The notes under the pieces: model-generated
Seen by the model: only the letters and a program-made list of their open reading frames with translations
What the model was told of the DNA's origin: nothing
Database searches by the model: none
Made by a program: the position numbers and the translations under genes
Assembly: GCA_009925925.1 (NCBI GenBank)
Contig: RFQA01000003.1
Coordinates: 1 to 51,539 of the forward strand
Length of the DNA stretch: 51,539 nt
Origin: Betaproteobacteria bacterium
GTDB taxonomy: Bacteria > Pseudomonadota > Gammaproteobacteria > Burkholderiales > Burkholderiaceae_C
Direction: 5' to 3'
Shown: positions 1 to 51,539 of the stretch, one piece after another
Numbering within the stretch: position 1 is the stretch's first letter
How the letters are laid out: every line of letters starts with the position of its first letter

Positions 1-1713
1 AGCCTGGGCGCTGTGCCCATTCCGCTCTACCAGGATGCTGCAGCCCCAGAGTGCGTGTTCCCTATCAATAACGCTGAAGTGCGCTTTGCATTCGCGGAAG
101 ACCAGGAGCAGGTCGACAAGCTGCTGGAGGTGCGTGAGCAGTGCCCGCAGCTCCAGCACATTTACTTTGACGACCCCCGCGGCCTGCGCAATTACGACCA
201 GCCGGGGTTGGCTGGCATGGACGAGTTGCAAGCCGCCGGCAAGGCATTCGCAGCGATTCACCCTGCGTTCTTCCGGGACGAAGTTGCCAAAATAACGCAC
301 ACCGATGTGGCTGCCATGTTCTTCACCTCGGGTACTACCGGCAACCCCAAGGGCGTGGTGCATACGCACGACTCCTTGCTCAACCGGGCACGTGCAGGCG
401 CAGAGTTCGACAAGCTCACGAGTGCCGAAGAGGTGCTTGCCTATATGCCTCCGGCGTGGATCGGCCAGAACATCTTCAGCTACGCCCAGTGGTTGTCCTG
501 TGGCTATGTGGTGAATTGCCCTGAGAGCAGCGCGACGGCCACTATCGATCTGAAAGAAATCGGCCCGACCTATTACTTTGCACCGCCCCGGGTGTTTGAG
601 GGCATGCTCACCAGCGTGATGATCCGCATGGAAGATGCGGGCAGCATCAAGCGCAACATGTTCCATTACTTCATGAACGTGGCCAAGCGTGTGGGCCCGG
701 CGTTGATGGATGGGCTGGAGGTGTCGGGTGCAGACCGCGCCTTGTATGCCCTGGGCAATGTGTTTGTGTATGGCCCCTTGCGAAACACTTTGGGCCTCAG
801 CCGGGTGCGCGTGGCCTATACCGCTGGTGAAGCCATCGGCCCGGACCTGTTTACCTTCTACCGCTCCATCGGCATCAACCTCAAGCAGCTCTACGGCTCG
901 ACCGAGACCGCGGTGTTTGTGTGCCTGCAGCCGGACAACCAGGCCCGCGCCGACACGGTGGGCATTCCCTGCGAAGGCGTGGAGATCAAAGTGGCCGAAA
1001 ACGGAGAGATTCTGGTCAAGTCGCCCGGACTGCTCAAGGAGTACTACAAGAACCCAGCGGCTACTGCTGAGGTGTTGACGGCTGACGGCTGGTACCACAC
1101 CAGTGACGCAGGCTTCATTGATTCGCACGGCCACCTCAAGATCATTGATCGCGTCAAAGACGTGGGCCGCCTCAAAGGTGGCGCTTTCAACGACGCGATG
1201 TTTGCTCCCAAGTACGTGGAGAACAAGCTCAAGTTCTTCCAGCACATCAAGGAAGTGGTGGCGTATGGCGATGGCCGCGAGAAGGTGTGTGTGCTGATCA
1301 ACATCGACTTTGATGCCGTAGGCAACTGGGCTGAGCGCCGCAACCTGCCTTACGCCGGCTACACCGATCTGGCCCAGAAGCCCCAGGTGTACGACCTGAT
1401 CAAAGAGTGTGTAGAGAAGGTCAACGCCGACCTGAGCGAGGATGCGCTGCTGGCTGGCAGCCAGATCAGCCGCTTCCTGGTGCTGCACAAAGAGCTGGAT
1501 GCAGACGATGGTGAATTGACCCGCACCAACAAAGTCCGCCGCGGCTTTATTGCCGAGAAGTACCAGGTGTTGGTGGATGCACTGTACGAGGGCAAGACCA
1601 GCCAGTTCATCGAGACCGTGGTGAAGTTTGAAGACGGCCGCACCGGTAGCGTCAGCGCCACGCTTCGCATCGAAGACACCAAAACCTTTGCCCCCGTAAA
1701 GGCTGCAGCATGA
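1..1713 (+). CDS. AMP-dependent acyl-CoA synthetase, long-chain type (5' end outside window)
   Basis: The reading frame is open from base 1, and the first visible residues (SLGAVPIPLY) are internal to the family fold, so the true start lies upstream. About 570 residues are visible. The enzyme should activate a carboxylic acid to its acyl-AMP and then its CoA thioester. Visible motifs are the phosphate-binding loop SGTTGNPKG (near visible residue 110), YGSTET, the GWYHTSDAG adenylate-binding segment, and a C-terminal TRTNKVRRGF stretch typical of long-chain ligases. Its TGA overlaps the ATG of the next gene (ATGA at 1710-1713), so it is translationally coupled to the ABC importer. The substrate is unknown; a fatty or aryl acid brought in by that importer is an inference. 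Confidence 0.9.
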   Translation, partial: SLGAVPIPLYQDAAAPECVFPINNAEVRFAFAEDQEQVDKLLEVREQCPQLQHIYFDDPRGLRNYDQPGLAGMDELQAAGKAFAAIHPAFFRDEVAKITHTDVAAMFFTSGTTGNPKGVVHTHDSLLNRARAGAEFDKLTSAEEVLAYMPPAWIGQNIFSYAQWLSCGYVVNCPESSATATIDLKEIGPTYYFAPPRVFEGMLTSVMIRMEDAGSIKRNMFHYFMNVAKRVGPALMDGLEVSGADRALYALGNVFVYGPLRNTLGLSRVRVAYTAGEAIGPDLFTFYRSIGINLKQLYGSTETAVFVCLQPDNQARADTVGIPCEGVEIKVAENGEILVKSPGLLKEYYKNPAATAEVLTADGWYHTSDAGFIDSHGHLKIIDRVKDVGRLKGGAFNDAMFAPKYVENKLKFFQHIKEVVAYGDGREKVCVLINIDFDAVGNWAERRNLPYAGYTDLAQKPQVYDLIKECVEKVNADLSEDALLAGSQISRFLVLHKELDADDGELTRTNKVRRGFIAEKYQVLVDALYEGKTSQFIETVVKFEDGRTGSVSATLRIEDTKTFAPVKAAA

Positions 1714-2495
1714 GCGATAAAAAGATCGGCGACGTCATTCTGGATGTCAAAAACATCTCCCTGCGTTTCGGCGGCGTGAAGGCGCTGACCGACATCAGCT
1801 TCGATGTGCGGGAACATGAGATCCGCGCCATCATCGGTCCCAACGGTGCGGGCAAAAGCTCGATGCTGAACTGCATCAACGGGGTTTACTCCCCCCAGGA
1901 AGGTGCCATTACTTTCCGCGGGCAACAGTTCAAGCACATGGACAGCCACCAAGTGGCCACCATGGGCATAGGCCGCACCTTTCAGAACCTGGCCTTGTTC
2001 AAGGGCATGAGCGTGCTCGACAACATCATGTCCGGCCGCAACCTCAAAATCAAAAGCAACATCCTGATGCAGGCCCTGCGCATCGGCCCGGCCGAGCGGG
2101 AAGAGATCCAGCACCGCGAGGCGGTGGAGCGCATCATTGATTTCCTGGAAATCCAGGCCTACCGCAAGACGCCTGTGGGTCAGCTGCCTTACGGCCTGCA
2201 AAAGCGGGTCGACTTGGGCCGCGCGCTGGCGATGGAACCCCAAGTGCTGCTGCTCGACGAGCCCATGGCCGGCATGAACGTCGAAGAGAAGCAGGACATG
2301 TGCCGCTTTGTGCTCGACGTGAACGATGAATTCGGCACGACGGTGGTGTTGATCGAGCACGACATGGGCGTGGTGATGGACATCAGCGACCGCGTGGTCG
2401 TGCTGGACTACGGTAAAAAAATCGGCGATGGCACCCCGGACGAAGTGCGCAACAACGCAGACGTGATCAGCGCCTACCTCGGCACCAGCCACTGA
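1710..2495 (+). CDS. livG: Branched-chain-type ABC transporter ATP-binding protein (LivG-like)
   Basis: This 261-residue ATPase subunit powers a LivGHMKF-type importer on the cytoplasmic face of the inner membrane. The Walker A motif GPNGAGKS is at residues 43-50. The signature region reads LPYGLQKRVDLGRAL, the LivG-style variant of the ABC signature, followed by Walker B VLLLDEPMAG and the switch histidine in LIEHDMG. Family LivG proteins are about 255-260 residues, so it is full length. It overlaps the ligase upstream by four bases, and the permease starts 11 bases downstream. The Liv name reflects family only. The neighbouring CoA ligases suggest the cargo is an organic acid rather than leucine. 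Confidence 0.93.
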   Translation: MSDKKIGDVILDVKNISLRFGGVKALTDISFDVREHEIRAIIGPNGAGKSSMLNCINGVYSPQEGAITFRGQQFKHMDSHQVATMGIGRTFQNLALFKGMSVLDNIMSGRNLKIKSNILMQALRIGPAEREEIQHREAVERIIDFLEIQAYRKTPVGQLPYGLQKRVDLGRALAMEPQVLLLDEPMAGMNVEEKQDMCRFVLDVNDEFGTTVVLIEHDMGVVMDISDRVVVLDYGKKIGDGTPDEVRNNADVISAYLGTSH

Positions 2496-2506
2496 AAGAA
2501 AACACC

Positions 2507-3436
2507 ATGGCTTTTTTCCTTGAAACCTTACTCGGCGGCCTGATGGCCGGCATGCTGTATTCGCTGGTCGCGTTGGGCTTTGTGCTGATTTTCAAAGCCT
2601 CAGGCGTCTTTAACTTTGCCCAAGGTGCGATGGTGCTGTTTGCCGCTTTGGCGATGGCGCGCTTCGCGGAATGGATTCCGGTGTATCTGGGCATCACTTC
2701 CCCGGTGGCGGCCAACGTGCTGGCCTTTGTGGGTGCGGGTGTTGTGATGTTTGTGGTGGCCTGGATCATTGAGCGCTTGGTTCTGCGCCATCTGGTCAAC
2801 CAGGAAGGCACCACCTTGCTGATGGCAACCCTGGGCATCACTTACTTCATGGAAGGGCTGGGCCAAAGCATCTTCGGCAGCAGCATCTACAAGATCGATA
2901 TCGGCATGCCCAAGGATCCAGTGATGATTCTGGAGAGCACGTTTGAAGGCGGCATCCTGATCAACAAAGAAGACTTTTATGCCGCCATCATCGCTGCTGC
3001 ACTGGTGGCCCTGCTGAGCGTGTTCTTCCAGAAAACAGCAACGGGCCGCGCCCTGCGCGCCGTGGCGGATGACCACCAGGCTGCGCAGTCCATCGGCATT
3101 CCTCTCAACCGCATCTGGGTCATCGTGTGGTGCGTAGCCGGCGTGGTGGCCCTGGTGGCCGGAATGATCTGGGGCAGCAAGCTGGGCGTGCAGTTTTCCC
3201 TGACCACCGTGGCCTTGCGTGCACTGCCGGTCGTGATTCTCGGGGGGCTGACATCGGTGCCCGGCGCGATCGTGGGTGGCTTGATCATCGGCGTGGGCGA
3301 AAAGCTTTCTGAGGTGTACCTCGGGCCTTATGTGGGCGGCGGTATCGAAATCTGGTTCGCCTATGTGTTGGCGCTTGGTTTCCTGCTGATCCGGCCCCAG
3401 GGCTTGTTCGGCGAAAAAATTATTGACCGCGTATGA
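2507..3436 (+). CDS. livH: Branched-chain-type ABC transporter permease (LivH-like)
   Basis: This 309-residue polytopic inner-membrane permease has the LivH start pattern (a glycine-rich first helix, then SLVALGFVLIFKASGVFNFA) and the conserved C-terminal half with RAVADD, a cytoplasmic loop that contacts the ATPase. Several hydrophobic segments are visible along the whole length. It forms the translocation pore together with the LivM-like subunit downstream. It sits 11 bases after livG, with only a weak purine-rich ribosome site before the ATG. It is of normal length for the family. The 94-base gap to livM holds a small hairpin. Confidence 0.92.
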   Translation: MAFFLETLLGGLMAGMLYSLVALGFVLIFKASGVFNFAQGAMVLFAALAMARFAEWIPVYLGITSPVAANVLAFVGAGVVMFVVAWIIERLVLRHLVNQEGTTLLMATLGITYFMEGLGQSIFGSSIYKIDIGMPKDPVMILESTFEGGILINKEDFYAAIIAAALVALLSVFFQKTATGRALRAVADDHQAAQSIGIPLNRIWVIVWCVAGVVALVAGMIWGSKLGVQFSLTTVALRALPVVILGGLTSVPGAIVGGLIIGVGEKLSEVYLGPYVGGGIEIWFAYVLALGFLLIRPQGLFGEKIIDRV

Positions 3437-3467
3437 AATACGCACTCAATTATTTTTCGTCGCAGAC

Positions 3468-3488
3468 TAACTTTGCGAAGCAAAGTTA
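3468..3488. repeat. Perfect 8-bp inverted repeat between livH and livM
   Basis: TAACTTTG (3468-3475) and CAAAGTTA (3481-3488) are exact inverse complements around the 5-base loop CGAAG. The hairpin lies inside an operon, 42 bases before the livM start, and is not followed by a T run, so it does not look like a terminator. It may be an mRNA-stability or processing element, or a small dispersed repeat. Confidence 0.6.
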
Positions 3489-3530
3489 AGCGAAGCGGGT
3501 CGAAGACAAAAGATCACTCGAGAGTAAAAA

Positions 3531-4607
3531 ATGTTCTACAGAGAAAACGGCCAATTCAAAACCACCTATCGCGCGGACCAGCAGATATTCCCCATTCTGC
3601 AAGACCGCATGGCCATCGGAGCCCTGTTGATGGTGGGCTTTGCGCTGGTGCCCATGTTGGCCAGCGACTACCTGTTCCGGGCGATCCTGATTCCCTTTTT
3701 GATCTTTTCACTGGCCGCTGTCGGCGTGAATATTCTGGTGGGTTTCTGCGGCCAGATTTCGCTGGGTTCCGGCGCTTTTATGGCGGTAGGCGCCTACGCG
3801 GCATACAACTTCTTTGTGCGCATTGAGGGCATGCCTTTGTTGGTCGCGCTGCTGCTGGGTGGCGTGAGCTCCATGCTGTTCGGCATGGTCTTCGGGCTGC
3901 CCAGTTTGCGCGTCAAGGGCTTGTACCTCGCGGTGGCCACGCTGGCGGCTCAGTTTTTTGCGGACTGGATGTTCTTGCGCATTCAGTGGTTCACCAACAA
4001 CTCGCCTTCGGGCTCGGTGTCGGTCTCCAATTTGCAGGTATTCGGTCTCTCGCTGGAATCACCCCTGGCCAAGTACATCTTCTGTCTGTCGCTGCTCGTG
4101 GTGATTGCCTTGCTGGCCAAGAACCTGGTGCGTGGCGCCGTGGGACGTGAATGGATGGCGATCCGCGATATGGACGTGGCGGCTGCGGTGATCGGCATTC
4201 GCCCCATGTACGCCAAGCTGAGTGCGTTCGCGGTGAGCTCTTTCATCGTGGGTGTCGCCGGTGCCTTGTGGGGCTTTATTTACCTCGGTGCCTGGGAGCC
4301 TGCAGCCTTCTCGGTGGACCAGTCGTTCCGACTGCTGTTCATGGTGATCATCGGCGGCATGGGCTCCATCATGGGCAGCTTCTTCGGTGCGGCATTCATC
4401 GTGGTTTTGCCCATCTTCTTGAGCCAGTTCCTGCCTGCCTTGGCGGGTCTGTTCGGATTTGAGATCTCCACGGCCGCTGTCTCGCATGCCGAGCTGATGG
4501 TGTTCGGCGGTCTGATTGTTTGGTTCCTGATCGTCGAGCCCCACGGCCTGGCCAAGCTGTGGTCCATCGGTAAACAAAAGTTGCGTTTGTGGCCTTTCCC
4601 TCACTGA
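3531..4607 (+). CDS. livM: Branched-chain-type ABC transporter permease (LivM-like)
   Basis: This 358-residue second permease of the importer has an N-terminal soluble stretch of about 25 residues, then hydrophobic segments starting near MAIGALLMVG. The LivM-specific GFCGQISLGSGAFMAVGAYA segment and the cytoplasmic loop REWMAIRDMDVAAAVIGI are visible. It pairs with the LivH-like subunit. The ATG at 3531 is preceded by a weak GAGAG site, which may relate to the hairpin at 3468-3488. The binding-protein gene follows after 58 bases. Length and motifs are normal for the family. Confidence 0.92.
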   Translation: MFYRENGQFKTTYRADQQIFPILQDRMAIGALLMVGFALVPMLASDYLFRAILIPFLIFSLAAVGVNILVGFCGQISLGSGAFMAVGAYAAYNFFVRIEGMPLLVALLLGGVSSMLFGMVFGLPSLRVKGLYLAVATLAAQFFADWMFLRIQWFTNNSPSGSVSVSNLQVFGLSLESPLAKYIFCLSLLVVIALLAKNLVRGAVGREWMAIRDMDVAAAVIGIRPMYAKLSAFAVSSFIVGVAGALWGFIYLGAWEPAAFSVDQSFRLLFMVIIGGMGSIMGSFFGAAFIVVLPIFLSQFLPALAGLFGFEISTAAVSHAELMVFGGLIVWFLIVEPHGLAKLWSIGKQKLRLWPFPH

Positions 4608-4665
4608 GGGGAGGCCAGGTTCCGTGTTTTCCCCGTGCTTCAACCACTTATTACAGGAGAGACAA

Positions 4666-5994
4666 ATGAAGCTTTCTAAACTCGTACTCGCAAGCACTCT
4701 GGTGGCTGCCGGTGCATCCGGCCTGATGGCAGGCAATGCTTTTGCGCAAGCCAAGGAGCAGTTCATTCCGGTGTTGTCGTACCGCACCGGGCCTTACGCG
4801 CCCAACGGTGTGCCATGGGCCAACGGCTATGTGGACTACATCAAGCTCACCAATGCCCGCGGCGGCATCAATGGGGTGAAGTTCAGTTTTGAAGAATGCG
4901 AAACCGGTTACGACACGGCCCGCAGCGTGGAGTGCTATGAGCGCCTGAAGGGCAAGGGTGCGTCGTTTGTACAACCCCTGTCCACCGGCGCTACGTTCGC
5001 GATTACCGAAAAAGCACCTGCGGACAAGATTCCTGTGGTGACAGTGGGCTATGGCCGTAGCGAGAGCGCGGATGGTTCCGTCTTCAAGTGGAACTTCCCG
5101 ATTGCCGGCACGTACTGGGTGGCTGCAGACGCCATCATGCAAGCCATCGCCAAAAAGGAAGGCGGCTTCGACAAGCTCAAAGGCAAGAAAATTTCGCTGG
5201 TTTACCACGACAGCCCGTTCGGCAAAGAGCCTATCCCCTTGTTGCAAGAGCGTGCGGCCATGCACGGCTTCAACCTGACCCTGTTGCCTGTGACGGCCCC
5301 CGGCGTGGAGCAAAAGGCCACTTGGCTGCAAGTGCGCCAGAACCGTCCTGACTACGTGGTCCTGTGGGGCTGGGGTGTGATGAACTCCACTGCCATCAAG
5401 GAAGCACAAGCCACCGGCTACCCCCGCGAAAAGATGTACGGCGTGTGGTGGGCCGGTGCTGAGCCGGACGTGAAGGACGTGGCCGAAGGAGCCAAGGGCT
5501 ACAACGCAGTGACGATGCAGCACGGTGCTGAGCCTCAATCCAAGCTCGTGAAAGACGTCATGGCCATGGTGCACGACAAGGGCCAGGGCACAGGACCGAA
5601 AGATGAAGTCGGTCAGGTGCTCTACATGCGCGGCGCCATGAGCGCCATGCTGGGCATCGAGGGCGTGCGGGCTGCGCAAGACCGCTTCGGCAAAGGCAAG
5701 GTGATGACTGGTGAGCAGATCCGCTGGGGTCTGGAAAACCTGAACTTGACCCAGGCCAAGTTGGACGCACTCGGCTTTGCCGGCGTGATGCGCCCCATCA
5801 GCACCTCGTGCATGGACCACATGGGTGCGTCCTGGGCCCGTATCCACACTTGGGACGGCGCCAAATGGCAGTTCACCTCGGATTGGCTGCAAGGCGATGA
5901 GCAAATCATCAAGCCTTTGGTCAAGACCACTGCTGCCAAGTACGCCGCAGAGAAGAAGCTGACTGCCCGCACACCTGCGGACTGCCAGTCTTGA
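4666..5994 (+). CDS. Periplasmic substrate-binding protein of the Liv-type ABC importer
   Basis: This 442-residue solute-binding protein belongs to the type I periplasmic binding fold (LivJ/LivK family, large subgroup). The start at 4666 is chosen over an in-frame start at 4624 because an AGGAGAG ribosome site (4655-4661) precedes it and a signal peptide starts there: KLSKLVLAS, a hydrophobic core, then AFA before QAKEQ. The mature protein begins with the strand QFIPVLSYRTGPY and has a typical ligand-binding layout. It would capture the ligand in the periplasm and deliver it to the LivH/LivM pair. The ligand cannot be read from sequence. Confidence 0.9.
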   Translation: MKLSKLVLASTLVAAGASGLMAGNAFAQAKEQFIPVLSYRTGPYAPNGVPWANGYVDYIKLTNARGGINGVKFSFEECETGYDTARSVECYERLKGKGASFVQPLSTGATFAITEKAPADKIPVVTVGYGRSESADGSVFKWNFPIAGTYWVAADAIMQAIAKKEGGFDKLKGKKISLVYHDSPFGKEPIPLLQERAAMHGFNLTLLPVTAPGVEQKATWLQVRQNRPDYVVLWGWGVMNSTAIKEAQATGYPREKMYGVWWAGAEPDVKDVAEGAKGYNAVTMQHGAEPQSKLVKDVMAMVHDKGQGTGPKDEVGQVLYMRGAMSAMLGIEGVRAAQDRFGKGKVMTGEQIRWGLENLNLTQAKLDALGFAGVMRPISTSCMDHMGASWARIHTWDGAKWQFTSDWLQGDEQIIKPLVKTTAAKYAAEKKLTARTPADCQS

Positions 5995-6007
5995 AAGCAC
6001 CCCCGTT

Positions 6008-6072
6008 GACCGCTCACTGCGTGTAGCGGTCCTCCCCCCTCTAGGGGGCAATACCAGCGGCCCGGCATAGCC
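6008..6072. repeat. Composite intergenic repeat with several short hairpins
   Basis: After the binding-protein gene there are consecutive small palindromes. GACCGCT (6008-6014) pairs with AGCGGTC (6025-6031), and CCCCC (6035-6039) pairs with GGGGG (6044-6048) around TCTA. A third, weaker palindrome around GGCATAGCC follows. From memory, blocks of this type recur between genes of Comamonadaceae, but I could not search. A terminator role is possible but there is no T run. Confidence 0.5.
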
Positions 6073-6119
6073 GGTTCCGCGGTGTTTCTGGAAGGGTGGC
6101 TTGCTTCGCTTGCCACTCT

Positions 6120-6156
6120 CCAGATGAAAGCGTCGTGCATCGGGGCTTTCATCTGG
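6120..6156. repeat. Long hairpin just upstream of the LivF-like gene
   Basis: CCAGATGAAAGC (6120-6131) and GCTTTCATCTGG (6145-6156) are exact inverse complements, a 12-bp stem with a 13-base loop. It ends 16 bases before the start codon of the second ATPase gene. No T run follows, so it is more likely an mRNA-stability or translation-control structure than a terminator. Confidence 0.6.
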
Positions 6157-6172
6157 TCAACAAGGCTGAGTT

Positions 6173-6982
6173 ATGGAACCGAAAAATATCGTTCTCAACG
6201 TGAATGGCATCGAGGTCATTTACAACCACGTCATTCTGGTACTCAAAGGGGTTTCCCTTCAGGTGCCCGAAGGTGGCATCGTGGCCATCCTTGGCGGCAA
6301 TGGGGCGGGCAAAACGACGACCTTGCGCGCCGTGTCCAACCTGTTGGCCGGTGAGCGAGGTGAGGTCACCAAAGGCAGCATTGAGCTGCGCGGTGAACGC
6401 ATCGAAAACCTGAGCCCTGCCGACCTGGTGCAGCGCGGTGTGGTGCAGGTGATGGAGGGGCGCCATTGTTTTGCCCACCTGACCATTGAAGAAAACCTGT
6501 TGACCGGTGGCTACACCCGCAAGAGCAAGGCCGAGGTGGCGGCGAACCTCGAGAAGGTTTACAACTACTTCCCCCGCCTCAAAACCCGCCGCACCAGCCA
6601 GGCGGCTTACACCTCCGGTGGTGAGCAGCAGATGTGCGCCATCGGCCGCGCGCTCATGGCTAACCCCAGCATGGTTCTGCTGGATGAACCCTCCATGGGC
6701 CTGGCGCCACAGATCGTGGAAGAGGTGTTTGAGATCGTGAAAGACCTCAACGCCAAAGAGAAGGTGACCTTCTTGCTGGCCGAGCAAAACACCAACATGG
6801 CACTGAAATACGCCGACTACGGCTACATCATGGAAAGCGGTCGCGTGGTGATGGATGGCGCAGCCGTTGACTTGCGCAGCAATGAAGACGTCAAGGAGTT
6901 CTACCTCGGTGTGGGTGGCGGTGAACGCAAGAGCTTCAAAGACGTAAAGAGCTACAAGCGCCGCAAGCGCTGGTTGGCCTGA
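6173..6982 (+). CDS. livF: Branched-chain-type ABC transporter ATP-binding protein (LivF-like)
   Basis: This 269-residue second ATPase subunit of the importer has Walker A GGNGAGKTT near residue 41, the signature YTSGGEQQM, Walker B MVLLDEPSMGLAP and a LLAEQN switch region. The C-terminal tail is lysine/arginine rich (KSYKRRKRWLA), longer than in classical LivF and typical of Liv-type systems found beside CoA ligases. It is separated from the binding-protein gene by 178 bases that hold repeats and a strong hairpin, so expression of this subunit may be tuned separately. It completes the importer. Confidence 0.92.
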   Translation: MEPKNIVLNVNGIEVIYNHVILVLKGVSLQVPEGGIVAILGGNGAGKTTTLRAVSNLLAGERGEVTKGSIELRGERIENLSPADLVQRGVVQVMEGRHCFAHLTIEENLLTGGYTRKSKAEVAANLEKVYNYFPRLKTRRTSQAAYTSGGEQQMCAIGRALMANPSMVLLDEPSMGLAPQIVEEVFEIVKDLNAKEKVTFLLAEQNTNMALKYADYGYIMESGRVVMDGAAVDLRSNEDVKEFYLGVGGGERKSFKDVKSYKRRKRWLA

Positions 6983-6983
6983 T

Positions 6984-7048
6984 TTTTGATAATAAAGTGC
7001 TTCTGGCGCCCATCAAATGTGCGCGAGTAGCTCCTGAAATAATAGCAA
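6984..7048. repeat. Dispersed intergenic repeat, copy A
   Basis: The segment ending GCGCGAGTAGCTCCTGAAAT and AATAGC matches copy D (50523-50580) almost base for base in its right half and is related to copies B, C and the copy inside the sensor kinase gene. The shared core is GCGC(G/A)AG(C/T)AGCT, about 11 variable bases, then (T)AGC. It fills the gap between the LivF-like and ligase genes. Confidence 0.7.
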
Positions 7049-7067
7049 ACCAGCTGACGGAGAGCCT

Positions 7068-8321
7068 ATGACCCCCGCCTACGACGCCCTGGAAATCCGT
7101 TCGCAGGCCGAGCGCGATGCTGCCCACATGTCGGCACTCCCCCGGCAGGTCGCCCAAGCGCAGCAACACAGCCCGGCGTTTGCCTCCATCCTGCAGGGCG
7201 TGGACCCTGCCTGCATTACCGACCGTGCGGCATTGGCGCGACTGCCGGTGACCCGCAAATCCGAGTTACAGGCGCTGCAGCAGGCTGCGCGCCAACAGGG
7301 CGGCAATGTATTTGGTGGTTTCAGTGCCATCGGGTTCGGCAGCGCCATGACCCGCGTGTTTGCCAGTCCGGGCCCTATCTACGAACCCGAGGGCACAGCG
7401 CGCGATTACTGGCGCATGGCACGGGCCATCTACGCGGCGGGTTTTCGTCCCGGCGAGCTGATCCACAACAGCTTCAGCTACCACTTTGTGCCCGCCGGCT
7501 CCATGATGGAGACGGGCGCCCATGCCTTGGGGTGCACGGTGTTTCCAGGCGGCACTGGTCAGACCGAGCAGCAGGTTCAGGCCATGGCCGAATTGCAGCC
7601 TGCGGGCTACATCGGTACCCCCAGCTTCCTGAAAATCATTCTTGAGAAAGCGTTGGAAATGGGCGTGGCCCTGCCCACCGTGCGTAAAGCCATGTTCGGT
7701 GGCGAGGCGTTTCCACCTTCGTTGCGAGACTGGTTCACCGCCCACGGGGTGGATGGTTATCAGTGCTATGCCACGGCGGATTTGGGTCTGATTGCCTACG
7801 AGACCCATGCACGTGAAGGGCTGGTGCTGGATGAGCAGGTGATCGTGGAGATTGTGCGGCCCGGTACCGGCGACCCGGTCCCCGAAGGTGAAGTGGGCGA
7901 GTTGGTGGTGACCAGCCTGAACCCCGACTACCCCTTGATCCGATTCGGCACCGGTGACCTTTCAGCGGTGCTGGCCGGGCAGTGCCCTACCGGTCGCACC
8001 AACACCCGCATCAAAGGCTGGATGGGTCGTGCTGACCAAACCACCAAGGTGCGCGGCATGTTCGTGCACCCCAAGCAGGTGGACGAAGTGGCCAAGCGGT
8101 TCCCCGAAGTGCACAAGGCCCGTCTGGTGGTCAGCGGTGAAATGGCCAACGACCAAATGACCCTGATGCTGGAGGTTGGAGTTCAACCCGAAGGCCTTGC
8201 GCAGCGTGTGGCTGATGCGGTGCGCGAGGTCACCAAGCTGCGTGGGGATGTGCAACTGTTGTCTCCGGGCAGCCTGCCCAATGACGGCAAAGTCATCGAG
8301 GACGCACGCAGTTACCGCTGA
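7068..8321 (+). CDS. Phenylacetate-CoA-ligase-like AMP-binding enzyme
   Basis: This 417-residue adenylate-forming enzyme of the PaaK type is shorter than the acyl-CoA synthetase at the left edge. Visible features are the N-terminal helical region with LPVTRKSELQ, the NSFSYHFVPAG and GCTVFPGGTGQTEQQ segments, the YATADLGLIAYE region in place of the classical adenylate motif, and the C-terminal RADQTTKVRGMFVHP hinge. It should convert an aryl or related acid to its CoA ester. A GGAGAG site precedes the ATG. It is the last gene of the importer cluster and is closed by a terminator. The exact substrate is unknown. Confidence 0.88.
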   Translation: MTPAYDALEIRSQAERDAAHMSALPRQVAQAQQHSPAFASILQGVDPACITDRAALARLPVTRKSELQALQQAARQQGGNVFGGFSAIGFGSAMTRVFASPGPIYEPEGTARDYWRMARAIYAAGFRPGELIHNSFSYHFVPAGSMMETGAHALGCTVFPGGTGQTEQQVQAMAELQPAGYIGTPSFLKIILEKALEMGVALPTVRKAMFGGEAFPPSLRDWFTAHGVDGYQCYATADLGLIAYETHAREGLVLDEQVIVEIVRPGTGDPVPEGEVGELVVTSLNPDYPLIRFGTGDLSAVLAGQCPTGRTNTRIKGWMGRADQTTKVRGMFVHPKQVDEVAKRFPEVHKARLVVSGEMANDQMTLMLEVGVQPEGLAQRVADAVREVTKLRGDVQLLSPGSLPNDGKVIEDARSYR

Positions 8322-8325
8322 GCAA

Positions 8326-8355
8326 GAGGCCCGCTGTTGCGGGTCTCAGGGTTTT
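8326..8355 (+). terminator. Rho-independent terminator after the ligase gene
   Basis: GAGGCCCGC (8326-8334) pairs with GCGGGTCTC (8339-8347), including one G-T pair, around a TGTT loop. A short T run follows at 8352-8355. It lies five bases after the stop codon and probably ends the importer/ligase transcript. Confidence 0.65.
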
Positions 8356-8417
8356 CCCGAGCTGTTGAACACCACAGTTACCTCACTGTGCCGGACCCGA
8401 TAACCTTGCTTAGGCGG

Positions 8418-8437
8418 GAATGCTCATTCTCATTTTT
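8418..8437. promoter_or_regulatory. Weak Fur-box-like sequence upstream of the Bug binding protein
   Basis: On the minus strand the bases read AAAAATGAGAATGAGCATTC, which I score as about 13 of 19 matches to the classical Fur consensus. GAATG/CATTC also forms a short inverted repeat here. The evidence is sequence resemblance only. Confidence 0.22.
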
Positions 8438-8521
8438 AATAGCCCCGCGAGCTAGGTGCTTTCCACATGACAACACTGTGTGGGGCGGGCTAGACTGCAT
8501 CCATTAACTAGGAGACAAACC

Positions 8522-9493
8522 ATGAAAAAACTACTCGTTGCGACGGCTGCCATGTTCTCGATTTCGGCCTTCGCACAGGCGTATCCCTCCAAGCCCATCA
8601 CCATCGTGGTGCCGTTTGCTGCAGGTGGTCCCACTGACCGCGTAGCGCGCGATTTGGGTGAATCACTGCGCAAGCAGCTGGGCGATGTGAGCATCATCAT
8701 TGACAACGCGGCGGGTGCAGGCAGCTCTATCGGATCCAGCAAAGTCGCCAAGGCCGCGCCGGACGGCTACACCCTGCTGTTGAACCACATCGCCATGGGC
8801 ACCATGCCCGGCTTGTTGCGCAACATGCCTTTCAAGGTCGAGTCGGACTTCGAGTACCTGGGCATGATCAACGATGTGCCCATGACCCTGATCGGCCGTC
8901 CTGATCTGCCCGCAAAGTCCTACAAGGAGCTCACCACCTGGATCGGCCAGAACGTAGGCAAGATCAATCTCGGTAATGCAGGCGTCGGTTCAGCTTCCCA
9001 TCTATGTGGCTTGCTCTTCCAGAGTGCTCTCAAGGTCGACATGACCACAGTGCCTTACAAAGGCACCGCACCCGCAATGACCGACCTGATTGGTGGACAG
9101 ATCGACCTGATGTGTGACCAGACCACCAACACCACCCAGCAAATTGAAGGCAAAAAAGTGAATGCTTATGCCGTCACTACTGCCAAGCCCTTGACCACTG
9201 CTGCTTTGAAGAGCCTGCCCACTTTGCAAAGCCAAGGCCTGTCTAACTTCGAAGTGACCATCTGGCACGGCCTGTATGCCCCCAAAGGCACACCCGCTGA
9301 CATTCAGGCCAAGCTCAACTCCGCTCTGAAGGCCGCGTTGAAAGATGCTGACTTCATCAAGAAGCAAGAAGCGCTGGGTGCAGTGGTGATTACCGACAAG
9401 CGTGTCGAACCTGCTGAGCACAAGAAGTTCGTGGCGGCCGAAATCGCCAAATGGACCCCCATTATCAAAGCCGCCGGCGTCTACGCTGACTGA
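8522..9493 (+). CDS. Bug-family (TctC) tripartite tricarboxylate-type substrate-binding protein
   Basis: This 323-residue periplasmic binding protein belongs to the very expanded Bug/TctC family of Burkholderiales. The start at 8522 is preceded by an AGGAG site and begins a signal peptide (KKLLVATAAMFSISAFA, cut before QAYPSKP). The mature start YPSKPITIVVPFAAGGPTD is diagnostic: the first ligand-binding loop wraps a carboxylate. NAAGAGSSIG and DGYTLLL are also typical. No TctA or TctB membrane partner is adjacent, which is common for these orphan proteins. The ligand is not predictable, but a carboxylic acid is likely. It has its own upstream gap after a terminator, so it is probably a separate transcript. 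Confidence 0.92.
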   Translation: MKKLLVATAAMFSISAFAQAYPSKPITIVVPFAAGGPTDRVARDLGESLRKQLGDVSIIIDNAAGAGSSIGSSKVAKAAPDGYTLLLNHIAMGTMPGLLRNMPFKVESDFEYLGMINDVPMTLIGRPDLPAKSYKELTTWIGQNVGKINLGNAGVGSASHLCGLLFQSALKVDMTTVPYKGTAPAMTDLIGGQIDLMCDQTTNTTQQIEGKKVNAYAVTTAKPLTTAALKSLPTLQSQGLSNFEVTIWHGLYAPKGTPADIQAKLNSALKAALKDADFIKKQEALGAVVITDKRVEPAEHKKFVAAEIAKWTPIIKAAGVYAD

Positions 9494-9508
9494 TCTGGCA
9501 TGAAACCT

Positions 9509-9533
9509 GTCTGACCCGCTCGCCGGGTCAGAC
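9509..9533. terminator. Bidirectional hairpin between convergent genes
   Basis: GTCTGACCCG (9509-9518) and CGGGTCAGAC (9524-9533) are exact inverse complements with a 5-base loop. The hairpin lies between the Bug gene and the convergent DUF1840 gene and contains the stop codon of the latter (9528-9530). T runs on both sides are short, so termination strength is uncertain. Confidence 0.55.
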
Positions 9534-9857
9534 ACCCCACGTGATGTCCTTGCCCGCAGCCATGCTGCGCCGGGCCATGTCCAGCAAGGGCGTAGCCCGT
9601 TGGCGCAAGCTCACACCGGCAGGCGTCGTATCTTCGCCTTTTTCTTGTGCCTCCAAGGCGGCTTGGGCGCGTTGTGCCTCTTCCTTGGCAATGGCTTCCT
9701 CGAGCGCTCTGATGGCGCCTGGCATGTCTGCGGCTAGCAAGATGCCCTTGCGCAAGCTCTCTTCGCCGGTGCGCCCCCACAGAGCCAGAATCTGCCGGCC
9801 ATTGGGCTCCAGCATGATGACGTCGCTGGCTACTTTGGATTTGAATTTGTAAAGCAT
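9528..9857 (-). CDS. DUF1840 domain protein
   Basis: This is a 109-residue small cytoplasmic protein. The N-terminus (LYKFKSKVASDVIMLEPNG) is the hallmark of DUF1840, a family found in betaproteobacteria with no assigned function. The middle is a charged alanine/glutamate-rich helix (about residues 50-75), and the C-terminus has RATPLLDMARRSMAAGKDITWGV, also family-typical. It is divergent from the PHA-system gene at 9935, sharing a 77-base intergenic region with nested inverted repeats. Its length is normal. No function is claimed. Confidence 0.85.
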   Translation of the reverse strand: MLYKFKSKVASDVIMLEPNGRQILALWGRTGEESLRKGILLAADMPGAIRALEEAIAKEEAQRAQAALEAQEKGEDTTPAGVSLRQRATPLLDMARRSMAAGKDITWGV

Positions 9858-9867
9858 GGCGGGGTCC

Positions 9868-9913
9868 GCTGTGGTTTTATGATGCCGTTAACTGCAAATG
9901 CAGCACCCACAGC
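9868..9913. promoter_or_regulatory. Nested inverted repeats between divergent DUF1840 and PHA-system genes
   Basis: GCTGTGG (9868-9874) pairs with CCACAGC (9907-9913). Inside lies CTGC-AAAT-GCAG (9892-9903), which has the CTGC-N3/4-GCAG form reported for the PHA regulator PhaR in some proteobacteria. The heptamer TGCAAAT is also present in the inverted repeat before the phasin gene (15744-15765, minus strand). A regulatory role is an inference. Confidence 0.4.
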
Positions 9914-9934
9914 ATACTGACAAGAGGAGCACCC

Positions 9935-10258
9935 ATGGCGGACTTACACATACTGCGCGAACACAGCCTGGGCTTTGCCGCCGCACGCAAAATTGCATTT
10001 CAATGGGCCGAGCAGGCTGAGCAGGATTTCGACATGGAGTGCACCTATGTTGAAGGCGATGAGCTGGATGAAGTGATCTTCAAGCGCTCGGGAGTCAGCG
10101 GCATGCTGCAGGTGAGCGATTCGAAGTTCGAGCTCAGCGCCAAGCTCGGCTTTTTGCTCGGAGCATTCAAGGACAAGATTGAGGCCGAGATCGTCAAAAA
10201 CCTCGATCAACTGCTCAAACCCAAAGCGGCTGCCAAAGCCGGGGCGAAAAAAAAGTAG
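9935..10258 (+). CDS. Polyhydroxyalkanoic acid system family protein (PHA granule region)
   Basis: This 107-residue protein matches the small family annotated from PHA granule gene regions: an N-terminal HILREHSLGFAAARKIA helix, an acidic strand pair (FDMECTYVEGDELDEVIFKRSGVSG) and a C-terminal KAKLGFLLGAFKDKIEAEI-type segment ending in a lysine/alanine tail (KAAAKAGAKKK). The tail resembles those of granule-associated proteins. A GAGGAG ribosome site precedes the ATG. Its stop codon is inside the stem of a strong terminator (10249-10277). It probably works at PHA granules; the molecular activity is not known. Confidence 0.8.
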   Translation: MADLHILREHSLGFAAARKIAFQWAEQAEQDFDMECTYVEGDELDEVIFKRSGVSGMLQVSDSKFELSAKLGFLLGAFKDKIEAEIVKNLDQLLKPKAAAKAGAKKK

Positions 10259-10277
10259 CGCATTGCGCTACTTTTTT
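10249..10277. terminator. Strong bidirectional terminator, stop codon in the stem
   Basis: AAAAAAGTAGCGC (10249-10261) and GCGCTACTTTTTT (10265-10277) are exact 13-bp inverse complements around an ATT loop. A and T runs sit on both sides, so it can serve the PHA-system gene (+) and the acyl-CoA-binding protein gene (-). The TAG at 10256-10258 is part of the left arm, and the right arm is the beginning of repeat copy B. Confidence 0.85.
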
Positions 10278-10321
10278 GATAGCTACCTGCGCATATTGCA
10301 CGAGAGCTAGGAGCTGATTTA
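10265..10321. repeat. Dispersed intergenic repeat, copy B
   Basis: GCGCTACTTTTTTGATAGCT followed by ACCTGCGCATATTG aligns with copies A, C and D on the appropriate strand. The left end forms half of the terminator at 10249-10277, and the right end runs into the stop codon of the acyl-CoA-binding protein gene (TAA on the minus strand at 10319-10321). Confidence 0.65.
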
Positions 10322-10573
10322 GCTCAAAGATTCAATCAGATCGATGTACTGCTGCATGGCGTCATCGTTGCTGGTGCCCTTGAAGCCATTCCAGGCATCC
10401 CACTTGGCGCGGCCCACCATGTCGGCGAAACCGGGTTTCTTTTCGGTGTTGTCGCCCGCGGTAGCTTGCTTGTAGAGGGCGTAAATCTTGAGCAGAGTGC
10501 CGTTATCGGGGCGCTCGCTCAGGTTTTTGGAATTGGCAACAGCGGCTTCGAAAGCGGCTTTGAGATCGGCCAT
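10319..10573 (-). CDS. Acyl-CoA-binding protein (ACBP)
   Basis: This 84-residue four-helix protein buffers and delivers medium- and long-chain acyl-CoA esters in the cytoplasm. Diagnostic segments are LKAAFEAAVANSKNL, LLKIYALYKQATAGD (the YALYKQAT ligand-binding helix) and AKWDAWNGFKGTS with the conserved KWDAW core. Its length equals the family norm (84-90). A CGGAG site precedes the start. It is divergent from the wax ester synthase gene, with tandem direct repeats in the shared promoter region. ACBP could supply acyl-CoA to that enzyme and to the acyl-CoA reductase; that link is an inference. Confidence 0.93.
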   Translation of the reverse strand: MADLKAAFEAAVANSKNLSERPDNGTLLKIYALYKQATAGDNTEKKPGFADMVGRAKWDAWNGFKGTSNDDAMQQYIDLIESLS

Positions 10574-10651
10574 GGTTTTCTCCGTTCGGGTTTGTGCAAG
10601 GAACTAGGGGGAACACCCGATGCAGGCAGGTGCTTCACCCGTATCTTAAGC

Positions 10652-10685
10652 GGCGTTTTGCCCCCAGAATAGGCGTTCGCCCCCA
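10652..10685. promoter_or_regulatory. Tandem direct repeats between ACBP and wax ester synthase genes
   Basis: GGCGTTTTGCCCCCA (10652-10666) and GGCGTTCGCCCCCA (10672-10685) start 20 bases apart, about two helical turns, on one DNA face. They lie 24-57 bases before the acyltransferase start, in the region shared by two divergent genes. They could bind a regulator as a pair; no family is proposed. Confidence 0.35.
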
Positions 10686-10708
10686 TACCTGTTCCGTCCG
10701 GAGAATCC

Positions 10709-12316
10709 ATGGTCACCCGCGTCACTGCTAAGAACGTTGCCGACAAGGCCCGCACCCCCATCTCCAACGCTGCACTATCCGGTGTGCCGGTCGCCAAAAA
10801 GGTGGTGCGCCGCACACGCAAGGCGGCCGAAGCGGTGCAAAAAAATGTGGCAGATGCCGTTATCGGCACCCTGGGTCTGAATGGCGAACGCATGTCCAAG
10901 GTAGACACGGCTTGGTTGCGCATGGACTCCAGCTCCAACCTCATGATGATTGTGGGGGTATGGGTCACCAAACCTGGCTTGCCACTCGCAGACCTGAAGC
11001 AGCGTGTGGAAGACCGCCTGTTGAAATACCCCCGCTTCAAGCAGCGTGTGGTGGAAGACGCTGCCGGGGCTAGTTGGGTGGAAGATGCCAACTTCGATAT
11101 CGACCGGCATGTGGTGACAGAGACATTGGCCAAAAAGCCGCGTGGCCGCGAGCAGGAGGCCTTGCAGGAGCGACTGGCTGCCCTGACCATGGAGCCACTG
11201 GATCGCAGCCGGCCGCTCTGGCAGTTCCATTTGGTGGAAAACTACAGAGGCGGCTCGGCCTTGATGGTGCGCATTCACCATTGCATTGCAGACGGCATTG
11301 CCCTGATTTCAGTAACCCAGTCCTTGGTGGACGGCGGTAGCCCGCCACCGCAACGCCGCAGTAAACCTGAGCGGGCCCAGGGGCTGGATGGCGCAGAAGA
11401 ATGGCTGAGCGATGCCTTGCTCAAGCCCCTGACCCATATGGCCGTAAAAGCGCTGAGCGCGGCCGGAGATGGTGCAGTGAAGTCCCTGTCGCTGTTGATG
11501 GAGCCCCAGAAGGGCATGGAGTCGGGCATGCACAGCTCGGTCGATATGGCAAAGATGGCCTACCAGGTGGTGAGCGACTTGGCGGCGTTAGCCTTGATGC
11601 CCGACGATTCGCCCACGCGGCTCAAGGGGCAGCCCGGCACCGCCAAGCGAGTGGCGTGGTGTGCACCCTTGCCACTGGAAGAGGTGAAAGCGGTGGGTAA
11701 GGCCTTGAATTGCTCCATCAATGATGTGTTGCTGAGTTGCGTGGCAGGTGCGATTGGCGAATACCTGCGCGAGCAAGGCGATGCGGTAGCCGGCAAGGAA
11801 ATCCGCGCTATGGTGCCGGTAAACCTGCGGCCCCTGGAGCACGCCTATAAATTGGGTAACCAGTTCGGCCTGGCGCCCTTGGTACTGCCCATTGGCTTAG
11901 AAAACCCGGTCGAGCGTGTGTACGAAGTCCGCACCCGCATGCGAGGCCTGAAGGGCAGCATGCAGCCTCTGCTGGCCTTCGGCCTGTTGGCGGTGGCAGG
12001 TTTGCTGATCAAGCCGGCCCAAGATGCCCTTTTGAGCCTGTTCTCCAAAAAGACTACGGCAGTCATGACCAATGTGCCGGGTCCGCGCGAGAAGCTCAAA
12101 ATCTGCGGCGCTACGATTGAGGAAAATCTGTTCTGGGTGCCCCAGAGCGGTTCCGTGGGCTTGGGTGTCTCCATCCTCAGTTACGGCGGTGGTGTGCAGT
12201 TCGGCGTGGTGACGGATGCGACCTTGTGCCCGGATCCCCAGAAGATCATTGACCAGTTTGAGCCGGAATTTGCCAAGCTCTCCATGCTGACATTGATGTT
12301 GCCTTGGGGCGATTGA
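10709..12316 (+). CDS. Wax ester synthase / diacylglycerol O-acyltransferase (WS/DGAT)
   Basis: This 535-residue acyltransferase esterifies fatty alcohol or diacylglycerol with acyl-CoA to make wax ester or triacylglycerol, typically at the inner membrane or lipid body surface. The catalytic motif HHCIADG (residues 190-196) fits HHxxxDG. Other family signatures are PLDRSRPLWQ, VPVNLRP, and the C-terminal TNVPGPREKL and SYGGGVQFGV. About 65 residues before MSKVDTAWLRMD form a lysine/arginine/alanine-rich N-terminal extension beyond the usual start, possibly a granule- or membrane-targeting tail. The ATG at 10709 has a GGAG site. Its stop abuts the convergent gene at 12317 with no spacer. An acyl-CoA reductase gene five genes away would supply alcohol. 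Confidence 0.93.
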   Translation: MVTRVTAKNVADKARTPISNAALSGVPVAKKVVRRTRKAAEAVQKNVADAVIGTLGLNGERMSKVDTAWLRMDSSSNLMMIVGVWVTKPGLPLADLKQRVEDRLLKYPRFKQRVVEDAAGASWVEDANFDIDRHVVTETLAKKPRGREQEALQERLAALTMEPLDRSRPLWQFHLVENYRGGSALMVRIHHCIADGIALISVTQSLVDGGSPPPQRRSKPERAQGLDGAEEWLSDALLKPLTHMAVKALSAAGDGAVKSLSLLMEPQKGMESGMHSSVDMAKMAYQVVSDLAALALMPDDSPTRLKGQPGTAKRVAWCAPLPLEEVKAVGKALNCSINDVLLSCVAGAIGEYLREQGDAVAGKEIRAMVPVNLRPLEHAYKLGNQFGLAPLVLPIGLENPVERVYEVRTRMRGLKGSMQPLLAFGLLAVAGLLIKPAQDALLSLFSKKTTAVMTNVPGPREKLKICGATIEENLFWVPQSGSVGLGVSILSYGGGVQFGVVTDATLCPDPQKIIDQFEPEFAKLSMLTLMLPWGD

Positions 12317-13099
12317 TCAGTTTGCCAGTTCGGCCTTAACTTGGAGCACCCCAAGGTGCTCCATCGCATCCAGAGGCTGGACGGCTGCAGCTTGTTCATA
12401 GAGGCACATGGCCTCGGATTCAAACTGCTGTCTGTCGAGCATGAGCAAGCCGCGTGCGTACTCAGTCAGCGCGATGGCCGCGCGTGGAATGAGCGCCAAG
12501 CCCGTCCGGAAATGGTGCAAGGCGGTTTCGCGCTTGGCTCCGTACGTCATGTTGCCGATCATGGGGCCCACCTTGTCGATCACCTCTGCATGGAATGAGC
12601 CCAATGCAATATGTGCATCTGCATGGCGGGGGCTCAAGCCAATAGTGGTTTCGAACGCAGTTTTGATTTTTTCGCCGTAACCCTTGGCCAGCGCTTGCGC
12701 CACACTGGTGCTCTGGCTGTAGCGACCCAAGGCGTAGCCATAAAAGTAGTGCGCATTGGGGTTGCCGGGCTCTGCCGCCATGTGGGCTTTCGCACGCTCT
12801 GCGGTATCGAAATACAACTTTAAGCGGGCGGCTTCGTTGCGCTCCAAGTAGTCCGCCTGGATCACGCACGCCTTGTTCATCACGGCGTAGCCGGCCGGGC
12901 CGAGCAAACGCCCTGCGCGGAACGCTGCTTCGAACTCGCCGCGGTGGTACAGGACCCAAGCCTGTAACACCTCGGGGTCTAGGGGCAGGGGTTCCTGATC
13001 ACCATCGTGCAGGCGCGCCCAGTGGTTTTGCAGGTTCTCGCTGTCAAACAGGTGCTGATGCACGTAGGGGTAAGGGTCCCAGACCGGAGTGCCGTGCAT
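12317..13099 (-). CDS. TPR-like helical repeat protein of unknown function
   Basis: This 260-residue protein has no signal peptide. The sequence is mainly alpha-helical, with TPR-like pairs such as NPNAHYFYGYALGRYSQ, HADAHIALGSFHAEV and the hydrophobic-aromatic spacing of such repeats in the last 130 residues. The N-terminus (GTPVWDPYPYVHQHLFD) is not a domain I recognise. It is the third gene of a minus-strand unit: its ATG overlaps the TGA of the TetR gene (ATGA at 13097-13101). Its own stop touches the stop of the convergent acyltransferase. A scaffolding role in lipid storage is possible from context alone. Confidence 0.75.
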   Translation of the reverse strand: MHGTPVWDPYPYVHQHLFDSENLQNHWARLHDGDQEPLPLDPEVLQAWVLYHRGEFEAAFRAGRLLGPAGYAVMNKACVIQADYLERNEAARLKLYFDTAERAKAHMAAEPGNPNAHYFYGYALGRYSQSTSVAQALAKGYGEKIKTAFETTIGLSPRHADAHIALGSFHAEVIDKVGPMIGNMTYGAKRETALHHFRTGLALIPRAAIALTEYARGLLMLDRQQFESEAMCLYEQAAAVQPLDAMEHLGVLQVKAELAN

Positions 13100-13755
13100 C
13101 AGGAGCTGGTGTAGGCACCGCTGAGTTGCAACAAATGGCTGCGTTGCTGGACTTCAAGGTAGGGGACCAAAAGATTAAGCACATGTTGTCCGCCGCGCAG
13201 CAGGGCCGCTTGCGCGCTTTCCGGCTCCAGGGCGTTGCGCGGGTCGCGCACATATTCAAAACTCAGCCAGTACGTGAGGACTACCACCATGCTGGTAGCG
13301 GTAGGCTCCATTTCGCGCACATCCATGCGCAAGGCGCCTGCGCGAGCCATGGACTCGAGCATGGCGCGTATCGAGCGGGTCTTGTTCTTCAGCACGCTTT
13401 GGAAGTGGGTTTCCAGGCGCCTGTTTTTGCTGAGCAGGTCGTTCAGGTCGCGGTACAAAAAGCGGTACTGCCAGATCAGCTCGAACAGCGTGTGCATGAA
13501 AAACCAAGCGTCCTCTACATCGCGGACATTGTCACTGGCGTTGAGTACCTCGTTGAGCGAACGTTCGTAGCGGTCAAACAGGGAGTTGATCAGCTCGTCT
13601 TTGGCCGGGTAGTGGTAATACAAATTCCCGGGGCTGATGCCGAGTTCTGCCGAAATCAGGGTGGTCGATACATTCGGCTCCCCGAAGCGGTTGAACAGTT
13701 CCAGGGTGGTTTCCAGTATCCGCTCGGCAGTACGCCGTGGCGCTTTTTTAACCAT
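13099..13755 (-). CDS. TetR/AcrR family transcriptional regulator
   Basis: This 218-residue protein has an N-terminal TetR helix-turn-helix: ERILETTLELFNRFGEPNVS, then ISAELGISPGNLYYHYPAKDEL (about residues 10-60). The C-terminal ligand domain (about 75-218) is helical and of the type seen in regulators near acyltransferases and lipases. It starts three bases after the patatin-like gene ends and overlaps the next gene by four bases, so the three genes form one coupled unit. It probably controls this lipid operon and perhaps the acyltransferase, with an acyl-CoA or fatty acid effector; that is an inference. No operator was identified. Confidence 0.9.
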   Translation of the reverse strand: MVKKAPRRTAERILETTLELFNRFGEPNVSTTLISAELGISPGNLYYHYPAKDELINSLFDRYERSLNEVLNASDNVRDVEDAWFFMHTLFELIWQYRFLYRDLNDLLSKNRRLETHFQSVLKNKTRSIRAMLESMARAGALRMDVREMEPTATSMVVVLTYWLSFEYVRDPRNALEPESAQAALLRGGQHVLNLLVPYLEVQQRSHLLQLSGAYTSS

Positions 13756-13758
13756 GGG

Positions 13759-15003
13759 TCAGTGCCTCAGCAGTGTCTCGTGGCGAACCACATGTGAAAG
13801 ATCTTCCATAACATCCTGCAATGTACCCAATGCTTGCCCTAAACGGGATGGGGATTTCCTCGGGGCGCACAGGTGGCGCTTGGGGTCGTCCAGCACATCA
13901 TGCCGCAGCCGAATGCCATGGCGGTGAAGTTGTGCGGACAAGCCGGTTTTTCGAGAGCGAAGCAGTTGGCGGGTTTGCTGGTACGCGTGCTCGGCGAGTT
14001 GCCTGCGTTGTGCGTAGCTGAAGGTGTTGGCCAGATACAGCTCCGGGTCCCGATGGTCCGGCTCGATCAAAACGATGTCGGTGTCAGGGTAAGCATGGGC
14101 GTAGTGCTTCATGCCCAGCTCCATGCGCGAGTGGATCATGGAGCGGAAAGTCTGACTCAATACAGCCGGCAAGCCGCCATCCACAATACGCGGGATGTTG
14201 CGCTTTTCTGCAGGGATGCCCGCCTGCATGATCCGTTTGTATTGGGGGGCCGTTGCGTCGAAGGGCACCAAGGGATTCAGGCAAATCAAAAGATCTGCCC
14301 CTTCTTCAAGCGCGACCGAGGCGTGCATCGTCTTCTTCATCGCCCCATCCACGAAATACTGGTCTTCAATGGCAACCGGCGGAAACAGCCCCGGCAAGGC
14401 CGAGCTGGCTTGCACGGCTTTGGAGATGGGGATGTGGTCCCATCCCTTGCTTCCGAATGCGACTGCTTCGGCACTGTCCAAGTGAGTGGCGACCAAGGTG
14501 AGCTTGCAGGCCAGTTTGCGGAAATCGTTGGTGCGGCCGTCCTGGTTGAACAGTCTCGAGAGTTGTGTATCCACTTGGCAGTTGGAGAAGACGCCGGTCG
14601 GCAATGCGGGTGCCAACCGTTCCAGCGCCCGAATGGCGGAAGTGCGTCGCGTCAGCATGTCCCAGCTCACGGACGCCAGCAGGCCCGGCAACATGATGCC
14701 GCGCCGCGCCCATTCGTCATACGCAGGCTGCATCAGCCAGGCAGGGTCAAAGAAGTCGTTGGAGTTGGCGTCCCCTTCAATGAAGGACGCGCAGAGCTGG
14801 TGGGGCGTTAAGCCGTTGGCAAGGGCTGCAGCGATAAATCCGCCGGCAGAAACGCCTACATAGTGGTCTAGGTGATTGAAATCCAAGCCGGCCAAAGAGT
14901 CGTGCAGAGCACACAGCGCGCCTACTTCATAAATGGCCCCCAAAGGACCGCCACCAGCGAGTGCCATGGCGATTCGGGGCTTGGTTTGTCGGGCTGCCGT
15001 CAT
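13759..15003 (-). CDS. Patatin-like phospholipase / lipid hydrolase
   Basis: This 414-residue serine hydrolase of the patatin fold uses a Ser-Asp dyad. The glycine-rich oxyanion loop AGGGPLG (about residues 16-22), nucleophile elbow GVSAGG with Ser52, and the DGA motif in YFVDGAMKK (about residue 217) are all present, so it should be active. It would release fatty acids from storage lipid or phospholipid. The C-terminal part, with RSRKTGLSAQLHRHGIRLRH, is basic and may contact membranes. It is the first gene of the minus-strand unit with the TetR and TPR-like genes. It could remobilise wax ester or triacylglycerol made by the neighbouring acyltransferase. Confidence 0.9.
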   Translation of the reverse strand: MTAARQTKPRIAMALAGGGPLGAIYEVGALCALHDSLAGLDFNHLDHYVGVSAGGFIAAALANGLTPHQLCASFIEGDANSNDFFDPAWLMQPAYDEWARRGIMLPGLLASVSWDMLTRRTSAIRALERLAPALPTGVFSNCQVDTQLSRLFNQDGRTNDFRKLACKLTLVATHLDSAEAVAFGSKGWDHIPISKAVQASSALPGLFPPVAIEDQYFVDGAMKKTMHASVALEEGADLLICLNPLVPFDATAPQYKRIMQAGIPAEKRNIPRIVDGGLPAVLSQTFRSMIHSRMELGMKHYAHAYPDTDIVLIEPDHRDPELYLANTFSYAQRRQLAEHAYQQTRQLLRSRKTGLSAQLHRHGIRLRHDVLDDPKRHLCAPRKSPSRLGQALGTLQDVMEDLSHVVRHETLLRH

Positions 15004-15063
15004 GGGGGAAGTGTAGTGTTCAGAGGAGGGTGTTCATGCTGCGATGCAGCAGTTTCGACGGGC

Positions 15064-15089
15064 GTAAAAAAGGGCGCCTTTGCGCCCTT
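15064..15089 (-). terminator. Rho-independent terminator of the phasin gene
   Basis: On the minus strand AAGGGCGC and GCGCCCTT form an 8-bp stem (15070-15077 with 15082-15089) around a 4-base loop, followed by a T run (15065-15071 read in complement). It lies about 20 bases after the phasin stop codon. Confidence 0.85.
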
Positions 15090-15108
15090 GTTCTACCGCC
15101 TGGAGCGA

Positions 15109-15717
15109 TCAGTTTTGTGGAGTCGCGTTGCCGTCTGCAGGCACTACCGGCGCTTTACTCGTCGTGGTTTTTTTGCTGGCAGCCTTTTTGGCAGCGGGTT
15201 TGGAAGTGGTGGCTTTTTTGGCTGGTGCCTTTTTGGTCACGGCTGCAGGCGCAGGCGCGGCCTTCTTGGAGGGAGCTTTCGCGGTTTTGGTTGCCGCAGG
15301 TGCTTTGGCAGACAGCTTTTGGACGGTCTTGTTGAGTTCTTCGATGCGCTCAATCAAAGCGCTCACGTCCTTGGCGGAGGGAACGCCCAGCTTGTTCAGG
15401 GCTTTGGCGACGCGTTCTTCAAAGATGTTTTCCAACTTGTCCCACTGACCGGTGGCTTTGCTGGTGATGTCGTTGGCCATGGTCGACATTTTGGCAGTGG
15501 CTTCGTTAATTTTGCCTTCGGCCGCGGCTTGGGTCTTGCGCTGGATGCTCACGCCTTCCTTGACCAATGCTTCAAATGCCTTGCTGCCTTCGGCCTGTGC
15601 GCGGGTGAAGGCGCCCAAGCCGGCCTGCCAGATTTGTTGTGCAGAGTCCTTGACCGAAGACGACAACGGCGTGCCGGTAGAAGGAGATGATTTGCTTTTT
15701 TGGATTTTCTTGACCAT
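15109..15717 (-). CDS. Phasin / poly granule-associated protein
   Basis: This 202-residue protein fits the granule-associated PhaI/PhaF type. An N-terminal amphipathic domain (about residues 10-125, with QQIWQAGLGAFTRAQAEGSK and the KLENIFEERVAKALNKLGVPS helix) binds the PHA surface. The C-terminal half is a KPAAKKA-type histone-H1-like lysine/alanine repeat tail that can bind nucleoid DNA. The start at 15717 is chosen over an in-frame start at 15750 because it has an AGGAG site and the family-typical MVKK beginning. An inverted repeat lies 27 bases upstream, and a terminator follows. It coats granules and may help their partitioning at division. Confidence 0.9.
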   Translation of the reverse strand: MVKKIQKSKSSPSTGTPLSSSVKDSAQQIWQAGLGAFTRAQAEGSKAFEALVKEGVSIQRKTQAAAEGKINEATAKMSTMANDITSKATGQWDKLENIFEERVAKALNKLGVPSAKDVSALIERIEELNKTVQKLSAKAPAATKTAKAPSKKAAPAPAAVTKKAPAKKATTSKPAAKKAASKKTTTSKAPVVPADGNATPQN

Positions 15718-15743
15718 GAGAACTCCTGATGAGTGTGTGACAG

Positions 15744-15765
15744 GGTGCACAAGCGTATTTGCACC
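15744..15765. promoter_or_regulatory. Inverted repeat upstream of the phasin gene
   Basis: GGTGCA (15744-15749) and TGCACC (15760-15765) are exact inverse complements 10 bases apart, centred about 38 bases before the phasin start. On the minus strand it contains TGCAAAT, also present in the palindrome before the PHA-system gene. It is a candidate site for a granule-responsive repressor such as PhaR; no phaR gene is in the window. Confidence 0.4.
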
Positions 15766-15824
15766 GGCTTGATGCTTACTCTAAGGCCTGTCATGCAGTC
15801 TGTGTAGGTGGGCGCCACTAAGGA

Positions 15825-15841
15825 AAACGCTGAAAGCGTTT
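15825..15841. promoter_or_regulatory. Short palindrome between divergent phasin and acyl-CoA reductase genes
   Basis: AAACGCT (15825-15831) and AGCGTTT (15835-15841) are exact inverse complements around GAA. It lies about 95 bases before the reductase start. It could be an operator or a small hairpin; no clear promoter hexamers were recognised beside it. Confidence 0.35.
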
Positions 15842-15935
15842 CACAATCGCGCAGTCATACAAAAGACTTCGCGGGTTTACGATGAAATCCGCAGCGCCAA
15901 AAACCGTCAGAATTATTCGATTAACAGGAGCATGT

Positions 15936-17936
15936 ATGCGGTATTTCGTCACAGGGGCTACAGGGTTTATCGGCAAACGTCTGGTGAAAAAATTGTTGCA
16001 GCGCAAGGGTGCGACAGTGCACTTCCTGATTCGCAAAGAGAGTGAAGATAAAGTCGCCGACTTGCGTGAGTTCTGGGCGGTGTCCGACGCCAAATCGGCA
16101 GGGCGGGTTGTCCCGGTCTTCGGTGATTTGACGGGCAAGAAGCTGGGCGTCAGTGCAGACGCCATCAAAGCCCTCAAAGGTCAGGTTGACCACTTCTATC
16201 ACCTCGCCGCGGTGTATGACTTGGAGGCTGACGAAGAGTCGCAAATTGCCGTCAACGTCGAAGGAACCCGCAATACCGTGGAATTTGCCAAGGCCATCGA
16301 TGCCGGTCATTTCCATCACGTGTCGTCCATTGCTGCAGCGGGCCTGTATGAAGGCGTGTTTCGTGAAGACATGTTCGATGAGGCCGAGAACTACGAACAC
16401 CCGTACTTCATGACCAAGCATGAAAGCGAGAAGATTGTCCGCAAGGAATGCAAGGTTCCTTGGTCGGTGTATCGCCCGGCTATGGTGGTTGGCGACAGCC
16501 AGACCGGTGAAATGGACAAAATTGATGGGCCGTATTACTTTTTCAAGCTCATTCAGCGCATGCGGCAATTGCTTCCGCCATGGATGCCATCCATCGGTTT
16601 GGAAGGCGGTCGGGTCAACATCGTCCCCGTAGATTTTGTCGTTGATGCTTTGAACGTTATCAGCCACAAGCAGGGCATTGCCAAGCAGTGCTACCACTTG
16701 GTGGATCCGGTGGGCTACCGCGTAGGCGACGTACTGGACATCTTCAGCAAAGCGGCCCATGCCCCAAAGATGAATATCTTTGTGAATGCCGCCCTCTTGG
16801 GGTTCATTCCACGCAGCGTGACAAAGAGTCTGATGGGACTCGCGCCTGTACGTCGGGTTCGGAACGCGATCATGAAGGACCTGAGCCTGCCGGAAGACAT
16901 GCTCACCTTTATCAACTACCCCACACGCTTTGACTGCCGTGATTCTTTGGCGATGCTGAAGGGTTCGGGCGTTGAATGCCCCAACTTGAAAGACTACGCA
17001 TGGCGTTTGTGGGATTACTGGGAGCGTCACTTGGACCCCGACCTGCATATCGACCGTTCCCTGCGCGGAACCGTGGGCGGCAAAGTGGTGTTGGTGACTG
17101 GGGGCTCATCGGGCATCGGTTTGGCAGCTGCGCACAAATTTGCCGAGGCTGGCGCGACTACGATCATTTGTGGTCGGGACCTGGACAAGCTGGAAGAGGC
17201 TTGCAAGGAAGCCAAGGCGAAAGGCTATAGCTTTGTGGCTTACCCGGCGGATATTGCTGACATGGCGGACTGCGACCGTTTCGTCAAAGTGCTGATAGAG
17301 AACCATGGGGGCGTGGACTTCCTGATTAACAACGCAGGCCGCTCCATCCGCCGCGCGATCGAGTCCAGTTACGACCGTTTCCATGATTTTGAGCGCACGA
17401 TGCAGCTCAATTACTTCGGTTGCCTGCGCGTGACCATGGGCTTGTTGCCGGGCATGGTGGCCAAGAAAAAAGGGCACATCGTGAACATCAGTTCGATTGG
17501 CGTGCTGACCAATGCACCGCGCTTCAGCGCCTACGTAGCATCCAAAGCCGCTTTGGACGCTTGGACGCGTTGCGCATCCAGCGAGTTCGCAGACCAGGGC
17601 ATCAGCTTCACCACCATCAACATGCCGCTGGTGCGCACCCCCATGATCGCGCCTACCAACATTTATAACAACGTGCCCACGCTGTCACCCGAGCAAGCCG
17701 CTGACATGGTGGCTGACGCTTGCATCAGCAAGCCTGTGCGAATCGCCACACGCTTGGGCATTACCGGGCAGGTGATGCATGCGCTGGTGCCCCGCATCGC
17801 CCAGATCGCCATGAACACCAGCTTCCGCATGTTCCCGGATTCGTCTGCAGCCAAAGGGGCCAAGCCGGGCGAAAAACCGAAGTTGTCACCGGAGGCGATT
17901 GCGATGCAGCAGATGATGCGAGGCATTCACTTCTGA
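15936..17936 (+). CDS. Fatty acyl-CoA reductase, alcohol-forming, two-domain SDR fusion
   Basis: This 666-residue protein has two Rossmann reductase domains. The N-terminal domain is an extended SDR (TGATGFIGK at about residues 6-14, HHVSSIAAAG, YFMTK active-site YxxxK). The C-terminal domain is a classical SDR (VTGGSSGIG near residue 387, NNAGRSIRR, NISSIG, YVASK). From memory, the order, length and segments such as DRFHDFERTMQLNYFG and LTNAPRFSAYV closely resemble the Marinobacter fatty acyl-CoA reductase that reduces acyl-CoA through aldehyde to fatty alcohol with NADPH. The start at 15936 is supported by AGGAG at 15926-15930, against a weaker in-frame ATG at 15882. With the WS/DGAT at 10709 it would complete wax ester synthesis. 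Confidence 0.85.
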   Translation: MRYFVTGATGFIGKRLVKKLLQRKGATVHFLIRKESEDKVADLREFWAVSDAKSAGRVVPVFGDLTGKKLGVSADAIKALKGQVDHFYHLAAVYDLEADEESQIAVNVEGTRNTVEFAKAIDAGHFHHVSSIAAAGLYEGVFREDMFDEAENYEHPYFMTKHESEKIVRKECKVPWSVYRPAMVVGDSQTGEMDKIDGPYYFFKLIQRMRQLLPPWMPSIGLEGGRVNIVPVDFVVDALNVISHKQGIAKQCYHLVDPVGYRVGDVLDIFSKAAHAPKMNIFVNAALLGFIPRSVTKSLMGLAPVRRVRNAIMKDLSLPEDMLTFINYPTRFDCRDSLAMLKGSGVECPNLKDYAWRLWDYWERHLDPDLHIDRSLRGTVGGKVVLVTGGSSGIGLAAAHKFAEAGATTIICGRDLDKLEEACKEAKAKGYSFVAYPADIADMADCDRFVKVLIENHGGVDFLINNAGRSIRRAIESSYDRFHDFERTMQLNYFGCLRVTMGLLPGMVAKKKGHIVNISSIGVLTNAPRFSAYVASKAALDAWTRCASSEFADQGISFTTINMPLVRTPMIAPTNIYNNVPTLSPEQAADMVADACISKPVRIATRLGITGQVMHALVPRIAQIAMNTSFRMFPDSSAAKGAKPGEKPKLSPEAIAMQQMMRGIHF

Positions 17937-17965
17937 CATTTCTAAGGTGTCGTTAGTATTTGGCG

Positions 17966-17988
17966 TATAGAATGTTCAACCGATGAAC
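17966..17988 (+). promoter_or_regulatory. Candidate promoter -10 box and operator of the glycan locus
   Basis: TATAGAAT (17966-17973) resembles a -10 box. Immediately after it, TGTTCA (17973-17978) and TGAACA (17984-17989) are exact inverse complements with a 5-base gap. This is where an autoregulating MarR-type protein would bind, 13 bases before the start codon. No convincing -35 hexamer is visible. Confidence 0.35.
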
Positions 17989-18001
17989 AAGCTTGCGCCA
18001 T

Positions 18002-19498
18002 ATGTCTGCCTCCGCTGAAGAGTCGAGCCTCAGGGTCCTGCGCCTGCTGGAAAAAAATCCACAGCTCACCCAACGTGAGCTGGCGGTGGAGTTGGGTGTG
18101 AGTTTGGGCAAGGCCAACTACTGCGTGCAGGCGCTATTGGGCAAAGGCTTTATCAAGCTGCAGAACTTCCGCGGCAGCAACAACAAGTTGGCCTATGCGT
18201 ATTTGCTGACGCCCGCGGGCATTGCGGCCAAAAGCAGCCTAGCGGTGAGCTATTTACAAATCAAGATGGCTGAATACGAGCGCCTGCGTGCAGAGATAGA
18301 GCAGTTGCGGCATGAGGCGGGAGCTGTGACTCTGCAGGGCGGGGTCAGCACGCTGGAGGTGTCCAGTGATGAGCTCAAGGCTGCAGCCCATGCTACCTAC
18401 ACGGCAGATCCGGCCTTGTTGAAGCAGTGCCAAGTGTTTATCGTGACCGTGCCGACGCCTGTAGATACAGCGAATCGTCCGGATATGACGCCGCTAATCA
18501 AAGCCAGCGAAACCGTTGGCAAGGTAATACCCGGTGGTGCCGTAGTGATCTATGAATCAACGGTTTACCCTGGTGCTACTGAAGAAGTCTGTGTTCCTGT
18601 GCTCGAAAAGTTTTCGGGCCTCAAGTTCAATCAAGATTTTTATTGCGGCTACAGCCCAGAGCGAATCAACCCGGGTGACAAGGTCAACACGCTGACCAAA
18701 ATCAAGAAGATTACCAGCGGCAGCACCCCTGCGGTGGCTGACGCGGTAGATGCGCTCTACCGCAGCATCATCACGGCCGGTACCCACAAGGCCAGCAGTC
18801 TGAAAGTCGCCGAGGCGGCGAAGGTCATTGAGAACACCCAGCGCGACCTGAACATCGCGCTGATCAACGAGCTCTCAGTCATTTTTGCCCGTTTGGGGAT
18901 CGATACGCTGGATGTATTGGAGGCTGCGGGTAGCAAGTGGAACTTTTTGCCATTTCGCCCGGGGCTGGTGGGGGGGCACTGTATTGGCGTTGACCCTTAC
19001 TATTTGACGCACAAGGCCGAGGAGGTGGGCTATCACCCGCAAGTAATTTTGGCGGGGCGTCGCATCAACGACAACATGGCGCGCTATGTGGCGCGAAACA
19101 CCATCAAGCACATGTTGCAAAACGGTATGGATGTACCACGTTGCCGTGTGGGGGTGTTGGGTCTCACCTTTAAGGAGAACTGCCCGGACATTCGCAACAG
19201 CAAGGTAGTTGATATGGTCCGCGAGTTTCAGGGCTGGGGGGTTGAAGTTGTTGTGGCCGACGCATGGGCCGATGCTGAAGAGGTGCAGCATGAATATGGC
19301 CTCAAGCTCGGAGTCGTCGACGCGGCTCACCCCGTGGATGCGCTGGTGGTCGCTGTGGGCCACAACGAATACCGTCATTTGCTGCCCGGCGAATTGCGCA
19401 CCCTGTGCCGAGGCGACAAGCCCGTGCTGGCCGATGTGAAGAGCCTGTATGACCGCCACTCGGTTGCCGCCGCAGGCTTTACTGTGTTCCGACTGTGA
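18002..19498 (+). CDS. Chimeric ORF: EPS-associated MarR regulator fused to N-truncated UDP-sugar 6-dehydrogenase
   Basis: This 498-residue ORF joins two proteins. Residues 1 to about 105 are a winged-helix MarR-type regulator of the EPS-associated family (LRVLRLLEKNPQLTQRELAV, ANYCVQALLGKGFIKLQNF, then a coiled coil ending EIEQLRHEAG). From about residue 112 it is a TviB/WbpA-type UDP-GlcNAc 6-dehydrogenase (STLEVSSDEL, ESTVYPGATEE, SPERINPGDK, GGHCIGVDPYY with catalytic Cys327, GLTFKENCPDIRNSK). The usual first 35-40 dehydrogenase residues, with the GxGxxG NAD-binding strand, are absent. The junction lies near 18315-18348. It probably arose by a deletion removing the regulator's stop and the dehydrogenase's start. 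Oxidation of UDP-GlcNAc is doubtful; DNA binding may persist. Confidence 0.85.
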   Translation: MSASAEESSLRVLRLLEKNPQLTQRELAVELGVSLGKANYCVQALLGKGFIKLQNFRGSNNKLAYAYLLTPAGIAAKSSLAVSYLQIKMAEYERLRAEIEQLRHEAGAVTLQGGVSTLEVSSDELKAAAHATYTADPALLKQCQVFIVTVPTPVDTANRPDMTPLIKASETVGKVIPGGAVVIYESTVYPGATEEVCVPVLEKFSGLKFNQDFYCGYSPERINPGDKVNTLTKIKKITSGSTPAVADAVDALYRSIITAGTHKASSLKVAEAAKVIENTQRDLNIALINELSVIFARLGIDTLDVLEAAGSKWNFLPFRPGLVGGHCIGVDPYYLTHKAEEVGYHPQVILAGRRINDNMARYVARNTIKHMLQNGMDVPRCRVGVLGLTFKENCPDIRNSKVVDMVREFQGWGVEVVVADAWADAEEVQHEYGLKLGVVDAAHPVDALVVAVGHNEYRHLLPGELRTLCRGDKPVLADVKSLYDRHSVAAAGFTVFRL

Positions 19499-19506
19499 GT
19501 TCCGCG

Positions 19507-20565
19507 ATGAGCAATACCCCGATCACCGACCGTAAAGTCCGCTTCGCCTTGGTGGGTTGCGGCCGCATCGCCAAGAACCATTTTGACTCGATTCGCCAGC
19601 ATGCTGCGCATGCAGAGCTGGTGGACGTTTGCGACACCGATTCGGCTGCGCTGGAGCGCGCCGTTCACAGCACGAGCGCTGTAGGCCATGCCAGCCTGAC
19701 CGCCCTGCTGGAGAAAACCACAGCAGATTGTGTAGTACTGACCACGCCTAGCGGTATCCATCCGCAGCAGGCCGTTGAAGTGGCGCGAGCTGGCCGCCAT
19801 GTGCTCAGCGAGAAGCCCATGGCCACCAAATGGGAAGACGGGTTGCGCATGGTGCGTGCCTGCGAGGAAGCGGGTGTGCGCCTCTTTGTCGTCAAGCAGA
19901 ACCGCAAAAATGCTACGCTGCAATTGCTCAAACAAGCCGTGAGCCAGAAGCGCTTTGGTCAGATTTATATGGTCACCCTTAATGTGTTCTGGCAGCGGCC
20001 TCAGGCAGGATATTACGACCAAGCCAAGTGGCGCGGCACTTGGGAGCTCGATGGCGGCGCCTTCATGAACCAGGCCAGCCACTATGTGGACCTGCTGGAG
20101 TGGCTGATCGGCCCCATAGACTCCTTGCATGCATACACCGCTACGTTGGCCCGCGACATTGAAGCGGAAGACAGCGGCGTGCTCAGTGTGCGCTGGCGCA
20201 ACGGTGCTCTTGGCTCGCTGAACTGCACCATGCTGACGTACCCCAAAAATTTGGAGGGGTCCATCACCATCCTGGGAGAAAAAGGCACGGTACGTGTAGG
20301 TGGCGTGGCTGTCAATGAGATCCAAGAGTGGCAGTTTGCCGACAGCCGCCCAGAAGATGAGCAGATCAAGGCTGCCAGCTATGAGACCACTAGCGTCTAC
20401 GGCTTTGGCCATCCTCTCTACTACGACAACGTCATCAAGACCCTGCGCGGCGAAGTCGAGCCTGATGTGGATGGCCGTGAGGGCTTGAAGTCATTGGAAG
20501 TGCTGATCGCTGCCTACCGCTCAGCGCGTGATGGCGTGCGCGTGGGCTTGCCGCTGGAACTGTAA
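19507..20565 (+). CDS. wlbA: UDP-N-acetylglucosaminuronate 3-dehydrogenase, WlbA/WbpB-like (Gfo/Idh/MocA)
   Basis: This 352-residue NAD-dependent oxidoreductase should oxidise C3 of UDP-GlcNAc uronic acid to the 3-keto form, step two towards UDP-2,3-diacetamido uronic acids. The N-terminal Rossmann motif is [13 protein letters not shown], followed by the SEKPMATKW lysine motif. The WlbA-specific substrate loop [20 protein letters not shown] carries the catalytic histidine. The start at 19507 is chosen over an in-frame start at 19495 that overlaps the previous gene; neither has a strong ribosome site. It overlaps the next gene (TAATG). Its supply of UDP-GlcNAcA depends on the truncated dehydrogenase upstream or on another copy. 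Confidence 0.9.
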
Positions 20566-21149
20566 TGAGCACAGGCTATACCGTTCACCCCACGGCCATC
20601 GTTGATGCAGGGGCGCAGATTGGCGAAGGCAGTCGCGTCTGGCACTGGGTGCATATCAGCGCGGGCGCGCGAATAGGTCGCGCCTGTTCTTTTGGACAAA
20701 ACGTCTTTGTTGGCAATGATGTGCACATCGGCAACAACGTCAAAGTACAGAACAATGTGAGCGTTTACGATGCGGTGACCCTGGAAGATGATGTGTTCTG
20801 CGGCCCCAGTATGGTGTTCACTAATGTCTATAACCCGCGCAGCGCCGTGACTCGCAAGGACGAGTACCGTCGTACCTTGATACGGCGCGGCGCGACGCTG
20901 GGCGCCAACTCCACTATTGTCTGCGGCGTCACGGTGGGGCAGTATGCCTTCGTGGGGGCTGGTGCCGTGATCAAACACGATGTACCGGACTACGCCCTGA
21001 TGGTGGGCGTGCCCGCACGTCAGATCGGCTGGATGAGCCAGCACGGCGAGCGGCTGAATTTGCCCCTAACAGGCAACGGCGAGACCGCCTGCGAGCAGAC
21101 GGGCAGGCGCTACACACTAAGCGACAGCCAATGCCGTTTGGTGGATTGA
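20565..21149 (+). CDS. wlbB: UDP-sugar 3-N-acetyltransferase, WbpD/WlbB-like
   Basis: This 194-residue left-handed beta-helix acetyltransferase has hexapeptide repeats across residues 8-150 (for example [40 protein letters not shown]). The conserved loop [11 protein letters not shown] carries residues typical of WbpD/WlbB. It should transfer acetyl from acetyl-CoA to the 3-amino group formed by the aminotransferase next door, giving UDP-GlcNAc3NAcA. Its ATG overlaps the stop of the WlbA-like gene. The C-terminal 35 residues are less conserved. In pathway order it acts after the downstream aminotransferase. Confidence 0.9.
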
Positions 21150-21165
21150 AGACAGGAAAAATTGC

Positions 21166-22251
21166 ATGGACTTCATCGACCTCAAGAGTCAGTACCAGCG
21201 ACTCAAGCCCCAGATCGACGCCGCGATCCAGCGCGTGCTGGACCATGGCCAATACATCCTTGGCCCCGAAGTGGCTGAGCTTGAAGAAAAGCTGGCGGCC
21301 TATACCGGCGCCAAGTACTGCATCAGCGTGGCGAACGGTACTGACGCGTTGCAGATCGCGTTGATGGCATTGGGCGTGAGCCCGGGCGACGAAGTCATCA
21401 CTCCTGGTTTCACCTACATTGCCACTGCCGAAACGGTGGCCCTGCTAGGTGCCAAGCCAGTGTATGTAGACATCGACGAGCGTACCTACAACTTGGATCC
21501 GGCTTTGATCGAGGCGTCCATCACCCCGCGTACCAAGGCCATCATCCCGGTCAGCCTGTATGGCCAGTGCGCAGATTTCGACAGCATCAACGCCATCGCT
21601 GCGCGGCACGGCATTCCTGTTATCGAAGATGCCGCGCAAAGCTTTGGGGCCAGCTACAAGGGGCGTAAAAGCTGCAACCTCAGCACGATCGCCTGCGCCA
21701 GCTTTTTCCCGACCAAACCTCTGGGTTGTTATGGTGATGGCGGTGCAGTCTTTACGAGCGATGATGGCTTGGCCAAGGTGATGCGCCAAATCGCACGCCA
21801 TGGGCAGGAGCGACGCTACCATCATGTGCGGGTCGGCGTGAATAGCCGCCTCGATACTCTGCAGGCTGCAATTCTTCTGCCCAAACTTGCGATCCTGGAC
21901 GAGGAGTTGGTGCTGCGGCAAGTGGTTGCCAAGCGTTACACGGACTTGCTCGATGCGACGGACATCAGAACTACTCCTTATATCGAAGCGCACAACTACA
22001 GCGCGTGGGCACAGTACACAGTACGTGTGCAATCACGCGACTTAGTGCAGAAGAAGCTTCACGAGGCGGGTATTCCCACGGCAGTTCATTATCCAATGCC
22101 CCTGAACCAGCAGCCTGCTGTCAGAGACGACGGCGCGCGTTTGCCGGTGGGGGATCTAGTGGCGACTCAGGTACTCAGCCTTCCGATGCATCCGTGGCTT
22201 TCTTTACAAATGCAGCAACTTGTCAGCGCGACTATGGGGTGCAGCGTCTGA
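21166..22251 (+). CDS. wbpE: UDP-2-acetamido-3-oxo-glucuronate aminotransferase, WbpE/WlbC-like
   Basis: This 361-residue PLP enzyme of the DegT/DnrJ/EryC1 family should aminate the 3-keto sugar from the WlbA-like enzyme using glutamate. The N-terminus FIDLKSQYQRLKPQID and LGPEVAELEEKLA are typical of WbpE. The PLP lysine is Lys184 in FFPTKPLGCYGDGGA, and GASYKGRKS and NSRLDTLQAAIL are further family markers. Together with the two genes before it this makes the core of UDP-2,3-diacetamido-2,3-dideoxy-glucuronate synthesis. No WbpI-type 2-epimerase was found in the window. The composition shifts to lower G+C right after this gene. Confidence 0.92.
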   Translation: MDFIDLKSQYQRLKPQIDAAIQRVLDHGQYILGPEVAELEEKLAAYTGAKYCISVANGTDALQIALMALGVSPGDEVITPGFTYIATAETVALLGAKPVYVDIDERTYNLDPALIEASITPRTKAIIPVSLYGQCADFDSINAIAARHGIPVIEDAAQSFGASYKGRKSCNLSTIACASFFPTKPLGCYGDGGAVFTSDDGLAKVMRQIARHGQERRYHHVRVGVNSRLDTLQAAILLPKLAILDEELVLRQVVAKRYTDLLDATDIRTTPYIEAHNYSAWAQYTVRVQSRDLVQKKLHEAGIPTAVHYPMPLNQQPAVRDDGARLPVGDLVATQVLSLPMHPWLSLQMQQLVSATMGCSV

Positions 22252-22261
22252 CGCAGTTTCC

Positions 22262-23692
22262 ATGCAAATTAAAGGGCTTTCCCTGCAAGTTTCGCTATTC
22301 AGAAGGTTTCCAGTCCTGTCCATAATGTCTGGCGGAGCCTTGGCGCAAGGATTGCAGCTACTAGCGTATCCCGTAATCGCTCGGTTGTTTTTGCCGCAGG
22401 AATTAGGGAGCTATTGGAGTGCCATGGGAGTAATCACCGTATTGGTGGCGATATTCACATTACAACTTGAAGGAGCTATTCTCGGTGCGCGGTCCCAGCA
22501 AGTGCCACTTCTGATGCAAGTGGTATTCTGGATACTGGGTGCTGCAGCGTCAATTATCCTTTTGCTTGTGGTTCTACTGAAAGTTATCTTTCCGCCGGCG
22601 GAATGGTCGCATGATGTGTGGTGGCTTGCGTGGTACTGTCCAATCGCATTGCTGACACACGGCATGTATGCGGTCGGTGTTACCCGAGCAACTCGTTTTA
22701 GGGAGTACAGTCGTCTTGGTTTGGCTTACCTGACGATTGTCCTCGTTGCGGTCTGTATTCAGATTGTCGCCGGCTACGCGGGGCTGGGAGTCTTGGGATT
22801 GGTGTTGGGTGATTTGCTCGCTAGACTGCTTGGAGTTTGGGTTCTTTTGTGGCGGTCATTCGCAATTACGATGCCGCAGTTGAGTCGGATCCGACGAGTT
22901 CTTGTGAGATTTCGCCGCTTTCCCCTCCTGATGGGGCCGGCGACTATATTGAATACAGTTAGCCAAAACTTTCAAAGTATCTTCTTTCCATTGCTATTCG
23001 GCAACAGTCAGGCCGGTCAACTGGGTATGGCCACCAGGTTGGCTGCTTCGCCTGCGGGATTAGTTACTGGCGCAGTCAGCCAAGTATTCAGCGGGGAACT
23101 TGCAGCGCGTCGCGAACAGCCAACTGAACAGCGAAGGTTAGTACTTGACACACTATACCTTTCGACCATGGTTGCGCTGCCATTTGGGATAGGTGTGGCA
23201 GTGTGTGCCGAAGTCTTGATTCCACTGGTTTTAGGTGATTCTTGGAGAGTCGCTGGTGAATATGCGTCTATCCTATCGGCGGGTATTGCAATGTCGATGA
23301 TAGTATCCCCAATCAGTTCCATTGTTATCGTTCGAAACTCACTGTCCACCGCATTTTTCTTTGCATTGGCTGAGTTATTCATGAGAGGCCTGCCCTTTGC
23401 ATTGGCAGCTATGGACAAAATTACTTCTCCAACATCGGCAGTGGTGTGTATCTCAGTGGGAAATATGGCTCTGTATGCCTTAGGACTGGCCCGAATGGCA
23501 AGGCTCGTTGAGGTGTCTGTGTCTTCCTATTGTAGGCGCGTTGGTTGGTTAGTGGCGGTGTCGCTAATTTCCTTCGCTCCCGCTGCTGTAACCCGCATTC
23601 AAGGGGAGGAACCTATTTTGGTAATCGTTTTGTCTGGTGTCGGGTTGCTAGTTTATTTGGTGCTTGTATCAGTGTTTCGCCCAGAGAAATGA
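22262..23692 (+). CDS. wzx: Wzx-like oligosaccharide flippase
   Basis: This 476-residue polytopic membrane protein of the MATE/MOP superfamily has about 12 hydrophobic segments and short basic loops. The N-terminal LSIMSGGALAQGLQLLAYPVIARLFLPQELG pattern (GGxxxQxxxxxxxPxxxRLFxPxxxG) is typical of polysaccharide flippases. It should move undecaprenyl-linked oligosaccharide across the inner membrane. The start at 22262 is chosen because an upstream in-frame start lies inside the previous gene and adds an out-of-family tail; the ribosome site is poor. Its base composition is clearly more A+T-rich than the flanking genes, which points to separate acquisition. Its stop overlaps the next start (ATGA). 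Confidence 0.88.
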   Translation: MQIKGLSLQVSLFRRFPVLSIMSGGALAQGLQLLAYPVIARLFLPQELGSYWSAMGVITVLVAIFTLQLEGAILGARSQQVPLLMQVVFWILGAAASIILLLVVLLKVIFPPAEWSHDVWWLAWYCPIALLTHGMYAVGVTRATRFREYSRLGLAYLTIVLVAVCIQIVAGYAGLGVLGLVLGDLLARLLGVWVLLWRSFAITMPQLSRIRRVLVRFRRFPLLMGPATILNTVSQNFQSIFFPLLFGNSQAGQLGMATRLAASPAGLVTGAVSQVFSGELAARREQPTEQRRLVLDTLYLSTMVALPFGIGVAVCAEVLIPLVLGDSWRVAGEYASILSAGIAMSMIVSPISSIVIVRNSLSTAFFFALAELFMRGLPFALAAMDKITSPTSAVVCISVGNMALYALGLARMARLVEVSVSSYCRRVGWLVAVSLISFAPAAVTRIQGEEPILVIVLSGVGLLVYLVLVSVFRPEK

Positions 23693-24681
23693 AAACACTT
23701 CGGTTATTTTTGTATGGAGACGACTGGGTGCAGCACTTAGCGCACGTAATTAATATGCGTCCTGACCTTGGAATAACTGCAGACTATTGCGAATATCCGG
23801 AAATCAGGCCCTGGCGCATTCTTGCGAAGGTGCTAGCTGCGGACGTCCTTATACGTGTCGGGGTTAGGCCGGGCGCACGTGGTAAGCGTTTGTATTTGCT
23901 TGATTGCATGTGGTGGGTTTTTCAGCGGATATTTTGGACCAAGCAGACAATTTACTACTGGATTGGAACAGATGTGCTGGATGCTGTCAGAGAGCGTCAG
24001 CTTGATAACAAAGTCCGTTTTGTTGATTCCATCCAGCGTGGACGACATTTTGCTAACGCGCCTTGGTTGGCAGCAGAATTACGTGGCTTGGGTATTGAAA
24101 GCGATCTTGTCCTTTTCCCCGTGGGCAAGGTATTTCCTCCAGAAGAGTCGTATATCGAATGGCCATCTTTGTTCACGGTATTGACTTACATTCCGGACGG
24201 AAGAGCTGAATTCTATGGTGGCAGTGCATTTGCTATGGCGGCGCGGCTTATGCCCAACGTGCGTTTTTTGGTCGTTGGGGGACAAGGGAAATGGCTGACT
24301 GACCCGCCGCCAAATCTTAAATTCCTCGGTTATGTTGAGGACATGAGACCAATTCTGAATGAAGCGCATGTGGTGGTACGACAGGTAGAACACGATGCAA
24401 TCGGGGGCACAGTTCGAGAGGGTTTATTCTTTGCTCGATATGTTGTCTACTCGTACCCTCTCCCACATACTTCGCTCTCTAGGTGGGGTGATGCTGTTAG
24501 TCTTCACGCCACTCTTGTTGGCTGGCATGAACTGTTTGAGTCGGGCGGATTGAGTCCGAACTGGGAAGGCCGCCGGTATGCCATTGCCGCTTGGGATCCA
24601 GAGCGGTTGCTTGAGGGATTCGCTGAAGCATTGATGCGAGTGAGCGCGCCGCAAGCGGAACGAAGGGAGGGGCAATCGTGA
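23689..24681 (+). CDS. Glycosyltransferase, GT4-like
   Basis: This 330-residue protein has a two-domain Rossmann layout suggestive of GT-B glycosyltransferases. The N-terminal part starts KTLRLFLYGDDWVQHL. The C-terminal donor site has PNVRFLVVGGQG, NLKFLGYVEDMRPILNEAHVVVRQ and GGTVREGLFFARYVVYSYP, the last holding the usual glutamate. The start at 23689 overlaps the flippase stop by four bases; a longer in-frame extension would run inside the flippase gene and is not credible. It shares the A+T-rich composition of the flippase. Donor and acceptor sugars are unknown. Its stop overlaps the HisH-like gene. Confidence 0.8.
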   Translation: MKTLRLFLYGDDWVQHLAHVINMRPDLGITADYCEYPEIRPWRILAKVLAADVLIRVGVRPGARGKRLYLLDCMWWVFQRIFWTKQTIYYWIGTDVLDAVRERQLDNKVRFVDSIQRGRHFANAPWLAAELRGLGIESDLVLFPVGKVFPPEESYIEWPSLFTVLTYIPDGRAEFYGGSAFAMAARLMPNVRFLVVGGQGKWLTDPPPNLKFLGYVEDMRPILNEAHVVVRQVEHDAIGGTVREGLFFARYVVYSYPLPHTSLSRWGDAVSLHATLVGWHELFESGGLSPNWEGRRYAIAAWDPERLLEGFAEALMRVSAPQAERREGQS

Positions 24682-25283
24682 TTGCTTTAGTGGATTATGG
24701 GGTAGGGAATTTGAGTTCCGTCGCCAATATGCTGCGCAAAGCTGGCGCAGACGTAGTCGTATCACGAGAGCCTAAAGTAATTTTGGCTGCGGACAAGTTG
24801 CTACTGCCCGGAGTGGGGCATTTCGATCACGGCATGAAGATGATCAACGCTTCCGGTCTGCGCGAAGCTCTGGACCACTTCGCGCTAGAGTTGCGGCGCC
24901 CCGTGCTAGGCATCTGCCTGGGCGCGCAAATTTTGGGCCACGGCAGCGAAGAAGGTGATGCGCCCGGACTGGGTTGGGTTGACATGGCCTGTCGTAAATT
25001 ACCGGCCATGCCAGGGATCCGGGTGCCACACATGGGCTGGAATCAGATCACGCGGAAGAAACACTCCCTACTGCTCGACGGTATGCGCGAAGACGCCCGT
25101 TACTATTTCGTACATTCGTATCACATGGAGTGCGCCGATGCCGAGGACGTGCTGGCCACGGCGGTTCACGGCATCGAATTCACTTGTGCGGTGCAGCGGG
25201 GCAACATCATGGGCACGCAGTTTCATCCCGAAAAATCGCTGCGCCATGGCTTGGCGCTGATGCAATCGTTTGTGGGGCTTTAG
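24678..25283 (+). CDS. hisH: HisH-like glutamine amidotransferase of the glycan locus
   Basis: This 201-residue class I glutaminase has Cys80 in GICLGAQILG and the His183/Glu185 pair in QFHPEKS, so the catalytic triad is complete. It should hydrolyse glutamine and pass ammonia to its HisF-like partner. The position between a glycosyltransferase and a HisF/WbpG pair matches the hisH2-hisF2-wbpG set of Pseudomonas B-band O-antigen loci, where ammonia is used to build an acetamidino sugar. It is therefore unlikely to be the histidine pathway gene, and no other his gene is nearby. It overlaps the gene before by four bases and precedes hisF by five. Confidence 0.92.
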   Translation: MIALVDYGVGNLSSVANMLRKAGADVVVSREPKVILAADKLLLPGVGHFDHGMKMINASGLREALDHFALELRRPVLGICLGAQILGHGSEEGDAPGLGWVDMACRKLPAMPGIRVPHMGWNQITRKKHSLLLDGMREDARYYFVHSYHMECADAEDVLATAVHGIEFTCAVQRGNIMGTQFHPEKSLRHGLALMQSFVGL

Positions 25284-25288
25284 GCATC

Positions 25289-26050
25289 ATGAACAAGACG
25301 CGTGTCATTCCCGTCCTGCTGCTTCGGGGCAAGGGCTTGGTCAAAACGGTGAAATTCAAGGAACCCAAATATATCGGGGACCCCATCAACTCGGTCCGCA
25401 TCTTCAACGAGAAGGAAGTCGACGAACTAGTGTTCCTTGACATCACCGCAACGCCAGAAGGCCGGGGGCCGGATTTCGAGTTGCTGGCCGATATCGCGGG
25501 TGAGGCCTTTATGCCTATGGCTTATGGCGGCGGCATCACTTCGCTGGAACAAGTTAAGCGTATTTTCAGCCTAGGTTTTGAAAAAGTAGTTATCGATTCC
25601 GCGGCTTACGACGTACCCCAGCTGATCCGCGACGCCGTAGCAATCTATGGCTCCCAGAGCATCGTCGGTTGTGTGGATGTGCGGCGCACTCTCCTGGGGC
25701 GCTACGAACTCAGCTCTCATGCGGGCAAGACCAAGCGGACTATTGGGTTGACTGCGCATGTGCGGGAGCTGGAGCGACTAGGCGTTGGGGAAATTATTGT
25801 TAACGCAGTAGATCGGGACGGCACGCAATCGGGTTATGACCTTAAGCTGATCCGAGAGGTGTCGTCGGCGGTTAGCATTCCAATAGTGGCCTGTGGTGGC
25901 GCGTCAAGTCTAGACGACTTTGTCGCCGCGGTACATGAGGGGGGGGCTTCCGCGGTGGCGGCTGGTAGTTTTTTTGTGTTCGTCGGGCCGCACAGGGCCG
26001 TACTTATCAACTATCCCGCGCGCGTGGATCTGACCAAGCGGTTACCCTGA
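25289..26050 (+). CDS. hisF: HisF-like cyclase paralogue of the glycan locus
   Basis: This is a 253-residue (beta/alpha)8-barrel protein. The N-terminus reads RVIPVLLLRGKGLVKTVKF where biosynthetic HisF has IIPCLDV: the catalytic first-strand aspartate is replaced by leucine. The second aspartate region survives as GCVDVRR, and VNAVDRDGTQSGYD and VACGGASSLDDF are retained. The IGDPINSVRIFNEKEVDEL segment is typical of LPS-locus HisF2 proteins. It probably serves as the ammonia channel between HisH and the WbpG-like enzyme rather than making imidazole glycerol phosphate. A longer frame upstream overlaps hisH and is rejected. Confidence 0.9.
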   Translation: MNKTRVIPVLLLRGKGLVKTVKFKEPKYIGDPINSVRIFNEKEVDELVFLDITATPEGRGPDFELLADIAGEAFMPMAYGGGITSLEQVKRIFSLGFEKVVIDSAAYDVPQLIRDAVAIYGSQSIVGCVDVRRTLLGRYELSSHAGKTKRTIGLTAHVRELERLGVGEIIVNAVDRDGTQSGYDLKLIREVSSAVSIPIVACGGASSLDDFVAAVHEGGASAVAAGSFFVFVGPHRAVLINYPARVDLTKRLP

Positions 26051-26226
26051 ATTCGCCCTTGAGAGGCGTTTCGCATCGCAGATAATCTTCGGACCGCGGA
26101 CAGAGACCGTCCTGCCTCTCTTTTTTCAACACTCAGCATATGCAAAAACCAGACTACAGTCGCCCAGTAGATGCGATTCGTGCGCCAGTGGACGGACGTC
26201 CGATTCAGAAGGCCGCGTTTGTGCTC

Positions 26227-27381
26227 ATGGGGCGCGAGTATCAGATCTGTACGCGCTGCGTCATGGATACGACAGATCCAGAGATCCAATTTGACGAACA
26301 GGGGGTTTGCAACCACTGTCGCAACTTCGACATTAACGTCAAGCCGACTTGGCCTTCTTTGGGCGGCGATGCAGTCAAGCTGGAGGCGATGATTCAAGCA
26401 GTGAAGGCCTATGGCAAAGGTAAGCGTTACGACTGCATAATTGGCCTATCCGGTGGCATAGACAGTTCCTACATTGCGGTTAAGGTCGCAGAGTGGGGAC
26501 TGCGACCGCTGGTGGTGCATGTCGATGCCGGCTGGAATTCCGAGCTGGCGGTAATGAATATTGAGCAAATTTGCCGTCGTCTAGGATTCGATCTAGTCAC
26601 ACACGTAGTGGACTGGGAGGAGATGAGGGACATGCAATTGGCCTTTCTTCGCTCCAACCTCGCGAATCAAGACGTGCCCCAAGATCACGCCTTCTTTGCC
26701 GCCCTTTACGGCTATGCAGAGAAGGCCGGGATCAAGTATGTGATCAATGGGAGCAATTTCGCAACAGAGAGTATTCTGCCGGCCGCTTGGGGTTACGATG
26801 CCATGGATGCGACTCATGTGAAGGCCATCCACACCCGTTTCGGCTCTCGACCCCGTGGCGATTTTCCCATAGTCAGCTTCTTCAGTCTGTATGTGAAGTA
26901 CCCATTCCTCCTGAAAATGGAAGTGCTGCGGCCATTAAACCTCCTGCCTTACAACAAGGAAGAGGCGATCAAAATTCTGGAGAAGGACTTCGGGTGGCGT
27001 TATTACGGCGGCAAGCATTACGAGTCGCGCTGGACCCGCTTCTTTCAAGCCTACTACTTGCCACACAAGTTTGGGTACGATAAGCGTAAGGCGCACCTGT
27101 CTAGCCTCATTGTGTCCGGCCAGATGAGCCGCGGAGATGCGCTCGAGGCTCTGAAGACGCCGCTCTACGATCCGAAGCTGCTGGCGGAGGACAAGATATT
27201 CATCGCTAAAAAGCTCGGCATGTCGCCGGACGAGTTTGATGCCTTGGTCGATCAACCAGTGCATCATTTCAGCGAGTTCCCCAACCACCAGCGTAAGCGA
27301 AACCTGGCTGTGAGGGTTTATAGGACGGCTAAGTCGGTGCTTGCGCCCGTTTTGCGGATGCTGGACAAATTGCGGGCCTGA
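26227..27381 (+). CDS. wbpG: N-acetyl sugar amidotransferase, WbpG-like
   Basis: This 384-residue PP-loop ATPase has an N-terminal cysteine cluster (CTRCVMD and VCNHC, about residues 7-30) and the PP-loop SGGIDSS at residues 75-81. YVINGSNFATES and the C-terminal KFGYDKRKAHLSSLI are family-typical. It should adenylate an N-acetyl group of a diacetamido uronic acid and replace oxygen with ammonia from HisH/HisF, giving an acetamidino group as in Pseudomonas O5. The start is set at 26227 by family length; GTG 26221 with AGAAGG eight bases upstream is an equally good start, and ATG 26140 is possible but adds an unconserved tail. Confidence 0.9.
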   Translation: MGREYQICTRCVMDTTDPEIQFDEQGVCNHCRNFDINVKPTWPSLGGDAVKLEAMIQAVKAYGKGKRYDCIIGLSGGIDSSYIAVKVAEWGLRPLVVHVDAGWNSELAVMNIEQICRRLGFDLVTHVVDWEEMRDMQLAFLRSNLANQDVPQDHAFFAALYGYAEKAGIKYVINGSNFATESILPAAWGYDAMDATHVKAIHTRFGSRPRGDFPIVSFFSLYVKYPFLLKMEVLRPLNLLPYNKEEAIKILEKDFGWRYYGGKHYESRWTRFFQAYYLPHKFGYDKRKAHLSSLIVSGQMSRGDALEALKTPLYDPKLLAEDKIFIAKKLGMSPDEFDALVDQPVHHFSEFPNHQRKRNLAVRVYRTAKSVLAPVLRMLDKLRA

Positions 27382-27436
27382 TGGTCGAAGCAGTGGGAGC
27401 CCCGCTGGGGCGCGAGACAGGTACACTGAGATTGCC

Positions 27437-28597
27437 TTGAACATCCATATATATCCTTCGATCTTCGCGAACGAATCCAGAATTCTCAAGATCGTTCGCA
27501 GCCTGCGGGGGCATGACGTGTTCACACGGGTGGTGGTACTTGCCTTGTGGAAGGCGGGCCTTCCCAGGCACGAAGTACTGGAAGACGGCATCGAGGTGAT
27601 GCGGGTGGAGCCGCTCTTCGGTGGCGGGCTTCACGGCTGGGTGGGCCGTCTGCTCAAGATCGTGGGCTGGTATCTCGGAGTCTTGTTGGCATTGAGGGGT
27701 CAGACGGTTATTTGCTTCAACTGTCACAGCTTGCCCGTTTTGCCACTGTCGGTGCTCGTCAAGTTCTGGAAGCGTTGCGCTCTGGTTTATGACCCACATG
27801 AGCTGGAGACAGAGACGGCCGGCCTGAGTGGTCGCCGCCAATGGCTGGCGCGCCGGGTCGAAAGTGCGCTGATTCGACGGGCGGACATCGTCTGCGTGGT
27901 TAATCGTTCGATCGCCGACTGGTACGTCGCACGCTACCGGATTCAACATGTTTGGGTAGTGCGCAATGTGCCCTATCGCACCGAGAAACGGCCTGTTCGC
28001 ACGGGTGCGCTGCGTCGGGCCGTCGGGCTTTCGCCCGAGGCGCAGCTCTATCTCTATCAAGGCTTGCTGGCGCCCGGGCGCGGTGTTGGAATGCTGATCG
28101 AGGCCTTCTCCGGGATGCCGGATCGGCATCTAGTCTTCATGGGTTACGGGGAGTTGGAAGGCCAGATCCGTGAGGCCGCTGTACATCACGCCAACATCCA
28201 TTTCATGGCTGCTGTGCCGCCCAGTCAAGTCAAGGACTACACGGTGGATGCAGACGTCGGCATCGCCCTGATTGAGAACGTGTGCCTCAGTTACTACTTA
28301 TGTCTGCCCAACAAGCTGTTTGAGTACGTTGCTTGCGGCGTACCTGCGGTTGTGAGCGACTTTCCCGAGCTGGGGCGCTTCGTGGATGAGTATGACTGCG
28401 GTTGGAAGACGGTGCCTGACGCGCAAGCTCTGCGTCAGCTGATGCAGGGATTGACGGCAGAGGAGCTGGCGGCCAAGCGCACCAACACCCGGGACTCCGG
28501 CTGGATGTATTGCTGGGAGGAAGAGGAGAAGACGCTGTTGGCAATGTACAGAGAGCTTGGTTTTAACTTAGCAGGCGGCCGTCATGCTCCACGCTGA
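27437..28597 (+). CDS. Glycosyltransferase family 4 protein
   Basis: This is a 386-residue GT-B enzyme. The N-terminal acceptor domain begins NIHIYPSIFANESRILKIV and has DPHELETE, common in GT4 enzymes of surface-glycan loci. The C-terminal donor domain has YLYQGLLAPGRGVGMLI, HLVFMGYGELE and the PNKLFEYVACGVPAVVSDFPEL motif with its glutamate. The start is set at TTG 27437 because no in-frame ATG or GTG exists near the homologous beginning and the open frame before it overlaps wbpG; it is uncertain. Substrates are unknown. It lies directly before another GT4 gene, consistent with sequential sugar addition. Confidence 0.82.
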   Translation: MNIHIYPSIFANESRILKIVRSLRGHDVFTRVVVLALWKAGLPRHEVLEDGIEVMRVEPLFGGGLHGWVGRLLKIVGWYLGVLLALRGQTVICFNCHSLPVLPLSVLVKFWKRCALVYDPHELETETAGLSGRRQWLARRVESALIRRADIVCVVNRSIADWYVARYRIQHVWVVRNVPYRTEKRPVRTGALRRAVGLSPEAQLYLYQGLLAPGRGVGMLIEAFSGMPDRHLVFMGYGELEGQIREAAVHHANIHFMAAVPPSQVKDYTVDADVGIALIENVCLSYYLCLPNKLFEYVACGVPAVVSDFPELGRFVDEYDCGWKTVPDAQALRQLMQGLTAEELAAKRTNTRDSGWMYCWEEEEKTLLAMYRELGFNLAGGRHAPR

Positions 28598-28615
28598 AAT
28601 CAGAAGGGAGAGCCC

Positions 28616-29725
28616 GTGGGGCGAATTGTTCACCTGACGTCCGCGCACCCGCGCAATGACATCCGAGTGTTTCTGAAGGAGTGCCGCAGCTTGGCTGCGC
28701 ATGGCCATGAGGTCGTGCTCGTAGTGGCTGACGGGCGTGGTGATGAGGTGCGTGACGGCGTCAAGATCACCGACGTCGGCCGATCCTCGGGGCGGCTGGA
28801 CCGTATGTTCAAGGCGACCAGACGCGTCTATCGTAAGGCCCTTGCGCTGAATGCTGAACTCTATCACCTTCACGACCCGGAGCTTCTTCCAGTGGGGCTG
28901 AAGCTCAAGCGCTGCGGGAAGAAGGTTGTATTCGATGCGCACGAGGATGTGCCTAAACAGATTCTGGGCAAACATTACCTCCACCCCGGGGTGCGGCGTG
29001 TAATGTCCTGGTGCTTTGCTCATTTCGAGAATTACGCCTGCAAGCGCTTCGATGGCGTGGTGACGGCCACGCCCTACATCCGCGACAAGTTCCTGAAGAT
29101 CAACCCGCGCTCGGTCGACATTAACAATTTTCCGATGATCGGTGAGTTGGAGAGCGCGGTGCCATGGATCGACAAGGCCGACGAGGTCTGCTATGTCGGT
29201 AACATCGCACAAATACGCGGCATCAAGGAACTCGTAAGAGCCATGGAGTCCACCGGCTCTCAAGTTCGCTTGAACTTGGTCGGTGACTTTGCCGAGGAAC
29301 AAGTTGAAGCTGAGGTGAAGTCCTATTCGGGTTGGAGCAAGGTAAATACGTTAGGGGTCCAAGATCGCCAGGGGGTGCGCGTTGTGCTGGGCAGATCAGT
29401 GGCGGGAGTGGTGACGCTGTATCCAATCATTAACTACTTGGACGCCTTGCCGATCAAGATGTTCGAATACATGTCCGCAGGTATTCCTGTCATTGCTTCA
29501 AACTTCGAATTGTGGAAGACGATAGTTGAGGGCAATCAATGTGGTCTGTGTGTGGATCCCATGGATCCTGATGCCATTGCCGCTGCTATTGACTATCTGA
29601 TGAGCCATCGGGGCGAGGCCGAGGTAATGGGTAGGAATGGTCGAGAGGCTGTTCTCTCTCGATACAACTGGGCTCGCGAGGAAGCCAAGTTGATTGAGTT
29701 TTATGATCAGCTGTTGTCCGCATAA
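28616..29725 (+). CDS. Glycosyltransferase family 4 protein
   Basis: This is a 369-residue GT-B enzyme. The N-terminal domain has VHLTSAHPRNDIRVFLKECRS and YHLHDPELLP, a pattern of GT4 enzymes near WbpG-type genes. The C-terminal domain has CYVGNIAQIRGIKELV, the PIKMFEYMSAGIPVIAS motif and a final helix with NWAREEAKLIEFY. The start is GTG at 28616 with an AAGGGA site (28604-28609) at proper spacing. The protein is full length. Donor and acceptor are not predictable. It follows the previous glycosyltransferase by 18 bases and is followed by the fused amidotransferase. Confidence 0.88.
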   Translation: MGRIVHLTSAHPRNDIRVFLKECRSLAAHGHEVVLVVADGRGDEVRDGVKITDVGRSSGRLDRMFKATRRVYRKALALNAELYHLHDPELLPVGLKLKRCGKKVVFDAHEDVPKQILGKHYLHPGVRRVMSWCFAHFENYACKRFDGVVTATPYIRDKFLKINPRSVDINNFPMIGELESAVPWIDKADEVCYVGNIAQIRGIKELVRAMESTGSQVRLNLVGDFAEEQVEAEVKSYSGWSKVNTLGVQDRQGVRVVLGRSVAGVVTLYPIINYLDALPIKMFEYMSAGIPVIASNFELWKTIVEGNQCGLCVDPMDPDAIAAAIDYLMSHRGEAEVMGRNGREAVLSRYNWAREEAKLIEFYDQLLSA

Positions 29726-29761
29726 GCGTGGGCCGTCTAAAACTTCAGCTGGAACAATCAA

Positions 29762-31573
29762 ATGTGTGGAATTTTCGGTGTTATTTCATCCTCGCCGGTG
29801 CTTGAGGATGAGTTAAGCATACTGGTTAAGCACGCCCAGCAGCGCGGTCGGGACTCCAGCGGGCTGGTGACTTTCATCGATGACGTCTACCAAATCTACC
29901 GTGCTGATTACCCAATAACCCGGTTACTCAAAGAGGTTAGACCTCAATCCAGCAACTTGGTGTTGGGCCATAGCCGTCTGATCACAAACGGCTTGGGTGA
30001 CAACCAGCCCGTGGAGCGGGATGGCGTAGTCGTTTTGCACAACGGTATCGTCGTCAATGACGAGGCAATTTGGCCGCAGATTGGCAAAGAGCGAAAGCTG
30101 CAGGTCGATACGGAAGTAATCGCGGGTATTGCCTCTGCCTACTTAGAGTCAGAGCGAGAGCTTGCCGACCTGCCGGCACACCTTTTAGGCCTTTGTCGTG
30201 GTGTGGTGGCCTGCGCGCTCATCCTGCCCAAGCTGGGCAAGCTATGCCTGTTCTCGAACAACGGCAGCCTGTATGTGGGGCGCAAGAATGGTGCGACTTT
30301 GTTTGCGTCGGAGCGCCATCCGCTCGCGGTGATTGGCTGCGAGGAAATTGTTCAGGCGCGCGACGCGGTGTTTATTGATATCCCTGCGTCCCAGGGGGCC
30401 CCGAAGATATCTGACAGGAATGAGCGCAAGACCGACTTGATCCCGGCGCTCTCTCTGTCGGGCTCAGAGGAAAAGTTGCTTGAGTACCGTCGCTATGAAG
30501 GGCGCCGCTGCAACAAGTGTGTGCTTACTGAAACCATGCCCTTCATCAAGTTCGATGCCGAAGGTGTCTGCAACTACTGCAGGAATTACAAGCCACGCAA
30601 TAAGCCGCGCCCCAAAGAAGAACTGTTTAAACTGGTCGAGCCCTATCGCCGCGCACATGGAGATGACTGCTTGGTCCCCTTCTCGGGTGGCCGGGATAGC
30701 TGCTACGGCCTGCATCTCATTGTCAAAGAACTGAAGATGAAGCCCATAACCTATACCTACGACTGGGGCATGGTGACAGATTTGGGGCGCCGCAATATCA
30801 GTCGCATGAGTGCCGAATTGGGTGTGGAAAACATCATCGTCGCAGATGACATTGCCTTGAAGAGGCAGAACATTGCCAAGAATCTGAGTGCTTGGCTCAA
30901 GTCACCACATTTGGGTATGTTGAGTGTGTTGACGGCGGGTGACAAACATTTCTTCCGACATATCGAAACGGTCAAGAAGCAGACTGGTATTGGTTTGAAC
31001 TTATGGGGCGTTAATCCGCTGGAAGTGACCCATTTCAAGGCTGGTTTCTTGGGTGTTCCACCAGATTTCGAGGAAGAGCGTGTCTACTCTCATGGCGCGA
31101 TGAAGCAATTGCGCTATCAGTATTTGCGCTTCAAGGCGATGCTGGAGAGCCCCGGCTACTTCAACAGTTCGCTGTGGGACACTTTGTCTGGCGAGTATTA
31201 CCGGAGTTTTGCAGAGAAGACGGATTACTTCCATATTTTTGATTACTGGCGCTGGGATGAGAAGCAGATCAACCAGACCTTGGATGCTTACGAGTGGGAG
31301 CGCGCGCCGGACACCACGACAACTTGGCGCATTGGCGACGGCACTGCTGCGTTCTACAACTATGTGTATTACACGGTGGCCGGCTTCACCGAGCACGACA
31401 CCTTTCGCAGCAACCAAATCCGCGAGGGTGACCTTACGCGCGAAGAAGCGCTGGAGTTGGTGATGGAGGAAAATGCTCCCCGTTACCCCAATCTCAAGTG
31501 GTATCTGGATGTTTTGGGTATGGACTTCAAGGAAGCCATTTCCGTAGTCAACGCTATCCCCAAGCTTTATTGA
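29762..31573 (+). CDS. Class II glutaminase fused to a WbpG-like PP-loop amidotransferase domain
   Basis: This 603-residue protein has two domains. Residues 1 to about 225 are an Ntn-type class II glutaminase: CGIFGV with nucleophile Cys2, RGRDSSGLV, GHSRLITNG and VLHNGIVVND. From about residue 245 there is a cysteine cluster (RRCNKCVL, VCNYCRNY), the PP-loop SGGRDS (residues 308-313) and a C-terminal half resembling WbpG. The layout is analogous to asparagine synthetase, but the ATPase part is of the sugar-amidotransferase type. It should generate ammonia internally and aminate an ATP-activated sugar carboxyl or acetamido group. It works without HisH/HisF, so the locus holds two independent amidation systems. 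The product is unknown. Confidence 0.85.
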   Translation: MCGIFGVISSSPVLEDELSILVKHAQQRGRDSSGLVTFIDDVYQIYRADYPITRLLKEVRPQSSNLVLGHSRLITNGLGDNQPVERDGVVVLHNGIVVNDEAIWPQIGKERKLQVDTEVIAGIASAYLESERELADLPAHLLGLCRGVVACALILPKLGKLCLFSNNGSLYVGRKNGATLFASERHPLAVIGCEEIVQARDAVFIDIPASQGAPKISDRNERKTDLIPALSLSGSEEKLLEYRRYEGRRCNKCVLTETMPFIKFDAEGVCNYCRNYKPRNKPRPKEELFKLVEPYRRAHGDDCLVPFSGGRDSCYGLHLIVKELKMKPITYTYDWGMVTDLGRRNISRMSAELGVENIIVADDIALKRQNIAKNLSAWLKSPHLGMLSVLTAGDKHFFRHIETVKKQTGIGLNLWGVNPLEVTHFKAGFLGVPPDFEEERVYSHGAMKQLRYQYLRFKAMLESPGYFNSSLWDTLSGEYYRSFAEKTDYFHIFDYWRWDEKQINQTLDAYEWERAPDTTTTWRIGDGTAAFYNYVYYTVAGFTEHDTFRSNQIREGDLTREEALELVMEENAPRYPNLKWYLDVLGMDFKEAISVVNAIPKLY

Positions 31574-32823
31574 GTCGCCTTTTGAAACCCTGCATTTGGT
31601 ACGTTTCCAAATACGTGGCCCCGCCAGCCAAAGCAAGCTCTGGCAGCCGGGGCTACCTCATCATGCGGGAGTTCGCGCTCATGGGCTACCGCAGTGTGAT
31701 CATCACGTCGGACTCAAATCAGCTTGCCGAAGTGCCAACCCTGGATGCGGCCTATCTGATCCAGAAAGTTGACGGTCTCGAAGTATGCTGGATACGGACC
31801 ATGAAGTACGGCATTGCCAAGTCAATGCGCCGCATAGCGAGCTGGCTGGATTTTGAGTGGCAGCTCTGGCGTATGCCCAAAGACCACTTGCCTGCGCCCG
31901 ATGTAGTCGTAGTCTCCAGCTTGTCCCTGCTCACAATTCTCAACGGCTTTTTGCTGCGAAGGCGCTATCGGTGCAGACTGATATTGGAAATCCGTGACAT
32001 TTGGCCGCTGACCATTACAGAAGAAGGCGGCTTTAGCCGCTGGAATCCTCTGGTGCTGGGTCTGGGCTTTATTGAGAAGCTGGGTTACCGGTACGCGGAC
32101 GCCATTGTGGGCACCATGCCCAATCTGGGCGCGCATGTGGCTGCTGTGCTAGGGCAGCCCAAGCGCACTCATTGCATTCCTATGGGGGTTGATGAGACTG
32201 CGATGTGCACCGGCGACGTACTTCCTGCCCAATATGTCGAGAAGCACATTCCCAAAGACAAGTTCATCGTGACGCATGCAGGCACGATCGGAATCACCAA
32301 CGCGCTGGATACCTTGCTGGATTGCGCTGAGTCCCTGCGAGACAACACCAAGGTGCATTTTCTGGTGGTCGGCGAGGGGGACTTGCGAGCGCACTACCAG
32401 CAAAAGTATGCGCACCTTCCCAACCTCAGTTTTGCGCCGCGTGTGCCAAAGCCAATGGTGCAGTCTGTGTTGTCACATTGCGATTTGCTGTATTTCTCAG
32501 TGCATGTTTCCGAAGTCTGGAAGTACGGTCAGTCGCTTAACAAAGTGATTGACTACATGCTTTCGGGCAAGCCCGTGGTCGCATCCTATACGGGCTACCC
32601 CTCCATGATTAACGAGGCCGATTGCGGCAGCTATGTGCCCGCAGGGGATGTCGCAGCATTGCGGGGTGAGATCTTGCGTTACCTGGCCATGGATGCCACG
32701 CAGCGCGAGGCCATGGGCCAGCGCGGTCGCGAATGGATATTGGCTAACCGCCGCTACCGGACGCTCGCCCAGAACTACCTTACCATCCTGTTTGAGCGGG
32801 ATGCCACCGAGGTGCAAGGATGA
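31570..32823 (+). CDS. Glycosyltransferase family 4 protein, WbuB-like
   Basis: This 417-residue GT-B enzyme resembles WbuB-type aminosugar transferases. The N-terminal domain has WYVSKYVAPP and GYLIMREFALMGYRSVIITSD. DIWPLTITEEGGF and the C-terminal HAGTIGITNALDTLLDCAE, VGEGDLR and LNKVIDYMLSGKPVVASYTG follow. The start is TTG at 31570, overlapping the previous stop (TTGA), or TTG at 31582; neither has a strong ribosome site, so translational coupling is likely. The gene immediately precedes the phosphoglycosyltransferase, a frequent pairing in which this enzyme adds the second sugar. The sugar itself cannot be read from sequence. Confidence 0.85.
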   Translation: MSRLLKPCIWYVSKYVAPPAKASSGSRGYLIMREFALMGYRSVIITSDSNQLAEVPTLDAAYLIQKVDGLEVCWIRTMKYGIAKSMRRIASWLDFEWQLWRMPKDHLPAPDVVVVSSLSLLTILNGFLLRRRYRCRLILEIRDIWPLTITEEGGFSRWNPLVLGLGFIEKLGYRYADAIVGTMPNLGAHVAAVLGQPKRTHCIPMGVDETAMCTGDVLPAQYVEKHIPKDKFIVTHAGTIGITNALDTLLDCAESLRDNTKVHFLVVGEGDLRAHYQQKYAHLPNLSFAPRVPKPMVQSVLSHCDLLYFSVHVSEVWKYGQSLNKVIDYMLSGKPVVASYTGYPSMINEADCGSYVPAGDVAALRGEILRYLAMDATQREAMGQRGREWILANRRYRTLAQNYLTILFERDATEVQG

Positions 32824-33413
32824 AGCGTCTGTTCGATGTGTGTGTTGCGCTGGGCCTTTTGGTGGCGCTGGCGCTGCCCCTGTTGCTGCTGGCTTGGGCG
32901 GTGCGCCGCAATCTCTGCAGTCCAGTGCTGTTCCGCCAGTTACGGCCAGGGTTGCAAGGCCGGCCTTTCATGATGGTGAAGTTCCGCACCATGACAGACG
33001 CGCGCGACGCAGGCGGCGCTTTGCTGCCTGATGCCCAGCGGCTGACCAAGTTTGGACGCTTTTTGCGTGCCAGCAGCCTTGATGAATTGCCCGAACTTTG
33101 GAATGTGTTGCGCGGCGAGATGAGTCTGGTCGGTCCGCGCCCCCTATTGATGGAATATCTGCCGCTTTATTCACCCGAGCAGGCGCGTCGCCATGAGGTG
33201 CGTCCCGGCATTACGGGGTGGGCCCAGATCAACGGCCGCAATGCGGTGAGTTGGGATCAGCGTTTTCTACTGGACGTCTGGTACGTTGAACATAGGTCTC
33301 TATGGCTTGATTTGAAGATACTTTGGCTCACCGGGCGTAAAGTCCTGGTGCGTGAGGGTATCAGCGCTCAAGGCGACGCGACGATGCCGCGTTTTACAGG
33401 GAATAAGCCATGA
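32820..33413 (+). CDS. pglC: Initiating phosphoglycosyltransferase, PglC-like sugar transferase
   Basis: This is a 197-residue small monotopic phosphoglycosyltransferase. It has an N-terminal re-entrant hydrophobic helix (about residues 8-28), KFRTMTDARD, the catalytic Asp-Glu pair in SSLDELPELWNVL, MSLVGPRPLL, and RPGITGWAQINGRNA. It should transfer a sugar phosphate from a UDP-sugar to undecaprenyl phosphate at the inner membrane, starting the repeat unit. Its neighbours PglD-, PglE- and PglF-like suggest the sugar is N,N'-diacetylbacillosamine. It overlaps the genes on both sides by four bases, so it is tightly coupled. Length matches the PglC-type short form. Confidence 0.92.
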   Translation: MKRLFDVCVALGLLVALALPLLLLAWAVRRNLCSPVLFRQLRPGLQGRPFMMVKFRTMTDARDAGGALLPDAQRLTKFGRFLRASSLDELPELWNVLRGEMSLVGPRPLLMEYLPLYSPEQARRHEVRPGITGWAQINGRNAVSWDQRFLLDVWYVEHRSLWLDLKILWLTGRKVLVREGISAQGDATMPRFTGNKP

Positions 33414-34030
33414 AGCGGCTCGCACTCTTGGGAGCCAGTGGCCACGGCAAAGTGGTTGCGGATGTCGCCTTGGCGGAAGGTTGGAATGAGGTAGTTTTCT
33501 TTGATGACGCTTGGCCAGCGTGTTCGCAAAATGGCCCTTGGCCAGTTGTTGGTAATGGCCTTGCACTGATTGCTCGTCTTCAAGAGTTTCAAGGTGTGAT
33601 AGTTTCTATTGGAGACTGTGTTGTGCGGTGGAGCAAGCATTTGGAACTGCGTGCGGTGAGTGCGCCATTGGTTACCGTCATTCATCCCAGGGCCACCGTC
33701 AGCCGCCACGCAAGTTTAGGAACCGGGTCTGTTGCGATGGCTGGTGCGGTGGTCAATATCGGTTCACATATTGGGCAGGCGGCGATCATCAATACTGGAG
33801 CGACGGTGGACCACGACTGCAATTTGGCTGATGGTGTGCATATCTGCCCTGGCGCCCATCTTTCTGGAAATGTCCATGTGGGGCATTGCACCATGGTCGG
33901 TGTTGGAGTTGCGATAAAGCAAGGCGTTGTGATTGGAAATCAAGCAATCATTGGCGCCGGTTCCGTTCTTGTTCGAGATGTGGATGATTGTGTGGTGGTT
34001 GCCGGCAATCCCGCGCGTTGTTTGCGTTGA
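33410..34030 (+). CDS. pglD: UDP-sugar 4-N-acetyltransferase, PglD/NeuD-like
   Basis: This 206-residue protein has an N-terminal nucleotide-sugar binding domain (LALLGASGHGKVVADVA, about residues 1-80) followed by a left-handed beta-helix of hexapeptide repeats. The segment INTGATVDHDCNLADGVHIC includes the conserved DHD histidine used as base. It should acetylate the 4-amino group of UDP-4-amino-4,6-dideoxy-GlcNAc with acetyl-CoA, the last step to UDP-N,N'-diacetylbacillosamine. It overlaps the PglC-like gene by four bases. Its composition is more A+T-rich than the region's core genes. Confidence 0.9.
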   Translation: MKRLALLGASGHGKVVADVALAEGWNEVVFFDDAWPACSQNGPWPVVGNGLALIARLQEFQGVIVSIGDCVVRWSKHLELRAVSAPLVTVIHPRATVSRHASLGTGSVAMAGAVVNIGSHIGQAAIINTGATVDHDCNLADGVHICPGAHLSGNVHVGHCTMVGVGVAIKQGVVIGNQAIIGAGSVLVRDVDDCVVVAGNPARCLR

Positions 34031-34060
34031 TTCGGTCTGAGCGTACCTAAAATTTAGATT

Positions 34061-35236
34061 ATGTTGAATACAGAATTTTCACCTTGGCCTGAGTTCAGTG
34101 ACGAGGAAATTGAAGCCGTAGCTGGTGTTATGCGTTCCAACAAGGTGAATTATTGGACGGGGTCTGAGTGCCGAGAGTTTGAAAAAGAATTCGCGACTTG
34201 GTGTGGGACTCGCTATTCCATTGCATTGGCAAACGGAACTTTGGCATTGGACTTGGCGCTGAAGGGATTGAGTATTGGGCCGGGTGATGAGGTGGTTGTG
34301 ACTCCACGAAGTTTTATTGCCAGCATCTCTTGCGTGGTGAATGCGGGGGCAACTCCTGTATTCGCTGACGTGGATTCCGATAGCGGGAATTTGTCGGCGG
34401 CAACTATCAATGCGGTGCTGACCCCGCGTACGAAAGCTGTTATTTGTGTGCATTTGGCGGGCTGGCCATGTGACATGGATCCCATAATGGCGTTGGCAGC
34501 TGATCGCGGCTTCAAGGTCATTGAGGATTGTGCGCAAGCACATGGAGCCCGATACAAGGGGCAAAGTGTCGGAAGTATCGGTCACGTCGGGGCTTGGAGC
34601 TTTTGCCAAGACAAAATCATGACCACTGGTGGTGAAGGGGGCATGGTGAGCGTAAACGACGAAGCCCTTTGGCGCTCCATGTGGGCATATAAGGACCACG
34701 GCAAAAGTTATGCAGCAGTCTATGAGCGTCAACATGGACCAGGATTCCGTTGGTTGCATGAGAGCTTCGGTACCAACTGGCGTATGCTGGAAATACAAGC
34801 TGTTATTGGGCGCATTCAACTACGGCGTCTCGATGCCTGGACTGCACGACGTGCCGAGTATGCGGGGAAAATACTGTCCATTTGTCGTTCCTTTGATTGC
34901 ATGCGTGTTCCATCGGTCCCCGACAATATGGCGCATGCTTGGTACAAGTGTTATGCCTATGTTGTGCCCGCTTGTTTGAAGCGCGATTGGAGTCGCGACA
35001 GAATAATTTCAGAAGTTAACGCACGTGGTGTCCCGGCTTATCAAGGGTCTTGCTCTGAGGTTTATCTGGAGCACGCGTTCGATGGAACCCCTTGGCGGCC
35101 GAAAGAGCGTTTACCAGCGGCAAAAGAATTAGGTGAAAACAGTTTGATGTTTTTGATTCACCCAACATTAACAGACGCCGAAATTAACAAAACCTGTGCA
35201 GTATTGCGTGCAGTATTGACCGAAGCTTCTGCATAA
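34061..35236 (+). CDS. pglE: UDP-4-keto-6-deoxy-sugar aminotransferase, PglE-like (DegT/DnrJ/EryC1)
   Basis: This is a 391-residue PLP aminotransferase. The family start PWPEFSDEEIEAVAGVMRSNKVNYWTG-like segment, ALANGTLALDLAL, the acidic VIEDCAQAHGA and the PLP lysine Lys185 in FCQDKIMTTGGEGGM are visible. It should aminate C4 of UDP-4-keto-6-deoxy-GlcNAc made by the PglF-like dehydratase, before acetylation by the PglD-like enzyme. It starts 30 bases after pglD without a clear ribosome site. It differs in sequence from the WbpE-like paralogue at 21166, consistent with a different keto-sugar. A+T-rich composition continues here. Confidence 0.88.
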   Translation: MLNTEFSPWPEFSDEEIEAVAGVMRSNKVNYWTGSECREFEKEFATWCGTRYSIALANGTLALDLALKGLSIGPGDEVVVTPRSFIASISCVVNAGATPVFADVDSDSGNLSAATINAVLTPRTKAVICVHLAGWPCDMDPIMALAADRGFKVIEDCAQAHGARYKGQSVGSIGHVGAWSFCQDKIMTTGGEGGMVSVNDEALWRSMWAYKDHGKSYAAVYERQHGPGFRWLHESFGTNWRMLEIQAVIGRIQLRRLDAWTARRAEYAGKILSICRSFDCMRVPSVPDNMAHAWYKCYAYVVPACLKRDWSRDRIISEVNARGVPAYQGSCSEVYLEHAFDGTPWRPKERLPAAKELGENSLMFLIHPTLTDAEINKTCAVLRAVLTEASA

Positions 35237-35264
35237 TCATCAATTTTTGACTTGTGAGGTACTT

Positions 35265-35630
35265 ATGTCCAATCTGATTGACATCCAAAGCCAAATCGAA
35301 AAACTGCAAAAGCAGGCCAGTGAAATCAAGGCCAAGGAATTTCACAGCACGGTTCAGGATATTTTGGCCAAAATGCAGGCCTTTGGTATCACTGTCAAGG
35401 ATTTGCAAAATGCAAAACCGGCCAAGTCAGCCAAAGGCGTACGCGGCAAAAAAGCTGCAGTCCCCGGCAAGTTGCCCAAAGTTGGGAAGCGAGCAGGTAT
35501 AGCGGTCGCGGCCAAATACCGCGGTCCTAATGGCGAAACTTGGTCAGGCCGTGGGCTGACCCCCAAATGGCTGGCGGCCTTGATTGGTCAAGGACAAAGC
35601 AAGGAATCTTTCGCAGTCAATGCTCAATAG
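35265..35630 (+). CDS. H-NS family nucleoid-associated protein
   Basis: This is a 121-residue H-NS-like protein. The N-terminal coiled coil (SNLIDIQSQIEKLQKQASEIKAKE, about residues 1-50) should mediate oligomerisation. A KPAKSAKGVRGKKAAVPGKL-type basic linker follows, and the C-terminal minor-groove motif reads KYRGPNGETWSGRGLTPKWL. Proteins of this type bind A+T-rich, often acquired, DNA and silence it. The start at 35265 has a TGAGGT ribosome site. The gene sits inside the glycan locus, and its end overlaps the PglF-like gene by 11 bases, so both are co-transcribed. It may silence this A+T-rich locus; that is an inference. Confidence 0.88.
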   Translation: MSNLIDIQSQIEKLQKQASEIKAKEFHSTVQDILAKMQAFGITVKDLQNAKPAKSAKGVRGKKAAVPGKLPKVGKRAGIAVAAKYRGPNGETWSGRGLTPKWLAALIGQGQSKESFAVNAQ

Positions 35631-37485
35631 CCGCCGGGTTCTTGCTTGGCCTCGTATGGCCAAGCGCCTGGCAGTCATCGCGCTGGACGTTGTGCTGGCG
35701 CTCTTGGCGACATGGTTTGCTTACGCGCTGCGTTTGGACAACACCTACTACCCGGTGGGTTCCCAGTGGTGGGTCTATGCTGTCGCGCCATTGCTGGCGA
35801 TTCCCATCTTTGTCCGTTTTGGCCTGTACCGCGCCATTTTTCGTTACACAGGCCAAGCCGCTCTGGTCGCCACCGGAAAGGCTGTCTCGCTTTACGCTGG
35901 CGTGCTGACTGCAGTACTGTTATGGCAGCAGTGGCCGGGAGTACCTCGAAGTTTGGGTTTATTGCAGCCCATTGTGTTCTTGTTGTTGGTGGGGGCGAGT
36001 CGTGCCTTTGCGCGGTTTTGGTTAGCCGGGCTTTCCACGCAGTCGGCTGACAGCCAGGGGCGATTGCTGATTTTTGGCGCTGGCTCTGCCGGAGCACAGA
36101 CTGCCGCGGCTTTGGGCATGGCGCGGCAGTACACCTTGGTTGGATTTGTTGATGATGACGCCACCAAGGACGGCCGTAGCATCAACGGAGCGCCTGTGCA
36201 TGCGTCGGGCAAGCTATTGCCTTTGGTCCGCGACGAAGAGATTACGGACATCCTGCTAGCCATGCCTAACGCCACCCGTGAGCGGCGCAACCAGATCATC
36301 GAATCTCTGCAAGGATTGCCCGTACACGTGCGCACCCTCCCCAGCATGTCCGACTTGGCCAGCGGCAAGGTCACGGTACAAGATATTCGCGAGCTGGATG
36401 TGGAAGATTTGCTGGGCCGCGAGCCTGTTCCCCCCAATGCGGAACTGTTGGCCAGGGACCTTGTTGGGCAGGTTGTGCTCGTCAGCGGTGCAGGCGGCAG
36501 CATTGGTGGGGAGTTGACACGTCAAATTCTGCAGCAACGGCCTCGCCAGCTGCTGCTTCTGGACCACAATGAGTTCGGCCTCTACGCAATCCACCAGGAG
36601 CTTGATGCGATTTGCAAGGTCCAGCATTTGTCCGTGGAGCTGGTGCCCCTGCTCGGTAGTGTGTCCAATCCGGAACGCTTGGCGGCGATCTGCAATACCT
36701 ATCACCCTGCCACCGTTTACCACGCTGCCGCATACAAACATGTGCCCATGGTGGAAGACAACCCCGGAGAAGGGGTACGCAACAACGTGTTTGGCACACT
36801 GAACATGGCTCAGGCTGCGGCGGCCAGTGGCGCCCATCGGTTTGTGCTGATCAGCACGGACAAAGCGGTTCGCCCCACTAATGTGATGGGCGCGACCAAG
36901 CGTGTGGCCGAGCTCGTGCTGCAGGCGCTGGCGCAAGAGCATGTCGGCACTTGTTTTTCTATGGTTCGATTTGGCAATGTGCTGGGCTCCAGTGGTAGTG
37001 TGGTGCCTTTGTTCCGCAAGCAATTGGCGGCCGGAGGGCCGATCACGGTGACACATGAAGAAGTCACTCGTTTTTTCATGACTATCCCTGAGGCTGCGCA
37101 ACTGGTTTTGCAGGCCGGAGCCATGGGGCAGGGGGGCGACGTGTTTGTGCTGGATATGGGCCAGCCCGTCAAGATCATGGACTTGGCGCGCCGAATGGTG
37201 CAGTTGTCGGGTCTATCGGTCCGTGATACGGCACACCCCACAGGGGATATCGAGATCGCCGTGACAGGCCTGCGCGTGGGTGAGAAGCTCTACGAGGAAT
37301 TGCTGATCGGAGACAACCCTCAACCAACGGCCCATCCGCGCATCATGAAAGCCCACGAGCCTTCCGTCCCTTGGGCTGAGCTGCAGTCGGAGCTGCAAGT
37401 GCTATTGCAGGCGGCCAATGCCCATGACACCTTGGCGATCAAGTCATTCATGCTCAAGCACGTGCAAGGCTACCAACCCGCCTAA
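35620..37485 (+). CDS. pglF: UDP-GlcNAc 4,6-dehydratase, membrane type (PglF/WbpM/CapD-like)
   Basis: This 621-residue inner-membrane protein has about four N-terminal transmembrane helices (roughly residues 10-130), a degenerate Rossmann domain ([15 protein letters not shown]) and a catalytic extended SDR domain ([34 protein letters not shown]). The active site reads [17 protein letters not shown], with Met replacing Tyr before the Lys, as known for PglF/FlaA1-type dehydratases. It should convert UDP-GlcNAc to UDP-4-keto-6-deoxy-GlcNAc, the first step to diacetylbacillosamine. The start at 35620 overlaps the H-NS gene; ATG 35656 is an alternative. It ends the glycan locus. Confidence 0.92.
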
Positions 37486-37504
37486 GGCCAGCGTGCTGTA
37501 CGCA

Positions 37505-37541
37505 TGCCGCAAGGGTACGGCTTTGCAATGCGGCACAATTT
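37505..37541 (+). terminator. Possible terminator after the PglF-like gene
   Basis: TGCCGCA (37505-37511) and TGCGGCA (37529-37535) are exact inverse complements with a 17-base loop, followed by ACAATTT. The large loop and weak T run make termination uncertain. The 91-base gap to argB holds nothing else recognisable. Confidence 0.3.
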
Positions 37542-37576
37542 GCGCTTCTTCCCCTGATTCAACACGGACTTCGACC

Positions 37577-38476
37577 ATGTCTGACACAAGCCTACCGTCT
37601 TCCATCGCTCCTTTTGACAAAGCCCAGATCTTGGCTCAGGCCTTGCCTTACATCCGCAAGTTCCACGGCAAGACCATGGTGATCAAGTACGGCGGCAATG
37701 CCATGACTGATCCTGCATTGCAAAAAGCCTTCGCAGAGGATGTGGTGCTGCTCAAGCTGGTCGGCATCAATCCCGTGGTCGTGCACGGTGGAGGCCCCCA
37801 GATTGAAGGTTTGTTGAAGCGCTTGGGCAAAAAAGGGGAGTTCATCCAGGGCATGCGCGTCACCGATCCCGAAACCATGGAAGTTGTCGAATGGGTCTTG
37901 GGTGGTGAGGTGCAGCAGGACATCGTCGGGTTGATCAATCAGGCCGGCGGCAAGGCCGTGGGTTTGACAGGCCGTGACGGCGCCATGATCCGGGCCCAAA
38001 AGCTCAAGATGGTGGATAGCACGGACCCGAGCAAAGAACATGACGTCGGCCAAGTGGGCGATATCGTCAGTGTGGACCCCAGCGTGGTGAAGGCTCTGCA
38101 GGATGACGCCTTCATTCCCGTGGTCAGCCCCATCGGTTTTGGTGAGAACAACGAGAGTTACAACATCAATGCAGACGTGGTGGCAGCCAAACTGGCCACG
38201 GTGTTGCAGGCAGAAAAGCTCATGATGCTGACCAACATCAGCGGCGTATTGGACAAGCAAGGCGTCCTGATGACAGACCTGACCGCAAAACGCATTGATG
38301 AACTGTTTGCCGACGGCACGATCAGCGGCGGCATGCTGCCCAAGATTGCCGGCGCACTGGATGCAGCCAAGAGTGGCGTGAACTCGGTGCACATCATTGA
38401 CGGCCGTGTCCCGCACGTGCTGCTTCTGGAGATTCTGACGGATCAGGCCTTCGGCACCATGATCCGGTCGCAGTAA
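37577..38476 (+). CDS. argB: Acetylglutamate kinase
   Basis: This 299-residue amino-acid kinase phosphorylates N-acetylglutamate in arginine biosynthesis (cytoplasm). The ATP/phosphate loop [29 protein letters not shown], the substrate segment [19 protein letters not shown] and [13 protein letters not shown] are diagnostic. Its length is normal for the proteobacterial enzyme. The start at 37577 is chosen because the long in-frame extension upstream (from 37418) overlaps the glycan-locus dehydratase and carries no conserved sequence. It is followed by repeat copy C and a two-component system, an order I associate with Comamonadaceae. Confidence 0.96.
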
Positions 38477-38482
38477 TCCATT

Positions 38483-38537
38483 CGCTATCTATTTTGTAGC
38501 TACTCGCGCATAACGGTAGTGCGCCAGAGAGGGTTTT
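38483..38537. repeat. Dispersed intergenic repeat, copy C
   Basis: CGCTATCTATTTTGTAGCTA followed by CTCGCGCATAAC aligns with copies A, B, D and the kinase copy. It occupies nearly the whole gap between argB and the response regulator, and its last bases supply the GAGAGGG ribosome site of that gene (38526-38533). Confidence 0.65.
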
Positions 38538-38538
38538 G

Positions 38539-39225
38539 ATGCGGCTCCTGTTGGTTGAAGATGATGTGATGGTGGCTAGCGGCATCAAGCTGGGCTTGAC
38601 CGATGCCGGCTATGCCGTGGATTGGGTGGGCAGTGCAGAGCGTGCGCTCGAAGTCACCCAGACGGAGTCCTTTGATGTGGCGGTGGTAGACATCGGCCTC
38701 CCGCACATGGATGGCTTGGCCCTGACCCATTCCTTGCGCAAAAACGGTCAGACCATGCCGGTGCTGATTCTCACAGCGCGAGATGCTTTGCAGGACCGCG
38801 TACAAGGTCTCGATATGGGCGCAGATGACTACATGGTCAAACCCTTTGAGCTGCCTGAACTGCTGGCCCGCTTGCGAGCCCTGTTGCGCCGCTCGCAGGC
38901 AGCAACCTCCTCGATCTTGAGCTTCGGCCCCCTCGAGCTGGATACGGCCCAGCGTGTGGCCTGTATCCGTGGTGAGGGGCAGATTGCAACCCTCTTGGAG
39001 CTGGGCCCCCGTGAGTGGACTGTGATGGAATACCTGCTCCTGCAAGCGCCCAAGCCTGCCAACAAGGACAAGCTGCTGCAAGCGCTCACGGGGTGGGACA
39101 AAGAGATCACTCCAAACGCTGTGGAGGTGTACATCTCACGGCTGCGCGGCAAGTTGGAGCCGCATGGTGTGGCGCTTCGCTCCATCCGGGGCTTCGGATA
39201 CCGTTTAGAGCTCACCGCTTCCTGA
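38539..39225 (+). CDS. OmpR-family response regulator (QseB/TctD-like)
   Basis: This is a 228-residue DNA-binding response regulator. The receiver domain (residues 1-115) has the acidic pocket EDD, phosphoacceptor Asp51 in VVDIGLP, the ILTARD threonine and the MVKPFE lysine. The winged-helix effector domain (about 125-225) ends with VEVYISRLRGKLEP and RGFGYRLE. It should be phosphorylated by the adjacent kinase, whose start directly follows its stop. The ribosome site lies in repeat copy C. QseB- and TctD-type regulators control varied targets such as carboxylate uptake, so no regulon is proposed. Confidence 0.92.
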   Translation: MRLLLVEDDVMVASGIKLGLTDAGYAVDWVGSAERALEVTQTESFDVAVVDIGLPHMDGLALTHSLRKNGQTMPVLILTARDALQDRVQGLDMGADDYMVKPFELPELLARLRALLRRSQAATSSILSFGPLELDTAQRVACIRGEGQIATLLELGPREWTVMEYLLLQAPKPANKDKLLQALTGWDKEITPNAVEVYISRLRGKLEPHGVALRSIRGFGYRLELTAS

Positions 39226-40653
39226 ATGAGCAACACCGGCATGTCCAGCGGTTTGCAGCGGCGCCTGTTGCTGCTGCTCTTGCTGCCGTTGTTCATGCTG
39301 GCTTCGCTCAACGCCTGGTTTGACTACCGCTCTGCGGACAGTGCCGCCTTGCAACAAGACAGACAGCTCCTCACCCTGGTGCCTTTGTTGGCTGACTCCA
39401 TCGTGGCCAGGGGCGATACGGCGGCCGCGGTTCCTGTACTGCTCACCGCACCACCTGTGGAAGAGTTCTTGAACAGCCGTCCCGGCGCTGCGGCCATTGC
39501 GGTCGCTGGCTTGGATGGCGTGGTGCGCGTGGGAGCAGAGTGGCTTTCAGGGGCTCCACCCACGACTAAAGAACCCGCGTTTTCCAGTGAAGAGTTTGAG
39601 GGGGCGACCTACCGCATCGTCAGCCAAAGGGTACAGACGGTGGCGGGTGAATGGGTGGTTCGCTTGGCCGATGGTTCAGACCCCCGCCAGCAATGGCTGC
39701 GCTTGCTCGCGTTGAAGGTGGTGCTGCCGAATCTGGTGCTTGCCTTCGCCGGTTTTTTTGCAGTGCGTTGGGCGGTGGGCACTGCATTGCGTCCCTTGCT
39801 GGAACTGCGGGATGCCTTGGAGCGGCGCTCCCCGCGAGACCTGTCGGCCCTGGACCCGGACGCGTCGCCCGATGAGGTGAGGCCGTTGGTGGTGTCCTTG
39901 AACCGGCTGTTCGGTCTGGTGAATGCCCAGGCCGAAAGCCAGGCCCGTTTCGTGGCGGATGCGGCGCATCAACTGCGTACGCCGCTCGCCGGACTACAGG
40001 CCCAGGTAGAAGCCTGGGCCCAAGCGGTTGATGCCCAGACTTCAGACAAAAATACGGCATCAGCGCCCGCCGGCTCTGCGCAAGCAGCTATTACTTTAGG
40101 AGCAGACCAAGTCTTGCGCTTGCGCCACGCTGCCCGCCGGACGTCCCAGCTTGCCAACCAGTTGCTGGCCCTCTCCAGGGCGGATGCGCGCAGCGCCAAT
40201 GTGCAGCCTTTGCAACGCATCGATCTGCAGCAACTGTGTGAGGCGGTGCTGGAGTCGCAGCTGGATGCGGCGATGGACAAAAACATAGACTTGGGGCTCG
40301 ATGCCAGCCCGGTCCACATCAGCGGGCAAGAATGGTTATTGCGTGAATTACTGGTGAATCTGGTCGATAACGCGATCAAGTACACGCCCTCAGGCGGACA
40401 CGTCACCATTCGCTGCGGCCAGGGGCGCTATGCGTTCCTGGAGGTGGAAGATGACGGCCCCGGCGTGCCAGAGGCTGAGCACCAGCGTGTGCTGGAACGC
40501 TTCTACCGGGTTGCGGGTACGGCCGTGGAGGGAAATGGATTGGGGCTTGCGATTGCCAATGAAATTGCGCTGGTCCATCGCAGTCAGCTGGAGCTCAAGC
40601 CCGGCGGGACGGGGCGGGGTTTGTGTGTAGGACTGCGATTCCCCCCAGCCTGA
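39226..40653 (+). CDS. Sensor histidine kinase (QseC/TctE-like) carrying an in-frame repeat
   Basis: This 475-residue inner-membrane kinase has a first transmembrane helix (about residues 12-30), a periplasmic sensor domain of about 130 residues, a second helix (about 163-185), a HAMP-like linker, HisKA with FVADAAHQLRTPLAGLQ (phospho-His in AHQLRTP), and HATPase_c with LVDNAIKYTPSGG, DDGPGV and GNGLGLAI. Between the two HisKA helices a stretch of about 20 residues (SDKNTASAPAGSAQAAIT) is encoded by a copy of the dispersed repeat (40045-40105). It is therefore longer than typical relatives in the dimerisation hairpin. It starts immediately after the regulator stop. Confidence 0.92.
   Translation: MSNTGMSSGLQRRLLLLLLLPLFMLASLNAWFDYRSADSAALQQDRQLLTLVPLLADSIVARGDTAAAVPVLLTAPPVEEFLNSRPGAAAIAVAGLDGVVRVGAEWLSGAPPTTKEPAFSSEEFEGATYRIVSQRVQTVAGEWVVRLADGSDPRQQWLRLLALKVVLPNLVLAFAGFFAVRWAVGTALRPLLELRDALERRSPRDLSALDPDASPDEVRPLVVSLNRLFGLVNAQAESQARFVADAAHQLRTPLAGLQAQVEAWAQAVDAQTSDKNTASAPAGSAQAAITLGADQVLRLRHAARRTSQLANQLLALSRADARSANVQPLQRIDLQQLCEAVLESQLDAAMDKNIDLGLDASPVHISGQEWLLRELLVNLVDNAIKYTPSGGHVTIRCGQGRYAFLEVEDDGPGVPEAEHQRVLERFYRVAGTAVEGNGLGLAIANEIALVHRSQLELKPGGTGRGLCVGLRFPPA
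40045..40105. repeat. Dispersed repeat inserted in frame within the sensor kinase gene
   Basis: The bases contain AGCGCCCG, then TGCGCAAGCAGCTATTACTT and TAGGAGC, matching the repeat core in copies A-D. The end segment GCTATTACTTTAGGAGC is nearly the exact inverse complement of GCTCCTGAAATAATAGC in copies A and D, so the terminal loop is flipped here. It is translated as about 20 residues rich in Ala, Ser and Thr. Confidence 0.6.
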
Positions 40654-40725
40654 CATTCAAGGTGGCCTGCGGGCGTGTGCGAGAATTTGAGTGGCCACTA
40701 ACTTCAACGTTTTGCAGAGCAACCT

Positions 40726-41397
40726 ATGTCTGACTCCACGGCTGCCCCGACCGACGCCTCTGACACCTCGGCTCAACCCGACGACGCGGCCCCCGCTCGC
40801 AAGCGGCCCAAGCCGGGTGAGCGCCGGGTTCAGATCCTCCAAATGCTCGCGACCATGTTGGAGCAGCCCGCCGGCGAACGCATCACCACCGCTGCACTGG
40901 CCGCACGTTTGGAAGTGAGTGAAGCTGCCCTCTACCGCCATTTCGCCAGCAAGGCCCAGATGTTCGAGGGGTTGATAGACTTCATCGAGCAAACCGTTTT
41001 TTCGCTCATCAACCAGATCGTCGAGAAAGAGGCTGCTGATTCAGGCCCCGCTACCGGCACGCGTCAAGCAAGTCGCATTGCAGGCATGTTGGTGCAGTTC
41101 GCGGAAAAGAACCCCGGCATGACCCGCGTCATGGTGGGTGATGCCCTGGTGTTGGAGCACGAGCGCCTGCAGCAACGCATGAACGCCCTGTTCGACAAAG
41201 TGGAGTCCACCATCAAGCAGTGTCTGCGCGATGCGGCCTTGCATGCACCCGTATCCGGATCCAGGCCGGACCCGCAAGTGCAAGCCGCGGCCGTGGTGGC
41301 TTTTGTGGCAGGGCGCTTGCAGCGCTATGCCCGTTCCGGATTCAAGCGCTCGCCCTCGGAACACCTGGAGCCTGCACTCGCCCTCATACTCGGGTAA
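40726..41397 (+). CDS. slmA: Nucleoid occlusion factor SlmA
   Basis: This 223-residue TetR-fold protein binds chromosomal SlmA sites and blocks FtsZ assembly over the nucleoid. An N-terminal Pro/Ala/Asp-rich extension (about 25 residues) precedes RRVQILQMLATMLEQPAGERITTAALAARLEVSEAALYRHFASKAQMFEGLI, whose wording is SlmA-like; the segment FAEKNPGMTRVMVGDALVLEHERLQQRMN is the best identifier. It lies 72 bases after the kinase gene. Its place downstream of argB and the kinase pair supports the call. No clear terminator follows; only a CCTCTAGAGG palindrome is seen near 41420. Confidence 0.92.
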   Translation: MSDSTAAPTDASDTSAQPDDAAPARKRPKPGERRVQILQMLATMLEQPAGERITTAALAARLEVSEAALYRHFASKAQMFEGLIDFIEQTVFSLINQIVEKEAADSGPATGTRQASRIAGMLVQFAEKNPGMTRVMVGDALVLEHERLQQRMNALFDKVESTIKQCLRDAALHAPVSGSRPDPQVQAAAVVAFVAGRLQRYARSGFKRSPSEHLEPALALILG

Positions 41398-41465
41398 ACC
41401 CTAGATTTCCTTAGAAGTGAGCCTCTAGAGGGGGCGGATACTTCACAGCACTCGGTGAAATGCTG

Positions 41466-41491
41466 CAAAATAGCACGGTCGTTCTATTTTG
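41466..41491. promoter_or_regulatory. Strong TetR-type palindromic operator before the fatty-acid operon
   Basis: CAAAATAG (41466-41473) and CTATTTTG (41484-41491) are exact inverse complements. Inside, ACG-GT-CGT adds symmetry, and by hand count 22 of 26 positions are symmetric. It ends 15 bases before the TetR start codon, so it probably mediates autoregulation and control of the downstream beta-oxidation genes. Confidence 0.65.
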
Positions 41492-41506
41492 GATGGTATT
41501 TCGCTT

Positions 41507-42181
41507 ATGTCGTCTGTCGCTGAAATCGCTCTAGAAGCTATGCCTGCAGAGGCGGGTGCCAAACGCGCACCCGCACGCCGCGCCATGCAAAAAGGGCAGC
41601 AAACCAAAGCGGCCATTGTGGAAGCTGCGCTGGGCCTTGCGACCCAGATCGGTCTCGAAGGCCTGAGCATCGGTGCGCTGGCCGAAGTCACGCAGATGAG
41701 CAAGTCCGGCGTTTTTGCGCACTTCGGCTCCCGCGAGGAAATGCAAATCTCCGTGATCCGCGAATACTTCAACCGCTTTGAGCAGGAAGTCTTTTATCCC
41801 GCCCTGCATGCGGACCGCGGACTGCCACGCGTGGAAGCCTTGTTCGGCAATTGGATGAAGCGCGTCGCCGTGGAAATCCAGTCCGGTTGCATTTTCATCA
41901 GCGGCGCCGTCGAATTCGACGACCGCCCGGGCCCGGTGCGCGACGCGCTGGCCTCTTCCGTACAAACCTGGCTCAGCGCCCTGTACCGCGCCGTCGTGCT
42001 GGCCAAGCAATGCGGCCACCTGCGTCCGGAAGCGGATGAACAGCAGATGGCCTTTGAAATCCACGGCCTCATCCTGGCCCTGCACTACGAAGCCCGTTTC
42101 CTCAAAAATCCCGGTTCTATCGAGCGCGCGAACCGTGGTTTTTCCAACATCCTTGCGCGCTACGCAATCACCTCCGTGTAA
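41507..42181 (+). CDS. TetR/AcrR regulator of the beta-oxidation operon
   Basis: This is a 224-residue regulator. After an Ala/Arg-rich N-terminal tail the TetR helix-turn-helix spans about residues 30-80 (QTKAAIVEAALGLATQIGLEG, IGALAEVTQMSKSGVFAHFGSREEMQI). The C-terminal domain has SGCIFISGAVEFDDRPGPVRDAL, typical of a YcdC/FadP-like group near fatty-acid degradation genes. The start at 41507 is preferred over an in-frame start at 41489, which would lie in the operator. The palindrome at 41466-41491 and the acyl-CoA dehydrogenase 46 bases downstream suggest it represses the operon and is released by an acyl-CoA; that is an inference. Confidence 0.9.
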   Translation: MSSVAEIALEAMPAEAGAKRAPARRAMQKGQQTKAAIVEAALGLATQIGLEGLSIGALAEVTQMSKSGVFAHFGSREEMQISVIREYFNRFEQEVFYPALHADRGLPRVEALFGNWMKRVAVEIQSGCIFISGAVEFDDRPGPVRDALASSVQTWLSALYRAVVLAKQCGHLRPEADEQQMAFEIHGLILALHYEARFLKNPGSIERANRGFSNILARYAITSV

Positions 42182-42226
42182 GCGCCATAACCCATCTTCA
42201 CCCCCAGTTACCTAGGAGAACTCACC

Positions 42227-44023
42227 ATGCCCACCTATACCCCCCCGATCCGTGACATGCAGTTTGTGATGCACGAAGTGCTCAATGTGGCGGATGACTT
42301 GAAACAAATCCCCAAGCACGCAGACATCGATGCAGACACCATCAATGCCGTGCTGGAAGAAGGCGGCAAATTCGCTGCCGAAGTGGCCTTCCCCCTGAAC
42401 ATCAGTGGTGACACCGAAGGTTGCACGATCGACCAGACCACCCACAAGGTCACTACTCCCAAGGGCTTCAAGGAAGCCTATCGCCAGTACATCGACGGCG
42501 GTTGGGCCGCATTGGCCTGCGACCCCGAGTACGGCGGACAAGGCCTGCCCTATGTGGTGAATGGCATGTTCTACGAAATGCTCAACAGCGCCAACCAGGC
42601 CTGGACCATGTACCCCGGCCTGACCCACGGGGCCTACGCCGCGCTGGAAACCCACGGCACCCCTGAGCAAAAAGCCACTTACCTGCCCAAGATGACCAGC
42701 GGCGAGTGGACCGGTACCATGTGCTTGACCGAACCCCATTGCGGTACCGACCTGGGCCTGATGCGCACCAAGGCCGAGCCGCAGGCCGACGGTACTTACA
42801 AAATCACCGGCAACAAGATCTTCATCAGCGCCGGCGAACACGACATGACCGACAACATCATTCACCTGGTGTTGGCCCGCTTGCCTGATGCGCCTCCCGG
42901 CATCAAAGGCATCAGCCTGTTCATCGTGCCCAAGTTCCATGTGAACGCAGACGGCTCCTTGGGTGAGCGCAACGGCATTTACTGTGGCGGCCTGGAGCAC
43001 AAAATGGGCATCCACGGTAATGCCACCTGCCAGATGGTTCTGGACGGTGCCGTGGGCACCATGGTCGGCCAGGCCAACAAAGGCATGCAAGGCATGTTTG
43101 TGATGATGAACGCCGCACGCCTGGGCGTGGGCAACCAATCGCTGGGCCTCACTGAAGTCGCATTCCAGAACGCCTTGGCCTACGCCAAAGACCGCATCCA
43201 GATGCGCAGCCTCTCCGGCACCAAAGCCAAAGACAAGCCCGCAGACCCCATCATCGTGCACCCCGACGTGCGCAAGATGCTGATGACTGCCCGTGCCTAC
43301 GCCGACGGCGGCCGTGCACTGCAGGTCTACTGCTCCATGTTGCTGGAAAAAGAGCACAACCACCCCGATGAAAAGATGCGCAAAGACGCAGGCGAAATGC
43401 TCGCTTTGCTGACCCCAATTGCCAAAGCCTTCCTGACCGACAACGGCCATATTGCTACCAACGCCTGCATGCAGGTCTTCGGCGGCCACGGCTTCATCAA
43501 GGAATGGGGCATGGAGCAGTTCGTGCGCGACAACCGCATCAATATGATCTATGAAGGCACCAACACCATCCAGTCTTTGGACTTGCTGGGCCGCAAGGTA
43601 TTGGGCAACAACGGCGCCACGCTGAAGAAGTTTGGCAAGCTGGTCGGCGTGCTGGTGGCAGAAGAGGGCGTGAACGAAAAGATGGCTGAATTCATCACTC
43701 CGATCGCCATCCTGGGCGAGCAGATGACCAAGTTCACCACCGAAGTCGGCTTCAAGGGTTTCCAGAACCCCGACGAAGTGGGCGCCGCCGCCGTGGACTA
43801 TCTGCGTGTGGCAGGTCATTTGGTGTTCGGATACTTCTTTGCCCGTATGGCCCAGGTGGCGCTACGTGAGATTGCGGCCGGTAGCACCGACCCGTTCTAC
43901 ACCGCCAAGCTGCAGACCGCGCGCTTCTATTTCGCCAAGCTGTTCCCCGAGACCGCGACCCTGATGCGCACAGCCCGCACCGGTTCCAAAGTTTTGATGG
44001 ACACCGACGCCGCCTTGGCGTAA
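42227..44023 (+). CDS. Acyl-CoA dehydrogenase, DmdC/large type
   Basis: This 598-residue flavoenzyme catalyses the first step of beta-oxidation (acyl-CoA to trans-2-enoyl-CoA). It has the N-terminal helical domain preceded by the short PPIRDMQFVMHEVL segment, typical of the 600-residue type, then MCLTEPHCGTDLGLMRTKA (FAD/substrate strand), KIFISAGEHDM, QVFGGHGFIKEWGMEQFVRD and the catalytic glutamate in INMIYEGTNTIQ. An extra C-terminal domain of about 130 residues follows. An AGGAG site precedes the ATG. It resembles both long-chain acyl-CoA dehydrogenases of Burkholderiales and the methylmercaptopropionyl-CoA dehydrogenase family; context favours fatty acids. Confidence 0.92.
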   Translation: MPTYTPPIRDMQFVMHEVLNVADDLKQIPKHADIDADTINAVLEEGGKFAAEVAFPLNISGDTEGCTIDQTTHKVTTPKGFKEAYRQYIDGGWAALACDPEYGGQGLPYVVNGMFYEMLNSANQAWTMYPGLTHGAYAALETHGTPEQKATYLPKMTSGEWTGTMCLTEPHCGTDLGLMRTKAEPQADGTYKITGNKIFISAGEHDMTDNIIHLVLARLPDAPPGIKGISLFIVPKFHVNADGSLGERNGIYCGGLEHKMGIHGNATCQMVLDGAVGTMVGQANKGMQGMFVMMNAARLGVGNQSLGLTEVAFQNALAYAKDRIQMRSLSGTKAKDKPADPIIVHPDVRKMLMTARAYADGGRALQVYCSMLLEKEHNHPDEKMRKDAGEMLALLTPIAKAFLTDNGHIATNACMQVFGGHGFIKEWGMEQFVRDNRINMIYEGTNTIQSLDLLGRKVLGNNGATLKKFGKLVGVLVAEEGVNEKMAEFITPIAILGEQMTKFTTEVGFKGFQNPDEVGAAAVDYLRVAGHLVFGYFFARMAQVALREIAAGSTDPFYTAKLQTARFYFAKLFPETATLMRTARTGSKVLMDTDAALA

Positions 44024-44079
44024 CCATCACGCATTCGTCTGTTCCGTCCTTTTCTTCACAGTACAACAAGGAGACAACC

Positions 44080-44523
44080 ATGCTGCGTACGATTCTGGTC
44101 ATGGCACTGGCATGCTGCACAACGGCAGCGATGGCCCAAATGAACCCCGTGGGCCTCTGGAAATCGATTGACGACAAGGATGGAAGCGCCAAGTCCGAAA
44201 TCCGTATCGTAGAGACTGCCGGTGTGGTGAGCGGCAAGATCGACAAGGTGCTGGACCCCAAGTCCAGACCGGACGAAAAGTGCGTGGAGTGCAAGGACGA
44301 CCGCAAAGACCAACCCATCGTCGGGCTGGAACTGATGCGCGGGCTCAAGAAGGCTGATTCCCGTGACAACCTTTGGGACGGCGGCACCATCGTGGAGCCG
44401 TCTACCGGCAAGGTCTACAAGGTGCAGCTCACCCCGATTGACGGTGGCAAGAAGCTCGAAGTCCGTGGCTACATCGGTGCCCCTTTGTTCGGGCGCACGC
44501 AGACCTGGATCCGCGTGCAGTAA
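44080..44523 (+). CDS. DUF2147 secreted protein
   Basis: This 147-residue protein has a clear signal peptide (LRTILVMALACCTTAAMA, cut before QMNPVG). The mature part opens with the DUF2147 pattern NPVGLWKSIDDKDGSAKSEI, continues with GVVSGKIDKVLDP and a CVECKDDRKDQPIVG region with two cysteines, and ends with LEVRGYIGAPLFGRTQTWIR. Members are periplasmic beta-rich proteins, often next to lipid catabolism genes in Burkholderiales; the biochemical role is unknown. An AAGGAG site precedes the ATG. It is inside the beta-oxidation operon, between the dehydrogenase and the hydroxyacyl-CoA dehydrogenase. Confidence 0.88.
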   Translation: MLRTILVMALACCTTAAMAQMNPVGLWKSIDDKDGSAKSEIRIVETAGVVSGKIDKVLDPKSRPDEKCVECKDDRKDQPIVGLELMRGLKKADSRDNLWDGGTIVEPSTGKVYKVQLTPIDGGKKLEVRGYIGAPLFGRTQTWIRVQ

Positions 44524-44585
44524 GCCGCGGCTCCATACCAACTCAAGAACCAGGGCCGCCCCACGGGCAGCCCGCAAGCGAAAGA

Positions 44586-47015
44586 ATGGCAATGTCCAAA
44601 TTTCTGGTGAAAAAAGTCGCTGTGCTGGGAGCCGGCGTTATGGGGGCCCAGATCGCGGCCCATCTCGTCAACGTCAAAGTGCCGGTGGTGCTGTTTGACC
44701 TGCCGGCCAAAGAAGGCCCCAAGAATGGCATCGTCACCCGTGCCATTGAGAACCTCAAGAAGCTCAAGCCCGCCCCTCTGGGCGTGGTGGATGACGCTGC
44801 TCTGATCGGTCAGGCCAACTACGAAGAACACCTCGAACAGCTGCGCGACTGCGACCTCATCATCGAGGCCATCGCAGAGCGCATGGACTGGAAGCTGGAC
44901 CTCTACAAAAAGATCGCGCCCTTCATCGGTCCCAACACGATTGTTGCGTCCAACACGTCCGGCCTGTCGATCACCAAATTGTCGGAAGCGCTGCCTGAGG
45001 AAATCAAGCCCCGTTTCTGCGGTATCCACTTCTTCAACCCGCCCCGCTACATGGCGTTGGTGGAGTTGATCAACACCCCGACTACAGAAGCTCACTACCT
45101 CGATGCTCTCGAAGGCTTCGTGACCAGCACCTTAGGCAAGGGCGTGGTGCGTGCCAAAGATTCCCCGAATTTCATTGCCAACCGCGTCGGTATCGCCGGC
45201 ATGTTGGCCACCATGAAGGAAGTGGAAAACTTCGGCCTCACCTACGACGTGGTCGATGACCTGACCGGCAAGAAGCTGGGTCGCGCATCCTCCGGCACCT
45301 TCCGTACTGCGGACGTGGTCGGCCTGGACACCATGGCCCACGTGATCAAGACGCTGCAGGACACGCTCAGCATCGAAACCGATCCCTTCTACGAGAGCTT
45401 TGCCACCCCAGTGGTGCTGAAGACCCTGTTGGAGATGGGTAACCTGGGCCAGAAGTCCAAAGCCGGCTTCTTTAAGAAGGTCGGCCGCGATGTGCTGCGC
45501 TTCGATGGTGAAAGCAAGGAATACGTGGCCGGCGGCGAAAAGGCCGACGAGGTCTACGCCCGCATGCTCAAGAAGCCAGCCGCCGAGCGCCTGAAGCTCT
45601 TGCGCAATGCCGAAGGCAAGCAGGGCCAGTTCCTGTGGGCCATCCTGCGCAACAGCTTCCACTACGCTGCCATTCATCTGGCGTCCATCGCCGACAACGC
45701 CCGCGATGTGGACTTCTGCATGCGCTGGGGCTTCGGCATGAAGCAAGGTCCGTTCGAGCTCTGGCAGGAAGCCGGTTGGCTCGAAGTGGCCCACATGGTT
45801 CAAGAAGATATAGCCGCCGGCAAAGCCCTGTGCGAAGCGCCGCTGCCCGAGTGGGTGTTCAAAGGCCCCGTGGCTGACGCCGGTGGTGTGCACACCGCTG
45901 CAGGTTCCTGGAACCCCACCACAGGCACTTTTGTTCCAGTGCGCAAGCTGCCCGTGTACGAGCGCCAGCACTTCCCCGAGAGCGTGCTGGGCTCCAATGC
46001 GCCCAAGGCCGAGACCGCTGGCAAGACCGTGTTTGAAGACGAGTCCATCCGCCTGTGGACGCTGGACACGGACCAGGATGGCCCCTCCGGTAGCCGAGTG
46101 CTCATTGCCAGCATCAAGACCAAGATGCACGCCATCGGTGGCGGTGTGATCGAAGGCCTGTTGCAAGCCCAAGAATTGGCCGAGAAGGAATACCAGGGTC
46201 TGGTGATCTGGTCGCCAGACGAGATGTTCTCTGCCGGTGCCGACTTACAAGGCATGATGCCTGCGTTCATGATCGGTGGCGCCAAAGCCATCGAGGGCGC
46301 AGAAGCCGAGCTGCAAAACGCCATGCTCAAGCTGCGCTACTCTAATGTGCCCGTCATTTCCGCCATTCGCGGTTTGGCGCTGGGCGGTGGTTGCGAGCTG
46401 GCCATCTACTCCAGCAAGCGCGTGGCCGCAATGGAAAGCTACATCGGCCTGGTGGAAGTCGGCGTGGGCCTGGTGCCCGGTGCCGGCGGCTTGACCTACA
46501 TCGCACGCCGCGCTGCAGAGAACATGGCACTGTCCACCTCCAAGGACGTGCTGCCTTTCCTGACCGAAGGCTTCACCGCTGCGGCTATGGCCAAGGTAGG
46601 CACTAGCGCGCTCGAAAGCCGCAAGCTGGGTTACCTGCTGGATAGCGACGTGGTCGTAGCGCACAAAGACGAGCTCTTGTTCGTGGCCATTAACGAGGCC
46701 AAGGCCTTGTACACCTCCGGCTACCGTGCACCGCACAAGCGCAGCTTCCCTGTGGCTGGTCGCAGTGGCATTGCCACCATCCGCGCCCAGCTGGTCAACA
46801 TGCGCGACGGTGGCTTCATCAGCGCGCACGATTTCCATATCGGCTTGCTGATTGCAGAGGTGGTGTGTGGCGGCCAAGTGGATGCCGGCACCCTGGTGAC
46901 GGAGGAATACCTCATGGCCATGGAACGCAAGGCCTTCTGCAGCCTGCTGACCCACCCCAAGACGCAAGAACGCATCATGGGCATGATGTCCACCGGCAAG
47001 CCGGTGCGTAACTGA
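44586..47015 (+). CDS. fadB: 3-hydroxyacyl-CoA dehydrogenase / enoyl-CoA hydratase (FadB/FadN type)
   Basis: This 809-residue bifunctional enzyme covers beta-oxidation steps two and three. The dehydrogenase domain is first (VAVLGAGVMGAQIAAHL, NAD-binding near residues 11-16; ASNTSGLSIT; GIHFFNPPRYM with the catalytic histidine; FIANRVGIAGM). A second dehydrogenase C-terminal module follows, then the crotonase domain (about residues 510-720: SAGADLQGMM, IRGLALGGGCELAIYS, VEVGVGLVPGAGG with an acidic residue). This order is the reverse of E. coli FadB and matches the FadN type. The start is 44586; ATG 44592 is an alternative. Confidence 0.93.
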   Translation: MAMSKFLVKKVAVLGAGVMGAQIAAHLVNVKVPVVLFDLPAKEGPKNGIVTRAIENLKKLKPAPLGVVDDAALIGQANYEEHLEQLRDCDLIIEAIAERMDWKLDLYKKIAPFIGPNTIVASNTSGLSITKLSEALPEEIKPRFCGIHFFNPPRYMALVELINTPTTEAHYLDALEGFVTSTLGKGVVRAKDSPNFIANRVGIAGMLATMKEVENFGLTYDVVDDLTGKKLGRASSGTFRTADVVGLDTMAHVIKTLQDTLSIETDPFYESFATPVVLKTLLEMGNLGQKSKAGFFKKVGRDVLRFDGESKEYVAGGEKADEVYARMLKKPAAERLKLLRNAEGKQGQFLWAILRNSFHYAAIHLASIADNARDVDFCMRWGFGMKQGPFELWQEAGWLEVAHMVQEDIAAGKALCEAPLPEWVFKGPVADAGGVHTAAGSWNPTTGTFVPVRKLPVYERQHFPESVLGSNAPKAETAGKTVFEDESIRLWTLDTDQDGPSGSRVLIASIKTKMHAIGGGVIEGLLQAQELAEKEYQGLVIWSPDEMFSAGADLQGMMPAFMIGGAKAIEGAEAELQNAMLKLRYSNVPVISAIRGLALGGGCELAIYSSKRVAAMESYIGLVEVGVGLVPGAGGLTYIARRAAENMALSTSKDVLPFLTEGFTAAAMAKVGTSALESRKLGYLLDSDVVVAHKDELLFVAINEAKALYTSGYRAPHKRSFPVAGRSGIATIRAQLVNMRDGGFISAHDFHIGLLIAEVVCGGQVDAGTLVTEEYLMAMERKAFCSLLTHPKTQERIMGMMSTGKPVRN

Positions 47016-47023
47016 TTGGCGCC

Positions 47024-47545
47024 ATGACTACGCTCGCTGCCCACGCATCGACTGCCCGGCCCAACCGCTTGGCACGCTCGGTCGCCAAGCTGGACCGCGT
47101 GCCTGCGGCCCTGCGCCCCTGGCTGCGCAACAAGGTCATGGGCCGAGCAGTGCCTTTCACCGGCACGGCAGGTCTGGACTTTGCGCACATGGCGCCTGAA
47201 CGTGTGGAGATTGCCGTGGCCAATGTGCGCCGCGTGCAAAACCACATTCAGGGTGTGCATGCCGCTGCCATGGCGCTGCTGGCCGAAACGGCCACCGGCA
47301 TGGTCGTGGGCATGAATGTGCGGGACGACTGCCTGCCCCTGGCCAAGAGCATGCGCATCGACTTCAAACGACGTGCCCAGGGCGCCATGCGCGCAGTGGC
47401 CACCTTGTCGGATGCGCAGCGCCAGCTCATGCAGCAAAGCGACAAGGGCGAGGTCAGCGTGCCGGTGCTGGTCAGCGACGAATCGGGCGAACAGCCCATT
47501 CAATGTGAATTCATCTGGGCGTGGATACCCACCCCGAAAAAATAA
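47024..47545 (+). CDS. DUF4442 hotdog-fold (thioesterase-like) protein
   Basis: This 173-residue protein fits the DUF4442 group of the hotdog superfamily. The segment VRRVQNHIQGVHAAAMALLAETATGMVVGMNV contains the asparagine/histidine and the central hotdog helix, followed by the LPLAKSMRIDFKRRAQG strand typical of the family. Related proteins are thioesterase-like, and an acyl-CoA role fits the operon, but activity is not shown. It starts nine bases after the fadB-type gene and is followed by the thiolase after 12 bases. The N-terminal 25 residues are basic (STARPNRLARSVAKLDRV). Confidence 0.85.
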   Translation: MTTLAAHASTARPNRLARSVAKLDRVPAALRPWLRNKVMGRAVPFTGTAGLDFAHMAPERVEIAVANVRRVQNHIQGVHAAAMALLAETATGMVVGMNVRDDCLPLAKSMRIDFKRRAQGAMRAVATLSDAQRQLMQQSDKGEVSVPVLVSDESGEQPIQCEFIWAWIPTPKK

Positions 47546-47557
47546 AGGAGTTTCCTC

Positions 47558-48751
47558 ATGAAACAAGTCCAAGACGCCTACATCGTTGCCGCCACGCGCA
47601 CGCCCATCGGGCGTTCCGGCCGCGGCTATTTCCGTAACACCCGCCCTGACGAGTTGCTGGTGTCTGCCTTGCGCAGCGCCATGTTGCAAGTCCCCACCCT
47701 GGACCCCAAAGCGATTGAAGACGCCATCATCGGCTGCTCTTTCCCCGAAGGCGAGCAGGGTATGAACATGGCCCGCGTGGCCGTGGGTTTGGCGTTTGAC
47801 CACCCCGTGGGTGGCATCACCGTCAACCGCTTCTGCGCGTCCGGCATCTCCGCCATCCAGATGGCGGCAGACCGCATCCGCGTCGGCGAGGCCGATGTAC
47901 TGATCGCCGGTGGTGCCGAGTCCATGAGCATGGTGCCCATGGGTGGCGGCAAGCCCTCGTTCAACCCCGAAGTGTTTGCCCGCGACGAGAACGTCGGCAT
48001 CGCCTACGGCATGGGTCTGACCGCAGAAAAGGTCGCCCAGCAGTGGAAGGTGACACGCGAAATGCAAGACGCCTTCGCCCTTGAATCCCACCTGCGCGCC
48101 ATCAAGGCCCAGCAAGCCGGCGAGTTCACCGACGAGATCACGCCCATCGATGTGATCGAGCGCACTCCCAACCTGGCAACCGGCGAAGTGTCCACCCGCA
48201 CCCGCACCGTGAACCTCGACGAAGGCCCACGCCCAGACACCTCCATCGAAGGCCTGGCCAAGCTCAAGCCTGTGTTCGCTGCCCGCGGCAGCGTGACTGC
48301 CGGCAACAGCTCCCAGACCAGCGATGGCGCAGGCGCTTTGATTCTGGCCAGCGAGAAAGCCGTCAAGCAGTTCGGCCTGACCCCCTTGGCCCGTTTTGTG
48401 AGCTTTGCAGCGCGCGGCGTGCCGCCCGAAATCATGGGTATCGGCCCGATCGAAGCCATTCCTGCCGCCCTGCGTTACGCTGGTCTGCAGCACTCTGACA
48501 TCGACTGGTTCGAGCTGAACGAAGCCTTTGCCGCCCAGTCGCTGGCTGTTATCAACACCCTGGGTCTGGATCCGTCCAAGGTCAACCCCATGGGTGGCGC
48601 GATTGCGCTGGGTCACCCGCTGGGCGCTACCGGTGCCATCCGTGCGGCCACGGTGGTGCACGCGCTGCGCCGCCACAACCTGAAGTACGGCATGGTCACC
48701 ATGTGCGTAGGAACCGGGCAGGGCGCTGCCGGCATCTTTGAACGCGTGTAA
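47558..48751 (+). CDS. fadA: Acetyl-CoA acyltransferase (thiolase)
   Basis: This 397-residue thiolase catalyses the last beta-oxidation step, cleaving 3-ketoacyl-CoA with CoA. The acylated cysteine is Cys93 in NRFCASGISAIQMAA. The histidine is in GGAIALGHPLGATGA and the second cysteine in CVGTGQGAAGIFE, so the active site is complete. The N-terminus has the typical AYIVAATRTPIGR start. A GGAG site lies before the ATG. A terminator with a UUCG-type loop follows 13 bases after the stop, so it probably ends the operon begun at 42227. It partners the fadB-type enzyme. Confidence 0.95.
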   Translation: MKQVQDAYIVAATRTPIGRSGRGYFRNTRPDELLVSALRSAMLQVPTLDPKAIEDAIIGCSFPEGEQGMNMARVAVGLAFDHPVGGITVNRFCASGISAIQMAADRIRVGEADVLIAGGAESMSMVPMGGGKPSFNPEVFARDENVGIAYGMGLTAEKVAQQWKVTREMQDAFALESHLRAIKAQQAGEFTDEITPIDVIERTPNLATGEVSTRTRTVNLDEGPRPDTSIEGLAKLKPVFAARGSVTAGNSSQTSDGAGALILASEKAVKQFGLTPLARFVSFAARGVPPEIMGIGPIEAIPAALRYAGLQHSDIDWFELNEAFAAQSLAVINTLGLDPSKVNPMGGAIALGHPLGATGAIRAATVVHALRRHNLKYGMVTMCVGTGQGAAGIFERV

Positions 48752-48764
48752 GGCGCGTCACACC

Positions 48765-48788
48765 AAGGCCACCTTCGGGTGGCCTTTT
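48765..48788 (+). terminator. Rho-independent terminator after the thiolase gene
   Basis: AAGGCCACC (48765-48773) and GGTGGCCTT (48778-48786) are exact inverse complements around a TTCG tetraloop, with T bases to 48788. It is a textbook terminator closing the beta-oxidation operon. Confidence 0.9.
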
Positions 48789-48830
48789 GCATGGGGCTGT
48801 ATGCTCCGCAGCCATCTGGAGATCGCTTGA

Positions 48831-49637
48831 ATGAGTACCCACGTTTTTGATGAAGCCATTGCGCTGCAGGCGCAGCCGGATGGCAGCTGGACAGGCCACA
48901 CCCACCCGGCCTATGCCAATATGGTGGGGCCGTTTGGCGGCATCACTGCGGCACAAGCCCTGAACGGAGTGCTGCAGCACCCCGAGCGATTGGGCGACCC
49001 GGTGTCACTGACGGTAAATTTTTGCGCGGCGCTGGCCGACGGTCCCTTCACCGTCATGGCGCGTGCGGCGCGCACCAACCGGTCGACGCAGCACTGGACT
49101 ATCGAGATCCAGCAGGGAGATGCGATTGTTATGACCGGCACGGCGGTGACCGCCGTGCGCCGGGAGACCTGGGGCGTGGACGAAGAACCCATGCCCCTGT
49201 GCCCGCCACCCTCCGAAGTACCGCCGCCGCAGGTCATGGCGCCCATGGAGTTTGTGAAGCGTTATGAGCAGCTCCCGGTGACCGGCCAGCTGCCTGCCGT
49301 GTGGGATGGCAGCGGCCACAGCAGCCTCACGCAAATCTGGGTGCGGGACAACCCGCCACGCCCCCTGGACTTTGCGTCGCTGGCTTGCATCTCCGATGTT
49401 TTCTTTCCCCGGGTGTTCATCCGCCGGGCCACCCACGTGCCTGTGGGCACCGTGTCATTGACGGTCTACTTCCACGCCAGCACCGAGCAACTGGCCCAGA
49501 CCGGCACCGGTTACTTGTTGGGGCAGGCGCAAGCGCAGGCCTTCCGTAATGGCTTTTTTGACCAGAGCAGCCAGCTCTGGAACGAAGCCGGCGTGCTGCT
49601 TGTGACCACGCACCAGATCGTCTATTACAAACAGTGA
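48831..49637 (+). CDS. Acyl-CoA thioesterase family protein (double hotdog)
   Basis: This 268-residue protein is built of two hotdog units, as in TesB-like and 4HBT-type acyl-CoA thioesterases. Segments are YANMVGPFGGITAAQALNGVL (first hotdog helix), SLTVNFCAALADGPF, and in the second unit PLDFASLACISDVFFPR and VPVGTVSLTVYFHA. It should hydrolyse acyl-CoA to free acid and CoA in the cytoplasm, balancing the CoA pool. It starts after the terminator at 48765-48788 with a TGGAG site, so it is a new transcript. The chain-length preference is unknown. The enoyl-CoA hydratase gene follows by 33 bases. Confidence 0.87.
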   Translation: MSTHVFDEAIALQAQPDGSWTGHTHPAYANMVGPFGGITAAQALNGVLQHPERLGDPVSLTVNFCAALADGPFTVMARAARTNRSTQHWTIEIQQGDAIVMTGTAVTAVRRETWGVDEEPMPLCPPPSEVPPPQVMAPMEFVKRYEQLPVTGQLPAVWDGSGHSSLTQIWVRDNPPRPLDFASLACISDVFFPRVFIRRATHVPVGTVSLTVYFHASTEQLAQTGTGYLLGQAQAQAFRNGFFDQSSQLWNEAGVLLVTTHQIVYYKQ

Positions 49638-49670
49638 TCCAATCACGCATCCAAATTTGAGCGAGCGACC

Positions 49671-50435
49671 ATGCAAGACATCCTGATCCACACCGACGCC
49701 GGTATCACCACCATCACCCTGAACCGGGTCGAAAAAAAGAACTCCTTTACTCAGGCCATGTACGCCGCCTGCGCAGACGCATTGGACGCCGCCCGTGACG
49801 ACGCGGCCGTGCGCGTGGTGGTGTTCCAAGGCGACGCCACCGTGTTCAGCGCCGGCAACGATATCGGCGACTTTCTGGGCGCGCCACCCAAGGCGCAGGA
49901 TGCGCCGGTCTTCCGCTTCCTGCGTGCGCTGGCGGCCTTCCCCAAGCCCATCGTTGCGGCGGTGTGCGGCCCGGCCGTGGGCATAGGCACCACCATGCTG
50001 TTCCATTGCGACCTGGTTTACGCCGGTGACAACGCAGCGTTCTCCATGCCCTTCGTGAACCTCGGCTTGTGCCCCGAGGCAGCGTCTAGTCTGTTGGTGC
50101 CCCAGATGATGGGTTACCACCGCGCCGCCGAAGCCTTGCTCATGGGCGAGCCCTTCATGGCCGAAGCCGCGCTGGAAGTGGGCTTGGCCAACCGCGTGGT
50201 ACCGCCCACCGAAGCCAATGCGGTGGCCCAGGCCCAGGCCCGCAAGCTGGCCGCCAAGCCCATCGCTTCGCTGATCGAAACCAAGCGCCTGCTCAAGAAA
50301 GGCCAACCGGCCGATGTGCTGGCCCGCATCGACGAAGAAGCCGTGAGCTTCGGCCGCATGCTGGGTGAGCCTTCTGCCAAAGAGGCGTTTACGGCGTTTA
50401 TGGAAAAACGCAAGCCAGACTTCAGCAGGGTCTGA
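49671..50435 (+). CDS. Enoyl-CoA hydratase/isomerase family protein
   Basis: This 254-residue crotonase-fold enzyme begins with ITTITLNRVEKKNSFTQAMY. The first oxyanion segment is VFSAGNDIGDFLG, the second AAVCGPAVGIGTTMLFHCDL, and PFVNLGLCPEAASSLL carries the acidic catalytic position. Members hydrate or isomerise 2-enoyl-CoAs. It is likely co-transcribed with the thioesterase. The C-terminus reads KRKPDFSRV, and a degenerate copy of this coding end occurs 80 bases downstream (50486-50515), a trace of a duplicated or lost paralogue. A specific substrate cannot be assigned. Confidence 0.9.
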   Translation: MQDILIHTDAGITTITLNRVEKKNSFTQAMYAACADALDAARDDAAVRVVVFQGDATVFSAGNDIGDFLGAPPKAQDAPVFRFLRALAAFPKPIVAAVCGPAVGIGTTMLFHCDLVYAGDNAAFSMPFVNLGLCPEAASSLLVPQMMGYHRAAEALLMGEPFMAEAALEVGLANRVVPPTEANAVAQAQARKLAAKPIASLIETKRLLKKGQPADVLARIDEEAVSFGRMLGEPSAKEAFTAFMEKRKPDFSRV

Positions 50436-50485
50436 AGGCTGTATCCGAAGGATGCGCACGAAGTGCGGGCTTGCGTTTTCGTCAA

Positions 50486-50515
50486 AAGCGAAAGCCCGAC
50501 TTCACCAAGGTCTGA
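50486..50515 (+). pseudogene. Remnant of an enoyl-CoA hydratase 3' end
   Basis: In frame the bases encode KRKPDFTKV and a TGA stop, against KRKPDFSRV and a TGA at the end of the hydratase gene (50406-50435). The two 30-base segments agree at 25 positions. No upstream hydratase sequence remains in this frame, so it is a leftover tail from duplication, recombination or gene loss. The rest of the 268-base gap (50436-50703) holds repeat copy D and the next promoter. Confidence 0.55.
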
Positions 50516-50522
50516 CTTTCAA

Positions 50523-50580
50523 GTGTTTTGGGCTGCTAGCGCTCGTTCCATATGCGCGAGCAGCTCCTGAAATAATAGCA
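50523..50580. repeat. Dispersed intergenic repeat, copy D
   Basis: GCTAGCGCTCGTTCCATATG followed by CGCGAGCAGCTCCTGAAATA and ATAGCA is the best-preserved copy. Its right half is nearly identical to copy A (7020-7046). It lies between the hydratase remnant and the TetR promoter. Confidence 0.7.
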
Positions 50581-50653
50581 ATTTGAAGGGAAGGTGCTTC
50601 CTTCGCACCTCAGCTACAAAGCGCCAAGACACTCGCGTTTTCCCTGAGTATTT

Positions 50654-50682
50654 TTGCCAAGCAAGCGCTTGCTGAAAATAGA
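50654..50682 (+). promoter_or_regulatory. Candidate promoter with 14-bp palindromic operator for the last TetR gene
   Basis: AGCAAGCGCTTGCT (50660-50673) is a perfect 14-bp palindrome. It sits between TTGCCA (50654-50659), a fair -35 box, and AATAGA (50677-50682), a poor -10 box, with a 17-base spacer. The gene start is 21 bases downstream. Autorepression by the TetR protein is the simplest reading. Confidence 0.5.
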
Positions 50683-50703
50683 CGGGGCTGGTATGGTCGA
50701 CGC

Positions 50704-51381
50704 ATGACCCCTACCGAGACCCTGCCTGCTGCGCCTGCTGAAGATGTCGCGCCACCCGAGGCCAAACGCCCGCGCGGCCGTCCCCGCAAAACCGAAGACG
50801 AACGTGATGACGGCAACCGCCGCCACGAGCTGCTCAAAGCCGCAGCCCAGCTCTTCCGCCGCCAAGGGTTCGCCGCGACCACCACCCGCGACATTGCCAA
50901 CGCGGCCGGCATGCAAAGCGGCTCGCCGTTCTACCACTTCAAAAGCAAAGACGCGCTCTTGTTTGCCGTCATGGAAGCGGGCATGCATTCGGCGCTGGCC
51001 AACCAGCAGCGTGTGCTGGGTGACGCGGCCTACGCCGCACTGAGCCCGGCCGACAAACTGCGCCGCCTCGTCCATGCGCACTTTGAGGTTCTGCTCGGGC
51101 CCGGCAACGACTTTGTGCCGGTCATGCTGTACGAGTGGCGCTCCTTGCAGCGCCCGCAGCGCAAGGTGCTGCACAAACTGATTGCCGACTACGAGGCCCT
51201 GTGGATGCCGGTGCTGCAAGCCCTGCAGAGCAGCGGCCAGCTCAAGGCACCGGTGGGCGTGGCCCGCCTGCTGATTCTGGGCGCGCTCAACTGGTCGGTG
51301 CAATGGTTCGACCCCGCCAAAGGGGCTACGGTAGAAGCGCTCGGCGAACACGCCGTCGCCATGTTCATTCAGGAGGTGTAA
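50704..51381 (+). CDS. TetR/AcrR family transcriptional regulator
   Basis: This 225-residue regulator has an AT-hook-like, Pro/Arg-rich N-terminal arm (EAKRPRGRPRKTEDE, about residues 19-33) before the helix-turn-helix (RRHELLKAAAQLFRRQGFAATTTRDIANAAGMQSGSPFYHFKSKDAL, about 40-85). The C-terminal domain contains YEWRSLQRPQRKVLHKLIADYE, as in regulators of lipid or acyl-CoA catabolism. A perfect palindrome lies in its promoter. Its stop overlaps the start of the dehydrogenase gene (TAATG), so the two are coupled. Its target is probably that gene and its neighbours beyond the window. Confidence 0.9.
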   Translation: MTPTETLPAAPAEDVAPPEAKRPRGRPRKTEDERDDGNRRHELLKAAAQLFRRQGFAATTTRDIANAAGMQSGSPFYHFKSKDALLFAVMEAGMHSALANQQRVLGDAAYAALSPADKLRRLVHAHFEVLLGPGNDFVPVMLYEWRSLQRPQRKVLHKLIADYEALWMPVLQALQSSGQLKAPVGVARLLILGALNWSVQWFDPAKGATVEALGEHAVAMFIQEV

Positions 51382-51539
51382 TGCATTACGGTTCTGTCTT
51401 CGCGCCCGGCTTGTTTGCCGGCAAAGTGGTGGTGATTACCGGAGGCGGCTCCGGCATTGGCCGCTGCACAGCCCATGAGCTGGCGGCCTTGGGCGCCACC
51501 GTGGCACTCATAGGCCGCAAGCCCGAAAAGTTGGAAAAA
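51381..51539 (+). CDS. Short-chain dehydrogenase/reductase (3' end outside window)
   Basis: Only the first 53 residues are visible. They hold the classical SDR cofactor motif VVVITGGGSGIGRCTAHELA (TGGGSGIG) and a following strand VALIGRKPEKLE with a basic residue suggesting NADP preference. The start at 51381 overlaps the stop of the TetR gene and has an excellent AGGAGGTG ribosome site (51371-51378). The FAPGLFAGK beginning is seen in SDRs annotated near acyl-CoA catabolism, such as 2,4-dienoyl-CoA reductase-like proteins. The substrate is not predictable from this fragment. Confidence 0.88.
   Translation, partial: MHYGSVFAPGLFAGKVVVITGGGSGIGRCTAHELAALGATVALIGRKPEKLEK

Follow-up and report, generated by a model that had tools for sequence, protein, structure and literature searches.

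In a window of 51,539 nucleotides, which is the whole of one contig (C113) of a 3.86-Mb draft genome, a single open reading frame at 18002-19498 begins as a MarR_EPS winged-helix regulator and runs on into a UDP-GlcNAc 6-dehydrogenase of the WbpA/TviB type that has no head. The reading we favour, as the probable though far from certain one, is that a very recent deletion of 164 bp at the border of two neighboring genes fused the regulator to the wbpA/tviB-type gene and disabled step one of the UDP-GlcNAc3NAcA pathway. Should the junction be real, a single recent event would have cost the strain a diacetamido-uronic acid of its surface polysaccharide and left it with a regulator tagged with a dead enzyme. 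As an event, such a fusing deletion is ordinary; losses and swaps are common in surface-sugar loci.

The fused reading frame

The frame extends from an ATG at 18002 to a TGA at 19496-19498, encodes 498 amino acids and is confirmed as a true feature of the sequence. Its parts are as follows.

18002..18346, forward strand: MarR_EPS winged-helix regulator with its coiled coil, residues 1-115, without the last 7 residues of its relatives (TIGR04176, 143 bits)
18344..18349, forward strand: junction of the putative 164-bp deletion, the break being placed within a few bases by comparison of both flanks with genomes G091 and G059
18347..19498, forward strand: headless UDP-GlcNAc 6-dehydrogenase, WbpA/TviB type, starting at residue 49 of its 431-residue relatives (profile searches and alignment)

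An earlier note on this DNA had described a regulator reading, with no stop, into a TviB/WbpA dehydrogenase, and profile searches bear this out. The MarR_EPS profile TIGR04176 matches residues 6-106 with 143.3 bits, above its cut-off of 88, and profile positions 3-103 of 105 are covered. Residues 111-482 match the TviB profile NF011729 at positions 44-415 of 425 with 502 bits, below the cut-off of 592, and residues 116-467 match the NDP-sugar dehydrogenase profile TIGR03026 with 328 bits, above the cut-off of 189.8. The Pfam domains follow the same order: HTH_24, then UDPG_MGDP_dh_N from profile position 72 of 187 only, then the central and C-terminal (UDP-binding) dehydrogenase domains, both matched nearly end to end. 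A family search alone could therefore mislabel the fusion, either as a working dehydrogenase, for it passes TIGR03026, or as a plain regulator, for it passes TIGR04176.

Two details of the earlier description need adjusting. The regulator was called complete, and its winged helix and coiled coil are indeed present, but the last 7 of 122 residues are missing. The enzyme was said to lack 35-40 residues including the GxGxxG strand; the strand is absent, but the loss amounts to 48 residues relative to the nearest relatives (41 when counted from the first strand). The regulator part is 92% identical to the separate 122-residue MarR protein of G091 and 90% identical to that of G059, and the enzyme part is 93% identical to the G091 enzyme over the kept part. 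Set against WbpA/TviB UDP-GlcNAc 6-dehydrogenases in general (NF011729; PF03721-PF00984-PF03720), the fusion shares the central domain, the UDP-binding domain, the catalytic cysteine and the residues that are invariant after the break, whereas the first 48 residues, which form the NAD+-binding half-fold, are absent.

The missing border and the rest of the assembly

In the two closest genomes found, G091 (L004) and G059 (L005), the MarR protein of 122 residues and the dehydrogenase of 431 residues are encoded by separate genes with a 4-base overlap, and, measured from one shared anchor to the other, the window falls short of each of them by 164 bp. The shortening costs the regulator its last 7 residues and the enzyme residues 1-48. 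A border deletion, put forward in the earlier note, is still the simplest origin, and the separate neighboring genes that the note had described for related loci are borne out: 13 distinct MarR-dehydrogenase neighbor pairs (21 rows) range from an overlap of 4 bases between the two genes to a gap of 257 bases, and in none of the 13 is a frame shared. One of these pairs, in G044 (L063 1350-1690, the same record as L137), has a frameshifted MarR_EPS gene with an intact dehydrogenase behind it, so loss of one gene does not require loss of the other.

The GxGxxG motif stands at the head of 116 of 118 dehydrogenase rows from other genomes (best frame per fetched locus, the rows being partly redundant), the exceptions being L142, whose start coincides with the end of a contig, and the damaged extra copy L067 of G010; it is likewise present in 79 of 80 named loci (the best 80 of 583 confirmed), with L142 again the exception. 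L067 (G010 C4:41872-43003) is a broken second TviB-like gene lying ~20 kb from L010 on the same contig, which has GxGxxG.

According to the favoured reading, ~164 bp would have been lost at the border of the overlapping MarR_EPS and dehydrogenase genes, with the frame staying open by a one-in-three chance. Simulated border deletions gave an open fused frame in 3,646 of 10,974 cases in each relative (33%), so the in-frame join speaks for neither a deletion nor an artefact. By eye, no long exact repeat was seen at the break when the window was compared with its relatives. An imperfect TGCAGG(N)CGG occurs in both the MarR tail and the enzyme head, 161 bases apart in G091 by hand count; a clean deletion between these direct repeats was rejected because the spacing of 161 does not equal the deletion of 164. 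A short-homology deletion would fit, its precise endpoints being readable only from the ancestral sequence.

The main rival takes the junction for an artefact or for a minority variant, arising from a chimeric library molecule or from a path through a mixed-strain assembly, in an organism that has two normal genes. We regard this as a real possibility, though a doubtful one. The assembly is a 465-contig draft (tool estimates: completeness 94.62%, contamination 4.32%), which leaves room for such an error. Since an assembler that joined the two genes wrongly via a shared k-mer would require a longer repeat than any seen at the break, simple k-mer collapse is unexpected, which would argue mildly against plain assembler error. 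Against an artefact also stands the missing DNA itself: a 162-bp piece of the missing stretch is present in G059, G091, G044 and G099 (E 5e-80 to 1.5e-20), and the same piece was not found in the fusion's own genome (best E 1.0).

Nor did the assembly yield a second wbpA/tviB-like gene in searches with PF00984 and PF03721. PF00984 matches two proteins, namely the fusion and a 458-residue frame on contig C2 that is 27% identical to an intact relative, and PF03721 adds two weak matches below its cut-off. MarR_EPS has one match only in this genome, and no separate N-terminal piece of the enzyme was found in the assembly. It is likely, though not proven, that an intact copy is absent elsewhere in the genome, of which the assembly may lack ~5%. 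As neither a second copy nor the missing DNA was located elsewhere, step one of the pathway would be lost, provided that the junction is real; the earlier note had foreseen this loss unless another copy existed.

The truncated dehydrogenase

To place the loss on the fold, we used a structure model of the enzyme of a close relative (L079; 29 aligned sequences, mean pLDDT 87), in which beta1 spans residues 2-4, alphaA 10-18, beta2 23-26 and alphaB 30-37. The window enzyme starts at residue 42 in L079 numbering, so the whole of beta1-alphaA-beta2-alphaB is gone together with GxGxxG. Before the break, 18 residues from G5 to D41 that are invariant in the 29 enzymes are lost by descent, including GxGxxG and D27 just after beta2; in the alignment the LQGG of the MarR tail mimics two of the 18 by chance, L36 and G39 (the Leu and Gly of ELxxG). 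The kept part is a different matter, as the earlier note had said of the remaining motifs: the catalytic cysteine (Cys327 in GGHC, codon 18980-18982) is intact, and so are all 124 of the 124 columns that are invariant in 29 relatives.

In this dehydrogenase family the GxGxxG glycines are described as coordinating NAD+ and the cysteine as the nucleophile (PMC4794789), and WbpA is described as carrying out the NAD+-dependent first step of UDP-ManNAc3NAcA synthesis (PMC10622841). A Rossmann domain without beta1-alphaA-beta2-alphaB would not be expected to hold NAD+ normally, so UDP-GlcNAc should not be oxidised; an enzyme without an NAD+ site is, from its sequence, the product to be expected. We envision a regulator whose DNA-binding and coiled-coil parts are retained and which probably still works, with a dead dehydrogenase tail attached. 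As a second copy was not located in the assembly, UDP-GlcNAcA, UDP-GlcNAc3NAcA and probably its acetamidino derivative would not be made, and the sugar would be lost.

The joined protein was also modelled, as the earlier note had proposed, and a model was obtained, but it is poor and adds little (mean pLDDT 69, and <50 over residues 47-121). It was built from enzyme rows starting after the break; the MarR half had no aligned relatives and is therefore uninformative. Two alignments with MarR rows were set aside because these rows had been placed onto the enzyme, and a third was not used for structure because enzyme heads had been placed onto the MarR coiled coil.

That the truncated enzyme is still active, for example with the MarR coiled coil or a separate protein standing in for its N-terminal half, would accord with the lack of any relaxed constraint (see below). 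We give it almost no credence, as the NAD+-binding strand-helix-strand, GxGxxG and the aspartate after beta2 are all gone and no separate N-terminal piece turned up in the assembly; the low pLDDT across the join points the same way, weakly, given that the regulator half of that model had no aligned relatives.

Selection on the enzyme part was estimated against both close relatives. The dN/dS ratio is 0.028 against G091 (dS 1.27) and 0.034 against G059 (dS 1.76), compared with 0.047 between the G091 and G059 enzymes (dS 1.34), with dS near saturation. With L079 as outgroup, 6 lineage-specific amino-acid changes fall to the window, 5 to G091 and 13 to G059. The downstream wbpB-, wbpD- and wbpE-like genes are likewise constrained, with dN/dS of 0.04-0.06 where computable, 3 of the 9 pairs being saturated. 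The enzyme part has thus spent no measurable time without selection, which leaves a very recent deletion, an intact population or a fully constrained fusion; the data do not choose among these three. An undecayed remainder, with its intact invariant columns, its unremarkable count of changes and its low dN/dS, is also what the artefact would predict.

Another rival is a working protein in which the MarR_EPS domain is joined to a UDP-sugar-binding domain without catalytic activity, which would detect UDP-GlcNAc or a product and set cluster expression. The central, UDP-binding and regulator domains are intact and in frame, as such a protein would require. The conservation, however, is indistinguishable from that inherited from an enzyme, an open frame is expected by chance once in three, and the downstream pathway genes would be without their first step. 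A regulator with a gained UDP-sugar-sensing domain was the alternative offered in the earlier note; we found no positive evidence for it, and consider it possible but unsupported and very unlikely. Were the fusion fixed in a population and UDP-sugar-sensing, a one-component regulator would have been caught at birth. That the fused gene is both fixed and functional, which would amount to the one-step birth of such a regulator with an NAD-free UDP-sugar-binding domain taken over, through the border deletion, from the first enzyme of the same pathway, and a cluster controlled by its substrate, has in our estimate only a slender chance.

Other genomes

A DNA search of the 103 genomes of the genus, the fusion's own included, gave matches in 27, and bases 1-1497 of the frame were matched in one piece only in its own genome. 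No other genome among these 103 shares the fused gene, nor does any of the 80 named loci, which are the best of 583 confirmed. This solitary occurrence argues against a sensing protein and is a further point in favor of an artefact. The 25-mer across the junction had, as expected, no match in viral contigs, and no MarR/UDP-GlcNAc-dehydrogenase fusion was evident in a literature search of titles and the beginnings of abstracts, which is no proof of absence.

More distant genomes were searched with TIGR04176 in three samples, drawn from the family (399 genomes), the order (300) and the class (369) and overlapping in a few genomes; 72, 45 and 43 genomes, respectively, had a match above the cut-off. 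Below the cut-off, matches to TIGR04176 are unspecific, as 7 of 14 control genomes match at E 0.001 and none of them above the cut-off. Outside the fusion's own genome, 16 of the listed matches above the cut-off have an open frame of at least 200 amino acids (10 + 4 + 2), and we inspected all of these. All 16 proteins end within 25 residues past the domain, whereas the fusion continues for 393 residues; their extra length precedes the regulator in every case, and they were rejected as fusions. G044 and G016 were likewise rejected as further fusions, as their ORF lists show a stop between the genes. Among those inspected, no above-cut-off MarR_EPS protein besides the fusion runs on into an enzyme. 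In its placement the regulator of the fusion resembles its MarR_EPS relatives, standing just upstream of a UDP-sugar dehydrogenase as theirs do; in running on past the domain, it differs from the 16 longest-framed of them inspected.

One below-cut-off match is of a related kind. In G876 (L190 3059-5158, on C1), a MarR_EPS-like winged helix shares one open frame of 715 codons with a bifunctional sulfate adenylyltransferase/APS kinase; the MarR_EPS-like domain scores 78 bits against the TIGR04176 cut-off of 88. Here too a MarR_EPS-like domain leads in frame into a metabolic enzyme (Sat/CysC), but the regulator part is below the family cut-off and the enzyme is full length. This distant case may be counted in favor of a sensing protein, although the G876 protein keeps its whole enzyme. 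Four other below-cut-off MarR_EPS-like proteins (L191, L193, L179 and L180) have ~100-125 extra C-terminal residues, which may also be counted on the side of sensing; in the two of these MarR_EPS-like proteins that were scanned, the extension had no above-cut-off Pfam match. Further below-cut-off TIGR04176 matches of similar frame length are many in the class sample, and a minority of those with frames of 200-300 residues was fetched.

A natural loss of a Wbp-pathway step is described in Porphyromonas gingivalis HG66, where a nonsense mutation in wbpB is accompanied by loss of a surface polysaccharide (PMC4031482). As would be the case here, one lesion is enough to knock out an enzyme in a sugar pathway of this kind; the wbpB lesion is a point mutation shown by experiment, whereas the putative wbpA border deletion is seen in sequence only.

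The downstream cluster

Directly after the headless dehydrogenase, the window carries the B-, D- and E-like members of a Wbp set, followed by genes of the acetamidino-modification type.

19495..20565, forward strand: WbpB-like Gfo/Idh-type oxidoreductase (step 2), open frame (NF040723 UDP-GlcNAc 3-dehydrogenase, E 8e-24, below cut-off)
20565..21149, forward strand: WbpD-like hexapeptide acetyltransferase, open frame (TIGR03570, E 2e-24, below cut-off)
21166..22251, forward strand: WbpE-like DegT/DnrJ-type aminotransferase, open frame (TIGR03588 and others, below cut-off)
24678-25283, forward strand: HisH2-like amidotransferase, named by eye
inside ORF 25130-26050, forward strand: HisF2/WbuZ acetamidino-modification gene (NF038364, 351 bits, cut-off 310)
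26140..27381, forward strand: WbuX-type N-acetyl sugar amidotransferase (TIGR03573, 295 bits, cut-off 203)

The names WbpB, WbpD and WbpE rest on family type and gene order, since the family matches are all below the NCBIfam cut-offs. Identities to G091 and G059 are 92% and 91% for the WbpB-like gene, 86-87% for the WbpD-like gene, and 86% and 79% for the WbpE-like gene. The 2-epimerase WbpI, which is needed for the manno form, was not seen among the 20 window ORFs scanned, and a flippase-like gene, whose family match is below cut-off, also lies downstream. The HisH2-like, HisF2/WbuZ and WbuX genes presumably point to an acetamidino-modified diamino-uronic acid, as in some O-antigens, and the WbuX-type amidotransferase likely acts on the pathway product.

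No 300-base piece of the window between 22.0 and 30.1 kb matches either of the regions fetched from G059 and G091. From 10 to 17.8 kb the window is ~93-99% identical to G059, and between 18 and 22 kb its identity is ~80-91% with G091 and ~70-86% with G059. The mosaic over positions 10001-30100 is as would be expected of an exchanged polysaccharide cassette, and the fusion sits at the start of this exchanged surface-sugar cassette.
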